NCBI RefSeq assembly: GCF_030378165.1
Contig: NZ_CP119766.1
Span: forward strand, 62,001 to 126,000
Length of the DNA stretch: 64,000 bases
Direction: 5' to 3'
DNA from: Flavobacterium panacagri
GTDB lineage: Bacteria > Bacteroidota > Bacteroidia > Flavobacteriales > Flavobacteriaceae
Of the stretch, positions 1 through 64,000 are shown piece after piece. The number at the start of each line of letters is the position of its first letter. Position 1 is the first letter of the stretch. The notes beneath the pieces are model-generated. The model was not told the origin of the DNA. It did not search any database and worked only from the letters and a program-made list of their open reading frames with translations. Both the position numbers and the translations under genes were made by a program.

Positions 1-1
1 C

Positions 2-259
2 GTTCAACGTTTTGGTCCGTACAAGTTATGGCATCACAAACACTTTTTTGAACGAACATCTGACGGCGGAACTAAAATGACAGATATTGTTCATTATGCG
101 CTCCCACTCGGAATTTTCGGAAGAATAATGAATCGCTTAGTCGTAAAAAACAAACTAAAAACCATTTTTGATTTCAGATACAACAAAATCGAAGAATTAT
201 TCAATTCCAAATCACAGCCCAAGATTATTCAAATTAACGCAGAACAAAAGAGCATATAA
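2..259 (+). CDS. SRPBCC-family protein, 5'-truncated
   Basis: This is the C-terminal 85 residues of a protein whose start lies before the window. The frame is open from base 2, so the internal ATG at 77 is not the start. The segment RFGPYKLWHHKHFFE followed by the hydrophobic stretch DIVHYALPLGIFGRIMNRL is typical of the last strands and long C-terminal helix of SRPBCC (START-like, polyketide cyclase/cell-division-inhibitor type) proteins, which form a cavity for a hydrophobic ligand. In flavobacteria such proteins are often encoded beside photolyase/cryptochrome genes, as here. The ligand and function are unknown. Confidence 0.75.
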   Translation, partial: VQRFGPYKLWHHKHFFERTSDGGTKMTDIVHYALPLGIFGRIMNRLVVKNKLKTIFDFRYNKIEELFNSKSQPKIIQINAEQKSI

Positions 260-268
260 ATTCATTTT

Positions 269-417
269 AACACATAGAAACATAGTTTTCATTGCGCAGA
301 AAAAGGCGTTTAACTTGCATAAAAACACATAGCAGTACTTTAACCATGTGTTAGAAACTAGTTTCTTTCAATATTCTTCTACAAGAAAAAAAATAGAATC
401 TATGTTTCTATGTGTTT
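269..417. repeat. 149-bp MITE-like element with AACACATAG terminal inverted repeats (copy A)
   Basis: The left end reads AACACATAGAAACATAG (269-285) and the right end is its reverse complement (400-416), so the unit has 17-bp terminal inverted repeats. Its interior (about 305-367) is an inverted, imperfect copy of the interior of the element at 37747-37888, including an AGAAACTAGTTTCT-like palindrome. It holds no credible ORF. The same ends bound the GxxExxY-gene element at 23950-24560, so this is probably a gene-less member of that family. No target-site duplication could be made out in the A/T-rich flanks. Confidence 0.75.
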
Positions 418-452
418 AAAAAAAAAACATAAGCTGAGCAAAAAAATAAACA

Positions 453-1748
453 ATGACAAAACAAAAAGTATCCTTTTTCTGGTTTAGACGTGATTTACGT
501 TTAGAAGACAATACTGGATTATTTCACGCTTTACAATCCAATTCCCCAGTAATTCCATTATTTATTTTTGATGAAGACATTCTGGATAATTTACCGAAAA
601 ATGATGCGAGAGTTAGCTTTATCTACGATTCACTTCAAAAAATAAATACCGAATTAAACACTTTCGAATCCTCTATTTTAATCAAAAAAGGAAAAACTAC
701 AGCAGTTTGGAAATCGCTTTTAGAAGAATTCGATATTCAGAATATATTCTTCAATAAAGATTACGAACCTTTTGCTATCAAACGTGACAATGCAATTTTT
801 TCCCTCTTAAAAGAAAACAAAATCGACGCTTTCTCTTTTAAGGATCATGTTATTTTCGAAGAAAAAGAAATCACAAAAGCTGATGGCCTTCCGTACACTG
901 TTTACACTCCATACAAAAACAAATGGCTTGAGAAGTATCATTTTTCAGGTTCAGCTCCAGAATATGATTCTAGTTCGCTGGTTTCCAAATTTGCGAAAAA
1001 TCAATTTATATTCCCTGATTTAGCTGAAATTGGTTTTGAGAAAAGCTCCATAAAAGTACTTCCTCACAACTTAACTCAAATTGCGAATTATAAAGAAACT
1101 CGTGATTTTCCTGCTTTAGACAGTACGTCTTATCTTTCGCCACATTTACGTTTCGGAACCGTAAGTATTCGTAAATTGGTAAATTGGGCGAGTAAAAAAA
1201 ATCAGACTTTTTTAAGTGAATTGATCTGGAGAGAATTCTTCATCCAGATTCTGTTTAGTTTCCCAAATTGCGTCAATCACAATTTCAAATCGGCCTATGA
1301 CGGAATTCAATGGCGAAATAACGAAGAAGATTTCAAACGCTGGTGTTCTGGAAATACAGGTTATCCAATGGTCGATGCCGGAATGCGTCAGCTAAACGAA
1401 ACAGGCTATATGCACAATCGTGTTCGTATGGTTGTCGCAAGTTTTCTTTGCAAACATTTATTAATCAATTGGCAATGGGGCGAAGCTTATTTTGCAGAAA
1501 AATTATTAGATTTTGAACTAGCATCAAATGTCGGAAACTGGCAATGGGCAGCAGGAACCGGTTGCGACGCTGCGCCCTATTTCAGAGTTTTTAATCCCGA
1601 AATCCAGCAAAAGAAATTTGACGAAAAAGGCGAATACATCCGTAAATGGATTCCTGAGTTTGATTTTGGTTATGCTGAACCTATGGTCGATCATGCTTTT
1701 GCGAGAGATCGTGCGATTTCTACTTACAAGGCGGGAATACTAAAGTAA
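453..1748 (+). CDS. phrB: deoxyribodipyrimidine photo-lyase (cryptochrome/photolyase family)
   Basis: A 431-residue flavoprotein expected to use blue light to split cyclobutane pyrimidine dimers in DNA. The N-terminal alpha/beta antenna domain (about 5-135) opens with FFWFRRDLRLEDNTGL, the family signature. The helical FAD-binding domain (about 200-425) shows WREFF near residue 258, then GYPMVDAGMRQL and ASNVGNWQWAAGTGCDAAP around 355-375, which carry the FAD contacts and the electron-transfer tryptophans. Length fits a class I photolyase without extensions, although a (6-4) photolyase or cryptochrome cannot be excluded by eye. The gene stands alone on the plus strand, 36 bases after a MITE-like repeat and 193 bases after the SRPBCC gene. 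Confidence 0.92.
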   Translation: MTKQKVSFFWFRRDLRLEDNTGLFHALQSNSPVIPLFIFDEDILDNLPKNDARVSFIYDSLQKINTELNTFESSILIKKGKTTAVWKSLLEEFDIQNIFFNKDYEPFAIKRDNAIFSLLKENKIDAFSFKDHVIFEEKEITKADGLPYTVYTPYKNKWLEKYHFSGSAPEYDSSSLVSKFAKNQFIFPDLAEIGFEKSSIKVLPHNLTQIANYKETRDFPALDSTSYLSPHLRFGTVSIRKLVNWASKKNQTFLSELIWREFFIQILFSFPNCVNHNFKSAYDGIQWRNNEEDFKRWCSGNTGYPMVDAGMRQLNETGYMHNRVRMVVASFLCKHLLINWQWGEAYFAEKLLDFELASNVGNWQWAAGTGCDAAPYFRVFNPEIQQKKFDEKGEYIRKWIPEFDFGYAEPMVDHAFARDRAISTYKAGILK

Positions 1749-1862
1749 AATCCCAAGCCCAAAGCAACAGGGCAAATTCCAAATCTCAATTATCATACAA
1801 TAAAAAATCCCAAACTTTTTTTAAATTTGGGATTTGTTATATTTAAAATTAATTCAAAGAAT

Positions 1863-2378
1863 TTAGATTTTCTTCATTTGTTCTTTCATCATAGAGATTT
1901 GCTCTTTCAGCATCCCTTGTTTGTCTAATTTTTTAGCTTCGTTTAATAAATTAGTCGCTTCTAATTTTCTTCTTCGTGACATAGCAACTCCAGCTAAGTT
2001 TAATTTAGCTACAGCTAAATCCATATCCATTGATAGTCCAAGTTCGATCGCTTTTTTGAAATGTTTCTCTGCTTGGTTGATATTAGTTTGAGACAACATT
2101 ATACCTTGTAAGTAATTTAAGTAACCTTGTTGTTTTCTTACTAATGCTCCTTCAGGATTTTTGATATATGACAACCATTTATTTGCACCTTCAAAGTCTT
2201 GTTTTCTTAATTTAAGGAAGGCTAAAAGGATAAATTCGTTTTTAAAATAAAGAAAAATTGGAATTGCAGTCAATAAAATAAGAAATATACCATTCCCAAT
2301 ATTACTTTCTGTAAATTGCCAAATGCCAGCAACCACAAGAAGTCCGGCTAAAATTAGTTTAATATTTTTGTGAAACAT
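1863..2378 (-). CDS. small membrane protein with TPR-like repeats
   Basis: A 171-residue protein. Two hydrophobic helices (about 6-24 and 28-48) anchor it in the inner membrane, and the remaining cytoplasmic part is helical with tetratricopeptide-like repeats (for example YLNYLQGIMLSQ..AEKHFKKAIELG and AKLNLAGVAMSRRR..ATNLLNEAKKL). It ends in a basic coiled segment MLKEQISMMKEQMKKI. TPRs usually mediate protein contacts. The partner is not evident. It is a monocistronic minus-strand gene diverging from rpmH, and a -7-like TATCTTTG (reverse complement of 2401-2408) lies just upstream of its ATG. It is recognisable as a conserved flavobacterial hypothetical at best. Confidence 0.7.
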   Translation of the reverse strand: MFHKNIKLILAGLLVVAGIWQFTESNIGNGIFLILLTAIPIFLYFKNEFILLAFLKLRKQDFEGANKWLSYIKNPEGALVRKQQGYLNYLQGIMLSQTNINQAEKHFKKAIELGLSMDMDLAVAKLNLAGVAMSRRRKLEATNLLNEAKKLDKQGMLKEQISMMKEQMKKI

Positions 2379-2442
2379 AATTAATGTAAATTTGTGATTG
2401 CAAAGATAGTAAAAGGAATTAAAAATATTTTTATAAAAGTGC

Positions 2443-2472
2443 TTGCCAGAAAAAAAAGTCTTTGTATATTTG
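2443..2472 (+). promoter_or_regulatory. Bacteroidota-type promoter of rpmH
   Basis: TTG at 2443-2445, 19 bases, then TATATTTG at 2465-2472 fits the flavobacterial TTG-N19-TAnnTTTG consensus. Transcription would start near 2478, leaving a leader of about 70 nt before the rpmH ATG. Confidence 0.6.
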
Positions 2473-2547
2473 CACTCGGTTTTTGAACAACGATATCCAA
2501 AACCAAATAAACGAGTTAATAGATACCATTTTTAAAGATACAAAGCA

Positions 2548-2709
2548 ATGAGCAAAAGAACATTTCAACCATCGAAAAGAAAAAGAAGAAATAAGCACGG
2601 ATTTATGGACAGAATGGCTTCTGCGAATGGAAGAAAAGTTCTAGCGCGTAGAAGAGCAAAAGGAAGACATAAATTAACTGTTTCTAGCGAGCCTAGACAC
2701 AAAAAATAA
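2548..2709 (+). CDS. rpmH: 50S ribosomal protein L34
   Basis: A 53-residue, very basic protein beginning [19 protein letters not shown] and continuing through [19 protein letters not shown], the whole L34 signature. L34 is a small component of the large ribosomal subunit that binds 23S rRNA. The gene has its own promoter (2443-2472) and a strong terminator 20 bases after the stop codon, so it is probably a single-gene transcript. In many bacteria rpmH is followed by rnpA near the origin; here the next gene is carB instead. Confidence 0.98.
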
Positions 2710-2728
2710 TGTTTGTATAAACATACAT

Positions 2729-2762
2729 AAGGCGATTACTTTTTTAGTATCGCCTTTTTTTA
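2729..2762 (+). terminator. Rho-independent terminator after rpmH
   Basis: AAGGCGATTACT, a T-rich loop and AGTATCGCCTT form a GC-containing stem followed by a run of T residues, 20 bases downstream of the rpmH stop. Confidence 0.85.
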
Positions 2763-2857
2763 TACCTTGTCGGTAAAAAATTTCGCAACATTCTAGTTTA
2801 GAATAGACTACGAATGTTTTTTTAAAGTACTTTATATAACTACACAATACAAAAAAA

Positions 2858-5713
2858 ATGCCTAAAGACACATCAATTAAATCCGTTTTAATAATAGGTT
2901 CAGGACCTATTGTTATTGGTCAAGCTTGCGAATTCGATTATGCAGGATCTCAATCTGCACGTTCGATTCGTGAAGAAGGAATTGAAGTTATCTTGATTAA
3001 CTCAAATCCAGCAACAATTATGACCGACCCATCTATGGCCGATCATATTTACTTAAAACCTTTAACTACAAAATCGATTATTGAAATTCTTAAGGAACAT
3101 CCACAAATTGACGCTGTTTTACCTACAATGGGAGGACAAACAGCTTTGAACTTGTGTTTGGAAGCTGAGGAGAAAGGAATCTGGCAGGATTTCGGAGTAA
3201 GATTAATCGGTGTTGATGTTAACGCAATTAATATTACTGAGGACAGAGAGCAATTTAAACAGCTTTTAGAGAGAATTAATGTACCAACGGCACCTGCAAA
3301 AACGGCTACTTCTTACTTAGAAGGAAAAGAAATTGCTCAAGAATTTGGTTTCCCACTTGTAATTCGTCCTTCGTTTACACTTGGAGGAACTGGAGCAGCT
3401 GTGGTGTACAAAAAAGAAGATTTTGATGAGCTTTTAACAAGAGGTCTTGAAGCTTCTCCAATTCACGAAGTTTTGATCGACAAAGCTTTGATGGGATGGA
3501 AAGAATACGAGTTAGAACTTTTAAGAGATAAAAATGATAATGTTGTAATTATCTGTTCTATTGAAAATATGGATCCAATGGGAATCCATACTGGAGATTC
3601 GATCACGGTTGCACCTGCAATGACATTATCGGATACCACTTTCCAAAAATTACGCGACTACGCTATCTTAATGATGAGAAGTATCGGGAATTTTGCGGGA
3701 GGATGTAACGTACAGTTCGCAGTTTCGCCAGACGAAAAAGAAGATATCGTAGCGATCGAGATCAACCCTCGTGTATCTCGTTCTTCTGCTTTAGCATCAA
3801 AAGCAACTGGATATCCAATTGCTAAAATTGCTTCTAAACTGGCTTTAGGATACAACTTAGATGAATTACAAAACCAAATTACAAAATCGACTTCAGCCCT
3901 TTTCGAACCAACTTTAGATTATGTAATCGTAAAAATCCCACGCTGGAACTTTGATAAATTTGAAGGTTCAGACAGAACTTTAGGCCTTCAGATGAAATCT
4001 GTTGGGGAGGTTATGGGAATCGGACGTTCTTTCCAAGAAGCACTTCACAAAGCAACTCAATCTTTAGAGATTAAGAGAAATGGTTTAGGAGCTGACGGAA
4101 AAGGATACAAAAATTACGAACAAATTATCGAGAAACTAACTTATGCAAGCTGGGATCGTGTTTTCGTAATTTATGATGCAATCGCAATGGGAATTCCATT
4201 GAGCACTATTCACGAAATTACAAGAATCGATATGTGGTTCTTGAAACAATACGAAGAGCTTTATACTTTAGAGAAAGAAATTTCAAACTATAAAGTTTCT
4301 GATCTTCCAAAAGAATTATTGCTTGAGGCGAAACAAAAAGGTTTTGCAGACAGACAAATCGCCCACATGATGAGCTGTCTGGAAAGTGAAGTACACACTT
4401 TACGTATGAACATGAACATCAACCGTGTGTTTAAACTGGTTGATACTTGTGCGGCTGAGTTTAAAGCAAAAACACCATATTACTACTCAACTTTTGAGGC
4501 TGAAATTGAAAAAGCAAACGGAGAACGTTTTGTAGATAACGAAAGTATCGTAACAGATAAAAAGAAAGTAATTGTTTTAGGTTCTGGCCCAAACAGAATT
4601 GGACAAGGAATCGAATTTGACTACTCTTGTGTGCACGGAGTTTTAGCAGCTAAAGAATGCGGTTATGAAACGATCATGATTAACTGTAATCCTGAAACGG
4701 TTTCTACAGATTTCGATACGGCTGATAAATTATACTTCGAACCAGTATTTTGGGAGCATATTTATGACATCATCCAACACGAGAAACCAGAAGGTGTAAT
4801 CGTGCAGTTAGGTGGTCAAACAGCGCTTAAACTAGCAGATAAATTATCTAAATACGGTGTAAAAATTATCGGAACTAGTTTCGACGCACTTGATTTAGCA
4901 GAAGACAGAGGACGTTTCTCTGACTTATTAACAGAGTTAAACATTCCTTTCCCAAGATTCGGAATTGCTGAAACAGCTGACGAAGCTTCAAAATTAGCGG
5001 ATACTTTAGATTTCCCACTTTTAATTCGTCCTTCTTATGTATTAGGAGGTCAGGGAATGAAGATTGTAATCAACAAAAAAGAATTAGAAGAGCACGTTAT
5101 CGATTTGTTGAAAGCCATTCCAGGAAACAAATTACTTTTAGACCATTACTTAGCTGGAGCTATCGAAGCTGAGGCTGATGCAATCTGTGATGCAGATGGA
5201 AATGTTTACATCATCGGAATTATGGAACACATCGAACCTTGTGGAGTTCACTCTGGAGATAGTAACGCAACATTGCCTCCTTTCAACTTAGGAGAGTTTG
5301 TAATGCAACAAATTAAAGATCATACGCATAAAATTGCAAGAGCTTTAAAAACAGTTGGTTTAATCAACATTCAGTTTGCAATTAAAGACGATACAGTTTA
5401 CATTATCGAAGCAAATCCAAGAGCTTCTAGAACGGTTCCGTTCATTGCAAAAGCTTATGGTGAGCCTTATGTAAACTACGCTACAAAAGTAATGTTAGGT
5501 CACAACAAAGTGACAGATTTCGATTTCAATCCACAATTAAAAGGATATGCAATCAAACAGCCGGTTTTCTCTTTCAGCAAATTCCCGAACGTAAACAAAG
5601 CGTTAGGACCAGAAATGAAATCAACAGGAGAAAGCATCTTATTTATTGATGACTTAAAAGATGATCAATTCTACGAATTGTACTCTAGAAGAAAAATGTA
5701 TTTGAGTAAATAA
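2858..5713 (+). CDS. carB: carbamoyl-phosphate synthase large subunit
   Basis: Makes carbamoyl phosphate from bicarbonate, ATP and ammonia (delivered by the CarA glutaminase subunit), feeding arginine and pyrimidine synthesis in the cytoplasm. The internal duplication typical of CarB is plain: IIGSGPIVIGQACEFDY near residue 12 and VLGSGPNRIGQGIEFDY near 572, each heading a carboxyphosphate or carbamoyl-phosphate ATP-grasp half with RPSFTLGGTG and RPSYVLGGQG motifs. At 951 residues it is about 120 shorter than enterobacterial CarB because it stops at the end of the second ATP-grasp unit: the C-terminal MGS-like allosteric domain (UMP/ornithine control) is absent. I believe this length is usual for flavobacteria. 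carA is not in the window. Confidence 0.97.
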   Translation: MPKDTSIKSVLIIGSGPIVIGQACEFDYAGSQSARSIREEGIEVILINSNPATIMTDPSMADHIYLKPLTTKSIIEILKEHPQIDAVLPTMGGQTALNLCLEAEEKGIWQDFGVRLIGVDVNAINITEDREQFKQLLERINVPTAPAKTATSYLEGKEIAQEFGFPLVIRPSFTLGGTGAAVVYKKEDFDELLTRGLEASPIHEVLIDKALMGWKEYELELLRDKNDNVVIICSIENMDPMGIHTGDSITVAPAMTLSDTTFQKLRDYAILMMRSIGNFAGGCNVQFAVSPDEKEDIVAIEINPRVSRSSALASKATGYPIAKIASKLALGYNLDELQNQITKSTSALFEPTLDYVIVKIPRWNFDKFEGSDRTLGLQMKSVGEVMGIGRSFQEALHKATQSLEIKRNGLGADGKGYKNYEQIIEKLTYASWDRVFVIYDAIAMGIPLSTIHEITRIDMWFLKQYEELYTLEKEISNYKVSDLPKELLLEAKQKGFADRQIAHMMSCLESEVHTLRMNMNINRVFKLVDTCAAEFKAKTPYYYSTFEAEIEKANGERFVDNESIVTDKKKVIVLGSGPNRIGQGIEFDYSCVHGVLAAKECGYETIMINCNPETVSTDFDTADKLYFEPVFWEHIYDIIQHEKPEGVIVQLGGQTALKLADKLSKYGVKIIGTSFDALDLAEDRGRFSDLLTELNIPFPRFGIAETADEASKLADTLDFPLLIRPSYVLGGQGMKIVINKKELEEHVIDLLKAIPGNKLLLDHYLAGAIEAEADAICDADGNVYIIGIMEHIEPCGVHSGDSNATLPPFNLGEFVMQQIKDHTHKIARALKTVGLINIQFAIKDDTVYIIEANPRASRTVPFIAKAYGEPYVNYATKVMLGHNKVTDFDFNPQLKGYAIKQPVFSFSKFPNVNKALGPEMKSTGESILFIDDLKDDQFYELYSRRKMYLSK

Positions 5714-5733
5714 TCTCAGATTCTATTATATAA

Positions 5734-5765
5734 AAAAGCTCCAATTTTCATTGGAGCTTTTCTTT
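5734..5765. terminator. bidirectional terminator between carB and the glycosyltransferase gene
   Basis: AAAAGCTCCAATTTTCATTGGAGCTTTT forms a perfect hairpin with T runs on both strands, so it can end carB (plus) and the convergent glycosyltransferase gene (minus). Related copies occur at 7079-7110 and 7889-7920. Confidence 0.85.
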
Positions 5766-5770
5766 TAGCG

Positions 5771-6871
5771 TCATATCTTGTCTTTATTTAAGTAAAATTG
5801 CAGATTTTGTTTATGCCTCTCAATTTTAGGATATTCAAGTATTAATTTTTCTGTGCAATTTTTTCCTTCACTAAAAAAACCAAGATAATAAGCATGTATG
5901 CTAATAATCTCTACAGGACCATTTCCTCCATTGGCATTCTTATCAATAAACAATACATCGTCTTTAGTTGAAGTTACTTTAATTGCTAATGAAGCATACA
6001 TATAAGCTCTGACGTGATTGTCTTTTTTGTTATAATATTCAGCCAATTGAAAAACAGGTTCTGCTCTCCATGGGCGTTCTTGAAAAGCTTCTAAAAGAAC
6101 ATCTTCTGCATCTTTTATAGAAGATAGTTTTAACAGACATAAACCCCATTTGTATTTAGCATACCAACGTTCTTCTTCCCAGCCATTCATTGCAGTCCTA
6201 GCTTCGTAATATTGTTTTGCGCTATCATAATTACCAATATCAAAATAAGAATTGGCTAAATAAAATACATGTCTTGGATTTTCGGGTTCTGATTCAACTG
6301 CCATAGTTAAAAGTTTTACATCTCTCTCAAACTTGTCAATTTTAGAACCGCCGTCACCTATATCATGAATTTTTAATAGTTCAAAAGAAGTATTTTCCGA
6401 ATTGTTGATATCTAAAAACTCATGTGTAGGCCCTATATATTGCATTTGAACATCAGAACGTACTAAACGAATATTGTAATACTCAAAAGTACTGTCATGA
6501 AATTGCTTGATATTGTATGCAAGAGCAGTTAATTTATTTTTACTAAAGGAAGGCTCAACTATTAACTGCATATCTGCATCTAAAAACAGAAAATACCAGT
6601 CATCTGCTTTGTTGTTATAAAAGTTTAGATATTCTTTTGCGTAATTAATGGCGTTTGTTCTATTAACTCCAAAATTTACCCATCTATCCTGAAATACCTT
6701 ACATTGTATATTTTTAGAGTTTGCCCAATCTTCTATAATTTTAATGGTATCATCTGTTGAGCCTGTATCGCATATCACGATTGCATCTACAATATTTGCT
6801 ACTGAATTTAAAAGACGAGTTATGATTTGTCCCTCGTTTTTAACTATCATATTTAAAAGAATTTTCGCCAT
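5771..6871 (-). CDS. family 2 glycosyltransferase with C-terminal TPR region
   Basis: A predicted cytoplasmic protein of 366 residues. The N-terminal GT-A domain (about 1-105) has the opening MIVKNEG, the nucleotide-binding CDTGSTDDT and the DxD motif in FLDADMQL, all typical of the SunS/tetratricopeptide-linked GT2 group that transfers sugar from an NDP-sugar. The second half (about 190-310) holds TPR-like helices (PRHVFYLANSYFDIGNYDSAKQYYE, KWGLCLLKLSSIKDAEDVLLEA). The acceptor is unknown. I chose ATG at 6871; a GTG three codons upstream is possible but less likely. It converges on carB and lies between the true carB tail and a second copy of it, which suggests a late arrival. Confidence 0.85.
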   Translation of the reverse strand: MAKILLNMIVKNEGQIITRLLNSVANIVDAIVICDTGSTDDTIKIIEDWANSKNIQCKVFQDRWVNFGVNRTNAINYAKEYLNFYNNKADDWYFLFLDADMQLIVEPSFSKNKLTALAYNIKQFHDSTFEYYNIRLVRSDVQMQYIGPTHEFLDINNSENTSFELLKIHDIGDGGSKIDKFERDVKLLTMAVESEPENPRHVFYLANSYFDIGNYDSAKQYYEARTAMNGWEEERWYAKYKWGLCLLKLSSIKDAEDVLLEAFQERPWRAEPVFQLAEYYNKKDNHVRAYMYASLAIKVTSTKDDVLFIDKNANGGNGPVEIISIHAYYLGFFSEGKNCTEKLILEYPKIERHKQNLQFYLNKDKI

Positions 6872-7042
6872 AACCAACACATAAAATATACTTAATCAAG
6901 CAATTAAAAAATTACATAAAATTTAAACCAATAATAAAAGGTTTTTCAAAACCATGCAAATATAAGTAAAGTATTACAATTTAATTATTTTAAATTCAAA
7001 AAAATAGGTGATAACGATTTTATTTTTATGCTAAGTGAAAAA

Positions 7043-7112
7043 GTATTTGAGTAAATAATCTCAGATTTTATTATAAAAGAAAAGCTCCAATTTTTCATTG
7101 GAGTTTTTTTTG
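7043..7112 (+). repeat. second copy of the carB 3' end and its terminator
   Basis: Bases 7043-7067 are identical to carB 5698-5722 (25 of 25, including the stop codon), and the homology continues with small changes through the terminator hairpin (7079-7110, compare 5734-5765). No upstream carB coding sequence accompanies it. The rest of the 6872-7177 interval is A/T-rich with no ORF. The duplicated tail, direct-repeated about 1.35 kb from the original, brackets the glycosyltransferase gene. The copied hairpin can serve as the terminator of the minus-strand gene at 7178-7768. Confidence 0.8.
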
Positions 7113-7177
7113 GTTAAGTTTTTTTTTCTAATTTATTTTATTGCTTTAATAATTTGCGTTAAAGTATTCCTTATTTT

Positions 7178-7768
7178 TCATTTCAATTTCTTTAAATTCT
7201 TAAAAAGTTTATCTTTTAATTTTGAAGAAAAGGCTTTGTAAATACACCACATTATTAATGAGATAATTGATAACAGAATAACAAAAAAATAATTAGAAGT
7301 TTGATTTGAAAACAAATTATTTCCAAATAACAAATCGAAGATTATCAGGTTTTTATTGTTTTTAAAATATTCAAATAGTAATATGAGTACATTTAGATTT
7401 AGTAATATGATACTTAGGGAAATATATTCAGATACATATTTGATTGTTTTTAATATATGTTCCGAGTGCTTTTTTAAATTTAAGTTAAGATCTATTTTTT
7501 TCCAGTTAGTCCAAAATTTCAGATAATAATAAGTGATAATGACATAATATAGATAATTAATAAAAGTAAGAGAGAAATTATTGCGTTCCATATTTTTATT
7601 GTGAATTATTATCACAGAAGCTAATAAAACAGAAAACTCTAAAACACTAATAATTAGTATTTTTTTCATAACCGATTTGGATGGCAATTTTAAGATTTTC
7701 TCTATATCGTAAAATTCAAAATTAAATTCATTCCAGTTTTTTTTAAATTGTATAAAATTGGATTTCAT
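7178..7768 (-). CDS. orphan multi-pass membrane protein
   Basis: A 196-residue hypothetical with four hydrophobic helices, near residues 34-54, 64-83, 114-132 and 155-178, and a Lys-rich C-terminus (FSSKLKDKLFKNLKKLK). I do not recognise a family. The codons are extremely A/T-rich and Asn/Lys/Ile/Leu-heavy, more so than in the neighbouring housekeeping genes, and it sits beside the duplicated carB tail, consistent with accessory DNA. The long uninterrupted frame with a clean ATG and a plausible terminator supports a real gene, but its function is unknown. Confidence 0.55.
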   Translation of the reverse strand: MKSNFIQFKKNWNEFNFEFYDIEKILKLPSKSVMKKILIISVLEFSVLLASVIIIHNKNMERNNFSLTFINYLYYVIITYYYLKFWTNWKKIDLNLNLKKHSEHILKTIKYVSEYISLSIILLNLNVLILLFEYFKNNKNLIIFDLLFGNNLFSNQTSNYFFVILLSIISLIMWCIYKAFSSKLKDKLFKNLKKLK

Positions 7769-7888
7769 AAATGCACTTTTATTAAATTAGTGCGTTTTTT
7801 CTTTATTTTGTTACAATTTAGCATCCATAAAAAAAGAATTTTCTCTCTTTTTTTATATTTTAAGCTTATTCGAAGTATATTTTTAATA

Positions 7889-7920
7889 AAAAAAGCTCCA
7901 ATAAAAATTGGAGCTTTTAT
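7889..7920. terminator. hairpin terminator after the YiaA-like gene
   Basis: AAAAGCTCCAATAAAAATTGGAGCTTTT is a perfect stem with flanking A and T runs, placed just beyond the stop of the minus-strand gene at 7938. It is the third AAGCTCCAAT-type hairpin within 2.2 kb. Confidence 0.8.
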
Positions 7921-7937
7921 ATTTAAATCAGCTAAAA

Positions 7938-8336
7938 TTATTCGTTTTGACCAAAGTTCATATTATCCCTAGTATTTTTCTGTACCGAAATAGCACCAAA
8001 CAGGGCCAATAAGAAGGCAAATGCATAGAACCCTTTTTCACTTGGAAGAATCGTGGCATTCCAAAGACCAACTACTAAAAGTACGATTGAAAGCAAAGTT
8101 CCAAACCAGCATATTCCGTAATAAATATCAGTTACTGGAAGTTTTTCAAGTCTATCCCTAACACTTTTTTGAAGCGAAACTACAGCGAAAAGACCGAACA
8201 TTAGAACAGTAAAATAATATCCTTTTTCATTTAAAAGCATTTCAGCTCTGGCAAGTCCAACAATAAATCCGATTGTTCCTGCTCCAAGAGCAACCCAAGA
8301 TGCCGCGATAAAGGCATTTGACGTTTTTTGTATCAT
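7938..8336 (-). CDS. YiaA/YiaB-family inner membrane protein
   Basis: A 132-residue protein made of two copies of the YiaAB two-helix domain: residues about 8-60 (NAFIAASWVALGAGTIGFIVGL...EKGYYFTVLMFGLFAVVSLQKSVRD) and about 70-125 (YYGICWFGTLLSIVLLVVGLWNA...EKGFYAFAFLLALFGAISVQKNTRD). The repeated pattern of EKG(Y/F)Y and QK(S/N)xRD makes the duplication clear. Four membrane helices are expected. The family has no established biochemical role. The gene is monocistronic, with a terminator directly after its stop. Confidence 0.88.
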   Translation of the reverse strand: MIQKTSNAFIAASWVALGAGTIGFIVGLARAEMLLNEKGYYFTVLMFGLFAVVSLQKSVRDRLEKLPVTDIYYGICWFGTLLSIVLLVVGLWNATILPSEKGFYAFAFLLALFGAISVQKNTRDNMNFGQNE

Positions 8337-8496
8337 ATTAATTCTGGTTTAATTAGGTTTTGAGATTTGATTTTTTGGCTTATAGAGAATCTCATTTTGT
8401 AAATGTAATTATTTTTGGCTAACAGTAAAATAAAAGAGGTACTTAATTAGTACGTATAAACTTTCTTTTTCTATTCGTGTTTTGAGCAGAAAAAAA

Positions 8497-9582
8497 TTAA
8501 TTCAAAACTTCTATAGCCTTTTGAATAAGAGGGTCTACTTTGTTCTCAATATCTTGTTTAGAGTTTTTCATTTCGATTTTTACAGGGACTCCAACATCTT
8601 CCAATAATTTCTTATCGGTAGAATAATATCTTTGGTTGGAAAGCGTAAATAAAATGTTTTTTGAAAGTTTTCCATCAAACATATCAGACATCATTCCAGA
8701 AGTATTGGTTCCGATTGTAGTAACATTAGCCTGTTGATACAATGAAATAGTAAAATCTTCAGCCGAACTTGCCGTTTTATCATTGGTTAAAATAACGATT
8801 GGTTTTAAATATTGAACTTCGTTATTAGGTTCAATATAAATTGGCTTTTGGACAGAGAAGTTATTGTAATCTCCTTTTTCTTTTATCGATTTATAATGCG
8901 TAAGTCTCTTTTCTGACACAAATCTTTTGGCTAGAAGTTCTCCTGCATGACCACCTCCATTTGCTCTTAAATCAATAATAATCCCTTTTGTATCTGCGAA
9001 AGATTTTAAAATGCTGTCAAATAGAGTAAGCATTAAATTGATATCTTGTTTTTCTTTTTTATCATCAAAAAGACTTTCGAGAGTTCCAAAACATCTTGAT
9101 ATTCGAATAAATCCTAAATCTTTACTTTTACAACTATTGTACAAATAGACATTATTAAATAAAGGACCACTTCCTTCCATTTTCGAAAATCCGTCTTTTT
9201 CTAAAGTATTCAAACTGGTTTCCCATAATTGTTTTTGAATTCCTTTAAATTCTTCTAAAAAAGGAGACTGTTTTTTGTATTTATAAATTACTTCTTCGCC
9301 TTTTAAAATAGTAATGTGTCCATCTTGTAACGGAGACACCATTTCCTCCAATATTTTCAAGAGTTCTTTTTCTGTTGTCTCTTTAGTAACCTGAGGCCTG
9401 TATTTTTTATAACTTTCCTCCCAATCTACTTTTTTAAGATCAAAAAAAGCATAATTATTTTTAAAAGTAGTCCAGAAAGTTTCAAAATCCTGTTCAGGAC
9501 GACTGAGTTTTTTTGAGTTTTGGCTGTAAAAACTTAAAGAAAACAATAACATAACGATTAATAGAAAATAGATTTTTTTCAT
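8497..9582 (-). CDS. S41-family (C-terminal processing/tricorn-like) peptidase
   Basis: A 361-residue exported serine protease. A signal peptide covers about residues 1-20 (cleavage near SFYSQ). The segment 28-110 (FETFWTTFKNNYAFFDLKKVDWEESYKKYRPQV...LQDGHI) is the N-terminal helical domain of tricorn-type S41 enzymes. The catalytic domain (about 165-345) contains the strand GIIIDLRANGGG and the nucleophile motif NDKTASSAEDF near residue 270. No PDZ domain is obvious between the two, which separates it from classical CtpA. It lies downstream on the same strand of the DUF4252 and sigma-factor genes, but a terminator at 9650-9677 separates them. The substrate is unknown. Confidence 0.88.
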   Translation of the reverse strand: MKKIYFLLIVMLLFSLSFYSQNSKKLSRPEQDFETFWTTFKNNYAFFDLKKVDWEESYKKYRPQVTKETTEKELLKILEEMVSPLQDGHITILKGEEVIYKYKKQSPFLEEFKGIQKQLWETSLNTLEKDGFSKMEGSGPLFNNVYLYNSCKSKDLGFIRISRCFGTLESLFDDKKEKQDINLMLTLFDSILKSFADTKGIIIDLRANGGGHAGELLAKRFVSEKRLTHYKSIKEKGDYNNFSVQKPIYIEPNNEVQYLKPIVILTNDKTASSAEDFTISLYQQANVTTIGTNTSGMMSDMFDGKLSKNILFTLSNQRYYSTDKKLLEDVGVPVKIEMKNSKQDIENKVDPLIQKAIEVLN

Positions 9583-9649
9583 AAGAACAATATTGATTAT
9601 TTATTCATTTTCGATTGATTAATAACACCTTAAAGATATGATCAAAAAT

Positions 9650-9677
9650 AAGAAAAGCTCCGTAACTGGAGCTTTCT
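9650..9677 (-). terminator. terminator of the sigma/DUF4252 operon
   Basis: On the minus strand AAAGCTCCAGTTACGGAGCTTTT gives a short GC-rich stem followed by TCTTATTTTT, 25 bases past the last DUF4252 stop codon. Confidence 0.75.
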
Positions 9678-9701
9678 TAAGTTTAATAAAGTAAGATTTT
9701 T

Positions 9702-10241
9702 TTATTTTTTCAGCAATTGTTCTAATGGTTTTAACTGTTCCATATCTATTTTAGATTGCTGTAAAACAGACATTAGAGTCATGATATTATTTGGATTCAT
9801 ATTTTCGCCTAAAACCCTAACTACAGCAAATCCATTTTCTTTTCTGTTGGCAAAAATCACAAACTCTTTAATATTGTCATCACTTCCAACGTAACTTACA
9901 GAAGCACCATCTTTACCAGATCCAAACTTCATTAATTCTTGATATTTCGGGTCTTTTAGAATCGCTTTTACTTTGTTTCTTTCTGTTTCAAACAGTGATT
10001 GATTACTTTTATCTGCTTTAAAAGCTAGAATATTCATTTTATCAAAAGAATTTAAAGCTTCATTTTGTTCGGCAGATAGCTTTGCTTTATCAACATTTAA
10101 AATAGTCGGCGAAACATCTAAAGCGATAAAATCTTTTTTCTCCGAATTCTCTACAAAATATTTTTGAAGTGAAGGTTCAGAATTGCAACTTACTAAAGTC
10201 AGCAATAAGCATAGAATCGAGGTAAAAACAGTTGCTTTCAT
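9702..10241 (-). CDS. DUF4252-domain lipoprotein
   Basis: A 179-residue protein with a lipoprotein signal (residues 1-18, lipobox LVSC, lipidated Cys19). The mature part matches DUF4252 in layout: an opening helix, KYQELMKFGSGKDGASVSYVGSDDNIKEFVIFAN in the middle and a conserved ending (FAVVRVLGENMNPNNIMTLMSVL). DUF4252 proteins are common in Bacteroidota and often lie beside ECF sigma factors, as here, but their function is undefined. It follows its paralogue by one base and is the last gene of the sigma operon, so the two are probably co-translated. Confidence 0.85.
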   Translation of the reverse strand: MKATVFTSILCLLLTLVSCNSEPSLQKYFVENSEKKDFIALDVSPTILNVDKAKLSAEQNEALNSFDKMNILAFKADKSNQSLFETERNKVKAILKDPKYQELMKFGSGKDGASVSYVGSDDNIKEFVIFANRKENGFAVVRVLGENMNPNNIMTLMSVLQQSKIDMEQLKPLEQLLKK

Positions 10242-10242
10242 G

Positions 10243-10770
10243 TTATTTTTTGTTTTTAGAAGCTTTCTTTAAGTCCGTACCGCCAGGAAGCTGCATTTTA
10301 TCTGTTAATACTGAAATCTCGTTCAAGTCAAAATTACCTGTAAGAGATAATAAAACAGTTTCGTCATTTTTTGCACCGTCAACAAACATTAATAATTCTT
10401 TAATTTGTGTATCGGTTGCGCCAGATTTTACCATTATTTTGACATTTTTACCACTGTCGTTTACTCTCATTAATTCTTCAAGACCAGCAGTTTTAATGTA
10501 TTTATCGGCAGAAGCTTTCATGTCTGCTTCAATTTTTGGATTTTTAGTAGTAAATACTTTTAAGTAGTCCAGTTTTTTAATAAGTGAAATATACTGCTGT
10601 GTTTCCTTGTCAGAAGCATCAACTTTTACTTTACTCATTAAATCGAACATTTTTTTGTTTACAATTACAGAAGTTACATCGTCTTGACCATCAAATTTGT
10701 CAAAAGCACCTTGTGCATAAAAAACGCTTGTTACGAATGTGAATACTAATGTTATAATGAAATTTCTCAT
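10243..10770 (-). CDS. DUF4252-domain exported protein
   Basis: A 175-residue paralogue of the next gene. It has a cleavable signal peptide (about 1-19, ending VFYAQG) rather than a lipobox, so it is probably periplasmic. The DUF4252 features are GLEELMRVNDSGKNVKIMVKSGATDTQIKELLMFVDG and VLLSLTGNFDLNEISVLTDKMQLPGGTDLKKASKNKK. It lies 16 bases after the putative anti-sigma gene and one base before the lipoprotein paralogue. The pairing of a soluble and a lipidated DUF4252 suggests that the two act together in the envelope, perhaps as effectors of the sigma regulon. That role is inference. Confidence 0.85.
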   Translation of the reverse strand: MRNFIITLVFTFVTSVFYAQGAFDKFDGQDDVTSVIVNKKMFDLMSKVKVDASDKETQQYISLIKKLDYLKVFTTKNPKIEADMKASADKYIKTAGLEELMRVNDSGKNVKIMVKSGATDTQIKELLMFVDGAKNDETVLLSLTGNFDLNEISVLTDKMQLPGGTDLKKASKNKK

Positions 10771-10786
10771 GATTATTTTTGTTTAA

Positions 10787-11257
10787 TTACTGTTTAAAAA
10801 TTTTGTTTTTTGATTGTTCATATTCGTTAATGTACTGTACACTTTCAATACCTACATTAACATTGTTTGATAATAAAGCCAAAGCCTTTTGAGTTGCTTT
10901 TAGGGCTTCTTCGGGATCATCGTAGGTTCCTAATTCTGTTTGCGAAGCTACTGCAGTAGTATCATTTTTTTCGTTCACAAAAAAGTAGGTTCCAATTCCC
11001 AGCAAAACAACAGCTGAAGCTGCAATCGATAACCACGCCACATTTCGTTTTTTGTCCCGAGGCTTCGGGAGTGGAATCTCATACGTCGATTTCTGTTCTT
11101 TTGCTTGAGAGAAATATCCAAACATTGGTTTGTACTGCTCCAAATGCTGCGCAACATTTGATGAAGAAAAGTATTCTTTTAATTGATTTTCTTCAGCAAT
11201 AGAAGTTTCTCCCTGAAAGTATTTTTCTAATATATCTTCTATTTTATTTAGTTCCAT
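10787..11257 (-). CDS. putative anti-sigma factor, single-pass membrane protein
   Basis: A 156-residue protein. The first ~70 residues (MELNKIEDILEKYFQGETSIAEENQLKEYFSSS) resemble the cytoplasmic zinc-finger-less N-terminal helix bundle of Bacteroidota anti-sigma proteins, one membrane helix follows (WLSIAASAVVLLGIGTYFFV, about 75-94), and the remainder is periplasmic (EALKATQKALALLSNNVNVG). It overlaps the ECF sigma gene upstream by 14 bases, the usual arrangement for translational coupling with a cognate sigma factor. The anti-sigma role is inferred from context and topology. No catalytic motif is visible. Confidence 0.7.
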   Translation of the reverse strand: MELNKIEDILEKYFQGETSIAEENQLKEYFSSSNVAQHLEQYKPMFGYFSQAKEQKSTYEIPLPKPRDKKRNVAWLSIAASAVVLLGIGTYFFVNEKNDTTAVASQTELGTYDDPEEALKATQKALALLSNNVNVGIESVQYINEYEQSKNKIFKQ

Positions 11258-11753
11258 AAAGGTGTGTATTAATCATTGATTCTCTAATTTTTTTTCTTGC
11301 TCTTGAAAGCGCCACTCGTATAGCCGTTTCGTTCATATTGACGATTTTAGCTATTTCATCAAATTCATATTGTTCAACATCCCGAAGCTGAATTAACAAT
11401 TGTAATTGTTCCGGCATTTGGTTTATTATTTTTTCAACCCATTCTAAACTGTCTTCATCTTCAATTTTTTTATCTAATCTGGGCTCTCTGTCTGTAAAAT
11501 TATTATGAACGATCTGGAGATTACTGGCTCTTTTAGATTTTAATTGATCCAGACAATAATTTTTAGTCATTGTCATGGCCATGGCTTCAACACTATTGTA
11601 ACTTTCCAGACTTTCTTTTTTGTTCCATAATTTTACCATTACCTCCTGAGTTGCATCTTCAGCTTCCTCGGTGCTTGTAAGCAATCTTTTTGCCAGACGA
11701 AAAACTTTGTCTTTAAAAGGATTTATCAATTCTATAAATACAACTTGGTTCAT
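11244..11753 (-). CDS. ECF-type RNA polymerase sigma factor
   Basis: A 169-residue sigma-70 family protein with region 2 (about 9-75: FKDKVFRLAKRLLTSTEEAEDATQEVMVKLW) and region 4 (about 110-160: MPEQLQLLIQLRDVEQYEFDEIAKIVNMNETAIRVALSRARKKIRE), and no region 1 or 3, the ECF layout. It redirects RNA polymerase to a small regulon. It heads a minus-strand operon with a putative anti-sigma factor (14-base overlap) and two DUF4252 proteins, so it probably controls this operon itself. The signal is unknown. Confidence 0.92.
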   Translation of the reverse strand: MNQVVFIELINPFKDKVFRLAKRLLTSTEEAEDATQEVMVKLWNKKESLESYNSVEAMAMTMTKNYCLDQLKSKRASNLQIVHNNFTDREPRLDKKIEDEDSLEWVEKIINQMPEQLQLLIQLRDVEQYEFDEIAKIVNMNETAIRVALSRARKKIRESMINTHLYGTK

Positions 11754-11918
11754 TAATCTGATGGTTAATCGTTAGCTTATATAGTCAAGACGAGGCACAA
11801 TTATATTTGTTACAACAAAAAAATATTTTTTTTTTACGTAAAAAAATACTGCTTTTTAACGAAGCTAAAACTAAAGATACTACTTTTACGTTTATTCTAT
11901 TATAGAAACTTAAACGAT

Positions 11919-13364
11919 ATGAAAACACCTTTAAAAAGTATTCTTTTTCTTTTTTTGCTAGTTTTTTCTTTGCAATCCTGTGAAGATAATGATGATGTTG
12001 CGGCTCCGGCAGACGTACAGGTTAATAGTTTTATCTGGAGAGGTTTAAATGAAGTTTATCTATGGCAGGCTGATGTACCTAATCTAGCAGATGGACGTAA
12101 TCTTAAATCTGATTTCAATTCTTTTTTAAGAGGATATTCTAAACCAGAAGATTTGTTTGAAGATTTATTATATAAACCAGAAAGTAAATATCCAAATGGT
12201 GATGCTGTCGATCGTTTTAGCTGGATTGTTAACGATTATACTGTTTTAGAGCAAGAATTAAGCGGTATTACAAAAAATAATGGAGTTGATTTTAGATTAA
12301 GCCTTATTGCTTCAGGTTCAAATGATGTCTTTGGTTACGTTCGTTATATTATACCAAATTCTGATGCTTCAACAAAAGCCATTAAACGTGGTGATATATT
12401 TACAAGTGTAAACGGTACGAAACTGACAGTGTCTAATTATCAGGCATTACTATTAAATCAGGATAGTTATACTCTGAACTTGGCAGATTATAATGGAAGT
12501 ACTTTTGTTTTAAACGGAAAATCAGTGTCTTTAACTAAAACAGTTTTAGAAGAGAATCCAATTTTTATTAATAAAGTAATTCCTTCCGGAAGTCATAAAA
12601 TTGGTTATTTGATGTATAATGGTTTTTATGATGAGTATGATGATAAATTAAACCAGGCTTTTGGCGAATTAAAAGCACAAGGCGCTACCGATTTAGTTTT
12701 AGATCTTCGTTATAATGGAGGCGGCGCTATTTCATCAGCTGCTAAATTAGCGAGTATGATTACAGGGCAGTTTGATACTCAGATTTTTTCGAAAATGACG
12801 TTTAATGCCAAACAAATGCAAGGTTTGTCTGATGCTGATCTAGAAAGTTTAAACGTAAGATTTGTTAAAAATTTAAACAGTTTAAACATGAGTACTGTTT
12901 ATATCATAACCACTGCAAGTACAGCCTCTGCCAGCGAATTAATCATTAACGGACTGAAACCTTATATCAATGTAGTGCAAATTGGAGAAACGACCACGGG
13001 TAAAAACGTAGGTTCGTTTACGGTTTATGATTCAGAAACTCTGACTACAAAAAAAGGGATAAACCCAAATCACAAATATGCCATGCAACCTTTGGTTTTA
13101 AAAATTACAAATTCTGTTAATTTTGGTGATTATACACAAGGTTTGCAACCAACATATCAGCAATCCGAAAAAATATCGACTTATGGAATTTTAGGAGATG
13201 CATCTGAGCCATTATTAAGTCTTGCTATTTCAAAAATTACAGGAGCAACGGCTAAGAATATTCCTCTTGATTCAGAACCTGATCGTCCATACCTAACAGA
13301 TTCTAAAATTATTAATGGATTGAAACATGGTATGTATCTTAAAACTGCACCAAAAGTGTTTTAA
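11919..13364 (+). CDS. S41-family peptidase, PDZ-containing lipoprotein
   Basis: A 481-residue C-terminal-processing-type serine peptidase. The lipobox SLQSC gives lipidated Cys21, followed by acidic residues (EDNDD) resembling the Bacteroidota lipoprotein export signal, so it may face outward. After an N-terminal helical region (about 35-105), a PDZ domain covers about 110-195 (YVRYIIPNSDASTKAIKRGDIFTSVNGTKL). The S41 domain (about 220-400) has LVLDLRYNGGG and the nucleophile motif TASTASASELIING near residue 337, then IGETTTGKNVG. It diverges from the ECF sigma gene, so the two may share regulation. A terminator follows. Confidence 0.92.
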   Translation: MKTPLKSILFLFLLVFSLQSCEDNDDVAAPADVQVNSFIWRGLNEVYLWQADVPNLADGRNLKSDFNSFLRGYSKPEDLFEDLLYKPESKYPNGDAVDRFSWIVNDYTVLEQELSGITKNNGVDFRLSLIASGSNDVFGYVRYIIPNSDASTKAIKRGDIFTSVNGTKLTVSNYQALLLNQDSYTLNLADYNGSTFVLNGKSVSLTKTVLEENPIFINKVIPSGSHKIGYLMYNGFYDEYDDKLNQAFGELKAQGATDLVLDLRYNGGGAISSAAKLASMITGQFDTQIFSKMTFNAKQMQGLSDADLESLNVRFVKNLNSLNMSTVYIITTASTASASELIINGLKPYINVVQIGETTTGKNVGSFTVYDSETLTTKKGINPNHKYAMQPLVLKITNSVNFGDYTQGLQPTYQQSEKISTYGILGDASEPLLSLAISKITGATAKNIPLDSEPDRPYLTDSKIINGLKHGMYLKTAPKVF

Positions 13365-13380
13365 TAAATTCTAAATACAA

Positions 13381-13411
13381 AAAAAGGCTTTCAGAAATGA
13401 AAGCCTTTTTT
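13381..13411. terminator. bidirectional terminator between the S41 and YncE-like genes
   Basis: AAAAAGGCTTTCAGAAATGAAAGCCTTTTT is a perfect hairpin with A and T runs on its two sides, lying between two convergent genes. Confidence 0.88.
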
Positions 13412-13433
13412 AATCCAAAAATATAATCTAATT

Positions 13434-14465
13434 CTAATTATTAGAGTAGAAACCGTTTGGTCCTAGACCAGCAGTTACTGTTTTTAACACTGCACCCGTT
13501 GAAGAATATACCGTAACAGTTCCGTCTGCAGTAAATCCGTTAGCAGCTCCTGAATAAATTTTTCCATCAATAACACCAAAACCATAAAAAGTTGACCAGT
13601 CGTTGTCTGCTACAGAAAACAAAGCTTTGTCTGAAAAAGCCGTAGCAGATAAATTCATTGCATAAACTCCTAAACCTTGAGTATAATAGATTTTGTCTCC
13701 ATCAATATCCATATTCAAAGCTCCTTTTATAGTAGTCGATTCTATAGATGTTGCAGTATCAGTAGAAGTATTGATTTTAAATAATTTACTTTTTGTACTA
13801 TTTCCAGCTAATACATAAACAGTTCCATTATTTGCTTCAATAGAATTAATTCCATTTTCAAGAGTAAGAGTTGTAGTTACCGCATTAGTAGACGGATTGA
13901 TAACTGTTACTTCACTTCCGCTTCCATAAGCAGCGTTTGTCACATATAATTTTCCGTTTGCAGTTACAATTTTTTCAGAAGTTTTGCCAATTGAAATTGA
14001 ATTTAAGTATGCATAAGTTTTAGCATCATAAACAGTTACCGCTTTAGAAATTGCATTCGTTACATACAATTTGTCATTTAAAACAACACTGTAACGCGGA
14101 TTTTCAAGTTTTTCAGTAATTGTTCCAAGACTTTTAAGCGTGTAACGGTTCACTACCTCTACTTCATTAGAATTGTTTACCACAATAAAGGCTTTGTCAT
14201 TGCTAAAGCTTAGAGATTGTGCTACATCCCCCAAAACAGCAGTTGGATTAACTACTTTAAAAATATCATTTTGAAAAGTAGCTAAGTCATTTGAAAGGTA
14301 AGACACAGAAGCATTGACATCCTTAAAGTTTCCTTCATTCAAAATAAGTACGCCGTTGTCATATGCCCCTAACGGAACATCATTATTATCATCATTATCA
14401 CTGCTACAAGATGCAAACAGAAAAGCAGATGCTATAATTCCTAAATAAAGATTTTTTAGTTTCAT
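13434..14465 (-). CDS. YncE/DUF5074-family beta-propeller lipoprotein
   Basis: A 343-residue surface lipoprotein. Signal peptide 1-19 with lipobox FASC and Cys20, followed by SSDNDDNND, which matches the acidic export tag for outward-facing lipoproteins in Flavobacterium. The rest is built of repeated blades such as KLYVTNAISKAVTVYDAKTYAYLNSISIGK and KLYVTNAAYGSGSEVTVINPSTNAVTTTLTL, a seven-bladed propeller of the YncE type. It starts 4 bases after the TonB receptor gene and shares its riboswitch-controlled transcript, so it is probably an accessory to cobalamin uptake at the cell surface. A direct role in binding B12 is not shown by the sequence. Confidence 0.85.
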   Translation of the reverse strand: MKLKNLYLGIIASAFLFASCSSDNDDNNDVPLGAYDNGVLILNEGNFKDVNASVSYLSNDLATFQNDIFKVVNPTAVLGDVAQSLSFSNDKAFIVVNNSNEVEVVNRYTLKSLGTITEKLENPRYSVVLNDKLYVTNAISKAVTVYDAKTYAYLNSISIGKTSEKIVTANGKLYVTNAAYGSGSEVTVINPSTNAVTTTLTLENGINSIEANNGTVYVLAGNSTKSKLFKINTSTDTATSIESTTIKGALNMDIDGDKIYYTQGLGVYAMNLSATAFSDKALFSVADNDWSTFYGFGVIDGKIYSGAANGFTADGTVTVYSSTGAVLKTVTAGLGPNGFYSNN

Positions 14466-14469
14466 GTTA

Positions 14470-16305
14470 TTAATAATTAAGGTTTAAATAAATGGTTAAA
14501 TTTCGTCCTGGCATAAAGCGATTAGGAAGCGCTTCATACTTTTCATTCCAAAGATTAGCGGCTTTGACTCCCAGTTTGAAAATATTTTTTTTACTAAAAT
14601 TATAATCAACTCCTATGTTAGAAACATTGTAAGCGTCAAGTATATATTTTGGATTATTGTCTGATGTTGTAAAAACTTCTCCCGTAAACATAATTTGATA
14701 ATAGGCTGAAAGTTTTTTGTAGTAATAAGATGCTGCACCTGTCATTTTATGGTAGGGAACATAAAAAAGCTGCTTGTCTGTTTTATCGTTTAATGAAACG
14801 GTATAAGCATAAGTTCCATTAAAATCAAATGTATGTTTGTTGAAGCTTTTTCTCCATCCCAAAAGTGCTTCGGCACCATAGATAGTGACTCTATCTGTGT
14901 TTTCTGGGATCCAATTTCCTGAACTATTGGGCAGCCATCGAATCATATCCTTAATTTTCATTCCGTAAGCTGTAACCGTCAGCCGAAGATCTTTGTATTT
15001 AAATTCATTTCCTATTTCTGCCTGAAAAGAACTTTCTGGTTTTAAATCAGGATTACCGCTTCCTTCCCAATACAAATCATTAAATGTTGGAATTCTGAAG
15101 TTTCTAGAAAAATTAAACTTAAGCTTATAGAAATCTGAGAAATTATATCGAGAACCAACCGAAAAAAGGACAGGACTTTTGTAAGCATCTGAAACCTCTT
15201 TTCGAGCGCTCATTTCATAATTCCATTTATCTGTCAGTGTATGTTTCCATAACAAGCTAGCACCTGCAATTTCGCGTATGCTTTGGCCAATTCCAGATCC
15301 ATTTCCATCATTTCTGGTGTAATCTAAAATGGTGCTTATTTTCATTTTAGCAGATATTGTGTAATCTAGATCATACTTTCCTATAAAGCTTTTTACACCT
15401 CCAGAAGTATGTACGTCTCTATTAATATCTTCAAAATAATTATAATGTTCACTAATATAAGCAAGCTTTAAATTAGAGTCAAATTTGGTAAAGGAACTGC
15501 TCCAAGTCAATAAATTTCGAGTATTATAATCTTGGTATTTGGTTTTGGTTTCATTTGGTGAAGTGAGCGAAAAATGCCTTTCGCCATCAAATATTTCGCT
15601 GTAAAATTTGATACTGTTTTTATCATTTATTTTGTAACCTATTGCAGCATCAAGAGTGTTATTGTAGTATTGACCATTTTTATTCCATACTTCTTGCCCC
15701 ACAAATTTAAAATCGTTGTCAGAGCTGTTTCTGGTAAAACTTGCATCAAAACTCCATTTTTTAGTTCCCGCTGTAATACCGTAAACAGCACTTAAAGTAT
15801 TAAACTCTCCATAATAGATTTGGAAATCATTTTTGAATGTATCTGTAAATTTCAGATCATTATTTAAATGAATTGTTCCTCCAATGGCACCGCTTCCATA
15901 CACAACACTTCCTCCGCCGGCTTTTACATCTATTGAATTAAAGCCACGTGTCGAAATGGTATTGAAATCTGCTTGTCCTAATAATTGAGAGTTTACATTT
16001 ATACCGTTCCAAACCACTACAGTTTGCTGCGAAGTTGTTCCTCTGAAAGAAGGAGCAGAAGTCATTCCTAATCCATTTTCTTTAAAATATAATACAGTAT
16101 TGTAATTTAAAAGTGAAGTTAATGAAGATTGGTTTTTGCTTATGATAGAATCATTCAAACGTTGAATCGACTGTGTATTCGAGAAATTTTTAAGATTTGA
16201 ATCGGAAACGACAACTTCTTTCAATTTGTTAATAGAATCGTTCTGCGCCAAAGTAATCTGGCACAACAATAGAAAACAAAAAACAAACCTTAATTTTATA
16301 GTCAT
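14470..16305 (-). CDS. btuB: TonB-dependent outer membrane receptor, probable cobalamin transporter
   Basis: A 611-residue outer membrane protein. Signal peptide about 1-20 (ending ITLAQ), plug domain about 40-150 (SLTSLLNYNTVLYFKENGLGMTSAPSFRGTTSQQTVVVWNGINVNSQLLGQ, then IDVKAGGGSVVYGSGAIGGTIHL), then a 22-strand barrel ending in the aromatic YLNLNY. It lacks the N-terminal carboxypeptidase-like domain of SusC-type receptors and has BtuB size. A cobalamin riboswitch lies directly upstream, and the neighbours are B12 uptake and salvage genes, which makes B12 or cobinamide the likely cargo. It is translated just ahead of the YncE-like lipoprotein. Naming it BtuB rests mainly on this context. 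Confidence 0.9.
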   Translation of the reverse strand: MTIKLRFVFCFLLLCQITLAQNDSINKLKEVVVSDSNLKNFSNTQSIQRLNDSIISKNQSSLTSLLNYNTVLYFKENGLGMTSAPSFRGTTSQQTVVVWNGINVNSQLLGQADFNTISTRGFNSIDVKAGGGSVVYGSGAIGGTIHLNNDLKFTDTFKNDFQIYYGEFNTLSAVYGITAGTKKWSFDASFTRNSSDNDFKFVGQEVWNKNGQYYNNTLDAAIGYKINDKNSIKFYSEIFDGERHFSLTSPNETKTKYQDYNTRNLLTWSSSFTKFDSNLKLAYISEHYNYFEDINRDVHTSGGVKSFIGKYDLDYTISAKMKISTILDYTRNDGNGSGIGQSIREIAGASLLWKHTLTDKWNYEMSARKEVSDAYKSPVLFSVGSRYNFSDFYKLKFNFSRNFRIPTFNDLYWEGSGNPDLKPESSFQAEIGNEFKYKDLRLTVTAYGMKIKDMIRWLPNSSGNWIPENTDRVTIYGAEALLGWRKSFNKHTFDFNGTYAYTVSLNDKTDKQLFYVPYHKMTGAASYYYKKLSAYYQIMFTGEVFTTSDNNPKYILDAYNVSNIGVDYNFSKKNIFKLGVKAANLWNEKYEALPNRFMPGRNLTIYLNLNY

Positions 16306-16344
16306 AATTTCTTCACTCTTTTTCCCGAGAGCTCGATAATTTGT

Positions 16345-16525
16345 TATAAAGGCAGGTCTCCTGGCTTGCGTCTTGTTGTTTTCCTTCCCATCACGCAGGG
16401 CGTGACAGTGGCTTTGCAGTTTACAACAAGCGTTCGTTTAAGAACTTAGCTTACAGTTGCGGGTACAGCTCAAGATTTTACTTGATTCCCTTTTAATGTG
16501 TTCATCAAAACACAACCTTATTTTG
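16345..16525 (-). promoter_or_regulatory. cobalamin (adenosylcobalamin-type) riboswitch
   Basis: Read on the minus strand, the leader contains AAAAGGGAATCAAG, then TGTACCCGCAACTGTAAGC, the invariant B12 box GCCACTG (reverse complement of 16406-16412), CACGCCCTGCGTGATGGGAAGG and a terminal CCAGGAGACCTGCC arm. These are the conserved core elements of the cobalamin riboswitch in their usual order. It sits between the cobC-like gene and the btuB-like receptor, so it controls receptor and YncE-like lipoprotein but not the salvage genes upstream. No U-tailed terminator follows, so control is probably at translation initiation. The exact ends are approximate. Confidence 0.96.
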
Positions 16526-16528
16526 CCG

Positions 16529-16561
16529 CAAAGATAAAGTTAAAAATACGGATTATTCAAA
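16529..16561 (-). promoter_or_regulatory. promoter of the riboswitch-btuB transcript
   Basis: On the minus strand TTTG (16561-16558) and TATCTTTG (16536-16529) are spaced by 21 bases, close to the Bacteroidota consensus. The expected start near 16524 coincides with the 5' edge of the riboswitch. Confidence 0.6.
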
Positions 16562-16604
16562 TTTGTTTCACTAATAAGCCTTAAAAGTGAAACAAATAAG
16601 GAAT

Positions 16605-17138
16605 TTATAATTCGATTCTTATAACTTGTCCAAAATCTACTTTATTCTGAAATGCTTCCTTTAAAGGTAATGAAGTTTGATGACATAATATGCTTCGAAT
16701 GATTCCTGCGTGTGCCACAATGACTATCGGTTGTTTTATTTTAGAAATTTTTTCAGATAAAAAATCACCGACTCTTTCGTGTAATTCCGTGAAAGATTCG
16801 CCATTTGTAGCTTTAAGATTGACAAAATCTTCCATCCACGGATTGAGTTCTTCGGGCGGAATTTCATTCCAGTTTTTTAGCTCCCAGTCGCCAAAATTCA
16901 TTTCCATCAAACGTTTGTCTTCCTGATAAGAAATTACCTTTATATTTTCTTGAATATGTTTAGCTAAAATCACACAGCGTTTTAATGGACTAGAAAAAAT
17001 GAAGGCTTCAGAAGGCAATTCAGAAATAATCTTACTGAAAACTTCATCAAAAGGTTTCGCAATAGCAACATCCGATTGTCCGTAGCAGATTCCTTTTTCG
17101 CAAATGGTTTCAGTATGGCGGACTAGATAAATTTCCAT
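16605..17138 (-). CDS. cobC: histidine phosphatase, probable alpha-ribazole phosphatase (CobC-like)
   Basis: A 177-residue cytoplasmic phosphatase of the phosphoglycerate mutase superfamily. The catalytic histidine lies in EIYLVRHTET (His8, the RHG-type motif), with SSPLKRC near 50, the acid residue in MEMNFGDWE near 82 and the second histidine in IVVAHAGIIRSIL near 143. In cobalamin assembly CobC removes the 5'-phosphate from alpha-ribazole phosphate or from adenosylcobalamin phosphate. It overlaps cobS by 16 bases, which strongly supports this role over a general phosphatase. Confidence 0.88.
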   Translation of the reverse strand: MEIYLVRHTETICEKGICYGQSDVAIAKPFDEVFSKIISELPSEAFIFSSPLKRCVILAKHIQENIKVISYQEDKRLMEMNFGDWELKNWNEIPPEELNPWMEDFVNLKATNGESFTELHERVGDFLSEKISKIKQPIVIVAHAGIIRSILCHQTSLPLKEAFQNKVDFGQVIRIEL

Positions 17139-17920
17139 AAAAATAAAATGCTTAAGTAAAAGATAACTTCACAAACCTGCTGTGTGGCACCAAGGCAATC
17201 TCCAGTATAGCCATCAATCCATTTTTGGAAATATTTTGCTAAAAAATATCTTGTTATGAAAACTGGAATAACTGAAAATAGAACTTTAGGATCTAAATAA
17301 GAAAATACAAGTAAAGGAATCAACCCAAAAAAGAATGATCCAAAAACTTCTTTCCAGGTAAATTGTTTGGCAATGGGTTTGCTTTTGCTCGAAGCATCTT
17401 GACGAGAATATTCATGTGTAAAAATGATACTAATTGCAGCTAAACGGCTCAAGGAATGAGCAGAAATAAACAAAAGCCAAATTTTGAATATTGCCATCGA
17501 ATCATAAACTTGAAATAGCAAAATAGATTCTGAAAGCAGTTTGAATTTTAGTAGAAAAAGTAAAACCAATCCAATTGCTCCATACGCACCGATTGCACTG
17601 TCTTTCATAATCATGAGGATTTTTTCTTTTGTCCAGCCACCGCCAAAACCATCGCAGACATCCGCAAATCCGTCTTCGTGAAAAGCTCCTGTTGTAAGAA
17701 CTGAAATGATAATTGAAAAAATAACAGCCGTTTCTGTAGAAAGAAACAGAGCAAATAGAGAATAAATGATAAAAGAAATACTTCCAACAATCCATCCGAT
17801 AAAAGGAAAATATCTGGTTGCTTTGTTTAAATAATCTGGATGATGTGTAATGTTTTTTGGACAGGGGATTCGGGTGTAAAACATTAAACTGGTAAAAAAA
17901 ATATGGAGTTCTTTTTTCAT
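17123..17920 (-). CDS. cobS: adenosylcobinamide-GDP ribazoletransferase
   Basis: A 265-residue integral membrane enzyme (cobalamin synthase) that joins adenosylcobinamide-GDP to alpha-ribazole (phosphate), the last step of nucleotide-loop assembly. The family signature GAFHEDGFADVCDGFGGGWTKEKIL with DSAIGAYGAIGLVL is complete (about residues 78-120), and six or more hydrophobic segments follow. The C-terminus ends YTGDCLGATQQVCEV, also conserved. It overlaps the downstream cobC-like gene by 16 bases. Upstream, two structured repeats and a transposase gene separate it from bluB-cobT, so its present promoter is uncertain. Confidence 0.96.
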   Translation of the reverse strand: MKKELHIFFTSLMFYTRIPCPKNITHHPDYLNKATRYFPFIGWIVGSISFIIYSLFALFLSTETAVIFSIIISVLTTGAFHEDGFADVCDGFGGGWTKEKILMIMKDSAIGAYGAIGLVLLFLLKFKLLSESILLFQVYDSMAIFKIWLLFISAHSLSRLAAISIIFTHEYSRQDASSKSKPIAKQFTWKEVFGSFFFGLIPLLVFSYLDPKVLFSVIPVFITRYFLAKYFQKWIDGYTGDCLGATQQVCEVIFYLSILFLWKFI

Positions 17921-17934
17921 TTAGTTTTTAGTTG

Positions 17935-18100
17935 TTTGGCTAAAGCCTTTCTATCTTCCAAATTTATAACCTCCAGATAAATCTGGAGGCAACTCAAAGA
18001 AGAAAATTATAAAAAAATATAAATAATTTCACAATTTGAGTTGCCAACATCTTTAGATGTTGGTTTGTTTGTAGACAAAGATGAAGGCTTCAGCCAAACT
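17935..18100. repeat. REP-like structured repeat, copy 1 (166 bp)
   Basis: The ends TTTGGCTAAAGCC (17935-17947) and GGCTTCAGCCAAA close an outer stem. Inside, CCTCCAGAT and ATCTGGAGG form one hairpin, GGCAACTCAAA and TTTGAGTTGCC form a middle stem, and CCAACATCT and AGATGTTGG form another hairpin. The four nested stems give a cloverleaf-like fold. A near-identical layout recurs at 18196-18359. It starts 15 bases upstream of the cobS ATG. This architecture fits REP/BIME elements mobilised by the adjacent Y1 transposase. Confidence 0.85.
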
Positions 18101-18195
18101 CTTTAAGTTGTTTAGCTGGAATTCTTTATAGAGTAAATACTTTCATAGATGTTTTAAATATGGTGATAATTAATTTGTTGTTTGGAATGTAATTA

Positions 18196-18359
18196 TTTGG
18201 CTAAAGCCTATTTATGTGAATAAATTTGTTACCTCCAGATAAATCTGGAGGCAATTCAAAGAAGAAAAATTCTAAAAATGGAGGATTTTATAATTTGAGT
18301 TGCCAACATCTTTAGATGTTGGTTGGTTTATAGACAAAGATAAAGGCTTTAGCCAAACT
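18196..18359. repeat. REP-like structured repeat, copy 2 (164 bp)
   Basis: Same architecture as copy 1: outer TTTGGCTAAAGCC with GGCTTTAGCCAAA, the CCTCCAGAT hairpin, the GGCAA/TTGCC middle stem and the CCAACATCT hairpin. The stems are conserved while the single-stranded linkers differ from copy 1, as expected if secondary structure is what is recognised. It ends 4 bases before the stop of the transposase gene. Confidence 0.85.
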
Positions 18360-18363
18360 TTTT

Positions 18364-18795
18364 TTAAGTATGTTTAAAGCTAAACTTAATCATAAACTCA
18401 TCATATTCCTCTTGAAATGTTTTCTTTTTATGATATTCTTCCTGATTTTTGATGTAATCTCGAACTTTATCTACAATTGATTGTGAAACAGAAACTGCAA
18501 AGTATTCATCCTGCCATTCAAATTTATTATTTGTTAATTGATTTTTATTGATCCAATAAGAAGATTCTCCTTTTAATAATTGTATTGTTTTTTGAATTGT
18601 CTGATCGTTTCCTAGTGAAATTAGACAATGACAATGGTCAGAATAGCCACTTATAAAATCTAGATAAATATCTTTTCTTAAGGCATTTTCTTTTATATGA
18701 TTCCAGACTTTTTCACGTAAATCGACTGAATTCAAAAAAGGAAATCTGTTTTTGGTACTCCAAACACAATGAACATAGATTTTAGTAAATGGCAT
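18364..18795 (-). CDS. REP-associated tyrosine transposase (Y1/IS200-like, HUH)
   Basis: A 143-residue single-domain Y1 transposase. The metal-binding HUH motif is His54-Cys55-His56 in SDHCHCLISL, and the nucleophile is probably Tyr114 in VRDYIKNQEEYHKKK with Gln118 one turn later. The N-terminus IYVHCVWSTKNRFPFL is typical of the family. Such enzymes cut and rejoin single-stranded DNA at hairpins. All catalytic residues are present, so it is not an obvious pseudogene. The immediately adjacent hairpin repeats are its likely substrates. It is oriented with the cobalamin operon and lies 68 bases after bluB-cobT. Confidence 0.92.
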   Translation of the reverse strand: MPFTKIYVHCVWSTKNRFPFLNSVDLREKVWNHIKENALRKDIYLDFISGYSDHCHCLISLGNDQTIQKTIQLLKGESSYWINKNQLTNNKFEWQDEYFAVSVSQSIVDKVRDYIKNQEEYHKKKTFQEEYDEFMIKFSFKHT

Positions 18796-18863
18796 AGATA
18801 AATAGTTTTAAAATTATTTCAAGTTTGATTCAAATTTAAAAACTATTAACAATAAACAGAAAG

Positions 18864-20543
18864 TTATTTCCTACTTATTCCCGCGCTTTCAAAACTAGCC
18901 ATTTCATTCAAAAAAGCCTCAGCCGATTTTAAAATAGGAAAAGCTACAGCACAGCCGGTTCCTTCTCCCAAACGCAAATCAAGATTTAAAATAGATTTAG
19001 CTTCAAGGTATTCAAGCAGTTTTACATGTGCTTTTTCAACAGAACAATGACAGAAAACAGCATTATTTTTAATGTTAGGATTGATTTTAGAAGCAATTAG
19101 ATAGGCTACAGTACAAATGAAACCATCAATTAGAATAAGCATTTTGTTTTCAAAAGCAGAAAGCATTCCGCCAGCCATTTGAAGAATTTCAAAACCTCCG
19201 AAGTAAGAAAGATGCGACAATAATTCCGCTTGACCAGAATAATTATCAATAGCTTTTTTGAGAATATTTTGTTTCTGAGTTAATTTTTCATCTGAAACTC
19301 CTGTTCCTTTTCCAACGCATTCTTCAATAGGTAAACCAGTTAAAAGACTCATTAAAACAGAAGCAGTCGAAGTATTACCAATTCCCATTTCGCCAAAACC
19401 GATGCAGTTACATCCTGTTTTTGCAATATTTTCTACGATAGCTTTTCCTTTGTCAAAACACAATTGCACTTCCGATTCGCTCATGGCTGGAACGTGAAGG
19501 AAAGATTGACTTCCCTTAGCAATTTTACAATCTATTAATTTTGTATTAGTTGGAAAATCATAATTTACACCAGCATCAACAATCGATAATTTGATCTCGT
19601 TTTGTTTGCAGAAAACATTTATTGCCGCTCCGCCCTCCAAAAAGTTGTTGACCATTTGACGTGTCACATCTTGTGGATAATCGCTTACACCGTGATTAGC
19701 AATTCCATGATCTGCAGCGAAAACAATAATGTTAGGATTGGTGATTTTTGGATTTAAAGTTTCAAAAACAGTTGCTATTTGAAAAGCTAAGGTTTCTAAA
19801 GTTCCCAGTGAACCAACAGGTTTTGTTTTTGAATCTATTTTTTCCTGTAAAAGCTTGTGGAAATCAATTTTGTTATCGTTTTCAGTTTTTACGTTTAATT
19901 CAAAATTTGAAATGTTTATTGTATGAATTTCCGAAATCTCTTTGCAGATTGGAGCTTCTGATTTTTGTTTCCAATGCAGTTGTTGTAACATTGGCTGATT
20001 GTTGTAATTGGTAGCTGGTTTTCCGATACAGAAATAACCCAGCGGTTCTATATTTTCAGGTAAATCGAGGATTTTTTTAAATTGATAATAATTTAAAATC
20101 GAAACCCAGCCCATTCCGTAACCTTGTTCCGTCAGTGAAAGCCAGATATTCTGAGCCGCACAAACGGAACTGAATTTTACTGCTTCGTTACTACCGATTG
20201 TTCCAATCGTAAATTGATTCAAAACCGAACGATCGTAAGCGATAATAAGTCCGATTGGCGCTTCTTCAATAGCTTCGAGTTTAAGTGAATTATACAATTC
20301 TTTTTGTTCCTCGTTATCGGTAAGTTCTGCTGCTTTTTTGTTGTAATCTAAAAACAGCTTTTTAATCGAGGTTTTAACTTCATTAGATTTGATGAGGAAA
20401 TATCTAGTCGCATCAGTTAACCCCACGGAAGGCGCCCAATGACCAGCCTGCAAAGCTTTCTGAATTACTTCATCAGGAACTTCATCAGGTGTAAAATGTC
20501 GGGTGTCACGGCGTGATTTTAGTATGTCTTCTAGATTGCTCAT
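18864..20543 (-). CDS. cobT: fused BluB (DMB synthase) and CobT (DMB phosphoribosyltransferase)
   Basis: A 559-residue two-enzyme fusion. Residues about 1-205 are a BluB-type nitroreductase-fold domain (RRDTRHFTPDEVP, HWAPSVGLTDATRY, FSSVCAAQNIWLSLTEQGYGMGWVSIL), which converts FMNH2 with oxygen to 5,6-dimethylbenzimidazole. Residues about 225-545 are CobT (SKTKPVGSLGTLE, VFAADHGIANHGVSDYPQDVT, GEMGIGNTSTAS), which uses nicotinate mononucleotide to make alpha-ribazole phosphate. The catalytic glutamate is in LDLRLGEGTGCA near the C-terminus. The fusion would channel the lower-ligand base. I start at ATG 20543 because the longer frame uses TTG. cobU lies upstream and the RAYT gene downstream. 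Confidence 0.95.
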   Translation of the reverse strand: MSNLEDILKSRRDTRHFTPDEVPDEVIQKALQAGHWAPSVGLTDATRYFLIKSNEVKTSIKKLFLDYNKKAAELTDNEEQKELYNSLKLEAIEEAPIGLIIAYDRSVLNQFTIGTIGSNEAVKFSSVCAAQNIWLSLTEQGYGMGWVSILNYYQFKKILDLPENIEPLGYFCIGKPATNYNNQPMLQQLHWKQKSEAPICKEISEIHTINISNFELNVKTENDNKIDFHKLLQEKIDSKTKPVGSLGTLETLAFQIATVFETLNPKITNPNIIVFAADHGIANHGVSDYPQDVTRQMVNNFLEGGAAINVFCKQNEIKLSIVDAGVNYDFPTNTKLIDCKIAKGSQSFLHVPAMSESEVQLCFDKGKAIVENIAKTGCNCIGFGEMGIGNTSTASVLMSLLTGLPIEECVGKGTGVSDEKLTQKQNILKKAIDNYSGQAELLSHLSYFGGFEILQMAGGMLSAFENKMLILIDGFICTVAYLIASKINPNIKNNAVFCHCSVEKAHVKLLEYLEAKSILNLDLRLGEGTGCAVAFPILKSAEAFLNEMASFESAGISRK

Positions 20544-20673
20544 AAATTTCAAATTTCAAAAATCAATATAAATTTCAATTTTCACTTTATGTAAAGATAC
20601 TCCACGATATTTGAATTTGAAATTTAAAAATTTAGAATTTGTTTTTTGATATTGTCATTGCCATTGAATTTTA

Positions 20674-21183
20674 TCAACCCTTTATTTTTACCGGAATTCC
20701 AGAAACCATCAGAACCACTTCATTAGCATTTGATGCCAGAAACTGATTCATCCAGCCTTGCAGTTCTACAAATTTTCTTCCGATATGAGTTTCTGCATGA
20801 ACTCCCATTCCGATTTCATTTGTTACAATAATGATATTAGCGTTTTCTTGATTGGCAATGGCAAGGAATTCTTCTTTTGCTTCTTCTAAACTTAGTTGAA
20901 CATCATTTTTAGTATCCACAAAAAAATTAGTCAACCAAAGTGTAACACAATCTATTAAAGCTGTTTTTCCGGAAAAATCAATTTTACTTAAATATTTTTC
21001 CTCTTCGATATTCGTCCAACGTTCGTCTCTTTCCTGCTGATGTCTGTCAATTCGGTTTTGAAAATCAGAATCCCATTTTCTCGCAGTTGCAACGTATATT
21101 GGATTATCGGAAAGTGTTAAGGCTAAGTTTTGTGCATAACTGCTTTTTCCTGAACGCTCGCCGCCGGTTATTAGGTAAATCAT
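20674..21183 (-). CDS. cobU: adenosylcobinamide kinase / adenosylcobinamide-phosphate guanylyltransferase
   Basis: A 169-residue bifunctional enzyme that phosphorylates adenosylcobinamide and then transfers GMP, giving the GDP-activated substrate of CobS. The P-loop GGERSGKSSYA lies at residues 7-17, the guanylylated-histidine region is RIDRHQQERDERW near 44-56, and ALIDCVTLWLTNFF and VTNEIGMGVHAET are conserved. It heads the minus-strand salvage genes. A TATCTTTG -7 element is present (reverse complement of 21231-21238) without a good -33 match, and no riboswitch is seen in its short leader. Confidence 0.95.
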   Translation of the reverse strand: MIYLITGGERSGKSSYAQNLALTLSDNPIYVATARKWDSDFQNRIDRHQQERDERWTNIEEEKYLSKIDFSGKTALIDCVTLWLTNFFVDTKNDVQLSLEEAKEEFLAIANQENANIIIVTNEIGMGVHAETHIGRKFVELQGWMNQFLASNANEVVLMVSGIPVKIKG

Positions 21184-21287
21184 TTTTTTAGGGAAGTTAT
21201 AAGTTATGGGTTAAGTGTTGCACTGTGAGACAAAGATAACGAAGAGTTTCTCAATTCATGACATATAATTCTTAACCTGAATTACTT

Positions 21288-21650
21288 TTAATAAGGACAA
21301 TGTCGGCAGTTATTTCCACAGCAGGTTCCTCTTTTTAAATGGTACCAGGTTTTAAAAACCATATTTCCATTTTCAATATAATAATCAATACCTTCAATTA
21401 ATGTGTTTGTTTTGGGTAAGGAAATAGCTTTGTTTTTAGGAGCGTTTGAAGGATTTATAGTTTCTACATAAGCATCAATTTTGTCTTCACATGCTTCTTT
21501 AAAACATGTTGGACAAAGGCAATCTCCTCCTTCAGAAAGAGAAAAAATGGGTGGGTAGTCATTGCACCAGCATTTTTTTTCTACAGATATATCTCCACAG
21601 CTGAATTCAGATTCACAGCTTGAGCAAATTTTCATTTTTGTGGTATTCAT
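21288..21650 (-). CDS. cysteine-rich CWC / DUF5522-type protein
   Basis: A 120-residue cytoplasmic protein with two cysteine clusters. The N-terminal part (about 1-50) has CSSCESEFSC..CWCNDYP...CLCPTC, resembling the cysteine-rich CWC family, and the C-terminal 40 residues (IDYYIENGNMVFKTWYHLKRGTCCGNNCRHCPY) match DUF5522. Both probably bind a metal, most likely zinc. I start at the ATG at 21650; the longer frame would run into the promoter region of btuF. It is divergent from btuF and just upstream of cobU on the same strand. The cobalamin context may be incidental. Confidence 0.8.
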   Translation of the reverse strand: MNTTKMKICSSCESEFSCGDISVEKKCWCNDYPPIFSLSEGGDCLCPTCFKEACEDKIDAYVETINPSNAPKNKAISLPKTNTLIEGIDYYIENGNMVFKTWYHLKRGTCCGNNCRHCPY

Positions 21651-21744
21651 GTTGTAAAGATACAATTGTTTAAATTTGTAAGAATAAAGGTAAACAAAAA
21701 AAATATAAAATACTTTACCTTTGTCACTATCCAAAACATGAAAC

Positions 21745-22887
21745 ATGAGACATTTATTACCGAAAATGGTTTTTATAGCTTCTTTTTTTATCCTGACAGG
21801 TTGTAAGAAGAATGAAAAAACGGAAACTGTAAAAACTGAAGACGCAAAAAACAGTATCGAATATGCGAGCGGACTTTCAATCGTAAAATATGATGATTAT
21901 TCAGTTGTAACTGTCTCAAATCCATGGCCAAATGCCAATAAAGATTTCAAATACATTTTAAAAGAAAAAGAAGCAAAAGTTCCGGACAGCCTTCAAAGTT
22001 ATACTACAATTCAAGTTCCGTTAACTTCTGTTGTGGTAACTTCAACTACTAATATTCCTTTTTTAGAAATGTTGGAAGTAGAAAATAATTTGGTTGGTTT
22101 TCCGCATACTGATTATATTTCTTCAGAAAAAACAAGAGCTTTAATTGACAAAGGTTCTGTGAAAAACGTTGGACAAAATGAAAAACTAAATATCGAACAA
22201 TTAATCGAGTTGTCTCCGGATTTGATTGTCACTTTTGGAGTAGATAACAATAATCCAATGTTGGATAATCTGAAAAAAAGCGGATTAAATGTTTTAATTC
22301 AAGGCGACTGGATGGAACAATCTCCCCTTGGAAAAGCAGAGTGGATTAAACTTTATGGTGCTTTATTTGGTAAAGAAGAGCAGGCAAAAGAACTTTTTGA
22401 TAAAATTGTTCAAAGTTATAATCAGGCGAAAAAAATGGTGGCTGATAAACCTGCAACTTCAAAAGTTTTATACGGTTCTATGTACGAAGATGTTTGGTAT
22501 GTCGCCAAAGGAAACAGCTGGGTTGCCGAGTTTATGAAAGATGCAAAAGCCAATTATTTGTGGGCTGATTTAAAAGGAAGCGGAAGTGAAGGTTTGTCTT
22601 TTGAAAAGGTTTTAGACAAAGCCAAAGATGCAAATGTCTGGATTGCTTCAGGTTCCTTCAAAAGTTTAGAAGAATTGCAAAAGGCAAATCCGCATTACGG
22701 AGAGTTTGATGCTTTTAAAAATAAAACAGTTTATAATTTTGAAGGCAAATTAGGAGCGACCGGAGGTACCGTTTATTACGAATTGGCTCCAAGCCGTCCT
22801 GATTTGGTTTTAAAGGATTATATCAAAATTTTTCATCCTGATTTATTATCAGGTTACGAATTTACTTTCGCATCAAAACTGAATTAA
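21745..22887 (+). CDS. btuF: ABC transporter substrate-binding lipoprotein, probable cobalamin/cobinamide (BtuF-like)
   Basis: A 380-residue periplasmic lipoprotein: lipobox ILTGC with Cys20, then a class III (helical-backbone) binding-protein fold. Diagnostic segments include VVTSTTNIPFLEMLEVENNLVGFPH, KLNIEQLIELSPDLIVTFG and a final lobe with GEFDAFKNKTVYN. FecB/BtuF proteins deliver corrinoids, haem or siderophores to FecCD permeases. Only one base separates it from the permease gene, and it diverges from cobalamin salvage genes, so corrinoid is the likely ligand. A TACCTTTG -7 element lies at 21716-21723, without a clear -33 partner. Confidence 0.88.
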   Translation: MRHLLPKMVFIASFFILTGCKKNEKTETVKTEDAKNSIEYASGLSIVKYDDYSVVTVSNPWPNANKDFKYILKEKEAKVPDSLQSYTTIQVPLTSVVVTSTTNIPFLEMLEVENNLVGFPHTDYISSEKTRALIDKGSVKNVGQNEKLNIEQLIELSPDLIVTFGVDNNNPMLDNLKKSGLNVLIQGDWMEQSPLGKAEWIKLYGALFGKEEQAKELFDKIVQSYNQAKKMVADKPATSKVLYGSMYEDVWYVAKGNSWVAEFMKDAKANYLWADLKGSGSEGLSFEKVLDKAKDANVWIASGSFKSLEELQKANPHYGEFDAFKNKTVYNFEGKLGATGGTVYYELAPSRPDLVLKDYIKIFHPDLLSGYEFTFASKLN

Positions 22888-22888
22888 A

Positions 22889-23917
22889 TTGGCAAATAAA
22901 AAACGAAATACCATTTTATTTGTCATTTTGGCGCTGGGACTTTTGCTGATGTTTTTCGCAAGCATTAGTTTAGGTTCTGTTATGATTCCTGCAAAAGATG
23001 TTTTTAACAGTTTAACTGGAGGACATGCGACAAAATCGACTTGGGAATATATCATTATAAATTACCGTTTACCAAAAGCAATCACCGCAGTTTTGGTTGG
23101 AAGCGGACTTTCAATCAGCGGACTTTTGATGCAGACTTTATTCCGTAATCCGCTCGCTGGGCCTTATGTGTTAGGATTGAGTTCGGGAGCAAGTTTAGGA
23201 GTTGCTTTTGTGATTTTAGGAGCAGGATTTCTGCCTTCTTTTTTAAGTGTAATTGCCTTGTCTTCTTATGGAATTGTTTTAGCCTCTACAGCCGGAAGTA
23301 CATTGGTTTTACTTTTGGTTTTAGTAGTTTCACAAAGATTGCGTGACACGATGGCCATTCTGATTGTGGGGTTAATGTTTGGAAGTTTTACCACAGCTAT
23401 TGTAAGCGTTCTGACTTATTTCAGCACAGCCGAACAGCTTCAAAAATTCACTTTTTGGTCAATGGGAAGTTTAGGAAATCTTTCATGGCCAACGATTGGC
23501 ATTTTGACAATTTGCATTGGAATCGGGTTGCTTTTAAGTGCCAAAAGCATAAAACCTTTAAATGCATTGCTTCTTGGAGAAAATTATGCCAAAAGCATGG
23601 GGTTGAATTTTAAACAAGCAAGATTAATAATCATCTTTGCCACAAGTATATTATCCGGAGCGATTACGGCCTTTGCGGGGCCAATAGCTTTTATCGGATT
23701 AGCAGTGCCTCATATTGCAAAACTGACTTTTCAAACCAGTAATCATACCATATTATTTTGGAGTACTTTATTTTTTGGTTCGATTATAATGTTGTTTTGT
23801 GATATTGTTTCACAAATGCCAGGATTTGAAGTTACGCTTCCAATCAATGCGATAACGTCTATTATTGGAGCGCCGGTTGTAATTTGGCTTTTGGTAAGAA
23901 AAAGAAATTTTAAGTAA
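22889..23917 (+). CDS. btuC: FecCD/BtuC-family ABC transporter permease
   Basis: A 342-residue inner membrane permease with about ten helices. The family motifs RLPKAITAVLVGSGLSISGLLMQTLFRNPLAGPYVLGLSSGASLG (about 53-97) and GPIAFIGLAVPHIAKL near 270 are clear, ending with PINAITSIIGAPVVIWLLV. The start must be TTG at 22889: an in-frame TGA lies 9 bases upstream and the first internal ATG lies within the first membrane helix. It follows btuF by one base. The cognate ATPase gene is now 657 bases downstream because a repeat-bounded element lies between. Confidence 0.92.
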   Translation: MANKKRNTILFVILALGLLLMFFASISLGSVMIPAKDVFNSLTGGHATKSTWEYIIINYRLPKAITAVLVGSGLSISGLLMQTLFRNPLAGPYVLGLSSGASLGVAFVILGAGFLPSFLSVIALSSYGIVLASTAGSTLVLLLVLVVSQRLRDTMAILIVGLMFGSFTTAIVSVLTYFSTAEQLQKFTFWSMGSLGNLSWPTIGILTICIGIGLLLSAKSIKPLNALLLGENYAKSMGLNFKQARLIIIFATSILSGAITAFAGPIAFIGLAVPHIAKLTFQTSNHTILFWSTLFFGSIIMLFCDIVSQMPGFEVTLPINAITSIIGAPVVIWLLVRKRNFK

Positions 23918-23949
23918 AAGATTACAAATTTTAATATCTTAGTTTTTTT

Positions 23950-24560
23950 AAACACATAGAAACATAGATTACTATTTTTTCTGAAAGTTAATTTTGAAAA
24001 TTTACTAGTAAATTAAAACATAGACTTTGCGAAAATGGAACATGTTCTTTTAAAAATTAAGATAATGATTACTCAGAAATATTTAGATGAATTGACTTTC
24101 AGTGTTATAGGGGCTTGTATTCAAGTGCATAAAACGATTGGAAGAGGATTATTGGAAAGTGTTTATCATGAATGTTTAAAAGAGGAATTGAGTTATCGTA
24201 AAATAAATTTTTTCACAGAAATGAATGTGCCTTTGATTTACAGAGATAAAGAATTAAATGCTAATTTAAAATGTGATTTATTTATTGAAAATTGTTTAGT
24301 TGTAGAATTAAAAGCAACATTAGAATTAAATCCTATTTGTGAAGCACAGTTAATGACTTATATGAAACTCTTAAAAGCACCAAAAGGCATTTTGATTAAC
24401 TTTAATTGCTTTAATATTTTTAAAGAAGGTCAAAAAACATTCGTAAACGAATATTACAAATTACTCCCAAAGATTTAAACTCAAAGCTATGTGTTAATTT
24501 ACTAGTAAATTTTCAAATCAACTCTCAGAAAAAGGAAAAAACCTATGTTTCTATGTGTTT
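23950..24560. mobile_element. 611-bp element with ~80-bp terminal inverted repeats carrying a GxxExxY gene
   Basis: The left arm (23950-24029) and right arm (24482-24560) are imperfect inverted repeats. The outer 18 bases AAACACATAGAAACATAG are exact. After a variable ~13-base stretch the arms match again through CTGA.AGTT.ATTT, a GAAAATTTACTAGTAAATT block and an ACATAG..CTTTG end. The only ORF inside is the GxxExxY gene. The element separates btuC from btuD. Two shorter elements (269-417, 37747-37888) share the outer ends. I infer a discrete transposable or once-mobile unit; no direct target duplication is visible. Confidence 0.75.
24065..24478 (+). CDS. GxxExxY-family protein (PD-(D/E)XK-like)
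   Basis: A 137-residue protein of the GxxExxY family. The name-giving motif is GLLESVYHECL (about residues 25-35), preceded by VIGACIQVHKTIG. A putative PD-(D/E)XK nuclease core follows: Asp in LKCDLFI and, ten residues later, VELKA (E-x-K). Family members occur in many Bacteroidota, and their function is not established. I start at ATG 24065 because homologues begin near ITQKYLDELTFSVIG; an ATG at 24035 would add ten residues. It sits alone inside long inverted repeats between btuC and btuD, so any expression may come from read-through of the transporter operon. Confidence 0.9.
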   Translation: MITQKYLDELTFSVIGACIQVHKTIGRGLLESVYHECLKEELSYRKINFFTEMNVPLIYRDKELNANLKCDLFIENCLVVELKATLELNPICEAQLMTYMKLLKAPKGILINFNCFNIFKEGQKTFVNEYYKLLPKI

Positions 24561-24574
24561 AAAAAATAACCACA

Positions 24575-25354
24575 ATGATTAAAAGTATCTTAAATACATC
24601 AAATTTAAATATTGGATATAAATCCAAGAAAGGTGTTACAACTGTTGCCAAAGATCTGAATTTAAATCTGGATTCAGGAAAACTGATTACTTTAATAGGA
24701 GCAAACGGAATTGGAAAATCGACTTTACTTCGGACTATAACCGGAATTCAAAAACCTTTATCAGGAAATGTTTATTTGAATGAAAAAGAAATTTCACATT
24801 ATAAACCTTTAGAACTGGCGCAGAATTTAAGCTTGGTTTTAACCGAAAAACTGCCTCCAAGTAATTTGTCTGTTTTTGAATTAGTCGCTTTAGGTCGTCA
24901 GCCTTATACCAATTGGGTGGATAGTTTGTCGAAAGAGGATATTGAGAAAGTTCAGGAAGCATTGCGTTTAACTCAGATTGAACACTTAGCTTCAAAAAAA
25001 CATTTCGAAATCAGTGACGGACAATTGCAGAAAGTCTTAATTTCAAGAGCTTTAGCACAAGATACGCCGCTGATTATTTTAGATGAACCTACAACACATT
25101 TGGATTTATTGCATAAAGTTTCTTTATTTAAATTATTGAAGAAACTAACACAAGAAACTGAGAAATGTATTTTGTTTTCAACCCACGATATCGATTTGGC
25201 CATTCAGTTAAGTGACGAAATGATTATTATGACACCGGAAAATATTGTACAGGATCAGCCTTGTAATTTAATTTCTAATGGTAGTTTTAATAATTTGTTC
25301 AAAGACGAACATATTATTTTTGATGCGGAAAAAGGGAAGTTTATTGTGAATTGA
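24575..25354 (+). CDS. btuD: FecE/BtuD-family ABC transporter ATP-binding protein
   Basis: A 259-residue ATPase that powers the BtuC-type permease. Walker A is GANGIGKST (about 38-46), the signature is the degenerate ISDGQLQKVLISRALAQ near 147, Walker B is LIILDEPTTHLD near 170 and the switch histidine is in LFSTHDIDLA near 203. It would form the BtuC2D2 complex with the upstream permease. A 611-bp GxxExxY element separates it from btuC, starting 14 bases before this ATG. Whether it is still cotranscribed with btuFC is therefore a real question. Confidence 0.92.
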   Translation: MIKSILNTSNLNIGYKSKKGVTTVAKDLNLNLDSGKLITLIGANGIGKSTLLRTITGIQKPLSGNVYLNEKEISHYKPLELAQNLSLVLTEKLPPSNLSVFELVALGRQPYTNWVDSLSKEDIEKVQEALRLTQIEHLASKKHFEISDGQLQKVLISRALAQDTPLIILDEPTTHLDLLHKVSLFKLLKKLTQETEKCILFSTHDIDLAIQLSDEMIIMTPENIVQDQPCNLISNGSFNNLFKDEHIIFDAEKGKFIVN

Positions 25355-25365
25355 TTTTCAGTCTT

Positions 25366-25456
25366 TCCTGCAAGGTTTTCCAAACCTTGTAGGTTTAAAT
25401 TTTAGATTTTGATGGAAAATAACAAATACCTACAAGGTTTGGAAAACCTTGCAGGA
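25366..25456. repeat. perfect 29-bp inverted repeat with 33-base loop
   Basis: The arms 25366-25394 and 25428-25456 are exact reverse complements (starting TCCTGCAAGGTTTTCC). They lie between the convergent btuD and trmL genes, so the structure may terminate both. It has no clean T run, so it is better viewed as a dispersed palindromic repeat that can act as a terminator. Confidence 0.85.
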
Positions 25457-25465
25457 ACGTAGTAA

Positions 25466-25921
25466 CTATTTTTTCAATCCAATTTGTCTTTTAGCTTCAC
25501 CAACCACAAATGCAACTGAATTCGCAATATTAAAACTACGAATCAGTGGAGACATCGGAATTGTCAAATGATTTTCGAATCTCGCCATAAATTCTTTGCT
25601 TAGACCAACGCTCTCTTTTCCAAAAACCAGCCAGTCGCCATCCTGAAATTCATTTTCCAAATACGACTTTTCAGAATGGGAACTCATTAAAAATACACGA
25701 GACTGATCCGGAATCTGTACAATCCATTCCTCAACGTTTTGATATTCGGTAACATCAAGATGTACCCAATAGTCCAATCCCGAACGTTTTAAGTTTTTAT
25801 CATTAATGACAAATCCGAAAGGATGAATTAAATGAAGTCGGCTTTCTGTACCCACACACAATCTTCCAATATTTCCGGTATTATTTGGTATTTCAGGTTC
25901 TACGAGAACTACGTTTAGCAT
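25466..25921 (-). CDS. trmL: tRNA (cytidine(34)-2'-O)-methyltransferase
   Basis: A 151-residue SPOUT-class methyltransferase that 2'-O-methylates the wobble base of leucine tRNAs using SAM. The knot motifs are complete: VVLVEPEIPNNTGNIGRLC at the N-terminus, VFGKESVGLSKE near 100 and IPMSPLIRSFNIANSVAFVVGEAKRQ at the C-terminus. The small single-domain size is exactly that of TrmL/YibK and excludes the longer SpoU enzymes. It is followed on the same strand by no close partner; the pseudouridine synthase gene lies 73 bases upstream. Confidence 0.95.
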   Translation of the reverse strand: MLNVVLVEPEIPNNTGNIGRLCVGTESRLHLIHPFGFVINDKNLKRSGLDYWVHLDVTEYQNVEEWIVQIPDQSRVFLMSSHSEKSYLENEFQDGDWLVFGKESVGLSKEFMARFENHLTIPMSPLIRSFNIANSVAFVVGEAKRQIGLKK

Positions 25922-25994
25922 TTTCTTTTTTTAAGTTATGAGTTAAGGGTTCAAAGTTATGAGTTCACAAAAAAATATCAAATTGGCATATTTT

Positions 25995-26567
25995 CTAATT
26001 ATCCAATTGAAAATCTGAAACTTCCAAAACTTCTCCCGCTTTTAAGTTTTGCAAATATACATTTCCTATTCGTACACGAACCAAACGTAAGGTTGGAAAA
26101 CCAACTGCAGCAGTCATTTTTCTAACTTGGCGAAATTTTCCTTCTCTAACTGTAATCGAAGCCCAGGAAGTTGGGCCATGACGTTCGTCTCTGATTTTTT
26201 TGGCTCTTGTCCCAAAATCAGGAATTTCGTTTACGATAAAAGCTTTGCAGGGTTTGGTTTTATATTTTCCTCCATCAAGACCAATTTCGACACCTTTTTG
26301 CAATTGTTCTATTGCTTCGGGTGTAATTAATCCGTCAACCTGGACGTAATATTCTTTGTCGACTTTTTTGCTTCGCACGAGTTCACTCATATTTCCGTCG
26401 GTCGTCAGGAGAAGAAGGCCTTCAGAATCTTCGTCTAATCTTCCAATTGCCATTGTTCCTTCAGGAAAATTATGTAATTCGCCCAAAAGCTTTTTCTTTC
26501 TTTTTAATTCATAAATAAATTGGCTCAAATAGCCGTAAGGTTTAAAAAGAATGAAGTGTCGATGCAT
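25995..26567 (-). CDS. rluE: 23S rRNA pseudouridine synthase, RluE-like
   Basis: A 190-residue RsuA-family pseudouridine synthase. The catalytic aspartate is Asp45 in AIGRLDEDSEGLLLLTTDG. KKVDKEYYVQV, WASITVREGKFRQVRKMTAAVGFPTLRLVRVRIG are the other conserved blocks. There is no N-terminal S4 RNA-binding domain, which points to RluE (modifying U2457 of 23S rRNA) rather than RsuA, RluB or RluF. A TATCTTTG -7 motif lies immediately upstream on the minus strand (26588-26581). The exact target base is inferred from the family. Confidence 0.92.
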   Translation of the reverse strand: MHRHFILFKPYGYLSQFIYELKRKKKLLGELHNFPEGTMAIGRLDEDSEGLLLLTTDGNMSELVRSKKVDKEYYVQVDGLITPEAIEQLQKGVEIGLDGGKYKTKPCKAFIVNEIPDFGTRAKKIRDERHGPTSWASITVREGKFRQVRKMTAAVGFPTLRLVRVRIGNVYLQNLKAGEVLEVSDFQLDN

Positions 26568-26616
26568 TTTTAATTTTTTGCAAAGATAGTTCTTTCATAA
26601 AATAAAAAGAGAACAT

Positions 26617-26832
26617 TTAGTATGGTAAGTCTGAATGGGATTTCATTTTTTTAATCCATTGATACACAAACCAAATCGCGGTAAGAACAAAAACGCCGAA
26701 TAAAATAGTATAGTAATCAGTAAAAAAATCATGAAAATAACTTCCAACAAAAATATAGGCAGAAGCCATGCAAAGTTTGATGAGAATAAAGTCGGCATTA
26801 GACCAGCTGGTTTTGATTTTTAAGAAATTCAT
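26617..26832 (-). CDS. small two-helix membrane protein
   Basis: A 71-residue hypothetical. Two hydrophobic segments (about 16-33, LIKLCMASAYIFVGSYF, and 39-59, YYTILFGVFVLTAIWFVYQWI) end in a basic tail KKMKSHSDLPY. I use the internal ATG at 26832 because the frame starts in a weakly coding stretch before it. No family is recognised with certainty; small flavobacterial proteins with this layout are common. It stands alone between the pseudouridine synthase gene and a divergent hydrophilic-protein gene. Confidence 0.6.
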   Translation of the reverse strand: MNFLKIKTSWSNADFILIKLCMASAYIFVGSYFHDFFTDYYTILFGVFVLTAIWFVYQWIKKMKSHSDLPY

Positions 26833-26983
26833 GGTTTGAAATTTAGTTAAACATTGAAATATTGTAAACCTCACAATAAAATTATGAAAAATTTTCTGTC
26901 AAAAACCAAAAGCAATGTTAAACCACTTAATTATGAGAACTATAATTCGTAATATTATAATAGAAACTAAAAAGAATAAAGCC

Positions 26984-27358
26984 ATGGAAACGAATAATTT
27001 AGGAACAAAAAAGATAAACGGTACTCAAAAAAATATTGATGAATCTAAAGGGAAAAATGTTTCTCACGATAAAGAACTGAAAGATTCAAAATTGAACAAG
27101 GAAGTGGTAACTGATGCTGACGGAAATAAAAAGATAGTAGATCGTGCGCGAAACGAAAATGAAGATATTAAAACCAAACCCTCGAATACAACACCAAAAA
27201 ATCCAAATGTAAATCGTGGCGTAATTTCTGACGAAGAAGCAAAAAAAACAGTAGAAAACAAAGACCGAAATTCTGATATAACACCAAATCGATATCCAAA
27301 TTCAAACCCTGAAAGTCATAAGGACAGAGGTAATATGAAATTAGATGAAGACGAGTAA
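26984..27358 (+). CDS. low-complexity hydrophilic protein
   Basis: A 124-residue, highly charged protein starting METNNLGTKKINGTQKNIDE. Lys, Asn, Asp and Glu dominate, there is no hydrophobic segment, signal or predicted fold, and the ending is GNMKLDEDE. The short ADGNKK and ISDEEAKKTVENKDR repeats are weak. It may be intrinsically disordered, in the manner of stress or desiccation-related hydrophilins, but this is only a compositional resemblance. The longer frame from 26915 adds residues that look non-coding, so I choose the ATG at 26984. Confidence 0.6.
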   Translation: METNNLGTKKINGTQKNIDESKGKNVSHDKELKDSKLNKEVVTDADGNKKIVDRARNENEDIKTKPSNTTPKNPNVNRGVISDEEAKKTVENKDRNSDITPNRYPNSNPESHKDRGNMKLDEDE

Positions 27359-27513
27359 TAGTAATACGAAATTTTGACGAAATAGAGGTCATTTTAATAT
27401 CAAATAACATAAGATTAGCGCTAAGCGTTAATCTTATTGTAAACTCTTGTCAAACCTTGAATATGCAGGGATATCTTCGTAAATTTAAGGTATAAATTTA
27501 AAACATAAATAAA

Positions 27514-28266
27514 ATGGCACTTTTAGAAAATAAAGTAGCTTTTGTATCTGGCGGCGGTTCGGGAATCGGACGCGCAGTGGCAGAAGCCTACGCTCGAGAA
27601 GGAGCAAAAGTAGTAGTCTCTGATATAAACGTAGAGCACGGTGAAGAAACCGTAAAAATCATAAAAGAAAAAGGCGGGGAAGCTTTTTTTGTAAAAGGGG
27701 ATTCATCGAGTGCAAGTGATAATAAACATATGGTAGAGGTTACGGTTTCAAAATACGGCCGACTAGACATTGCCTGCAACAATGCGGGAATGGGTGGTCC
27801 TGCAAAACCAACTGGAGAATATGAACCAGAAGCTTGGGACAAAGTAATTGCATTGAATTTAAGCGGTGTTTTTTATGCCTGCCGTTATCAATTGGAACAA
27901 ATGGAAAAAAACGGCGGAGGAAGCATTGTTAATATTGCCTCTATTCACGGACAAGTTGCAGCACCAAACAGCGTAGCATATACAGCAAGTAAACACGGTG
28001 TTGTGGGTTTGACCAAAAATATTGCAGTTGAATATGCACAGAAAAACATTCGCTGTAATGCTGTTGGCCCTGGTTATATCGAAACAGCTCTTTTAAAAGA
28101 CAACTTAAATAAAGATATGATGAATGCCGTTGCAGCAAAATCGGCAATGAACCGTTTAGGAACGGCCGAAGAAATTGCGGAATTGGTAGTTTTCTTGAAC
28201 TCTGATAAATCATCATTCACAACAGGAAGTTATATTATTGCCGATGGAGGTTATACAGCGGTATAA
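27514..28266 (+). CDS. short-chain dehydrogenase/reductase
   Basis: A 250-residue classical SDR. The cofactor-binding turn SGGGSGIGR spans residues 12-20, NNAG lies near 89, the catalytic Ser is in IVNIASIHG near 141 and the Tyr-Lys pair is in VAYTASKHG near 156 and 160. AVGPGYIETALL and TTGSYIIADGGYTAV are the usual C-terminal blocks. It resembles glucose 1-dehydrogenase and 3-oxoacyl-ACP reductase-like SDRs, and the true substrate cannot be told. The Asp in VSDINVE after beta-2 suggests a preference for NAD. A strong terminator follows, so it is a single-gene transcript. Confidence 0.9.
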   Translation: MALLENKVAFVSGGGSGIGRAVAEAYAREGAKVVVSDINVEHGEETVKIIKEKGGEAFFVKGDSSSASDNKHMVEVTVSKYGRLDIACNNAGMGGPAKPTGEYEPEAWDKVIALNLSGVFYACRYQLEQMEKNGGGSIVNIASIHGQVAAPNSVAYTASKHGVVGLTKNIAVEYAQKNIRCNAVGPGYIETALLKDNLNKDMMNAVAAKSAMNRLGTAEEIAELVVFLNSDKSSFTTGSYIIADGGYTAV

Positions 28267-28296
28267 TATTTTAGAGAATAATATTTTGAATTAGAG

Positions 28297-28328
28297 AAAG
28301 CAGTAAGCAAAGGTTTACTGCTTTTTTT
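28297..28328 (+). terminator. terminator of the SDR gene
   Basis: AAAGCAGTAA and TTACTGCTTT form a 10-bp stem with a 7-base loop, followed by TTTTTT, 30 bases past the stop. Confidence 0.88.
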
Positions 28329-28572
28329 GTTTTGAAAACCTTATCATTTGTAGGAAACATGGTGTTTCAAAAGTCAAAGCAAAGCATAAATGTTTTGAAT
28401 TATATTTTAAATATTTCACTTTTTGTTGTTTTTATTTTATTATCTTTAGAGTAATCCTGAATTTTATTATACATTATTTACAAAAAACCAAACATTAAGT
28501 TTATGGTTTTATAATATTGGCTTAACTTTAAAGGAGATAAATTTGACTTCTAAAAACTCTATTATTTAACGT
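28329..28572. other. gene-free A/T-rich upstream region of the nuclease gene
   Basis: No ORF, repeat or RNA gene was seen here. A TATCTTTA at about 28441-28448 is one base from the -7 consensus and could be the promoter of the secreted nuclease, but a matching -33 element is not convincing. Confidence 0.4.
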
Positions 28573-31500
28573 ATGAAAAAACTTTACTTATCACGCCTTT
28601 TTTGGGCTTTACTATGTTTTTTTGGCTGTGTTTCTGGAAATCTTTTTGCACAGACGATGCCAGAGCCGCAGACTTTACCCTATAGACAAGAATTTACTAA
28701 TTTAGCGGCAGATTATCCAGATGGGATACAAGGCTGGAATGCAAGCACGCCTTCAAGCTCAGCTATAACTACACCTTCATCTTTTACTACTACAGTTTTA
28801 TCAGATAAAACCATGTCTGCTGGCGGTTCAGCTACTTCTGCATCAGGGAATATTTATAATTTTAATGAGAGAATTGGTTTTTTAAATGCTGGGAATTTTC
28901 TTGATCAATGTATAGCTCTGGCTTTAAAAACTACTGGTAATACTGACATAGAGGTGCAATATGATGTAATGGTAATTCGTAATCCATATGGTACTGGTAC
29001 AAATACTCGTATTAATGAAATGGCTTTACAATATCGAGTGGGTGTAACAGGAAACTTTATAACATTGGATAGAACTTATTTTCAAAATAATACAACTACA
29101 CGAACAAGTGAAAGCGCCACATCACAAAGTGAGCATATAACGGTAATGCTTCCTGCAGCATGTAACAATCAAGAAATAGTTCAGATAAGATGGATTACGA
29201 GACAAGTTTCAGGAGGAGGATCTCGTCCATCATTTGCAATTGATAATATTGATGTTAGAGAAAGTAATGATCAAAATCCGCCAGTTAATGTTTCTGGTTA
29301 TCCAAAAACAGATAATATCTTGGCGCAAGGTTTTGATTTCATCAATAAAATAAATGAAATTGGAAAAACCTATTTTGTATTACTTCCAAATGGAAGTGCT
29401 GCACCAACGGCAGTACAAGTAAAAGCGGGTCAGAATTCAAATGGAGCTTCAGCTTTACAGTCAGGGGTCTTAGATATTACAAATGCATCTCAGGAATATG
29501 TAAAAACTTTTTCAAACTTAAGTTTAGGGACAACATATTCTGTTTTTTCTGTTTCAGAAGATCAAGTTGGGAATATTCAAACAGTAGTAAATAAGGTTGA
29601 CGCTACAACATTAAGTGTTATTCCTCCTGCTCTATCTACAACTGTTGATGAGTTAAATTTAGGTGGCTTTGAACCCAATTATGAATCTGTAATTAGAAGT
29701 TACCAAATAGAAGCTTCTAATCTTACAGGGAATGTTGTGGTTACTGCTCAATCTGATTTTTTAATTTCAAAAGATAAAGTTACATTCTCATCTTCATTAA
29801 CATTCACTCCTGCTGATTTTGCTTCTAATGCAAAACCAACAGTTTATGTAAAATATACTCCAACAGCAATTGGCAGTTTTACAGGCTCAATTACTCATGA
29901 AACAACTGGAGTAGCAACAAAAATAGTTGAAGCAACAGCTTATGGAATTAATCCTTTGGTACAAAATTTTGATGATCCCAATGTGCTTTTAAAGAACGTA
30001 TGGACACAATACAATGAAGCTGGGCCAGTAAACAAATGGGCATATACTGCAGCAACTAGAAATGTAAATTCAGGAACTGGTGCAGTTCTTATGAATGGTT
30101 TTTCAGATTCTGGAGCAAGTAAAGATTGGTTGATTTCTCCAAAATTGCGTTTAGATAGTTTTACTGAAATTCCTTCATTGTCTTTCTATTCTCGTCAATA
30201 TTTTGAAGGACCTGCTTTAAAATTAATGGTTTCTACGGATTATGACGGAGTAAGCAGCCCAAGTACAGCAACATGGACAGCCTTAGAAGGTAAATTTCCA
30301 GGTAATACAGCAACTTATACAAAATCTGAGTACATCAATTTAACAGCTTACAAAACAAGTCATACTTATCTAGCTTGGGTTTACGAAACAACTTCTAGCG
30401 GAAGTGGTAATGCCGCAGAATGGTCTTTTGATGATTTTGCAATTACAAGCGAAACCAAATATGTAGACTCAAATCCAATTTTAGATTTTGGAGATGCAAG
30501 TCCAAATTCATTCTCAGCAAGCCAGTCTTTTGTGTTTACGGCTGCAGGGTATGATGATATAACAATTCAGGCTCCGGCTTCCTATCAATTATCATTAGAT
30601 AATATTTCGTTTGGATCAAGCGTTGTGGTTTCTGCCACAGATGCATTCGCAGGAAAAACGGTTTATGCAAGATTTGCCCCAACAGTTAAAGAATTAACGA
30701 TTTCAGGTGTTCTAACCATAACAGGAAATTCATTAAACAGACAAATAGGATCATTTACAGCTTCTTCTTGGCCTAAAGCTGATACTTTTGATGTAGTGAC
30801 TTATAATGTATCGTTTTTTGGATCAACAAATAATAACTATGGTCCTGCAAACAATGCATTACAGGTTGAGAATGTGGCAAAAGTCATGAATAAATTAAAT
30901 GCAGACGTATATGCGCTTCAAGAAGTTTCAAGTGACACTGAAATAGATAACTTAATTTTGAAGCTAAATATAAACGGAAAAACTTTCGCAAAGGCGACTT
31001 CGACATCTTGGTCATATTCATGGCAGAATCCTCCAAGTGATCCAAATTATCCGCCTCAAAAATTAGTGGTGTTGTATAATACTCAAACGGTTACAGTAAA
31101 AAATACAAAAGTATTATTTAAAGAGCTGTACGATCAGGTTCTTGCCCATACTGTAGTTTTACCAAATTATCCAGGACCAGATACTCCAGAGATAAATGAT
31201 GATAGTTTTTTCGCATCTGGACGTTTACCTTATTTGGTTGAGCTAGAAACAAATATTGGAGGTGTTAAAAAAACAATCAGTTTAATTGATTTTCACGCAC
31301 GTGCAAACAGTGGAACTCAGGTAATAAAATACGATCAGCGTAAATATGATGTTGATTATTTAAAACAAGCTTTGGATGCGGAATATGGAGATGCTAATAT
31401 CATCCTTTTAGGAGATCTTAATGATGACGTAAAAGCGTGGGTTGGAAATGCGAACACACCATCTTCTTACCAGAGTTTTGTAGAAGAGACATCGGGCTTT

Positions 31501-32007
31501 AATCCTTTAACTTTAGAAATCAGTAAAGCAGGAGCCGTAAGTTATTTAAATTACACACCCCCAAGCTTCCTAGACCATATTATCATTTCTAATGAATTAA
31601 GTGATCAATATATAGCAAATTCAACGGCTGTCTATGACCCAAGAAATGATATTTCAAATTATATCAGCACAACTTCAGATCACGGGCCAGTGATTGCTCG
31701 TTTCGAATTAAAACAAGATGTGCTTTCTACGCCAGATTTTGGAAAAAATAAATATTATGTAAAAGCGTATCCAAATCCAGCAACTGATCTTGTCAGTTTT
31801 GATGTGAAAACAACACAAGGAAGAGACTTAAAAATCAGATTGTATGATTTTAACGGACGAGCAATTGGAACTCCGATAAGTGTTAAAAACGAATCAGAGA
31901 TTAGTACGGCTGTAGTTCCTGTTACAAATCTAGCTTCGGGGGTTTACTTCTATACTGTTTCAGAAAACAACAAAGTAATCTTTAAAGATAAGATTATCAA
32001 GAAATAA
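28573..32007 (+). CDS. secreted endonuclease/exonuclease/phosphatase-family protein with T9SS sorting domain
   Basis: An 1144-residue exported enzyme. A signal peptide (about 1-27, ending LFAQ) is followed by a beta-rich region, a choice-of-anchor J/MAM-like beta-sandwich (about 460-630, SFDDFAIT-type ending), an Ig-like segment and the catalytic EEP domain (about 740-1045). Active-site motifs are YALQEVSSD near 782, LLGDLNDD near 949 and TTSDHGPVIARFE near 1034, as in extracellular DNase I-like nucleases. The last ~85 residues (YPNPATDLVSFDV...VPVTNLASGVYFYTV...KIIKK) are a type A T9SS C-terminal sorting domain. It probably degrades extracellular DNA. A terminator follows directly. Confidence 0.93.
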   Translation: MKKLYLSRLFWALLCFFGCVSGNLFAQTMPEPQTLPYRQEFTNLAADYPDGIQGWNASTPSSSAITTPSSFTTTVLSDKTMSAGGSATSASGNIYNFNERIGFLNAGNFLDQCIALALKTTGNTDIEVQYDVMVIRNPYGTGTNTRINEMALQYRVGVTGNFITLDRTYFQNNTTTRTSESATSQSEHITVMLPAACNNQEIVQIRWITRQVSGGGSRPSFAIDNIDVRESNDQNPPVNVSGYPKTDNILAQGFDFINKINEIGKTYFVLLPNGSAAPTAVQVKAGQNSNGASALQSGVLDITNASQEYVKTFSNLSLGTTYSVFSVSEDQVGNIQTVVNKVDATTLSVIPPALSTTVDELNLGGFEPNYESVIRSYQIEASNLTGNVVVTAQSDFLISKDKVTFSSSLTFTPADFASNAKPTVYVKYTPTAIGSFTGSITHETTGVATKIVEATAYGINPLVQNFDDPNVLLKNVWTQYNEAGPVNKWAYTAATRNVNSGTGAVLMNGFSDSGASKDWLISPKLRLDSFTEIPSLSFYSRQYFEGPALKLMVSTDYDGVSSPSTATWTALEGKFPGNTATYTKSEYINLTAYKTSHTYLAWVYETTSSGSGNAAEWSFDDFAITSETKYVDSNPILDFGDASPNSFSASQSFVFTAAGYDDITIQAPASYQLSLDNISFGSSVVVSATDAFAGKTVYARFAPTVKELTISGVLTITGNSLNRQIGSFTASSWPKADTFDVVTYNVSFFGSTNNNYGPANNALQVENVAKVMNKLNADVYALQEVSSDTEIDNLILKLNINGKTFAKATSTSWSYSWQNPPSDPNYPPQKLVVLYNTQTVTVKNTKVLFKELYDQVLAHTVVLPNYPGPDTPEINDDSFFASGRLPYLVELETNIGGVKKTISLIDFHARANSGTQVIKYDQRKYDVDYLKQALDAEYGDANIILLGDLNDDVKAWVGNANTPSSYQSFVEETSGFNPLTLEISKAGAVSYLNYTPPSFLDHIIISNELSDQYIANSTAVYDPRNDISNYISTTSDHGPVIARFELKQDVLSTPDFGKNKYYVKAYPNPATDLVSFDVKTTQGRDLKIRLYDFNGRAIGTPISVKNESEISTAVVPVTNLASGVYFYTVSENNKVIFKDKIIKK

Positions 32008-32026
32008 ATAAGCTCAAGATTAAAAG

Positions 32027-32057
32027 AAAGGCTTCCAGATTTTGGAAGCCTTTTTTA
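32027..32057. terminator. terminator after the secreted nuclease gene
   Basis: AAAGGCTTCCAGATTTTGGAAGCCTTTTTT is a near-perfect hairpin with a T run, between two convergent genes. Confidence 0.9.
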
Positions 32058-32065
32058 TTGAAAAT

Positions 32066-32587
32066 CTACACGAAGATTTTTCTCAATTGATTGAAATCAA
32101 TTTTATTTGAATTAGTAAGCATTATAAAATAATCTGATTGCCATTTTTGAGTTTTTTGAGCTTGTTTGCTCGTAGTTTCATCCCATGGCGGATAAACTCT
32201 TGTCGCTCGAATTCCTTCTTTATTACTTGTCGAAAAAATTCCTTTCTCTAAGAGTATTTTTTTTGGAAATATAAAATGTCCCCAGTTTAAATCCTTTCGA
32301 ACACTCACTATTACAAAATCAATTGGGTCAGAGTAGTCAAAAGGTTCTATGGTTCCAAATTTATTTCGTTTCCATAAAGTAACAAATTGCCCCGTTTTGC
32401 TTGGAGTAATCTTAGCTTCTCTGTAACAAATTTTCTTTTCGCTTAGTAGAAAACGATAGGCGCTATATTCGTCACTTTCATCTTCTTTTTGAAGGGATGC
32501 CATTTGTAAGGGAACTTTGTGAAAAACAATTTCTTTGGCTAGTTTTAAATCAGTAGGAATAGAATCAGTAGAAGCATTATCATTCAT
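32066..32587 (-). CDS. MepB-family protein
   Basis: A 173-residue cytoplasmic protein that matches the MepB family (named after a gene of the staphylococcal mepRAB multidrug locus). Recognisable blocks are SAYRFLLSEKKICYREAKITPSKTGQFVTLWKR, DFVIVSVR..WGHFIFPKKILLEKGI and GIRATRVYPPWDETTSKQAQKTQKWQSDYFI. MepB proteins have no established activity. No MepA-type exporter or MepR regulator is nearby, so a link with drug efflux is not supported here. The gene stands alone, convergent with the nuclease gene. Confidence 0.85.
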   Translation of the reverse strand: MNDNASTDSIPTDLKLAKEIVFHKVPLQMASLQKEDESDEYSAYRFLLSEKKICYREAKITPSKTGQFVTLWKRNKFGTIEPFDYSDPIDFVIVSVRKDLNWGHFIFPKKILLEKGIFSTSNKEGIRATRVYPPWDETTSKQAQKTQKWQSDYFIMLTNSNKIDFNQLRKIFV

Positions 32588-32631
32588 AAAAAAGGATATT
32601 AATTTTTATTGAAAATTACGCTAAAGGAAAT

Positions 32632-34284
32632 TTAGAACGAAACATTCAAACCAAAATTTAATCCCCATTGAAACTGATTGAAAGACTGGCTATTTAGTGG
32701 ATTGATATAATAATTCATAGCCGGTTCGACAAATACATTAGTTTTTTTGTAAACGCGATATTGAACCGTACTACTCAAAGTTGACCCATAAACATAATCA
32801 TTTGCACTCATATTTTGTCCAATCGAATGACCGTCTAAAGCTACGTTGTTCGAAATCAGTTTCCCTACAAAACCACCAGTATTCAAATTAATGCTGGCTT
32901 TATTTTTATTAAAAACAGAATAAGAAACTTCAAGAGGCATTTCGATATATCTTAAGTTTTGATCTAATTTTCCTGTTTGAATACTGTTATCATTTTTTAA
33001 TGCCTCTTTTGTACTATTAGAAACCAAAAGATAATCTGGATTATTGCTTACTACAGGTGAAGATGCTACATCTGACATTGCAACACCAGGAATAAAAAGA
33101 GCATTAGTTTTTGCACTTACATACGAAACATTCGCAACACTTTGTCCCAATTCATTAATCTTAAAACCAGACCCTACCGCCCATTTTTTATTAATGTTAT
33201 ATCTTGTTTTTACTCCAAAAGAGTTCGATTGTTTAGAATCGTTTGTATTTCCAAGCGTTTTTTCGTTTTTAGTATTTTCAGAACTAGCAACTCCAGCAAA
33301 AACGGCAACTGCCCATTTTTCTTTTTTATCAATTAAGTTGTTCTTTTTCTCTTTTTCTTCTTTTTTAGTTTCAGGAGTCAGAATACCTTTTTCTAAATTT
33401 TGAAGTTCTGCCAACTGCACCGAATCAACTTTGCTTAAAGCATTACTGTTAAATTTCGAATTTTCCTTTGCATCGGTCTTATAAGCTAACTCTGTTGAAG
33501 TATTTTGCCTTGGTGCTTGAACTTGATTTTCTTTAATTACCGAATTGCTTGATTCATTACTTTGCTTTAAGAAAGCTAAATTAGGGTTGTTTTTGGAAGG
33601 AGATAAATCTTCAAAAATCGAATTGGAAAGCTGTTTTTTAGCTGTCGAATTAAATTTATTTTGTTTTCCAAAAGCAATTCTTTCTTCATAAATCCCTTTT
33701 GAAGCACTCTTCTTGTTGTTAATTAAGATAGTTTTTTTAGAAGATGAAGTTTTAGATTGATCATCAGAAGTATTATAACTCTGAATAGCAAGTGATTGAT
33801 TTGGAGCATTTACGCTGTTTGGCATTTGCACCTTAGATTCTGAATTCTTTTGATTGGTTTTATCTTTAGAATTATTTGTTGCAACAGCTGTTTCCTGCTC
33901 CTGAATTTCTTTAGGATTAGAATTAATTAATTGTTTTTGTGATGGCGAAACAGTGTTTAAAGAGTCTTTTGTTTCACTTGTCTTTTCATTTTGTCCAGCA
34001 CTCTTGTTTTTAGAAGCATCATTTGCTTTTTCTTCCAAAACTACGCTGTTAGCATCAGATCCTTTTATATTAAAATTTTTATTTTCTGGAGAAGTGAAAT
34101 GTAAAATTGAAGGCAGAAGCAACCCTAATAATAAGCATGCAGCAGCCGACCACCAAAGAATAGCTCTCTTCTTCTTTTTAGGTTTGTCTAATTTTTCTTC
34201 AATCTGCGCCCACAATTCTGGAGGCGGAACACTCGAAAAGTCTTCCATTGATGAAAAAATATCTTCTATTTTGTGCTTCTTCAT
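32632..34284 (-). CDS. anti-sigma-like protein fused to an outer-membrane-type beta-barrel
   Basis: A 550-residue protein with an unusual layout. Residues 1-45 (KIEDIFSSMEDFSSVPPPELWAQIEEKLDKPKKKK) resemble the cytoplasmic tip of Bacteroidota anti-sigma factors. A single membrane helix follows (ILWWSAAACLLLGLLLPSIL, about 42-61). Residues about 70-320 are a low-complexity Ser/Asn/Lys/Gln linker. The last ~220 residues (KWAVAVFAGVASSENTK...KYNINKKWAVGSGFK...YRVYKKTNVFVEPAMNYYINPL...QWGLNFGLNVSF) look like an outer-membrane beta-barrel ending in an aromatic residue. It overlaps the sigma gene by 4 bases. Its role as the cognate anti-sigma factor is inferred from gene order and topology. Confidence 0.75.
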   Translation of the reverse strand: MKKHKIEDIFSSMEDFSSVPPPELWAQIEEKLDKPKKKKRAILWWSAAACLLLGLLLPSILHFTSPENKNFNIKGSDANSVVLEEKANDASKNKSAGQNEKTSETKDSLNTVSPSQKQLINSNPKEIQEQETAVATNNSKDKTNQKNSESKVQMPNSVNAPNQSLAIQSYNTSDDQSKTSSSKKTILINNKKSASKGIYEERIAFGKQNKFNSTAKKQLSNSIFEDLSPSKNNPNLAFLKQSNESSNSVIKENQVQAPRQNTSTELAYKTDAKENSKFNSNALSKVDSVQLAELQNLEKGILTPETKKEEKEKKNNLIDKKEKWAVAVFAGVASSENTKNEKTLGNTNDSKQSNSFGVKTRYNINKKWAVGSGFKINELGQSVANVSYVSAKTNALFIPGVAMSDVASSPVVSNNPDYLLVSNSTKEALKNDNSIQTGKLDQNLRYIEMPLEVSYSVFNKNKASINLNTGGFVGKLISNNVALDGHSIGQNMSANDYVYGSTLSSTVQYRVYKKTNVFVEPAMNYYINPLNSQSFNQFQWGLNFGLNVSF

Positions 34285-34844
34285 GCTGTCTTAAAATTTT
34301 TTATGCTCAAAATTCGCTTCTGTAAAATATGTTTGGCGCGATTTAAATTTGATTTTGATGTTCCTTCGGAGATTTTTAATAATTCGGCGATTTCTTTGTG
34401 TTTCATTTTTTCAAAAACATATAAGTTGAAAACCGTCCTGTATTGATCTGGTAAATCCCGAATATATTCTAGAAGTTTTTCTTGTTCCATCGGAATCGCT
34501 TCTAGCTCCTCCTCTTCAATAAAATCTGTATCGGGATCAAAAACATCTAAAAAGAAACTCTCCTTTTTCTTTTTGTTTAAAGTTTCGATGAGCTTATTAA
34601 TGAAGATCCGTTTGAGCCATCCTTCAAAACTTCCTTCAAATTTATATTGCCCTATTTTCTGAAATACAATTACAAAAGCTTCTTGAAAAACGTCCTTTGC
34701 GTCATCTTCATTTTTCATATACTTCAAACAGATACCATACAAAACAGGAGAGAACAACTGATAAATTTTCAGCTGTCCCTCTCTGTCATTTTTTATGCAC
34801 AGTTTGATGTATTTTTCTAAATTGTCTTTCAAGAAATGGTTCAA
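34281..34844 (-). CDS. ECF-type RNA polymerase sigma factor
   Basis: A 187-residue sigma-70 family protein. Region 2 spans about 22-90 (YQLFSPVLYGICLKYMKNEDDAKDVFQEAFVIVFQKIGQYKFEGSFEGWLKRIFINKLI) and region 4 about 125-180 (LPDQYRTVFNLYVFEKMKHKEIAELLKISEGTSKSNLNRAKHILQKRI). The start appears to be TTG: no ATG occurs between the upstream in-frame stop (34884-34886) and position 34844, and starting at the first internal ATG would delete half of region 2. A TATTTTTG motif (34863-34856, minus) lies only 11 bases before the start, so the leader must be very short. It is translationally coupled to the downstream anti-sigma/barrel protein. Confidence 0.9.
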   Translation of the reverse strand: MNHFLKDNLEKYIKLCIKNDREGQLKIYQLFSPVLYGICLKYMKNEDDAKDVFQEAFVIVFQKIGQYKFEGSFEGWLKRIFINKLIETLNKKKKESFFLDVFDPDTDFIEEEELEAIPMEQEKLLEYIRDLPDQYRTVFNLYVFEKMKHKEIAELLKISEGTSKSNLNRAKHILQKRILSIKNFKTA

Positions 34845-34883
34845 ATTTGATTTTGCAAAAATAGTTTTAAATAGCTTACAAAA

Positions 34884-35282
34884 CTATCTTTTAAATATAG
34901 TTCTAGAACCATCTTGATTGTTACTCACAATCGTTAGGTTTTGATTATCAAGTTTTTCGATGATATAAGTTTTACCTTCAAAGGTCACTAAGTCATGTTC
35001 TACTTGATCGGAATAACCTATCCCTTTCTCTATCTGATAAGCACTATTTCTAATTTCTACATTGTTTTTATAGGTAATCACTCTTCCATTTGGAGTAAAG
35101 ATTACTTTCTTTGTGAAACCAATAGTTTTTGGTGTAGCGAGATAAGGATTGTTTGTTCCTCCAACAGATTTTTCCCAAGTCCAGGTATTTACAATCGCTC
35201 CTGAATATTCATTAGAAATATCTGCTGCACAAAAACTGGCAAAAACAAAAAATGCACTAAAAGATACTAAAAGGTGTTTCAT
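34884..35282 (-). CDS. small exported protein of unknown function
   Basis: A 132-residue protein with a signal peptide (about 1-20, ending ASFCAA). The mature part (TWTWEKSVGGTNNPYLATPKTIGFTKKVIFTPNGRVITYKNN...LVTFEGKTYIIEKLDNQNLTIVSNNQDGSRTIFKR) has the alternating pattern of a small lipocalin-like or beta-sandwich domain, but no family is certain. It follows the PrcB-like lipoprotein gene by 7 bases on the same strand, so the two are probably cotranscribed. The ECF sigma gene lies 39 bases downstream. Confidence 0.7.
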   Translation of the reverse strand: MKHLLVSFSAFFVFASFCAADISNEYSGAIVNTWTWEKSVGGTNNPYLATPKTIGFTKKVIFTPNGRVITYKNNVEIRNSAYQIEKGIGYSDQVEHDLVTFEGKTYIIEKLDNQNLTIVSNNQDGSRTIFKR

Positions 35283-35289
35283 AATCGAA

Positions 35290-36168
35290 TTATTTTAAAC
35301 TTGTGATTTTATCTTGGATCGCTTTCTTAAACGTTTTTATAGCCGCACTTTGATCATCCGTGTCATTGTTATCAATATAAACTTTAGTTACAGCACCGTT
35401 TTGACGTAATTCAAAATAAACACCGCCTTGGTCTGCACTGTCTGGAGTTCCATAAGTTTTCGTCTGACCTCTTAAAGTTAGAATTTCAGCAGGAACTTCT
35501 TTCAAAAGCAAACTATATTCTCCCCTTTTGATTGTTGGTGTGTATTTGTACTGACCAAATTCGTATTGTCCAGCTGCAACATTTAAGAATTTTAAAGTGT
35601 TGTAGTCATTAATTTGATAGAATTTTTGACAATCTGCACCAGTACATTGATTACGGAAGCTTCCGATAACAATATTATCAGGATTTTCAGTTGTTTTATA
35701 AAATATAAAACCTTTTGATGTTTTTGGCACTAAAACAAAATCTGTAGGGTAAGTTGGAGTCTGAGTTACTGTTTCACCAGTTGCTGGAGACTTTTCATAG
35801 TAATTCACTACAATCTGACAGTTGTTTTCTACAATAGAAGTTATTTTAATTTCATATCCTGTAGATTCTTTTCTACCTGCAAAAATTCCAACTAAATATT
35901 GTTTTGTAAAATCGATGTTAGGATCACTTGCAACAGGACAGCTGCCAGCAGTTTTTGTAAATAATTGATTCAATTTTTCTTCAGTTGCAACAACAGTGAC
36001 TGCAGCAGCACTAGGAGGTGCTTTTACAGTATAATTGCACAATAAAGGAAATCCGGTAAATTCTACATTAGTATTAGCGCCACAGTCAACATAATTATCG
36101 TCCCCATTATTAAGAGAGCAGGCACTAAATCCAAAAGCTACAAATAAGCTCAACATTAATTTTTTCAT
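35290..36168 (-). CDS. lipoprotein with PrcB-like domain
   Basis: A 292-residue lipoprotein: lipobox GFSAC with Cys17, then SLNNGDDN. The middle (about 60-155: EEKLNQLFTKTAGSCPVASDPNIDFTKQYLVGIFAGRKESTGYEIKITSIVENNCQIVVNYYE) follows the pattern of the PrcB C-terminal domain, first described in a spirochaete protease complex. The last ~75 residues (GEYSLLLKEVPAEILTLRGQ..) form a further beta-rich unit. The family probably contributes to protein-protein contacts or protease regulation. No protease gene adjoins it. It heads a likely two-gene transcript with the small exported protein. Confidence 0.75.
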   Translation of the reverse strand: MKKLMLSLFVAFGFSACSLNNGDDNYVDCGANTNVEFTGFPLLCNYTVKAPPSAAAVTVVATEEKLNQLFTKTAGSCPVASDPNIDFTKQYLVGIFAGRKESTGYEIKITSIVENNCQIVVNYYEKSPATGETVTQTPTYPTDFVLVPKTSKGFIFYKTTENPDNIVIGSFRNQCTGADCQKFYQINDYNTLKFLNVAAGQYEFGQYKYTPTIKRGEYSLLLKEVPAEILTLRGQTKTYGTPDSADQGGVYFELRQNGAVTKVYIDNNDTDDQSAAIKTFKKAIQDKITSLK

Positions 36169-36364
36169 AATTTATTTTAATAGGTTTATATCTTGTAGAT
36201 AGCGCTTTTAAAAAAAGGTTGCGTAGATGATGCAATTTTTTTTATTTTTTTATTTTGAGTAAAATGTTGGTTTAGTTTGGATTGATTATGAATTCGTGAA
36301 ATTTCTATTTTTAAAACTAAGCACTACGTATTATTGCGTACTTTTACGTAAAATAAACTTAGTT

Positions 36365-37738
36365 ATGTCTGATTATCTACCATTTTTATTGGGTTTTATT
36401 GTAGCGCTTTTTATTGGGTTATACTTAGGGAAAGTACTTGCTGGTTCAAAAACTCAATCAGAAAAAGGCATTTTTGAAGAAAGATTGAATGCTTTAAATG
36501 CACAATTGCAAATGCAGAAAGACCAATTTGAAAATGAAAAAAATAATTTTCAGAAACAATTGCAATTTCATCTTTCTGAAAAAGAAAGTATCCGAACAGA
36601 AAAAGACAGTCTGGCCATTCAGCTTTCTAAAAAAGAAGTTGACTTTGAAAATCTATGGGAACGTCACAAAGAACAAAAAAGTGAAATCAACGAACTTCAA
36701 GAAAAATTTACCAAAGAATTTGAAAATTTAGCCAATAAAATTCTGGAAGAAAAATCGGCAAAGTTTACCGAACAGAATAGCGAGAATATGAAAAGTATTC
36801 TTTTACCGCTTCAGGATAAAATTCACATTTTCGAACAAAAAGTAGATCAGACGCACAAAGAAAGCATCGATTACCACGCCGCGCTCCGTCAACAGATTTT
36901 GGGCTTAAGCGAAATGAATGCGCAGATGAGTAAAGAAACTCTGAACTTAACCAAAGCGTTAAAAGGCGACAATAAAATGCAGGGGAATTGGGGCGAACTG
37001 GTTTTAGAACGCGTTCTGGAAAAATCAGGTTTAGAAAAAGGAAGAGAATACGAAGTACAGCAGAGTTTTACGAACAGCGAAGGGAATCGTGTTTTGCCAG
37101 ATGTTGTGATAAATCTTCCAGACGGAAAGAAAATGATTGTCGATTCGAAAGTTTCACTCGCTGCCTATGAAAAATGGATTAACGAAGAGTCTGAACTTTT
37201 GAAAATAGAGTTTTTAAAGGAACATGTTAATTCGATAAGAAGGCATGTGGAACAGCTTGGCAGTAAAAATTACCACGATTTGTATCAAATGGAAAGTCCG
37301 GATTTTGTATTGCTTTTTATTCCGATGGAACCTGCGTTTGCAATTGCTTTAAATGAAGATCCGGCTTTGTACACAAAAGCTTTCGATCGAAATATTGTGA
37401 TTGTAACGCCAAGTACATTGCTGGCAACTTTAAGAACAATTGACAGCATGTGGACGAATCAGAAACAGCAGGAAAATGCTTTTGAAATTGCAAGACAGGC
37501 AGGCGCATTATACGATAAATTTGAAGGTTTTGTTTCCGATTTAGTCCGAATTGGAAATAAAATTAAAGACACCAAAACAGAATACGAAAGCGCGATGAAT
37601 AAATTGGTCGAAGGAAAAGGAAACCTGATTACAAGTGTAGAAAGACTCAAAAAAATGGGAGCTAAAGCCAAGAAATCACTTCCTGAAAATATTATTACGA
37701 GAGCTTTGAATTCAGATGAAAATGAATTATTAAACTAA
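36365..37738 (+). CDS. rmuC: DNA recombination protein RmuC
   Basis: A 457-residue RmuC-family protein that limits recombination at inverted repeats in E. coli. An N-terminal membrane helix (YLPFLLGFIVALFIGLYLGKVLAG, about 3-26) is followed by a long coiled coil (about 40-200) and the conserved nuclease-like core: MQGNWGELVLERVLEKSGLEKGREY, RVLPDVVINLPDGKKMIVDSKVSLAAYE, LFIPMEPAFAIAL and ATLRTIDSMW. The core has a PD-(D/E)XK-like arrangement (Asp-Val-Val, then VDSK). I start at ATG 36365; a GTG 23 codons upstream gives residues unlike the family. It stands alone, 8 bases before a MITE-like repeat. Confidence 0.94.
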   Translation: MSDYLPFLLGFIVALFIGLYLGKVLAGSKTQSEKGIFEERLNALNAQLQMQKDQFENEKNNFQKQLQFHLSEKESIRTEKDSLAIQLSKKEVDFENLWERHKEQKSEINELQEKFTKEFENLANKILEEKSAKFTEQNSENMKSILLPLQDKIHIFEQKVDQTHKESIDYHAALRQQILGLSEMNAQMSKETLNLTKALKGDNKMQGNWGELVLERVLEKSGLEKGREYEVQQSFTNSEGNRVLPDVVINLPDGKKMIVDSKVSLAAYEKWINEESELLKIEFLKEHVNSIRRHVEQLGSKNYHDLYQMESPDFVLLFIPMEPAFAIALNEDPALYTKAFDRNIVIVTPSTLLATLRTIDSMWTNQKQQENAFEIARQAGALYDKFEGFVSDLVRIGNKIKDTKTEYESAMNKLVEGKGNLITSVERLKKMGAKAKKSLPENIITRALNSDENELLN

Positions 37739-37746
37739 AAATATAT

Positions 37747-37888
37747 AAACACATAGAAACATAGATTTGGTTTGTCTTTATAAAGAATAAAGAAAGAAAC
37801 TCGTTTCTAACACATAGTAATGATATGTGAACTTATGCAAGTGAAACGCCTTTTTTATAGATTCCAATGAACTATGTTTCTATGTGTT
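37747..37888. repeat. 142-bp MITE-like element with AACACATAG terminal inverted repeats (copy C)
   Basis: The ends AACACATAGAAACATAG and CTATGTTTCTATGTGTT are exact 17-bp inverted repeats. The interior is an inverted copy of the interior of the element at 269-417 (shared blocks around GAAACTCGTTTC, ACACATAG.A and TTGCA.GTGAAACGCC), with about 80 percent similarity by eye. It lies between rmuC and the thioesterase gene and carries no ORF. Confidence 0.75.
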
Positions 37889-37923
37889 CAAAAAAAACTA
37901 ACCATTCCAAAAAAACAAAAAGC

Positions 37924-38472
37924 ATGACTACAGATTTTAAACCCGTTTCTTCATCAAAAATTAGTATATCAGAATTAATGCTTCCGTCGCATACCAATTT
38001 CAGCGGTAAAATTCACGGAGGATATATTTTACAATTGCTGGATCAGATTGCATTTGCTTCGGCATCAAAATTCAGCGGTAATTATTGTGTAACAGCTTCT
38101 GTTGATACAGTAAACTTTTTAAAACCAATTGAAGTTGGGGAATTGGTCACTATGAAAGCTTCTGTAAATTATGTAGGAAGAAGTTCCATGATTGTGGGAA
38201 TTAGAGTTGAAGCAGAAAATATCCAGACAGGAGTTATTAAACATTGTAATTCATCTTATTTTACAATGGTTGCGAAAGACAAAGAAGGTAAAAGCGTTCA
38301 GGTTCCCGGATTAATTTTGTCCAATTTACAGGAAGTACGTCGTTTTAGAAAAGCAATCAAACATATCGAAGTTCGCAAAGAAATTGAAGAACACGAAAAA
38401 CTGGCTAATATCAACTCGATTGAAGATTTGGCAAGTTTAGAAAAATATAATGTTCTTTTAGAAATCAGTTAA
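37924..38472 (+). CDS. hotdog-fold acyl-CoA thioesterase
   Basis: A 182-residue cytoplasmic acyl-CoA hydrolase of the BFIT/YciA type. The hotdog signature is complete: LMLPSHTNFSGKIHGGYILQLLDQIAFASASKFSG (about 18-52, with the Asn/Asp-type helix), TASVDTVNFLKPIEVGELVTMKASVNYVGRSSMIVGIRV and CNSSYFTMVA. The C-terminal 45 residues are helical. I start at ATG 37924; the earlier frame start lies inside the repeat element and adds unrelated residues. Preferred acyl chain cannot be told. Confidence 0.9.
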   Translation: MTTDFKPVSSSKISISELMLPSHTNFSGKIHGGYILQLLDQIAFASASKFSGNYCVTASVDTVNFLKPIEVGELVTMKASVNYVGRSSMIVGIRVEAENIQTGVIKHCNSSYFTMVAKDKEGKSVQVPGLILSNLQEVRRFRKAIKHIEVRKEIEEHEKLANINSIEDLASLEKYNVLLEIS

Positions 38473-38512
38473 AATTCTTATATTTAATTCAAACATATTA
38501 AATAAAGAAATC

Positions 38513-38914
38513 ATGATAAAGTTTGGATATACAATATTGTACGTTGAAGATGTAGAAGAATCAGTAGCATTTTACGAAAATGCATTTGGATTTCACAGGA
38601 AATTTATAAGTCCTGATCACGATTATGCAGAATTAAATACAGGTGCAACCGCACTGGCATTCGCATCAAAAAGTCTGGCATCGCAAAATCTCAGTGATGG
38701 TTTTATAGAAAGCAGTTTAGAAGACAAACCTTTTGCTATAGAAATTGGATTTATAGTAGACAATGTTCCCGAAGTTTTACAAAAAGCCACTTCTTTTGGA
38801 GCTGTAATTGTTTCAGAACCGGTAGAAAAACCATGGGGACAAGTCGTTGCTTACGCAAGAGATTTGAATGGTTTTTTGATTGAAATTTGTACAGAAGTAG
38901 AAAATGTAGTTTAA
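38513..38914 (+). CDS. VOC-family (glyoxalase/bleomycin-resistance fold) protein
   Basis: A 133-residue protein with the paired beta-alpha-beta-beta-beta modules of vicinal-oxygen-chelate enzymes: GYTILYVEDVEESVAFYENAFGFHRKF at the start and AIEIGFIVDNVPEVLQKATSFGAVIVSEPVEKPWGQVVAYARDLNGFLIEICTEV at the end. The Glu in LIEIC and the acidic DHDYAEL are possible metal ligands. The substrate is unknown. It follows the thioesterase gene by 40 bases on the same strand and may share its transcript. Confidence 0.88.
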   Translation: MIKFGYTILYVEDVEESVAFYENAFGFHRKFISPDHDYAELNTGATALAFASKSLASQNLSDGFIESSLEDKPFAIEIGFIVDNVPEVLQKATSFGAVIVSEPVEKPWGQVVAYARDLNGFLIEICTEVENVV

Positions 38915-38995
38915 ATGCATTTTACATCGATAAAAGGTGTTTTTAGGTTAAAAATATTCACAAATATTTAGCATTAACTGGAGAACTTAACAAGC

Positions 38996-39042
38996 ATAAA
39001 TTTCGTAACTTTAAGTGTAATCATTAGGGTTACGAAATTTAT
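38996..39042. repeat. 14-bp perfect inverted repeat upstream of the YceI gene
   Basis: ATAAATTTCGTAAC (38996-39009) and GTTACGAAATTTAT (39029-39042) are exact reverse complements separated by 19 bases. No T run follows, so it does not look like a terminator. It could be an operator or an RNA stem in the leader of the exported YceI gene. Confidence 0.6.
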
Positions 39043-39149
39043 TCACGGAGTACTGCCGTTCGATTTTTCCAGATTAGTCGGAATCTAATTTTTTACCTTC
39101 TGTTAACCAAGACAAATTGAATGACATAATTGTTTAAATGCAGACGATT

Positions 39150-39719
39150 ATGAAAACAACTACCTTATTATTTTTACTTTTAACTGCTTTTACTGTACTA
39201 GCCCAAGACCGTTTTTTTACTAATACGGGTACTGTAAATTTTGAAGCTTCCGTTCCTTTATTTGAAGAAATAAAAGCAGTAAACAGACAGGTTATAATTC
39301 TTTTGGAGCCTAAAACCAGTACATTTATTTGTACGGTTATGATCAAAAACTTTCGCTTTAAATTAGATTTAATGCAGGAGCATTTCAACGAAAATTATTT
39401 AGAAAGCAACCGTTACCCAAAAGCGGTTTTTAAAGGTAAGATCGAAAAATTCGATTTAAAGGATATTAATGAAATCGAAAAGAAATACGAGATTAAAGGG
39501 AAATTAAATATGAAAGGCAAGTCGAAAGAAATTGTCGTGAATGCTTTAATCAAAAGAGTTCCGGAAGGGATTCAGATAATTTCAGATTTTCCGATAACGG
39601 TTTCCGATTTCAATATCAAAATTCCAAGTAAAATAGCTTCGAAAATTGCTCAAACTGCCAACACAGAACTGACGGGAATTATTCATGATGAAGAAGGAAT
39701 GTATGCTACTTTAAAATAA
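39150..39719 (+). CDS. exported YceI-family protein
   Basis: A 189-residue periplasmic protein of the YceI lipocalin-like family, which binds polyprenyl-type lipids. Signal peptide about 1-18 (MKTTTLLFLLLTAFTVLAQ). The family pattern includes VNFEASVPLFEEIKAVNR, LMQEHFNENYLESNRYPKAVFKGKIEKF and NEIEKKYEIKGKLNMKGKSKEIVV. ATG 39150 gives a normal signal peptide; an ATG four codons earlier is an alternative. It converges on the TIGR01777 gene with 4 bases between the stops and no terminator between them. The physiological ligand is unknown. Confidence 0.9.
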   Translation: MKTTTLLFLLLTAFTVLAQDRFFTNTGTVNFEASVPLFEEIKAVNRQVIILLEPKTSTFICTVMIKNFRFKLDLMQEHFNENYLESNRYPKAVFKGKIEKFDLKDINEIEKKYEIKGKLNMKGKSKEIVVNALIKRVPEGIQIISDFPITVSDFNIKIPSKIASKIAQTANTELTGIIHDEEGMYATLK

Positions 39720-39723
39720 GAGA

Positions 39724-40635
39724 TTATTTTAAGCAGTTTATTAAGGTCTTTTCTAAATCGGTAAACTGAAATTCGAAACCTGTTTTCTGGATTTTTTCAG
39801 AAGAAACTCGTTGTCCTGTTAAAACAGCTTCACTCATTTCGCCTAAAACTATTTTTAAAAAGAAAGGAGGAATTTTGGGTAACCAAATACTGTAGTCAAA
39901 CAATTTGGCGAATGTCTTAGAAAATCTTGAGTTCGTGGTGTTGTCAGTAATACAGGCGTTATAAGGGCCTTCTAATTTTGGATCCTCAATAGCTTTTAAA
40001 TAAATAGTGCATAAATCGTCAATATGAATCCACGGAAGATATTGTTTTCCCGTGCCTAAAATGGCACCAAAACCAGATTTAAAACTCGGAGTTAGTTTTT
40101 TTAGAAAACCTTCATTTTTGCCAAAAACAATTCCGGTTCTTATTTTAACAGTTCTAATCTCTAAAGCGCCAATTTTATCCACGGCGCTTTCCCATTTTTG
40201 GCAGGTTGTGCCCAAAAAATCATCTGCCGGAGGCGTATTCTCAGTACATATTTTATGACTCGTAACAGCGCCATAAATTCCAACTGCTGAAGCCGAAACA
40301 AAAGCTTCCAGTTTTTTATTGTTTTTTTCTAATACAGAAAGAATTAAATCAATTGGTTTTACACGGCTTTCCAGAATGACTTTTTTTCGTTTATTCGTCC
40401 ATCTTTTTTCTACAATTCCTTCACCGGCAAGATGTATGATATAATCGGCATTTAAAACCGCATTTTCGTCAATGTAGTTTTTATTTAAATTCCATTGATA
40501 ATACGTTATGGCAGGAGAACTTTCTTTGGCAGAACGACTCAAAACAGAAACAGTAAATCCAGCTTCAAGAAGAACATCTGTTAAATGTCTTCCAATGAAA
40601 CCGCTTCCGCCCGTTAGTAGAACATTTTGAGCCAT
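39724..40635 (-). CDS. TIGR01777-family NAD(P)-dependent epimerase
   Basis: A 303-residue extended-SDR protein. The Rossmann motif NVLLTGGSGFIGRHLTDVLLEAG opens it (about 4-26), YIIHLAGEGIVEKRWT is near 65, SASAVGIYG near 115 carries the YxxxK-type region in degenerate form, and the C-terminus has ISEAVLTGQRVSSEKIQKTGFEFQF. This group was once annotated as cell-division inhibitor SulA because some members are fused to an SRPBCC domain. No SRPBCC domain is present here, though an SRPBCC gene lies at the window start. The substrate is unknown. Confidence 0.92.
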   Translation of the reverse strand: MAQNVLLTGGSGFIGRHLTDVLLEAGFTVSVLSRSAKESSPAITYYQWNLNKNYIDENAVLNADYIIHLAGEGIVEKRWTNKRKKVILESRVKPIDLILSVLEKNNKKLEAFVSASAVGIYGAVTSHKICTENTPPADDFLGTTCQKWESAVDKIGALEIRTVKIRTGIVFGKNEGFLKKLTPSFKSGFGAILGTGKQYLPWIHIDDLCTIYLKAIEDPKLEGPYNACITDNTTNSRFSKTFAKLFDYSIWLPKIPPFFLKIVLGEMSEAVLTGQRVSSEKIQKTGFEFQFTDLEKTLINCLK

Positions 40636-40733
40636 AATAGTTTATAATATATTTAACAGTCTAACTTGTTTAAGGAATAGTAAAGGTACTTAAACAATGT
40701 TTACCTTTATGGCAAATTCTAAATTTTAATAAA

Positions 40734-41393
40734 ATGGCGACTAAAAAAAAGGATATTACCAAAGATGACATCGTTTCAATATACATGGAAGAAGTTTTAG
40801 AAAAAGGGCAAAAGCCAAAATCGGTTTATCATTTTGCCAAAGAAAATGATTTTACTGAAGCTGAGTTTTACTCCTTTTTTGGAACGTTAGAAGGTTTAGA
40901 AAAAGAAATATTCCGACTGTTTTTTGAAAACACAGTTGGATTGCTTCACAAAAATGAAGAATATCAGCAGTATGATATGAAAAATAAAATGCTGAGTTTC
41001 TATTTTACTTTTTTCGAAGTTTTAACGGCAAACAGAAGTTATGTTTTGCAGACGCTTAAAATAGACCGAAATCCACTTAAAAATTTAGTGCAGCTGACTA
41101 CACTTCGCGAAAGCTTTAAGAATTATGTTTCAGAAATCCTGACAGATGATTACAGATTGGAACAGGAAAAATTCCAGAAGTTTCAAGAAAAAGCCATTCA
41201 GGAATCATCTTGGTTGCAATTGATGCTGACTATTAAATTCTGGATGGAAGACGAATCGGCTGGATTTGAGAAAACAGATATTTTTATCGAAAAATCGGTT
41301 AATGCTTCATTTGAATTAATGAATGTAGCGCCAATGAATCATTTAATAGATTTTGGAAAATTTCTATTTAAAGAAAAAATACACAGCAGATAA
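40734..41393 (+). CDS. TetR-family transcriptional regulator
   Basis: A 219-residue helical protein. Residues about 8-60 (ITKDDIVSIYMEEVLEKGQKPKSVYHFAKENDFTEAEFYSFFGTLEGLEKEIF) follow the TetR helix-turn-helix layout with FY.FFG replacing the common YYHFG. The C-terminal part (about 70-210) is a TetR-type ligand domain. It overlaps the start of the ABC1-kinase gene by one base (TAATG), so the two are translated together. A role in membrane-lipid or quinone metabolism is inferred from that partner only. Confidence 0.82.
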   Translation: MATKKKDITKDDIVSIYMEEVLEKGQKPKSVYHFAKENDFTEAEFYSFFGTLEGLEKEIFRLFFENTVGLLHKNEEYQQYDMKNKMLSFYFTFFEVLTANRSYVLQTLKIDRNPLKNLVQLTTLRESFKNYVSEILTDDYRLEQEKFQKFQEKAIQESSWLQLMLTIKFWMEDESAGFEKTDIFIEKSVNASFELMNVAPMNHLIDFGKFLFKEKIHSR

Positions 41394-42697
41394 TGAAAAC
41401 AATCGATTATATTCCAACTTCAAAAATAGAAAGAGCCGGAAAACTGGTTCAAACCGGAGCCAAAATTGGAGTAAACTACATTAAGCATTATGCCGAAAAA
41501 GTTGTAAATCCAGATTTGACCCGAGATAAACTAAACGAAAATAACGCCGAAGATATTTATGACGGACTAAAAAGCTTAAAAGGAAGCGCGCTTAAAGTCG
41601 CGCAGATGTTAAGCATGGACAAGAATTTTCTGCCTCAAGCTTATGTGGAGAAATTCTCATTGTCGCAATTTTCTGTTCCACCGCTTTCAGCGCCTTTGGT
41701 TTTAAAAACGTTCAAAAATAATTTTGGTAAAACACCTTATGAAATCTTTGATGAGTTCAATCCAAATTCGGTAAATGCGGCGAGTATTGGTCAGGTACAT
41801 TTGGCTAAGAAAAATGATAAAAAACTAGCGGTTAAAATTCAGTATCCTGGCGTTGCCAATAGTATTTCTTCGGATTTGGCTTTGGTTAAACCAATTGCAA
41901 TCAGAATGTTTAATCTGCAGGGAAAAGATTCAGATAAATATTTTAAAGAAGTTGAAGATAAACTGATTGAAGAAACGAATTATTTGCTGGAATTAAAACA
42001 AAGTCAGGAAGTAGTTGAAGCCTGTCATAAAATTGAAAATATCACTTTCCCGAATTATTATCCGGAGTTTTCATCAGAGAAAATCATTACAATGGATTGG
42101 ATGACAGGAATTCATCTTTCTGAATTCACAGCTAAAAATACAAATCAGGAAGTGGGCGATAAAATTGGGCAGGCACTTTGGGATTTTTATATGTACCAAA
42201 TTCATGTTTTACGCAAAGTACACGCTGATCCGCATCCCGGAAATTTTTTGGTTGATGATCAAAATCAATTAATTGCTTTGGATTTTGGCTGTATGAAACA
42301 GATTCCTGATGATTTCTACACGCCGTATTTTGAGTTAATCAATAAAAATGTGATTACGGATGAAGCATTGTTTAATAAAAAGTTATTCGAATTAGAAATC
42401 CTTCGCCCAGACGATACACCTGCAGAAGTAGAATATTTTACAGAAATGTTTCATGATTTATTGTCACTTTTTACAAGACCTTTTCAAAATGAAACATTCA
42501 ATTTTGCCGATGAAACTTTCTTTAACGCTATCGCCGAATTAGGAAAACGTTTCTCTGAAGATACTAATTTGAAAAAAATGAACGGAAATCGTGGTTCAAA
42601 ACACTTTATTTACATGAATCGCACTTTCTTTGGACTTTATAATTTAATGTTCGATTTGAAAGCGAAGATTGTGGTGGAGAATTATTTGAAGTATTAG
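41393..42697 (+). CDS. ABC1/UbiB (AarF)-family atypical kinase
   Basis: A 434-residue protein of the UbiB/ADCK family. The characteristic KxGQ-like N-terminal segment is present as LKSLKGSALKVAQMLSMD (about 63-80), AAS-type loop as VNAASIGQVHLAKKNDKKLAVKIQYPGV near 127-152, EETNYLLELKQ near 195, and VHADPHPGNFLVDDQNQLIALDFGCMK near 278-304, containing the catalytic HxDxxxxN and DFG motifs. Homologues are required for quinone synthesis or lipid homeostasis. Members of this size lacking C-terminal membrane helices are common in Bacteroidota. It is translationally coupled to a TetR regulator. A strong terminator follows. Confidence 0.93.
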   Translation: MKTIDYIPTSKIERAGKLVQTGAKIGVNYIKHYAEKVVNPDLTRDKLNENNAEDIYDGLKSLKGSALKVAQMLSMDKNFLPQAYVEKFSLSQFSVPPLSAPLVLKTFKNNFGKTPYEIFDEFNPNSVNAASIGQVHLAKKNDKKLAVKIQYPGVANSISSDLALVKPIAIRMFNLQGKDSDKYFKEVEDKLIEETNYLLELKQSQEVVEACHKIENITFPNYYPEFSSEKIITMDWMTGIHLSEFTAKNTNQEVGDKIGQALWDFYMYQIHVLRKVHADPHPGNFLVDDQNQLIALDFGCMKQIPDDFYTPYFELINKNVITDEALFNKKLFELEILRPDDTPAEVEYFTEMFHDLLSLFTRPFQNETFNFADETFFNAIAELGKRFSEDTNLKKMNGNRGSKHFIYMNRTFFGLYNLMFDLKAKIVVENYLKY

Positions 42698-42747
42698 TTT
42701 TTGTTTTATCTGTTTCAGGTTTCAAGTTGGCTCAACTTTATGTATAG

Positions 42748-42786
42748 ACCTTTGTCAAAGTTTAAAACTTTGACAAAGGTTTTTTT
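42748..42786 (+). terminator. terminator after the ABC1 kinase gene
   Basis: ACCTTTGTCAAAGT and ACTTTGACAAAGGT form a perfect 14-bp stem with a 5-base loop and a T7 tail. Confidence 0.9.
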
Positions 42787-42852
42787 AGCCTAGTTTGTCA
42801 TACCGAGAAACGAAGGATGACAAGATTGTACATAATTAGAATTTTATTTTAA

Positions 42853-43512
42853 CTAATCCTCCAATATAATTGAAGGCAGATTCTCATTCAGCCATTTGTA
42901 CTTATTTAAGATCATAATATGAGTTCCCCCTTTTACCACAATACAGCTGTTGATGTATTTTATAGGAAAAACATCATCCTGATCTCCATGGATATGGATT
43001 ACATTTTCATCAATCCGATTTCTATCCCACAAAATAACCGACTCCACAGCCCATTGTAAATAATTAAGATCACGCACAGCCAAAAACTTCTCGTATAATT
43101 TAATTCGTTTGTTGACTTTCTCTCCAAAAGAATATTTTGCAAGATTTTCAATATTCAAAATCAGCTTCATCGGGATTAATTTGTAGGCTTTTGTTGTCTT
43201 CCCTATTTTCATTCTTCTAGGAAACTCGAGATTACTTCTAACACTTGATATAATAATTACTTTTCTGGTTTTTATATGTTTCGAAATTTCCTGAACCAAA
43301 ATTCCACCAAAGGAAACCCCAACTAAAACAGGATTTTCATGTTTGATATTTTTGCTTATTCGAAGCGCATAATCCGATAAAGATTCTTTAGGATTTGGAA
43401 TTTCCCATTCCAAAAGACATATTTCGAAAATATTTTCATCCAATTTAATTCTTTCAAAAATAGATGGACTTGCCGCCAGACCGGGCATAAAATAAACTGG
43501 AATTTTACTCAT
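42853..43512 (-). CDS. alpha/beta hydrolase
   Basis: A 219-residue cytoplasmic alpha/beta-fold hydrolase. The nucleophile elbow is GVSFGG (NPVLVGVSFGGILVQEI, near residue 67). IHGDQDDVFPIKYI near 172 carries the acid, and GGTHIMILNK near 196 the catalytic histidine, so the Ser-Asp-His triad is complete. YFMPGLAASPSIFERI at the start suggests the oxyanion loop. No lid domain is evident. The substrate is unknown. It stands alone in a region of tandemly convergent genes. Confidence 0.85.
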   Translation of the reverse strand: MSKIPVYFMPGLAASPSIFERIKLDENIFEICLLEWEIPNPKESLSDYALRISKNIKHENPVLVGVSFGGILVQEISKHIKTRKVIIISSVRSNLEFPRRMKIGKTTKAYKLIPMKLILNIENLAKYSFGEKVNKRIKLYEKFLAVRDLNYLQWAVESVILWDRNRIDENVIHIHGDQDDVFPIKYINSCIVVKGGTHIMILNKYKWLNENLPSIILED

Positions 43513-43806
43513 AACATTAAAATGAAATTACCATTAAGATATTTATTCTAAAAAATAAAGTTACTTTTTTTAATAGCATGACAATCAAATTTTAAGCCTA
43601 ATTTCTCATGAAACTCAAAAAAAGCAAACTTTGAAAAGACATCTTTAGGTTTACATCTTTAAAAAATAATTCAATATTGAAAATCAAATGATTACCTTTG
43701 TATTTGAAATAATTTTGACTTGGAAAACTTATAAAGAATTTTCTTTCAAGACTATTTCGGACCCCAAATTCACTATTTACACATAACCTAAAAATGAAAA
43801 ATTACT

Positions 43807-44109
43807 ATGGAAACTTTTGTAACTATGGAAATCAAAGACAACACTTTTGCACGCCAATTTGAAACTGTCGTACCTGAAGGGATGCTGGCAGTTGAGTATT
43901 CATTTCAAGAAAAAAAAATCTTCTTAACCAAAATCAACACACCAGATTCTTATCAAAATGATGATGCAATCAACGCCTTATTGAAAAATGTTCTGGATTT
44001 AAGTTCTGAAAAAAATTACAGAGTTGTTCCAATTCATCCAAAGATCGTTTCTTTCTTCAAAAAAAATCCGAAGTATAAGGAGTTACTTCCTCCAGGAATC
44101 AGGATTTAA
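43807..44109 (+). CDS. GNAT-like N-acetyltransferase (YjdJ/COG2388 type)
   Basis: A 100-residue single-domain protein matching the small GCN5-related acetyltransferase group: AVEYSFQEKKIFLTKINTPDSYQNDDAINALLKNVLDLSSEKNYRVVPIHPKIVSFFKKNPKY. It has the short acetyl-CoA-binding helix (AINALLKNVLDL) and the terminal PI(H/C)PKIVSFFKKNP pattern. The 294 bases upstream hold no gene; a TACCTTTG at 43693-43700 may be part of its promoter. It converges on the anion transporter gene, and their stop codons overlap by a few bases. Confidence 0.85.
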   Translation: METFVTMEIKDNTFARQFETVVPEGMLAVEYSFQEKKIFLTKINTPDSYQNDDAINALLKNVLDLSSEKNYRVVPIHPKIVSFFKKNPKYKELLPPGIRI

Positions 44110-45536
44110 AAATCACCTATTAAACGGAGCCACAGTCCTCCAATTACCATATAAATAAAGAGCATTACCAAACCAGTTACTAATCCTTTAACCCACCAGC
44201 TCTTTAAATCTACGTAGCCGCTCCCAAAAAATACGGGTGCCGGACCGTGACCATAATGCGTTAATGTTCCGTATAATGAACCTATAAACCCTAACATAAA
44301 AGCCAATAACAAGCCTGGAATTCCAAGTGAAATCCCGACCCCAAGCAGTGCTGCATACATCGCCGCTACGTGTGCTGTTGCACTGGCAAAAAGATAATGA
44401 CTGAAGAAATAAACCAAAACAATTATCGGAAAAGCCATCTGCCAGCTTAATCCGCCGATTTGTGTTTTTACTAAATCACTAAACCAAGCAATAAAGCCCA
44501 ATTCGTTAAGCGAACTGGCCATCATTACTAAAACCGAAAACCAAACTATAGTATCCCAAGCTCCTTTTTCGGCCTTGACATCATCCCAAGTCAAAACAGA
44601 AGTTAAAAGCAAAATCACCAATCCGATAAATGCTGTTGTTGTGGCATCAATAGAAAACAAATCGCCTGTCATCCATAGAAACAGAAGGATAAAAAATGTC
44701 AAAAGCATCATCCATTCATTTCTCGTTATAGCACCCATTTCTTTTAATTTCTGAGCGGCAATCTGTGGGGCATCGCCAGTTTTCTTTAGTTCTGGCGGAT
44801 AAATTTTATATAACACAAACGGAATCACAAAAAAAGCGCATAGTCCCGGAACAATTGCCGCAATTGCCCATGACATCCAAGTAATTTTTATTCCCAAATT
44901 CAAAGCAAACTTTTGACACATTGGATTACTTGCTGTTCCAGTCAAAAACATAGAAGATGCAATCAAATTCATATTATAACTATTCAAAGTAAGATATGAA
45001 CCTAATTTTCTATGTGTTTCGGGCTGATCGGGCATTGATCCAAAACTCATTGACATAGATTTCATGATTGGATAGATAATACCTCCTCCCCTTGCCGTAT
45101 TACTTGGAACAGCAGGCGCTAGAACCAAATCAGCAAGACCTAAACCATAAGCCAATCCCAAAGAACTTTTTCCAAATATTCTAATAAACAAAAAAGCGAT
45201 CCTATTTCCTAAACCTGTTTTTATGAAACCTCTGGCTATAAAAAACGAAATTCCAATAAGCCAGATTACCTTATCTCCAAAACCTTTTAGCGCCAGTGTG
45301 ATCGACTTACCTGGATCTCCTGGTGCTAAAACTTGTGTGAAAGCTGTTAAAGCAATTGCAATCATACACATGGTTCCCATTGGAGCCGCTTTCAGAATAA
45401 TTCCTAAAATCGTAGCTACGAAAATGGCAAACAAATGCCAAGCTTCAGCAACAACACCATTTGGAGCTGGAATAAGCCAAATTGCAATTCCAACAGCAAG
45501 TGTAATCAGGGTTTGGGGAATCTGTACTTCTTTCAT
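44106..45536 (-). CDS. DASS-family sodium/anion symporter
   Basis: A 476-residue inner membrane transporter of the divalent anion:Na+ symporter (SLC13/CitT) family with about 11-13 helices. The two substrate-binding SNT-type loops are seen: LAPAVPSNTARGGGIIYPIMKS near 137 and MFLTGTASNPMCQKFA near 202, and the C-terminal half has FASATAHVAAMYAALLGVG. Members carry dicarboxylates such as malate, 2-oxoglutarate or citrate, and some carry sulfate. It lies 22 bases after a porin gene on the same strand, so the pair probably moves the same anion through both membranes. Confidence 0.92.
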   Translation of the reverse strand: MKEVQIPQTLITLAVGIAIWLIPAPNGVVAEAWHLFAIFVATILGIILKAAPMGTMCMIAIALTAFTQVLAPGDPGKSITLALKGFGDKVIWLIGISFFIARGFIKTGLGNRIAFLFIRIFGKSSLGLAYGLGLADLVLAPAVPSNTARGGGIIYPIMKSMSMSFGSMPDQPETHRKLGSYLTLNSYNMNLIASSMFLTGTASNPMCQKFALNLGIKITWMSWAIAAIVPGLCAFFVIPFVLYKIYPPELKKTGDAPQIAAQKLKEMGAITRNEWMMLLTFFILLFLWMTGDLFSIDATTTAFIGLVILLLTSVLTWDDVKAEKGAWDTIVWFSVLVMMASSLNELGFIAWFSDLVKTQIGGLSWQMAFPIIVLVYFFSHYLFASATAHVAAMYAALLGVGISLGIPGLLLAFMLGFIGSLYGTLTHYGHGPAPVFFGSGYVDLKSWWVKGLVTGLVMLFIYMVIGGLWLRLIGDF

Positions 45537-45558
45537 AATAAATGGTTTTATATTAAAC

Positions 45559-46710
45559 TTAAAGTCGAAGCTGTAATTGGATTAAAAATAATTCGTCGTT
45601 GTAAGTTGACGTATCTGGAACATTTCTATCAAATCGATCAATTTCAAATCCCATCTCGATTCGGCCTGTGTAAGCTTTTCCAAATTCCAAACTGATCATG
45701 GGCGTATACGTCTGTCTTACGTTTGAATTTACTTTGTAACTTGGGTCAAAGGTTTCATAACGACATGATAATTCGACTGCGGTTAATTTTTTATAATTTA
45801 TTACATACCTCAAATTAGGTAGGAAATAAACACCTCTCATTTGATAATTGGAAACATCTCCTACTCTGCTTTCTGCTGGAAGAGAAAAATATAAATTATG
45901 ATTTGTTCCCTGCTTATATTCAATTTGAAGATCAAAACTCATTCGGTCAGTCAGTTTAAAATCGCTGGTGATATCAGCTCCAACGGCAAAAACATCTTCT
46001 TTGAATACTTTTCCAAAACCACCGTTTAAACCAAGATTTATTTTATGCTCTTTAGACAATTCAAAAACCCATCTTGTAGAATATTGCTTTCCATTATCTT
46101 TATCCAATTCTACATTTTTTCCGTTTCCATTTAAAACAGAAACTGCATAATTGACTGGAATTTTTCCTATATCAAAAGCTCCCGTTGCCGAAGCTCCGAT
46201 CTGGAAACTGGTCCAGCCGTTTTTTCCAAATTCGTAATACTGATTCGAGAAATCGAAAGATTTAATGATATCAACCGGAACAAGCTCTTCTATACCGAAT
46301 GCCGGACGAAATTGCCCTCCTGTTAAGGCTATGTATTTACTAAAAGTATATTTTCCATAGGCATTTTCGAGAACTTTACCTTTGGTATCCGATTTAAAAT
46401 CGGCTAAGTTGACTAAGATTACAACTTCTGTAGCTTCGCTCAATTTGGTATTTAAACCAACACGCATTCTTTTAATATCAAAAGACTGCTGCGTAACATC
46501 TCCTGCAGAATGATGAACTCCTAAAACATCGACATTATCGCCGAAACTTTCCAGATATCTTGCCTGCAAAAGACCTTTGAGCTGATATTGCGGGTATTTT
46601 ATTTCGCTTTCTTCTTTTTTTTCTCCTGCATTAACATCACCTTGAGCATACAGAAATACTGGAGTAAGAAGAAAGAAAAAAATAATCGGAATTAGTAGAA
46701 TTTTACTCAT
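45559..46710 (-). CDS. OprO/OprP-type porin
   Basis: A 383-residue outer membrane porin. Signal peptide about 1-22 (LLTPVFLYAQG). Mature sequence is a 16-strand-like barrel: LKGLLQARYLESFGDNVDV at the start, SFDIKRMRVGLNTKLSEATEVVILVNLADF, AYGKYTFSKYIALTGGQFRPAFGIEELVP near 125, and a final FLIQLQLRL. The phosphate-selective porin family fits in size and motifs. ATG 46710 is preferred over the TTG three codons earlier. It is cotranscribed with the DASS anion transporter. No sign of phosphate genes is seen, so the substrate may be a dicarboxylate. Confidence 0.9.
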   Translation of the reverse strand: MSKILLIPIIFFFLLTPVFLYAQGDVNAGEKKEESEIKYPQYQLKGLLQARYLESFGDNVDVLGVHHSAGDVTQQSFDIKRMRVGLNTKLSEATEVVILVNLADFKSDTKGKVLENAYGKYTFSKYIALTGGQFRPAFGIEELVPVDIIKSFDFSNQYYEFGKNGWTSFQIGASATGAFDIGKIPVNYAVSVLNGNGKNVELDKDNGKQYSTRWVFELSKEHKINLGLNGGFGKVFKEDVFAVGADITSDFKLTDRMSFDLQIEYKQGTNHNLYFSLPAESRVGDVSNYQMRGVYFLPNLRYVINYKKLTAVELSCRYETFDPSYKVNSNVRQTYTPMISLEFGKAYTGRIEMGFEIDRFDRNVPDTSTYNDELFLIQLQLRL

Positions 46711-46890
46711 AGACTTCAAATAGATAAAATGTTATTTTTATATAATGAATTCAAAATCAGCATTCTGCTTTTTATTCTCAAAAAGCTAATTACCTACCGT
46801 CAACACGAAATGGGATTACTAAAATAACAAAAAAATGCGTGAGCTGTAAAAAAATTTGCATTAAAATTCTGTTATCAAAAAAGACAAACA

Positions 46891-46923
46891 AAAAAGGCGC
46901 AAGAATTAACCTGCACCTTTTCT
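46891..46923 (-). terminator. terminator of the ABC-F gene
   Basis: On the minus strand AAAGGTGCA and TGCGCCTTT pair (one G-T wobble) around a 9-base loop and are followed by a T run, 20 bases after the ABC-F stop. Confidence 0.75.
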
Positions 46924-46942
46924 ATTATTTATATTAAAAAAA

Positions 46943-48577
46943 TTACTTTTCGATCTCTCTCATAGAATCCATTTTCTTATGAGCAAGGAAACCTGCCACA
47001 TCTTCAAAATGTTCTTTTACCCTTTTGTTTCCGAATTCAAAAACTTTAGTTGCCAACCCATCAAGGAAATCACGGTCGTGAGAAACCAAAATTAAAGTTC
47101 CATCAAAATCTCTTAAAGCATCTTTGATAATATCTTTAGTCTTCATATCCAAGTGGTTCGAAGGCTCATCCAGAATCAACAAGTTAACCGGCTCCAACAA
47201 CAATTTAATCATTGCTAAACGCGTTTTTTCTCCTCCAGAAAGTACTTTTACTTTTTTAGTAATATCATCTCCTTGGAACATAAAAGCTCCTAAAATATTT
47301 TTAATCTGAGTTCTGATATCTCCAACTGCAATACTATCAATTGTTTCAAAAATAGTAGCATTCTCATCTAATAAAGCTGCTTGATTTTGAGCAAAGTATC
47401 CAATTTGAGCGTTATGACCAATATCAACACTTCCAGAATCAACACCAATTTCTTTCATGATTGCTTTAATCATGGTCGATTTTCCTTCACCATTTTTTCC
47501 AACAAATGCTACTTTCTGACCACGCTCAATTACAATGTTTGCATCTTTAAAAACCACATGATCTCCGTACGATTTAGACATTTCTTTCACAATAACCGGA
47601 TATTGCCCAGAACGCGCTGCCGGTGGGAATTTTAAACGCAATGCAGACGTATCTACTTCATCAACCTGAACAATCTCCAGTTTTTCCAACATTTTTACTC
47701 GAGATTGAACAGCATCTGTTTTAGAAAAAGTTCCTTTGAAACGTTCAATAAAAGCACGATTTTCTGCGATCATCTTTTGCTGCTCATCGTATGCTTTCTG
47801 CTGATGGATACGACGGTCTTTTCTTAATTCTAAATAATGCGTGTATTTCGCTTTGTAATCGTAAATTCTTCCCATAGTAACCTCGATAGTACGATTCGTG
47901 ATATTATCTACAAACGCTCTATCGTGAGAGATTACTACAACCGCTTTTGCCTGATTCAACAAGAAATCTTCTAACCATTGAATACTTTCAATATCCATGT
48001 GGTTCGTAGGCTCATCCAGCAAAATTAAATCTGGCTTTCTCAATAAAATTTTAGCCAATTCGATACGCATTCTCCAACCTCCAGAAAACTCAGAAGTCTG
48101 ACGCGTAAAATCTTCACGTTCGAAACCTAAACCAACTAAAATCTTCTCAACTTCAGCTTCGTAATTTACTTCTTCGATTGCATAAAATTTCTCGCTTAAG
48201 TCCGAAACTCTTTCGATTAATTTCATGTATTCATCACTTTCATAATCCGTACGAACCGTTAATTGCTCGTTGATTTCGTCAATTTCAGATTTCATTTTAA
48301 AAATCTCACTGAAAGCTTTAGATGCTTCTTCCATAACAGTTGCACCGTCTTCAGTCAACAAATGCTGAGGCAGATAAGCAACCACAGCTTCTTTTGGAGC
48401 AGAAATGCTTCCGGTTGAAGGTTTGTTGACACCTGCAATTATTTTCAAAAGTGTAGATTTTCCTGCACCATTTTTACCCATAAGGGCAATTTTATCATTT
48501 TCATTAATAGCAAAAGAAACATCGCTAAAAAGTGTAGTTCCACCAAACTGAACCGAAATATCGTTAACTGTAATCAT
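46943..48577 (-). CDS. ABC-F-family ATPase (ribosome-associated)
   Basis: A 544-residue protein with two ATP-binding cassettes and no membrane helices. Cassette 1: Walker A GKNGAGKST near 34-42, signature EFSGGWRMR near 158 and DEPTNHMD near 191. Cassette 2: GKNGEGKST near 355, LSGGEKTR near 453 and DEPSNHLD near 487. The linker (about 250-310) is the helical P-site tRNA interaction motif (KDRRIHQQKAYDEQQKMIAENRAFIERFKGTF). It is of the EttA/YbiT/Uup size and probably helps ribosomes at stalled steps. No antibiotic-resistance role can be inferred. It is preceded by a good promoter. Confidence 0.94.
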   Translation of the reverse strand: MITVNDISVQFGGTTLFSDVSFAINENDKIALMGKNGAGKSTLLKIIAGVNKPSTGSISAPKEAVVAYLPQHLLTEDGATVMEEASKAFSEIFKMKSEIDEINEQLTVRTDYESDEYMKLIERVSDLSEKFYAIEEVNYEAEVEKILVGLGFEREDFTRQTSEFSGGWRMRIELAKILLRKPDLILLDEPTNHMDIESIQWLEDFLLNQAKAVVVISHDRAFVDNITNRTIEVTMGRIYDYKAKYTHYLELRKDRRIHQQKAYDEQQKMIAENRAFIERFKGTFSKTDAVQSRVKMLEKLEIVQVDEVDTSALRLKFPPAARSGQYPVIVKEMSKSYGDHVVFKDANIVIERGQKVAFVGKNGEGKSTMIKAIMKEIGVDSGSVDIGHNAQIGYFAQNQAALLDENATIFETIDSIAVGDIRTQIKNILGAFMFQGDDITKKVKVLSGGEKTRLAMIKLLLEPVNLLILDEPSNHLDMKTKDIIKDALRDFDGTLILVSHDRDFLDGLATKVFEFGNKRVKEHFEDVAGFLAHKKMDSMREIEK

Positions 48578-48638
48578 TTGTTTTTGTTAATTTGTTTAAT
48601 CGGTTAATCGTTTATTTGACTACCCATTTTTTGTGCTG

Positions 48639-48668
48639 CAAAGATAGATTAATTAGATAATTAGACAA
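48639..48668 (-). promoter_or_regulatory. promoter of the ABC-F gene
   Basis: On the minus strand TTG (48668-48666), 19 bases and TATCTTTG (48646-48639) match the flavobacterial consensus exactly. The -33 side lies inside the 42-bp repeat arm at 48647-48688. Confidence 0.6.
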
Positions 48669-48688
48669 TTTGAAAATTAGATAATTTT
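48647..48688. repeat. 42-bp inverted repeat, left arm (flanks the PepSY-like gene)
   Basis: A 42-base A/T-rich sequence beginning GATTAATTAGATAATTAGAC. Its reverse complement recurs at 49401-49442 with 40 of 42 matches. The left arm overlaps the ABC-F promoter. Confidence 0.8.
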
Positions 48689-48817
48689 GGAAATGTGTCA
48701 ATTAGATAATTTACTAATTAATAACACCTTAAATTCTAATAAACGAAACCCTAATCGTTTTTTAATATTTTAAAATTTTAATCTTATCTTGTATAATAAT
48801 TTTAAATGCAGCAGAAT

Positions 48818-49261
48818 ATGAAACCGAAATTAAAACTGACCGTTTACCTAATTGCAGGATTACTATTTGGACTTTCTGCGAATGCACAAAAAACTGTTAT
48901 TAAAAAAGAAGCTTTACCTGCAAATGCACAGACTTTCTTAAAAACTCATTTCGGATCAAAAAAACCGAGTTATGTATTAGAAGACAAAGAATTTCTTTCT
49001 ACAGAATACAAGGTTCAATTTGACAAACAGCTTGAAATTGAATTTGACAAAAAAGGAAACTGGAAAGAAGTATACGGTAAAAATGAAAAAATTCCAAAAT
49101 CTATTATTCCGAAAAAGATTGCTTCTTATATCAAAACAAATTTCCCTAAAGAAAAAGTAACCAAAATAGAAATTGGATCTTCTGGCTACGAAACAAAGTT
49201 GACGAACGGTTTAAAGCTAAAATTCAACTTAAAAGAAGATTTTATTAAAATTGATAAGTAA
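48818..49261 (+). CDS. exported PepSY-like domain protein (DUF2874)
   Basis: A 147-residue periplasmic protein. Signal peptide about 1-22 (LIAGLLFGLSANAQ). The mature part holds two PepSY-like units, KEALPANAQTFLKTHFGSKKPSYVLEDKEF..YKVQFDKQLEIEFDKKGNWKEVYGKNEKIP and SIIPKKIASYIKTNFPKEKVTKIEIGSSGYETKLTNGLKLKFNLKEDF, the second a repeat of the first. PepSY-like proteins of this size in Bacteroidota are thought to modulate secreted proteases or bind peptides. The function here is unknown. It is a single gene bracketed by 42-bp inverted repeats. An ATG four codons earlier (48806) is an alternative start. Confidence 0.85.
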   Translation: MKPKLKLTVYLIAGLLFGLSANAQKTVIKKEALPANAQTFLKTHFGSKKPSYVLEDKEFLSTEYKVQFDKQLEIEFDKKGNWKEVYGKNEKIPKSIIPKKIASYIKTNFPKEKVTKIEIGSSGYETKLTNGLKLKFNLKEDFIKIDK

Positions 49262-49367
49262 TAGTAGCCACAGATTAGAAGATTAAAAAGATTTTTTTCA
49301 CGACTTAAGATAACAATCTGTGAAAATCCTTTTATCCCGATAGCTATCGGGAGTGGGCAAAAAAATA

Positions 49368-49398
49368 AACCCGACAGGTTTTAAAAACTTGTCGGGTT
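49368..49398. terminator. hairpin terminator downstream of the PepSY-like and GlmU-like genes
   Basis: AACCCGACAGGTTTTAAAAACTTGTCGGGTT is a GC-rich stem between convergent genes. A 16-base palindrome CCCGATAGCTATCGGG at 49336-49351 lies just before it. The T run is weak on the plus strand. Confidence 0.65.
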
Positions 49399-49400
49399 AC

Positions 49401-49442
49401 AAAATTATCTAATTTTCAAATTGCCTAATTATCTGATTAATC
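49401..49442. repeat. 42-bp inverted repeat, right arm
   Basis: The reverse complement of the left arm at 48647-48688 (40 of 42 bases). It runs into the stop codon of the GlmU-like gene (stop at 49437-49439), so that gene ends inside the repeat. Confidence 0.8.
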
Positions 49443-50612
49443 TTTTCTCCACTTTTTCGTTTCTTCGAAAACATGTTCTAAGATTGCCTGTTCCGTTTCA
49501 TCAAAATCAATATTTCTTCTTGACAAAACCAAACGCGCCGTTTCAAAAGCTTTTTTCGTTACATACGTTGTAAAACCTGCAGCACCACCCCAAGAAAAAC
49601 TTGGAACAAAATTTCTTGGAAATCCTGAACCGAAAATATTAGCACTTACACCAACAACGGTTCCTGTATTAAACATCGTATTGATGCCACATTTACTGTG
49701 ATCCCCCATCATTAAACCGCAGAACTGAAGTCCTGTTTTTGCGAAACCTTCTGTTTCATAGCTCCACAACTTCACTTCTTCATAATTATTTTTCAGATTA
49801 GAGTTATTAGAATCAGCTCCAATATTACACCATTCACCTAAAACAGAATCACCTAAAAATCCTTCGTGTCCTTTATTCGAATTAGCAAAAAGAACAGAGT
49901 TTTTAACCTCTCCTCCTATTCTAGATCCAGGCCCAACAGTTGTTGCACCATAAACCTTAGCCGACATTTTTACCATTGCATTTTCGCATAAAGCAAAAGG
50001 CCCTCGAATAACAGTTCCTTCCATGATCTCGGTATTTTTACCTATATATATAGGACCGTTCGAAGCATTTAAAGTCACAAACTCTAATTTTGCGCCCTCT
50101 TCAATAAATATATTTTCAGGAGCAATTACATTTACGCTTTTAGGAATTGGCTGTGATTTTCGGTCTTCTGTTAAAAAATCAAAATCCTGACGGATTGCCG
50201 CATCGTTTTTAGAGAAAATATCCCAAGTATGCTCGATAGTAATACAAGCGTCATTATACTGGATAATTTCATAAGAATCGAAATCGACTTCCTCTTGATT
50301 TTCGCTTGCAAAAAATGCTATTACATCTTCACCTTTAAATATGGCTTGATTAGTGGTCAAATTAGAAACCATCTCCGCAAGAGTATCATTTGGCAGATAC
50401 GCTGCGTTGATCATTACGTTTTCTTCCATTTCAACCATTGGAAATTTCTCTGATAAATATTCTTCGGTTATCGTGGTAATTGTAGAACCTAAACGTCTTT
50501 CCCATTTTTGACGAATAGTCATAATTCCAACCAAAATATCAGCCACAGGCCGTGTAAAAGTAAAAGGTAGTAAAGCATTCCGAACGGGGCCGTCGAAAAG
50601 AATGTAGTTCAT
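49437..50612 (-). CDS. GlmU-like sugar nucleotidyltransferase/acetyltransferase
   Basis: A 391-residue enzyme of the Bacteroidota GlmU group. The N-terminal part (about 1-170) is a reduced nucleotidyltransferase domain (FDGPVRNALLPFTFTRPVADILVGIMTIRQKWE), and the C-terminal part (about 175-370) is a left-handed beta-helix of hexapeptide repeats (GPIYIGKNTEIMEGTVIRGPFALCENAMVKMSAKVYGATTVGPGSRIGGEV, then CNIGADSNNSNLKNNYEEVKLW). Members are proposed to carry out UDP-N-acetylglucosamine synthesis from glucosamine-1-phosphate for peptidoglycan. The GlmU pyrophosphorylase signature is atypical, so activity is inferred from the family. Confidence 0.88.
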   Translation of the reverse strand: MNYILFDGPVRNALLPFTFTRPVADILVGIMTIRQKWERRLGSTITTITEEYLSEKFPMVEMEENVMINAAYLPNDTLAEMVSNLTTNQAIFKGEDVIAFFASENQEEVDFDSYEIIQYNDACITIEHTWDIFSKNDAAIRQDFDFLTEDRKSQPIPKSVNVIAPENIFIEEGAKLEFVTLNASNGPIYIGKNTEIMEGTVIRGPFALCENAMVKMSAKVYGATTVGPGSRIGGEVKNSVLFANSNKGHEGFLGDSVLGEWCNIGADSNNSNLKNNYEEVKLWSYETEGFAKTGLQFCGLMMGDHSKCGINTMFNTGTVVGVSANIFGSGFPRNFVPSFSWGGAAGFTTYVTKKAFETARLVLSRRNIDFDETEQAILEHVFEETKKWRKD

Positions 50613-50723
50613 AAATAATTGAGTGTTTGTTAAAATTTGATTTGGTTACCTAAGGCCAAAGTTACAAATATTTTACTGGTTTCATTTAAAACCACTTTAA
50701 CGAAAAGTAATATTTAACGCATA

Positions 50724-50754
50724 AAAAAAGCCTTCCAGAATTGGAAGGCCTTTG
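50724..50754 (-). terminator. terminator of rpmE2
   Basis: AAGCCTTCCAGAATTGGAAGGCCTT is a strong hairpin whose minus-strand side ends in a T run, 19 bases after the rpmE2 stop. Confidence 0.88.
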
Positions 50755-50772
50755 TATAATTTAAAACAGCTA

Positions 50773-51027
50773 TTATTTTTTAGCGTGTTTAGCGTATTTA
50801 GTTTTGAATTTATCAATACGTCCTGCAGTATCGATAAGTTTAGATTTACCAGTATAAAAAGGGTGAGATGTTCTAGAAATCTCCATTTTTACAACTGGAT
50901 ACTCAACTCCGTCAACTTCAATTGTTTCTTTTGTATCTGCAGTAGATTTAGTGATAAAAACGTCATCATTTGACATGTCTTTAAATGCAACTAATCTGTA
51001 ATTTTCTGGGTGAATTCCTTTTTTCAT
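50773..51027 (-). CDS. rpmE2: 50S ribosomal protein L31, type B
   Basis: An 84-residue protein with the family opening [20 protein letters not shown] and the conserved [30 protein letters not shown]. It has no CxxC zinc-binding cysteines, which identifies it as the zinc-independent type B (YkgM/RpmE2) form. Type A L31 is not in the window. It belongs to the large ribosomal subunit. A consensus promoter lies upstream on the minus strand and a strong terminator after it, so it is transcribed alone. Confidence 0.98.
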
Positions 51028-51143
51028 CTTTTCTTTTATTTATTGTTTTAGAGCATTTTTATTTTGAAGCTTTTTCATGATTAGAAAAAGGTGTAAACAA
51101 CACTACTCTTTTTTGTTTAAAAATTTAATTATTTTTGAGTGTG

Positions 51144-51173
51144 CAAATTTACAATTCTTTTTTAATAAACAAA
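51144..51173 (-). promoter_or_regulatory. promoter of rpmE2
   Basis: On the minus strand TTTG (51173-51170) and TAAATTTG (51151-51144), 18 bases apart. This is close to the consensus and gives a leader of about 110 nt. Confidence 0.5.
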
Positions 51174-51276
51174 TACTTAGCTCACTTTTTTTTAGTTTAT
51201 TTCGAAAAGCTTTTTTTATCTCCGATTATAGTGGGAATTACTATATTTGTGGATTAATTTTAAAACATATAGAAAT

Positions 51277-51807
51277 ATGATTAATGAAGTTATAAAAAAG
51301 AATGGGGTTACTTATGGAATAATGATCGGAATTGCATCGGCTTTGGTTACGGCTACTATATATGCAATTGATTTAAAACTATTTACAGCTTGGTGGATGG
51401 GAATCCTAGGAATCGTAATAAGTATTACAATTAGTATCATTTTACTTTCTAAAACCAAGAAAGAATTAAAAGGCGTTTTTACTTTCAAAGATGCTTTCAC
51501 CACCTATTTTATAGCCGCAGTAATCGGAATTTTGATTTCTACAACTTTTAACATTGTATTATTTAATGTTATTGATCCAGGAGCAAAAGAAACTTTAAAC
51601 GAAATCATGATCAAATACACTGTAGGCATGATGCAAAAATTCAACACACCAGCTTCTGCAATTAACGAGGCTGTTGCCAAAATGAAAGAAAGCAGTCCAT
51701 ACTCTACTTTTGAATTATTAAAAGGATCTGCTTTTGCTATTGTTATCAGTGCCATTTTTGGATTAATTTTCGCAGCATTTTTTAAAAGCAAATCTACACA
51801 AGAATAA
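51277..51807 (+). CDS. DUF4199 membrane protein
   Basis: A 176-residue inner membrane protein with four helices: about 12-32, 36-56 (WWMGILGIVISITISIILLS), 72-94 and 147-168 (SAFAIVISAIFGLIFAAFF). The N-terminus (MINEVIKKNGVTYGIMIGIASALVT) and the pattern GVFTFKDAFTTYFIAAVIGILISTTFNIVLF match DUF4199. Function is unknown. It is followed at 8 bases by a GT2 gene, an arrangement typical of flavobacteria, which suggests a role with that envelope glycosyltransferase. I start at ATG 51277. A TATATTTG lies at 51242-51249. Confidence 0.9.
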   Translation: MINEVIKKNGVTYGIMIGIASALVTATIYAIDLKLFTAWWMGILGIVISITISIILLSKTKKELKGVFTFKDAFTTYFIAAVIGILISTTFNIVLFNVIDPGAKETLNEIMIKYTVGMMQKFNTPASAINEAVAKMKESSPYSTFELLKGSAFAIVISAIFGLIFAAFFKSKSTQE

Positions 51808-51815
51808 AAATATAA

Positions 51816-52772
51816 ATGAATTTATCTATACTTATACCGCTTCTAAACGAGGAGCAATCACTTCAAGAACTCTATGCATGGATCATTAAAGTGATGCAAT
51901 CTAACAATTACTCTTATGAAATCATTTTTGTAGATGATGGTAGTACAGATAATTCTTGGCAGATTATTGAAGGCTTTTCTAATGAAAATTCGAATGTAAA
52001 AGGCATTCGTTTCATGAAAAACTTTGGAAAATCCCAGGCTTTACATGCTGGTTTTGCAAAAGCTAAAGGTGATGTTATTATTACCATGGATGCCGATTTG
52101 CAGGACAGCCCTGATGAGATTCCAGAATTATATGACATGATTACAAAAGAAAGATTCGATTTGGTTTCTGGATGGAAAAAGAAACGTTACGATTCTGTTG
52201 TTGCCAAAAATCTTCCTTCAAAGCTATTTAACTGGGCCGCTAGAAAAACTTCTGGCGTTGAGCTAAATGATTTCAACTGTGGCTTAAAAGCATATAAAAA
52301 TGTCGTAGTTAAAAATATTGAAGTTTCGGGCGAAATGCACCGCTACATCCCTGTTTTGGCAAAAAATGCCGGATTCGGAAAAATTGGAGAAAAAGTGGTT
52401 ATTCACCAAGCTAGAAAATATGGTGAAACCAAATTTGGAATGGAACGTTTTATAAACGGATTTCTAGATTTAATTACCATTTGGTTTTTATCGCGCTTTG
52501 GAAAAAGACCGATGCACTTGTTTGGAGCAATGGGTTCTATCATGTTTATTATTGGTTTTTTAGCGGCCGGATACATTGGTGTTTCGAAATTATACCATAT
52601 GTATAATGGAATGAAATATTCTCTGGTTACAAGCAATCCTTGGTTTTATATTGCCTTAACCACAATGATTTTAGGAACTCAGCTTTTCCTTGCAGGATTT
52701 TTAGGCGAAATTATCTTAAGAACCAAAAACAATGAAGAAAGATATAAAGTAGCACGTGAAGTGAATTTTTAA
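51816..52772 (+). CDS. family 2 glycosyltransferase (DPM1/ArnC/GtrB-like)
   Basis: A 318-residue membrane-bound glycosyltransferase. The GT-A domain (about 1-225) shows SILIPLLNEEQSLQELY, FVDDGSTDNSW, ITMDADLQDSPDEIPEL with the DxD catalytic motif and FNCGLKAYK. Two C-terminal membrane helices follow (about 232-257 and 275-297). Enzymes of this architecture charge polyprenyl phosphate with a sugar or sugar derivative for later envelope glycosylation. The sugar cannot be identified. It is cotranscribed with the DUF4199 gene. Confidence 0.93.
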   Translation: MNLSILIPLLNEEQSLQELYAWIIKVMQSNNYSYEIIFVDDGSTDNSWQIIEGFSNENSNVKGIRFMKNFGKSQALHAGFAKAKGDVIITMDADLQDSPDEIPELYDMITKERFDLVSGWKKKRYDSVVAKNLPSKLFNWAARKTSGVELNDFNCGLKAYKNVVVKNIEVSGEMHRYIPVLAKNAGFGKIGEKVVIHQARKYGETKFGMERFINGFLDLITIWFLSRFGKRPMHLFGAMGSIMFIIGFLAAGYIGVSKLYHMYNGMKYSLVTSNPWFYIALTTMILGTQLFLAGFLGEIILRTKNNEERYKVAREVNF

Positions 52773-52857
52773 CACCAATCAGGAAAAAAAAATCTTTTTC
52801 ACTCCAATCAACCTTTGAAGAAAAACTATCTTTATTAAAACATAAAAGAAAATTTAC

Positions 52858-54585
52858 ATGAACATAGCACCTAATATTTTAAACGCTGTAAATGAATGGT
52901 TAACACCTACGTTTGACCAAGAAACTCAGGCAGCTGTTAAAGAATTAATGACAACTTCACCAAAAGACCTTGAAGAGAGTTTTTATAAAAACCTTGAATT
53001 TGGTACTGGAGGAATGAGAGGTGTCATGGGGGTTGGAAACAACAGAATCAACAAATACACGCTGGGAAAAAATACTCAAGGATTATCCGATTATTTACAT
53101 AAAGTTTTTCCCAACGAACCTTTAAAAGTAGTTATTGCTTATGACTGCCGTCACAACAGCAATACACTGGCAAAAGTTGTTGCAGACGTTTTTTCTGCAA
53201 ATGGAATTCAAGTTTATTTGTTTTCTGATTTAAGACCCACTCCTGAGTTATCATTCGCGCTTAAATATTTAAAATGCCAATGCGGTATTGTTCTAACTGC
53301 TTCACACAATCCGCCAGAATATAATGGATATAAAGTGTACTGGCAGGACGGCGGACAAATTGTTCCTCCGCAAGACGGCGAAATCATTCAAGTAATCGAA
53401 AGTTTAGGCTACGACAAAATTAAATTCAATGCAAACGAAAGCCTTATTCAATATATTGATACGGAAATTGACAAAGAGTTTGTAAAATCATCTATAGAAA
53501 ACGCAAGTTTTAATACTCCTGCTGAAGCAAAAGACAATCTTCATATTGTTTTTACTTCTCTGCACGGAACTTCAATAAAATCTATTCCTGATGTTTTATC
53601 GCAGGCCGGTTATAAAAACGTTCATATCGTTCCAGAACAGGCGGTTCCAGATGGAAATTTTCCAACAGTAAAATCTCCAAATCCAGAAGAACCTGAAGCT
53701 TTAACGATGGCTTTGGCTTTGGCTGATAAAACAAATTCTGATATCGTTGTTGGGACAGATCCTGATTGCGACCGTTTAGGTGTTGCTGTCAGAAATAATG
53801 ATGGAAAAATGATTTTGCTAAACGGAAACCAAACTATGGTTTTAATGACTTCTTTCCTTTTGAAACAATGGAAAAAAGCAGGCAAAATCAACGGAAAACA
53901 ATTTGTCGGATCTACTATTGTTTCGACTCCAATGATGATGGAATTGGCAACAAGCTACGGTGTTGAATGCAAAGTTGGTTTAACTGGATTCAAATGGATC
54001 GCTAAAATGATCAAAGATTTCCCAGAACTTCAATTTATTGGAGGTGGAGAAGAAAGCTTTGGTTTTATGGTTGGCGATGCTGTTAGAGACAAAGATGCTG
54101 TTGCCGCTACGCTATTAATCTGCGAAGTTGCCGCTCAGGCGAAAGCTGCAGGAAGTTCAGTTTACAAAGAACTTTTACAGCTTTATGTTGAAAATGGTTT
54201 CTACAAAGAATATTTAGTTTCATTAACTAAAAAAGGAATGGAAGGCTTAGAAGAAATTAATCAGATGATGATTAATTTACGCCAAAACCCTTTAAAAGAA
54301 ATCAATGGCCAGCGTGTGATTATGGTTGAAGATTATCAATCATCTACAGCTTTGAATTTATTGACAAATGAAGAATCTTCTATGGATATTCCGAAATCAA
54401 ATGTATTGATTTATTACACAGAAGATGGTTCTAAAATTTGCGCAAGACCAAGTGGAACTGAGCCAAAAATTAAATTCTATATCAGTGTGAATGCTGAATT
54501 AGAATCGGTTGCTGATTTTGATGAAGCAGAAAGTTTTTTAGATCAAAAAATACAAAATATCATTGCTGACATGCAATTAAAATAA
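52858..54585 (+). CDS. alpha-D-phosphohexomutase (phosphoglucomutase/phosphomannomutase-like)
   Basis: A 575-residue cytoplasmic enzyme of the phosphohexomutase superfamily. Active-site phosphoserine loop [13 protein letters not shown] (near 148-160), metal loop [11 protein letters not shown] near 299-309, sugar-specificity loop GGGEESFGF near 399, and phosphate-binding [14 protein letters not shown] near 536-549. It interconverts hexose 1- and 6-phosphates. The length and loop order fit the PGM2/phospho-sugar mutase group. Glucose versus mannose cannot be separated by sequence. It follows the GT2 gene by 85 bases in the same direction, consistent with sugar supply. Confidence 0.95.
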
Positions 54586-54622
54586 TAAAAAAGAGCCGCA
54601 AACTCTTTACATACATACTATG

Positions 54623-54647
54623 ATTGTGCAGGCAATACCTGCACAAT
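54623..54647. repeat. perfect 10-bp hairpin without U tract
   Basis: ATTGTGCAGG CAATA CCTGCACAAT forms a 10-bp stem with a 5-base loop just after the phosphohexomutase gene. There is no T run, so it is not a classical terminator. Confidence 0.6.
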
Positions 54648-54667
54648 TGATTAAGTTTAATTTTTTT

Positions 54668-54713
54668 TAAACTCTGATTCACATTTAGAATAAATATGAA
54701 TCAGAGTTTTTTT
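54668..54713 (+). terminator. terminator after the phosphohexomutase gene
   Basis: AAACTCTGATTCACATTTA and TAAATATGAATCAGAGTTT pair imperfectly and are followed by TTTT. It separates the phosphohexomutase gene from the ABC exporter gene. Confidence 0.8.
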
Positions 54714-54735
54714 GATAAAAAAAAGCAAAAAAAAA

Positions 54736-54764
54736 TTGAAAACACTCCAATTGGATTAATTTTG
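54736..54764 (+). promoter_or_regulatory. promoter of the ABC exporter gene
   Basis: TTG (54736-54738), 18 bases, TAATTTTG (54757-54764). The predicted start gives a leader of about 95 nt. Confidence 0.5.
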
Positions 54765-54863
54765 CGAGGTATAAATTCGACAGAATAAACTAATTATAAC
54801 CTAAAAAAAATACTAAAACTCAAAAGAGCTTTAGCACAGCAGAAAAACAATATTCAAAATTAA

Positions 54864-56693
54864 ATGAGTAATTTTAAAAAAATAGTTCCTTTTATATACC
54901 CATATAAAAAATACGCATTCTTAAACATTTTTTTTAATGTTTTATATGCACTTTTCAGTACACTTTCATTTGTTGCTTTAATACCAATGCTTCAAGTTTT
55001 ATTTGACAAAACGAAAGCTAATCATGTAAAACCAGTATTTACAGGAATTTTAAACCTGAAAGAATATGGCGAAAACTATTTAAGTTACTACATAACTACA
55101 ACAAAAGGCACTCACGAATCTGGCTATATTCTGGGGGTTATGGTAACTATTATAATTTCAATTTTCTTATTAAAAAACCTGGCCGATTATCTGGCAATGT
55201 TTTTTATCAACTTTTTACGTAACGGAGTTTTAAGGGACATGCGTAATGCATTGTACAAAAAAACACTTGAACTTCCTTTAGCTTTTTATTCTGAGAAAAG
55301 AAAAGGAGATGTTATTTCTAGAATTTCTGCAGACGTAAATGAGGTTCAAACTTCATTTTTAGCTATTCTGGAACTTATCGTGAAAGAGCCTTTGACTATT
55401 ATTTTTACAATAAGTGCGATGCTTATTATTAGCGCTAAATTAACTTTGTTTGTTTTTATTTTTATCCCTATTTCTGGGTATATCATTTCATTAATTGGAA
55501 AACAGCTTAAAAAACAGTCCAGCAAAGCTCAGGAAGAACAAGGAAGATTTTTATCTACTATTGAAGAAACGATTGGCGGATTAAAAGTTGTAAAAGGTTA
55601 CAATTCTGAAAATTATTTTAATACTGTTTTTAGAAACTCTACCGAAAGATTTTTTGACTTATCAAACAGCATCGGAAATCGTCAAAACTTAGCTTCGCCT
55701 GCGAGTGAATTTATGGGAATTACCGTTATCGCTATCTTACTTTGGTATGGAGGACAAATGGTTTTAATTGACAAAACTCTTGAAGGAGCTGCTTTTATCG
55801 CTTATATGGGATTAGCTTACAATATTCTAACTCCAGCAAAAGCAATTTCTAAAGCATCTTACGGTGTCAAAAAAGGAAATGCAGCAGCTGAACGTGTTTT
55901 AGAAATTTTAGAACAGGAAAATCCAATTACAAGTAAAGAAAATGCGGTTGAAAAAGAATCTTTTGATAATGAGATAAGCGTTCAAAATATCAACTTTAAA
56001 TACCAAGAAGAAACTGTTTTAAAAGATTTTTCCCTTCAAATTAAAAAAGGACAAACTGTTGCCCTTGTTGGTCAGTCTGGAAGCGGAAAAAGTACAATGG
56101 CAAACTTATTGACCCGTTTTTATGATGTTAATGATGGAACTATTTCTATTGACGGAATCAACATTAAAGACATCAATCTGCAATCGCTACGCCACTTAAT
56201 TGGACTGGTTACACAGGACAGTATTTTATTTAATGACACCATAAAAGCCAATATTGCATTAGGAAAATTAGATGCAACAGATGACGAAATTATTGAAGCA
56301 TTAAAGATTGCCAATGCTTATGAATTTGTAAAAGACTTACCAGCCGGAATTTACACCAATATTGGAGACAGCGGAAACAAACTTTCTGGAGGACAAAAAC
56401 AACGTTTATCGATTGCTCGTGCTGTGCTAAAAAACCCTCCAATTATGATCCTAGACGAGGCAACATCTAATTTAGATACGGAAAGTGAAAAATTTGTTCA
56501 GCTGGCATTGGAAAATATGATGCAAAACAGAACCTCTATCATAATTGCACACCGCCTTTCAACAATTCAAAAAGCAGACGTAATTATTGTGATGCAAAAA
56601 GGAAAAATTGTTGAACAAGGAACTCATGAAGAATTAATTGCGCTTAATGGCACTTACAACAAGCTGGTAACAATGCAGTCTTTCGAATCGTAA
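54864..56693 (+). CDS. ABC exporter, MsbA-like (fused permease-ATPase)
   Basis: A 609-residue half-transporter. Residues about 1-330 hold six membrane helices and long cytoplasmic loops (KKTLELPLAFYSEKRKGDVISRISADVNEVQ). The ATPase part (about 365-609) has Walker A GQSGSGKST near 403, Q-loop in IGLVTQDSILF, signature LSGGQKQR near 507, Walker B IMILDEATSNLD and switch His in IIIAHRLSTIQ. It would dimerise to flip lipid A precursors or other amphiphiles across the inner membrane. Substrate is inferred from the family. A consensus promoter precedes it. Confidence 0.93.
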   Translation: MSNFKKIVPFIYPYKKYAFLNIFFNVLYALFSTLSFVALIPMLQVLFDKTKANHVKPVFTGILNLKEYGENYLSYYITTTKGTHESGYILGVMVTIIISIFLLKNLADYLAMFFINFLRNGVLRDMRNALYKKTLELPLAFYSEKRKGDVISRISADVNEVQTSFLAILELIVKEPLTIIFTISAMLIISAKLTLFVFIFIPISGYIISLIGKQLKKQSSKAQEEQGRFLSTIEETIGGLKVVKGYNSENYFNTVFRNSTERFFDLSNSIGNRQNLASPASEFMGITVIAILLWYGGQMVLIDKTLEGAAFIAYMGLAYNILTPAKAISKASYGVKKGNAAAERVLEILEQENPITSKENAVEKESFDNEISVQNINFKYQEETVLKDFSLQIKKGQTVALVGQSGSGKSTMANLLTRFYDVNDGTISIDGINIKDINLQSLRHLIGLVTQDSILFNDTIKANIALGKLDATDDEIIEALKIANAYEFVKDLPAGIYTNIGDSGNKLSGGQKQRLSIARAVLKNPPIMILDEATSNLDTESEKFVQLALENMMQNRTSIIIAHRLSTIQKADVIIVMQKGKIVEQGTHEELIALNGTYNKLVTMQSFES

Positions 56694-56716
56694 GATTTTC
56701 ACATAAACAAATAGCC

Positions 56717-56770
56717 AAACACAGATTAAGGAAATATTAAAACTCATTTTAATTTCTTTAATCTGTGTTT
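56717..56770. repeat. imperfect palindrome with ACAGATTAA arms
   Basis: AAACACAGATTAAGG and its complement CTTTAATCTGTGTTT frame an A/T-rich centre. Related ACAGATTAA sequences lie at about 49268 and 57571, suggesting a dispersed repeat family. It lies between the ABC exporter and the DUF2971 gene and may act as a terminator. Confidence 0.6.
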
Positions 56771-56821
56771 ATTTTTATAACTTTAGGTTGGTTAAAGAAT
56801 AAGTCATTTAATCCCAAGAAA

Positions 56822-57523
56822 ATGTATCTTAACAACCCCAACCTTATACTTCCTGAAGATCCTGATACTATTGTCTGGAAATATTTGGACTTATCAAAAT
56901 TCCTGGATTTATTGCTCTCGAAGAAACTCTTCATGTCACGTTCAGACAAATTCGAAGATCAATACGAAGGCACTTTCAGCGAGCCTACTTACGAGGAAAT
57001 CAAAAAACTCGCCATCGACAATCCTGAATTTCTAAATTACTACAAAACACACAGAGAACAAGTTGCTGTAAGCAGCTGGCACATTAATGAATATGAGTCA
57101 TTTGCCATGTGGCAGATTTTTACTCAAAATAGCGAAGGAATCGCCATTCAATCTACAATTGGCCGATTACAAAAGGCAGTTAGACCTGAAAATAATTTTG
57201 ACCAATATATTGGCGAAGTCAATTATATCGATTATAAAAAAGAATATATTCCTTTTGAAGATTTATTCTTTCCTTTTTTATTTAAAAGGAAAAGTTTTCA
57301 ATACGAAAGAGAAGTCCGTATTTTAACTGACACTTCTAAAAGTTCTTTAAAACTCAATGACGGCTTAAAAATCAACGTCGACATCAATCAATTAATTGAA
57401 AAGATTTATATTCATCCTAAATCAGAGAATTGGTATAAAAAACTGGTTATTGAATTGGTGGAACGCCTTGGATTTGATTTTGAAATCGAAAAATCTGATC
57501 TGGAAAGTGATATATTAATTTAA
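56822..57523 (+). CDS. DUF2971-domain protein
   Basis: A 233-residue cytoplasmic protein of the DUF2971 family, whose members occur scattered among bacteria without a defined function. The start MYLNNPNLILPEDPDTIVWKYLDLSKFLDLLLSKKLFMSRSDKFEDQYEGTF and the middle VAVSSWHINEYESFAMWQIFTQNSEGIAIQSTIGRL and RKSFQYEREVRILTD are the recognised blocks (W-x(n)-S/EGxAI and EREVR). The ORF can be extended 19 codons upstream, but that part lies in the repeat and reads poorly. Its stop codon touches the 34-bp inverted repeat that follows. It may be accessory. Confidence 0.88.
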   Translation: MYLNNPNLILPEDPDTIVWKYLDLSKFLDLLLSKKLFMSRSDKFEDQYEGTFSEPTYEEIKKLAIDNPEFLNYYKTHREQVAVSSWHINEYESFAMWQIFTQNSEGIAIQSTIGRLQKAVRPENNFDQYIGEVNYIDYKKEYIPFEDLFFPFLFKRKSFQYEREVRILTDTSKSSLKLNDGLKINVDINQLIEKIYIHPKSENWYKKLVIELVERLGFDFEIEKSDLESDILI

Positions 57524-57710
57524 AGCTGCTAAGGTTCTGAGATACTAAGGTTCTAAGTTTTTTTTTTAGCCACAGATTAAAAGGATTAAAAAGATTCTTT
57601 TTGAATAAAAAAAACAGGAAAGCCTGTTAAAAATTATATTTTTAACAGGCTTTCTTTATCTCAAAGATTGGAAAATCTTAGAACCTTAGTATCTCAGAAC
57701 CTTAACAGCT
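57524..57710. repeat. large inverted repeat (34-bp arms, 33 of 34 matched) enclosing a terminator
   Basis: Arms at 57524-57557 and 57677-57710 are reverse complements with one mismatch (both start AGCTG.TAAGGTTCTGAG). The interior holds a repeat of the AGCCACAGATTAA type and a strong terminator hairpin. Right after it comes the EF-hand lipoprotein gene, whose stop is 4 bases away. Confidence 0.85.
57619..57653. terminator. bidirectional terminator inside the 34-bp inverted repeat
   Basis: AAAGCCTGTTAAAAA and TTTTTAACAGGCTTT pair over 15 bases around TTATA. T- and A-rich flanks permit action on both strands, ending the DUF2971 gene and the minus-strand envelope operon. Confidence 0.85.
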
Positions 57711-57713
57711 AGC

Positions 57714-58433
57714 TTAAATAGGCTTATAACTTTTCACTTCCCATTTTTTTGAAGCTAAATCTATATAGTTATAATGCAAAACATCGTTTTTATCAAATTG
57801 ACCATTTTGGTTGGTATCCTCAATTGTTCTAAAATACAAACGGTTTTTAGATTCTACTAAATTCCAGTCTATCAATTCTTCTAGATCAGCTGAAACTTTA
57901 GTAAAATTTTCTCCGCTGATATCACTTAAATATAGAGTCTTAATGTCACTTGTATCTATTTTCCCGTCTTTATTGGTATCAGAATCTGTCAATGTATAGA
58001 CCATCACATTATTATGAGTTTTATCAGCAACGGTTTTCAAATAAGTTGCGGTTAAAATCAAAATAGGTTTATCAGATAAAGGACGAATAGAATCTGAATC
58101 TACCTTTTGGAATTTTAAGTTCTGCAAATATCCTGTAATTTCATATTCGCCTAAATTAGAAATCGTAAAACTCACATCGTTTACGCTTGAAGAACCAAAT
58201 CTTGCTTTAGAACCTCTTTCAATTACTCTTAAATCTCCAACAGGATGAATTAAATAATTAGTTCCTTCCAATTGAATAGGAAGATCTGCAATTTCTATTT
58301 GAGTCGAATCTGCTTTTGTGACACTTACTTTGTTTGAAACATCATAAGTTACTTTTGGCTTTTTAACTTCCTCTCGGCAACTAATTACTGTTCCGACAAG
58401 GATTAAGGCGATATATTTAAAATACTTTTTCAT
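57714..58433 (-). CDS. lipoprotein with two EF-hand-like calcium loops
   Basis: A 239-residue lipoprotein with lipobox VISC and Cys19. The last third has two 12-residue EF-hand or dockerin-like loops, DTNKDGKIDTSD near 152 and DTNQNGQFDKND near 215, each followed by L/V-x-Y or YLSDI segments typical of calcium-stabilised units. The middle (about 50-140) is beta-rich without a recognised family. It lies 31 bases after the two-TM protein and is the last gene of the minus-strand operon with a TonB receptor. Calcium binding is predicted from the loops. Confidence 0.75.
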   Translation of the reverse strand: MKKYFKYIALILVGTVISCREEVKKPKVTYDVSNKVSVTKADSTQIEIADLPIQLEGTNYLIHPVGDLRVIERGSKARFGSSSVNDVSFTISNLGEYEITGYLQNLKFQKVDSDSIRPLSDKPILILTATYLKTVADKTHNNVMVYTLTDSDTNKDGKIDTSDIKTLYLSDISGENFTKVSADLEELIDWNLVESKNRLYFRTIEDTNQNGQFDKNDVLHYNYIDLASKKWEVKSYKPI

Positions 58434-58464
58434 CTACAACGATTATATACGATTATCAAATATA

Positions 58465-59133
58465 CTATTTTTGATTGTAATTTCTGTTTTTATTGAATTT
58501 TACTAGTGTAAAGATGTTGATTAGAACAATTCCAATATATCCACAGAAAATTAACTGCCATTTTTGAGCAAAATAGGATTTTTGAAAAACAAGCGCTTCT
58601 TCTTCTTTCTTGTTTTTTTGTTCCAAGTAAGCCTGCTGTCTCATTACATCCATGGTTCCACAATTCATTGCCTTATAATGCGTTGTATCTTTAACTTTTT
58701 TAGGTGAATTATTATTCGCTATTACATAAATATCATTATCAAATATCACCCAAGAAGCAACATCTTCCAATACCAAAACATCAATAGTACTAATAAAGGT
58801 CTCATAATTTGTTCTTAGAGCGTATTGTAACTCAATGCCATTTAAAGTGTCTTTATCCTTTTTTAATTTTCGAAGATAAAACCTCATTTCATTAAGCATC
58901 TTCTGATCATCAAACTCATTCCCATTAAACTTATAAGTTTTGTATTTTCTTAGTGTTTCAACTTCATACTTTTCAAAGTCTCCTTTATTAGGCATCGACA
59001 AGTCTATTACTCCATAAACTTTAAAAGCATCTGTTGTATAAAAATAAACAATACATATCAATGGAATCAAAACCAAAGAAATCATTCCCGGAACGTAAAA
59101 AATCTTTTTTCTTTTTTTACGCTTTTCTATCAT
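58465..59133 (-). CDS. two-transmembrane-helix protein of unknown function
   Basis: A 222-residue protein. Residues 1-10 are basic (MIEKRKKRKK), then a membrane helix (about 12-31, FYVPGMISLVLIPLICIVYFY), a ~150-residue loop (probably periplasmic) and a second helix (about 192-213, WQLIFCGYIGIVLINIFTLV) with a basic tail. The loop has a MNCGTMDVMRQQAYLEQKNKKEEEALVFQ segment close to the second helix and no catalytic motif. Its start overlaps the TonB receptor stop by 4 bases. The pairing suggests a function linked to the receptor, possibly as an energiser or inner-membrane partner. Confidence 0.7.
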   Translation of the reverse strand: MIEKRKKRKKIFYVPGMISLVLIPLICIVYFYTTDAFKVYGVIDLSMPNKGDFEKYEVETLRKYKTYKFNGNEFDDQKMLNEMRFYLRKLKKDKDTLNGIELQYALRTNYETFISTIDVLVLEDVASWVIFDNDIYVIANNNSPKKVKDTTHYKAMNCGTMDVMRQQAYLEQKNKKEEEALVFQKSYFAQKWQLIFCGYIGIVLINIFTLVKFNKNRNYNQK

Positions 59134-61595
59134 AACCTCGCATTAATCTTAACGTTAAAAACCCTCGAAGTCATATAATTTGGAATTGCATATTGGTTTT
59201 TTGAATACACATCACGAACCCAGGTATTGGTAATAGCATTTTGATTATTAAAAAGATTGAAAATTTCCAATCCAACAGCTAATTCTTTAAAGTTTTTCAG
59301 CCAGCCTTTTTTCGTATTCTGCGTACTGCTGTCCACAAAAACCTTTGCAAAACCAATATCGGCTCTTCTATAATCATTTAACCTGTTTTGGTACAAATAT
59401 GGATCAGAATAAGCTGGCGCTCCACCGGGAAGTCCTGTATTATAAACTAAATTCAAATACACTTTTACACTAGGAATATTCGGCATATAATCCTGAAACA
59501 GCATCGCAAATTTCAGTCTTTGATCTGTTGGACGTGCAATATACCCTTTGTTTTCGTAATTTTCCTCTGTTTTCATGTAACCAAAACTTACCCAAGATTC
59601 TGTTCCCGGCACGAATTCTCCGTTCAATCTAAAATCTAAACCTTGCGCATAGGCTTTTGCATTATTATTGGCGACATATCGAATGCGGACATTATCAATC
59701 GAATATACATTTACATCTGAAAGTGATTTATAATAAAGTTCCGTTACCCATTTAAAAGGGCGGTTCCACATTTTAAAATTATAATCATTACCCAGAACTA
59801 CATGAACAGCTTCCTGCGCTTTCACATTTGGATTTACAACCCCATCCAAATCACGGAGTTCTCTGTAAAATGGCGGTTGATGATATAATCCTCCTGAAAT
59901 CCTGAAAACCATATCACGATCCCAATCCGGTTTAATTGCAAACTGCGCACGCGGACTTACAACGGTCTGATTTTTTCCTTCTTCTGAAGCTCCAGAAACA
60001 TTCCAGCTTTGAAAACGAGCTCCGAAATGATACCAGACTCTGCTCGAACCAATTTCAGACTGCTTGTTCCATTGTGCATATCCTGAAAATCTATTGATTG
60101 TATTGAAGTTTGTCGCTCGAATATCTTGATAAGGCAAAAGTGGCCCAGTGTAGGGACTGTACGGCTGATTATTTTCTGGCAAAATTGCTATTGGAGGATT
60201 TATAGAAAATCCAGCCGAATCGATTACTTCCCACTCAACTACTCTATCGCGAATGGATTCTCTGGTATATTTTAAACCAAATTCCAACTGACTTTCTTTC
60301 CATTCTTTTGTTCCCTTCAATTCGATATTGGCAATTAAAGCGTCCAAATCGTTACGGGCATGATTCAGTTGCGAACCAATTCCACGAGTAAAATCAATTG
60401 TGGATGGATCTGTTGGATTTTCTGGATCAACATTTCCTAAACGATATTGTGCTAAAATATCAAAATGCTCTTTTTCAGTGGTATGAAATAATGATCCGAT
60501 TAACTTTAGCGTAAGTGAAGGAGAAGCTTTATAAGTCGTTTTTAAAGCTCCAAAATAGGTGTCATATTGATCTTTTTCCTGACCTTGATAATAAACCGCA
60601 AGTGCCATTGGCTGATCGATTGTTCCGAATTTAGTTTCTCGTGTTAAAGGCTGATATAAATATTTATTTTCTGAAATATTTCCGAGAAAACTCATCTGCC
60701 ATTTTTCAGAAATATCATAATTAACATTGGTCTGAATATCTGCAAAAGTCGGTGTATAATTGGTTTGAGTGTCTTGACTATTTACCAGCAGACTATTATT
60801 TCTGTAACGAACCCCAGTAACTGCCGACCATTTTTTATTTTTAGAAACCAAATCTACAGAAGCGCTTCCGCCCAAAAAACTGGCTTCAAAAGAAGCACCA
60901 AACTGAGTTGGTTTTCTGTACGTAATATCTAAAACAGAAGACAATTTATCTCCAAATTTCGCCTGAAATCCACCAGCAGAAAAATCGACATTCTGCACTA
61001 AATCTGTATTGGTAAAACTCAAACCTTCCTGCTGTCCTGAGCGAATTAAAAACGGACGATATACTTCTACCTCATTTACATAAACCAGATTTTCGTCATA
61101 ATTTCCACCGCGAACCATATATTGAGAACTTAATTCATTATTAGAGTTCACACCGGGAAGCGTTTTCAGTACATTTTCGATTCCTGCATTAGCACCTGGA
61201 ATCTTTTTTATGGTTTCAGCATCAATAGTTGCAATGCCCTGAACTCGTTTTCTATTTCCTGAAGAAACAAAAACTTCTCCCATTTGCTCCTGCGAATTGT
61301 TCATTATCGGATTAAAAACAAAAATTTCATTTGTTTTTAAACTAACCTTTAAGCTGATCATTTTTAAAGAAACATGGGTAAATATCAAAGAAACCTTTCT
61401 ATTGGAAGGAACTACAATTTCAAAAAAACCATTCGAATCAGACTGAACTAAATTTCCCTGTGAAGAAATATTTACACTTGGCACAGGATGTTTGTCTGTA
61501 TCTAAAATTACTCCTTTAATACTGGCTGTCTGAGCTAATGAAATACAGCTGACAAATAATAAAAGAAAAGCGAATATAAACCTATTATTACTCAA
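59130..61595 (-). CDS. TonB-dependent receptor with carboxypeptidase-like N-domain
   Basis: An 821-residue outer membrane receptor. Signal peptide about 1-22 (CISLAQ), then a carboxypeptidase-regulatory-like beta domain (about 24-105, ASIKGVILDTDKHPVPSVNISSQGNLVQSDSNGFFEIVV), plug about 115-235 (IDAETIKKIPGANAGIENVLKTLPGVNSNNELSSQYMVRGGNYDENLVYVNEVEVYRPF) and a barrel ending in VFNVKINARL. The start is TTG: the frame is closed by TAG 30 bases upstream and there is no ATG in it. It lies 11 bases after the M23 gene and overlaps the two-TM gene. Cargo is unknown. Confidence 0.92.
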   Translation of the reverse strand: MSNNRFIFAFLLLFVSCISLAQTASIKGVILDTDKHPVPSVNISSQGNLVQSDSNGFFEIVVPSNRKVSLIFTHVSLKMISLKVSLKTNEIFVFNPIMNNSQEQMGEVFVSSGNRKRVQGIATIDAETIKKIPGANAGIENVLKTLPGVNSNNELSSQYMVRGGNYDENLVYVNEVEVYRPFLIRSGQQEGLSFTNTDLVQNVDFSAGGFQAKFGDKLSSVLDITYRKPTQFGASFEASFLGGSASVDLVSKNKKWSAVTGVRYRNNSLLVNSQDTQTNYTPTFADIQTNVNYDISEKWQMSFLGNISENKYLYQPLTRETKFGTIDQPMALAVYYQGQEKDQYDTYFGALKTTYKASPSLTLKLIGSLFHTTEKEHFDILAQYRLGNVDPENPTDPSTIDFTRGIGSQLNHARNDLDALIANIELKGTKEWKESQLEFGLKYTRESIRDRVVEWEVIDSAGFSINPPIAILPENNQPYSPYTGPLLPYQDIRATNFNTINRFSGYAQWNKQSEIGSSRVWYHFGARFQSWNVSGASEEGKNQTVVSPRAQFAIKPDWDRDMVFRISGGLYHQPPFYRELRDLDGVVNPNVKAQEAVHVVLGNDYNFKMWNRPFKWVTELYYKSLSDVNVYSIDNVRIRYVANNNAKAYAQGLDFRLNGEFVPGTESWVSFGYMKTEENYENKGYIARPTDQRLKFAMLFQDYMPNIPSVKVYLNLVYNTGLPGGAPAYSDPYLYQNRLNDYRRADIGFAKVFVDSSTQNTKKGWLKNFKELAVGLEIFNLFNNQNAITNTWVRDVYSKNQYAIPNYMTSRVFNVKINARL

Positions 61596-61606
61596 AGATT
61601 CGGGTT

Positions 61607-63298
61607 TTATTTTTGTTGACTTCTAAAAAAATGAGTTTCAAAGATAGTAGTATTTCCTACATTATCGACAACTTCAACTTTTAAATCATTTGCGCCTTCA
61701 TTCAATAAAGCATCATCAAAAACATGCGTAATTCTTCTGGCTTTATTTTCATATTCAAACAAAACCCAATTCCCGTTTATATAACCGTTATATGATTTTA
61801 TTCCCGATAAAGAATCACTAATTATAAAATCAACTTTCTTTTGATCACTAATCCATTTGTCTTGAATTGGCTTTGTAATCGAAATTTTCGGAGCGATTGT
61901 ATCGAGAACCAAACCATACTGACCTAATATTTTGGCTTTTGCTGTAAAAACATCACCTTTTCTAACAGTTCCGTTATGACTTGTTCCTCTTCCGATATAT
62001 AACTTATCTCTTAAATTTTCCGGATAAGAATCGTCTTTTATCGTTATTGTAAAATTAGAATGAACTGGAACAGTATCATCGTGGATATAAAGTTTTTTAT
62101 TTCGAACATCAAAGTTCATATTAAAATCTTCATAGAAAGTGCCAGCCGGAAAGAAAACTGACATATTATCTTTTTCGAAATTAGAATCTTTATTATACCG
62201 AACAAAATATGGAGAAGTAACTGGTTGTGCTTCTACAATCGGAGTGACACTGTCAAACTCAATTGGAACAGTAACTGTTCTTAAATTTCCAAAATAGTCC
62301 GAAACTTCGATTCTGTAAGTAGAAGCTAAATTAGGCTCTGTTTTTATAATACCGCGAAGTGAATCCGTTTTAATAATACTTAAAGCAAAAGGTGTTTTCA
62401 TAAAAAGCTTCTGCACACGCTGACTTGTTTTTTTGTATCTTGAATAATCAATAAAAGCATTGATATAACGCATCTCATCAAAAGAATAGGTATTAAACTG
62501 GTAGTTATAATTTTGATTTCCATTTAAAAAACTAGTCACATTAAAAACACCATTTTTATTAAAAGAAACATCATCAGTATCCACAGCATTGATTCCAAAA
62601 CCAATTTTCCCGTTTGCTTTCACTTTTGCTGCTAAATAATTTCCATCTTTCTGAAGTGTCATGGCCAGCAGCAAAGGCTGTTTAGACTGATTCACAGTTG
62701 CATTATCCAAAGGATATACATACAAACTGGACAAAGTTGGCTTTTTGGTGTCTTTTATATTTTGGTCAAAGCCAAAGAAAATTGGATTGATGACAAACTC
62801 CGTTTTAGAATCACGAATTTCAAAATGAAGATGTGGTCCTTCAGATGAGCCTGTATTTCCTGACAAACCTATAATTTCTCCTTTGGTAACTGGAAGTTCA
62901 CCTGGCTTTGGGAACATTTCAATTTCATACGCTTTTTCTTTGTAATGAGTTGCTTTAACATAATCTAAAATTGCTCCAACCGGAGTCTGCAAATGCCCAT
63001 AAACAGAAGTATATCCGTTAGAATGTGTAATGTAAATACATTTGCCATTTCCAAATGTTGAAATCTTGATTCTCGATACATAACCATCTGCAATTGCATG
63101 CACACTCAAACCTTCTCTTTGATTGGTTTTTAAATCGAAGCCAGCATGAAAATGGTTAGGTCTTAACTCTCCAAAGTTACCAGAAAGTTGCATTGGAATA
63201 TCAAGCGGAGGGCGGAAATAGTCTTTAGGATATTGCGTTTGAGCAAATAAAAAATTACAAATAAAAAGGGTAAGTACAGAAAATCTCATAAGCAACAT
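61607..63298 (-). CDS. M23-family (LytM) peptidase
   Basis: A 563-residue exported peptidase. Signal peptide about 1-19 (CNFLFAQ). The LytM domain follows (about 45-175): zinc ligands HAGFD (His51, Asp55) and HLHFE near 156-160, with YGHLQTPVG between. These M23 residues are complete, so it should cut peptidoglycan or other glycine-rich peptides. The C-terminal ~370 residues are beta-rich and fibronectin- or Ig-like, with DTIAPKISITKPIQDKWISDQKKVDF typical of such repeats. It heads the minus-strand operon with the TonB receptor and diverges from the zapA cluster. Confidence 0.9.
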   Translation of the reverse strand: MLLMRFSVLTLFICNFLFAQTQYPKDYFRPPLDIPMQLSGNFGELRPNHFHAGFDLKTNQREGLSVHAIADGYVSRIKISTFGNGKCIYITHSNGYTSVYGHLQTPVGAILDYVKATHYKEKAYEIEMFPKPGELPVTKGEIIGLSGNTGSSEGPHLHFEIRDSKTEFVINPIFFGFDQNIKDTKKPTLSSLYVYPLDNATVNQSKQPLLLAMTLQKDGNYLAAKVKANGKIGFGINAVDTDDVSFNKNGVFNVTSFLNGNQNYNYQFNTYSFDEMRYINAFIDYSRYKKTSQRVQKLFMKTPFALSIIKTDSLRGIIKTEPNLASTYRIEVSDYFGNLRTVTVPIEFDSVTPIVEAQPVTSPYFVRYNKDSNFEKDNMSVFFPAGTFYEDFNMNFDVRNKKLYIHDDTVPVHSNFTITIKDDSYPENLRDKLYIGRGTSHNGTVRKGDVFTAKAKILGQYGLVLDTIAPKISITKPIQDKWISDQKKVDFIISDSLSGIKSYNGYINGNWVLFEYENKARRITHVFDDALLNEGANDLKVEVVDNVGNTTIFETHFFRSQQK

Positions 63299-63412
63299 TT
63301 TTGCTAAGATAAGTAAAAATAAGCCAAAAAAAGCAAGTAAAAAACTACAAAAAACACAATCAACTGAAAAACATTCATTTATCTATTTTAATGCAAAAAA
63401 ATCGATAAAAAA

Positions 63413-63442
63413 TTGCATTAATAAAAAGGAATATTAACTTTG
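63413..63442 (+). promoter_or_regulatory. promoter of the coiled-coil-zapA transcript
   Basis: TTG (63413-63415), 19 bases, TAACTTTG (63435-63442) is an exact match in spacing and consensus, 28 bases before the first ATG. Confidence 0.65.
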
Positions 63443-63470
63443 TAGGATTAAGTAATGAATAGGATGTATA

Positions 63471-63761
63471 ATGAGTGTAATTGCAGAAATAATTGATACT
63501 CTTGAATATAAAGTCGAAAAGCTTTTTGAAAAATCAAAAGGGCTGGAGAAAAATAATCAAGCATTACGATTAGAATTAGCTAAAGCTGCGCAAATTATCC
63601 AGAAACAATCTGAAGAAATTGAAGCTTTGAAGAAGCAAAATGAAACACTTAAGATAGCCAATTCGTTGCTTGGCAGCGACAATAACAAGAGAGAGACAAA
63701 GCTTAAAATAAATTCATTAATTCGCGAAATTGATTACTGTATAGCACAATTATCAGATTAG
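63471..63761 (+). CDS. small coiled-coil protein upstream of zapA
   Basis: A 96-residue, wholly helical protein. The heptad pattern runs through almost all of it (LEYKVEKLFEKSKGLEKNNQALRLELAKAAQIIQKQSEEIEALKKQNETLKIANSLL), with a C-terminal IREIDYCIAQLSD. The size and coil are ZapB-like but the sequence is not a recognised ZapB. It lies 4 bases before zapA and has its own promoter. This order is usual in flavobacteria, so it probably acts with ZapA in Z-ring assembly. That role is inferred. Confidence 0.8.
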   Translation: MSVIAEIIDTLEYKVEKLFEKSKGLEKNNQALRLELAKAAQIIQKQSEEIEALKKQNETLKIANSLLGSDNNKRETKLKINSLIREIDYCIAQLSD

Positions 63762-63765
63762 TAAC

Positions 63766-64000
63766 ATGGACGGAAAGCTTAAAATTAAAATATCAATTGC
63801 AGACCGCGTTTACCCGTTAACGGTTGAACCATCTCAGGAAGAAGGACTTAGAAGTGCTTCAAAAAAAATTGATGCTATGATAAAGCAGTTCGAAGAAAAT
63901 TACGCGGTTCGTGACAAACAAGATGTTCTAGCCATGTGTGCCTTGCAATTTGCATCACAAGTAGAACAAAAACAAATTGATAACGCAATCGATGGAGAAG
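63766..64000 (+). CDS. zapA: cell division protein ZapA, 3'-truncated by the window
   Basis: The first 78 codons of ZapA, a small protein that bundles FtsZ filaments at the division site. The start MDGKLKIKISIADRVYPLTVEPSQEEGLRSASKKID and AMCALQFASQVEQKQ match the conserved ZapA beta-hairpin and first helices; the C-terminal coiled coil is cut off by the window end. The ATG at 63766 is 4 bases after the upstream stop. Confidence 0.9.
   Translation, partial: MDGKLKIKISIADRVYPLTVEPSQEEGLRSASKKIDAMIKQFEENYAVRDKQDVLAMCALQFASQVEQKQIDNAIDGE

Follow-up and report, generated by a model that had tools for sequence, protein, structure and literature searches.

In the stretch of Flavobacterium panacagri DNA analysed here (the window; 64,000 nucleotides of contig NZ_CP119766.1), three forward-strand genes were identified from the list of open reading frames (ORFs) and domain matches, encoding a btuF-like periplasmic binding protein (21745..22887), a btuC-like FecCD permease (22889..23917) and a btuD-like ABC ATPase (24575..25354). 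The btu names are based on this set of binding protein, permease and ATPase, on best NCBIfam matches that lie below cut-off, and on a cobalamin riboswitch at 16334-16535, the sole Rfam match in the window, located about 5.2 kb before btuF on the opposite (minus) strand; a cobalamin riboswitch ahead of btuF fits a B12 locus. Directly after btuD lies a perfect 30-bp inverted repeat (25365-25394/25428-25457) of a sequence different from the tips described below.

btuC and btuD flank a unit of 611 bp whose inverted 18-bp tips match exactly (23950-23967 and 24543-24560) and whose imperfect arms, about 80 bp long, pair in three segments: 23944-23970/24540-24566 (27 nt, 96%), 23976-24002/24507-24533 (27 nt, 81%) and 23993-24023/24487-24517 (31 nt, 97%). 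The left arm (23944..24023, plus strand) carries the outer tip AAACACATAGAAACATAG (23950-23967), the palindrome AATTTACTAGTAAATT (23999-24014) and an inner ACATAG (24018-24023), and the right arm (24487..24566, minus strand) carries an inner CTATGTGT (24487-24494), the same palindrome AATTTACTAGTAAATT (24496-24511) and the outer tip (24543-24560). Between the arms there is a single ORF of at least 60 aa (24035-24478, 147 aa), a GxxExxY gene whose start is probably at 24065, since the resulting 137 aa (24065..24478, plus strand) is the length of most among the 120 homologues listed. Arm pairing and ORF thus confirm the original prediction of a GxxExxY gene between inverted arms with exact 18-base tips, separating btuC and btuD, and we are nearly certain of the frame itself, that is, a GxxExxY gene between matching inverted repeats.

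The window protein is a member of TIGR04256 (124.4 bits versus a cut-off of 35) and PF13366 (PDDEXK_3; 122.5 bits versus 22), and no other domain was found in it at E ≤ 0.001, with neither a known transposase domain nor HuH-Y. Its closest named relative among the homologues listed is a Flavobacterium procerum protein (96%). Numbered from 24065, the GxxExxY motif is G28-E31-Y34, and the candidate catalytic residues D71, E81 and K83 are accompanied by Q95 and Y99. D71 (in strand 69-74) and the E-x-K pair E81/K83 (in strand 78-83) are placed on neighbouring strands, and they are conserved in 114/114, 113/114 and 114/114 Flavobacterium loci, respectively, so that the PD-(D/E)XK-like core proposed for the only ORF between the arms was borne out. 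With its PD-(D/E)XK active site retained, the protein is a predicted nuclease. It models as a minimal Cas4/RecB-like nuclease; the best fold match of the model was SSO0001 (4ic1), which we take to be Cas4, and QxxxY is a mark of RecB-type nucleases. Purifying selection acts on the GxxExxY orthologues: dN/dS was 0.06-0.18 in 11 of 12 hand-picked orthologues, with no value for one, these ratios being rough because dS exceeds 1 in most of the 12. To our knowledge, no role is known for GxxExxY proteins, which number thousands in bacteria and archaea. The GxxExxY passage in PMC8934634 is silent on repeats.

At E ≤ 0.001, 121 of 150 Flavobacterium genomes contained a relative of the protein, and btuC and/or btuD adjoins the gene at 23 of the 30 GxxExxY loci listed (one per genome, own included). 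Tips of the window type, defined as class T1 (ACACATAG-AAACATAG), are present at both ends of 20 of these 23 loci, at one end of two (L041 and L043, where the left tip, running into the match, is also visible in the locus comparison) and at neither end of L052, which lies at a contig end. The inner arms vary between species at this locus. The presence of the same gene and the same tips at btuC-btuD in many Flavobacterium species shows that the unit is old, contrary to the earlier view of it as a recent mobile insert, and the GxxExxY gene is vertically inherited and low in copy number in this genus. The mobile-unit idea had been staked on whether all relatives carry the interval: when btuC is taken as the starting point, a GxxExxY gene or fragment lies between btuC and btuD at 14 of the 30 loci listed (the window's own included), of which L074 and L082 have fragments accompanied by the right arm alone, and the remaining 16 have none. 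The interval is thus shared by part of the relatives, which counts partly against that idea. The 16 gene-free spacers measure 20-232 bp, apart from one of 805 bp, and in 13 of the 16 no tip-like 16-mer was found even at four mismatches. By eye, the 805-bp spacer (L085, in genome G056) seems to contain a different small ORF replacing GxxExxY, and five loci lacking the gene (L061, L067, L075, L076 and L077) show other word repeats, of the CACAGATTA..TAATCTGTGG and CTTAGAATCTCAGC types.

The unit between btuC and btuD is not unique, since its tips are members of an extensive repeat family dispersed through the genome. The proposed search for further copies of AAACACATAGAAACATAG returned, with up to two mismatches, 161 occurrences on the two strands (75 + 86) of the 5.98-Mb host genome, compared with 1 + 0 for the reversed control, an excess that is not due to chance. 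Tip pairing was surveyed in 846 kb: roughly 386 kb surrounding the window, another 280 kb at 3.5 Mb, and nine stretches of 20 kb, some of them chosen for already known tips. Within these 846 kb, 68 of 77 tips form 34 adjacent inverted pairs, and the GxxExxY unit is the only pair that holds a gene; 32 pairs span no more than 320 bp and are free of closed ATG ORFs longer than 21 aa, and one of 423 bp has no open stretch longer than 36 aa. Among the 32 distinct short elements, 20 are 131-150 bp long, one is 122 bp, and 11 are 160-304 bp with additional sequence in the middle. Two lie in the window, at 268..417 (150 bp) and 37747..37889 (143 bp), both of the same tip family and without a gene of their own. 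Besides the outer tips, short elements as a rule have an inner ACACATAG/CTATGTGT pair, with GGCGTTTCACTT in one arm (31/32 within two mismatches) and GAAACTAGTTTC in the other (27/32). Gene-bearing units share this layout, with the gene placed between the inner motifs; GGCGTTTCACTT was found in 8 of 36 T1 gene units and is missing from the window unit, where both arms instead contain a TTTACTAGTAAA palindrome. That the same words are scattered through the genome in Flavobacterium suggests that the enzyme handles those repeats.

Arms of this kind could also pair in RNA, and the unit might then resemble a 23S rRNA intervening sequence (IVS), with RNase III excising the loop from the transcript and the ORF being incidental; IVS elements likewise contain a small ORF, according to PMC4990558. 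We consider this very unlikely, as the ORF is under strong selection with its nuclease site intact, gene-less copies outnumber the gene copy, and no Rfam family covers the window element or reaches cut-off in eight short-element loci.

Comparison with relatives of the host genome (G000) revealed differences at several short-element sites. The element at 60927 of G000 is missing in the close relative G042, which has about 155 bp of other sequence there, and at the sites corresponding to 171424 and 169796 element parts are iterated in G042. At the latter site, the iteration consists of three half-elements of the tip family, interleaved with CAGATTTAGCAGATT-type words. The element at 99747 (window 37747) is present, absent or inverted among relatives: its orientation in G042 and G049 is opposite to that in G000, G015 and G136, a remnant in G083 is oriented as in G000, and tips occur in 5 of the 29 loci compared (own included) and are lacking in 24, the comparison taking in L211, L212, L213 and L218. 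Neither a clean empty site nor a target duplication was found in these comparisons at short-element sites. Judging from these alignments, transposition of short elements is likely, and element inversion could also result from other recombination between repeats. A homing-like unit, as considered originally, is a poor fit: the words are retained within the element, and no target site was found.

To relate tips to proteins, we used 114 GxxExxY loci of Flavobacterium and five tip classes defined from the arms of the same 114 loci that were later scored: in addition to T1, these are T2 (ACATATAAG-TSATATAAG), T3 (ACCATTAAG-RDATTAAG), T4 (GCCACGAAG-GCACAAAG-ACGCTAAG) and T5 (TTCACAAAG-ATTCACAAAG). 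Both ends belong to the same class in 80 loci (T1 31, T3 22, T2 20, T4 4 and T5 3), a further 21 have a single classed end and 13 have none, and no locus among the 114 has conflicting end classes. On the protein tree, the tip labels require 12 changes, against a minimum of 5 and 66.9 for shuffled labels; T4 is the sole clean single clade, and one T1 locus, L098, is placed away from the main T1 clade. The number of independent sites is much smaller than that of loci, because most copies are orthologues at common fixed loci: single linkage of flanking DNA, which may split diverged sites, gave nine for T1, four for T3, two for T5 and one each for T2 and T4. A second T1-clade gene, at another site, is present in four genomes (G089, G068, G115 and G032), and every one of these genes has a T1 tip at one end or both. 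When scored against cross-paired flanks, a control that has repeat families in common, only 43 of the 114 loci exceeded the 95% limit. Within the host genome, flanking arms surround the GxxExxY genes L002 and L003, L001 has an upstream hairpin only and L004 has nothing; L001 and L004 score 48 and 42 in the flank scoring of the 114 loci.

Furthermore, tip counts in the 150 Flavobacterium genomes, treated as independent of phylogeny, were regressed on genome size and the presence of three clades. With genome size included, tip number was associated with the tip's own clade (t = 8.5 for T1, 5.3 for T2 and 6.1 for T3), other clades reaching at most 1.7; genome size was as strong a predictor as the gene for T1 and T2 (t = 10.2 and 9.6). 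When genome size was left out, other clades were also associated (AUC 0.59-0.73 versus 0.80-0.89 for the own clade). At least 20 tips were counted with the cognate gene undetected among the matches listed in 10 (T1), 29 (T2) and 9 (T3) genomes, among them G103 with 125 T1 tips and the host genome with 42 T2 tips; weak or unlisted gene copies count as absent here, because clade presence was typed from the matches listed. The gene was present with three or fewer tips in three (T1), one (T2) and three (T3) genomes.

The association between gene and arms extends beyond Flavobacterium. Among 198 Bacteroidota genomes, 99 had a GxxExxY match above cut-off, and of the 30 loci listed, 26 showed flank complementarity above 95% of off-gene controls from the same loci; against cross-paired flanks, 19 of the 30 exceeded the 95% level and 8 the 99% level. 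At least two C[AG]CN[AG]AG words point inward on both sides at 22 of these 30 loci, with the opposite sense at three. When GTDB species were scanned using an alignment of five members, at least 571 loci were obtained, and 78 of the best 80 had enough flank for analysis. Inverted arms exceeded the 95% control in 64 of the 78 and the 99% control in 60, and 14 had no matching frame; typical words are CACAGAG, CGCAGAG, CACGAAG and CGCAAAG, the arms consisting mostly of CRCNRAG words. Outside Bacteroidetes, 31 of 37 loci were above the 95% control, and 27 of 30 when Chlorobi and Ignavibacteria are also set aside. These 30 loci come from Acidobacteria, Planctomycetes, Chloroflexi, Cyanobacteria, Verrucomicrobia, Proteobacteria, a Bacillota, an archaeal record and Elusimicrobia, although many derive from metagenome bins, so that phylum labels may err; the Elusimicrobia locus did not exceed the 95% control for flank complementarity. 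Gene and terminal repeats thus belong together, GxxExxY genes lying preferentially inside such arms in the Flavobacterium, Bacteroidota and many-phyla samples, and most loci speak against the possibility that GxxExxY genes elsewhere are without repeats. Gene-less dispersed copies were counted in Flavobacterium only; interspersed repeats of CACAGAG/CGCAAAG/CACGAAG-type inverted arrays are common beyond it.

In another, self-marking or regulatory reading, the words are binding sites through which the nuclease regulates its own gene together with a regulon of sites dispersed in the genome; the enzyme would then cause no mobility, the palindromes having spread otherwise. The age of the gene, its occurrence mostly once per clade and genome, the purifying selection on it and the retention of the tips at btuC-btuD all agree with such a role. 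However, we judge it unlikely: autoregulation does not need words facing inward on both sides of the gene, as seen in 57 of the 78 many-phyla loci against 15 with the opposite sense, and the short elements copy this two-ended layout while being absent, inverted or iterated between species.

The host genome also has three TIGR02436 four-helix-bundle genes (L027, L028 and L029) inside inverted word arrays. Together with L350-L378, 23 of 31 TIGR02436 loci were above the 95% control, with words such as AGTATCAAG and TTAGCTTTTAGC, and the CRCNRAG frame was found at none of the 31. This unrelated family between inverted word arrays, like the many genomes with tips and no cognate gene among the matches listed, would be compatible with GxxExxY as a passenger, caught within a repeat family that is moved by another transposase (e.g. 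a RAYT or IS enzyme). However, a passenger would not be expected to have a clade-specific tip within a genus, or CRCNRAG words across phyla, and since TIGR02436 loci use other words, the frame is not one common vehicle and the words go with the protein family. This role, which had been raised for the gene at the outset, is thereby weakened, and we regard it as quite improbable.

The direct observations are the frame, copies dispersed within Flavobacterium genomes, agreement between tip class and protein clade, copy numbers that go along with it, conserved active-site residues and purifying selection on orthologues. On our analysis, they are best read, with a confidence somewhat above even, as a RAYT/REPIN-like pair of a resident nuclease and cognate dispersed palindromes, built with an unrelated enzyme. 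A minimal PD-(D/E)XK nuclease would recognise tandem short words that make up the inverted ends flanking its own gene, as well as the like ends of dozens of gene-less palindromic elements in the same genome. The gene would remain at an old locus and be passed on vertically, and we infer both binding and cleavage of the words by the protein, with cleavage as the driver of spread: putative binding of the tandem words at element ends would lead to a cut there, and short elements would spread, flip or vanish when, on rare occasions, the broken ends are repaired or copied. Short elements would thus be moved in trans at a low rate, following RAYT/REPIN logic. More tentatively, and with slightly less than even confidence, GxxExxY proteins may generally be word-specific nucleases that made and maintain widespread interspersed repeats, each clade with its own word and TIGR02436 proteins acting likewise on other words, forming a new gene-repeat class beside RAYT/REPIN. 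If true, this would give a very large family of unknown function its first testable role, and a class of interspersed repeats, for which we know of no maker, a candidate enzyme; the clade-to-word match predicts the DNA bound by each protein.

Several known systems share features with this one. The D-ExK and Q95-Y99 arrangement is like that of Cas4/RecB-type nucleases, but the GxxExxY protein has 137 aa and lacks the iron-sulphur part of Cas4. A small ORF between inverted arms is likewise found in 23S rRNA IVS elements with an S23/TIGR02436 four-helix-bundle ORF, whereas here the protein belongs to the unrelated TIGR04256, the words are different and the locus is btuC-btuD rather than rRNA. Insertion sequences and their derived MITEs have terminal inverted repeats that the coding unit shares with numerous short units lacking a coding sequence, as do the GxxExxY unit and the gene-less short elements; different from these, the GxxExxY unit has no known transposase domain, no target duplication was found in the comparisons made, and the host genome has one coding unit for this tip family, at an old locus. 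The closest resemblance is to RAYT (TnpA-REP), described in PMC8049555 as a resident, vertically inherited, low-copy gene tied to dispersed non-coding inverted repeat doublets. The GxxExxY gene is likewise low-copy and vertical, with dispersed non-coding inverted doublets of the same ends; as to duplication of doublets by the enzyme, what is observed here is the copy-number association. Unlike REP/REPIN, the ends are tandem 8-10 bp words, and the window protein is a PF13366 member with D-ExK residues and no HuH-Y (Y1) domain. Since RAYTs are HuH-Y enzymes, as stated in PMC6006769, and GxxExxY proteins are not, the latter would work like the RAYT family without belonging to it. If this is right, PD-(D/E)XK enzymes have independently filled the place of HuH enzymes in RAYT/REPIN systems.
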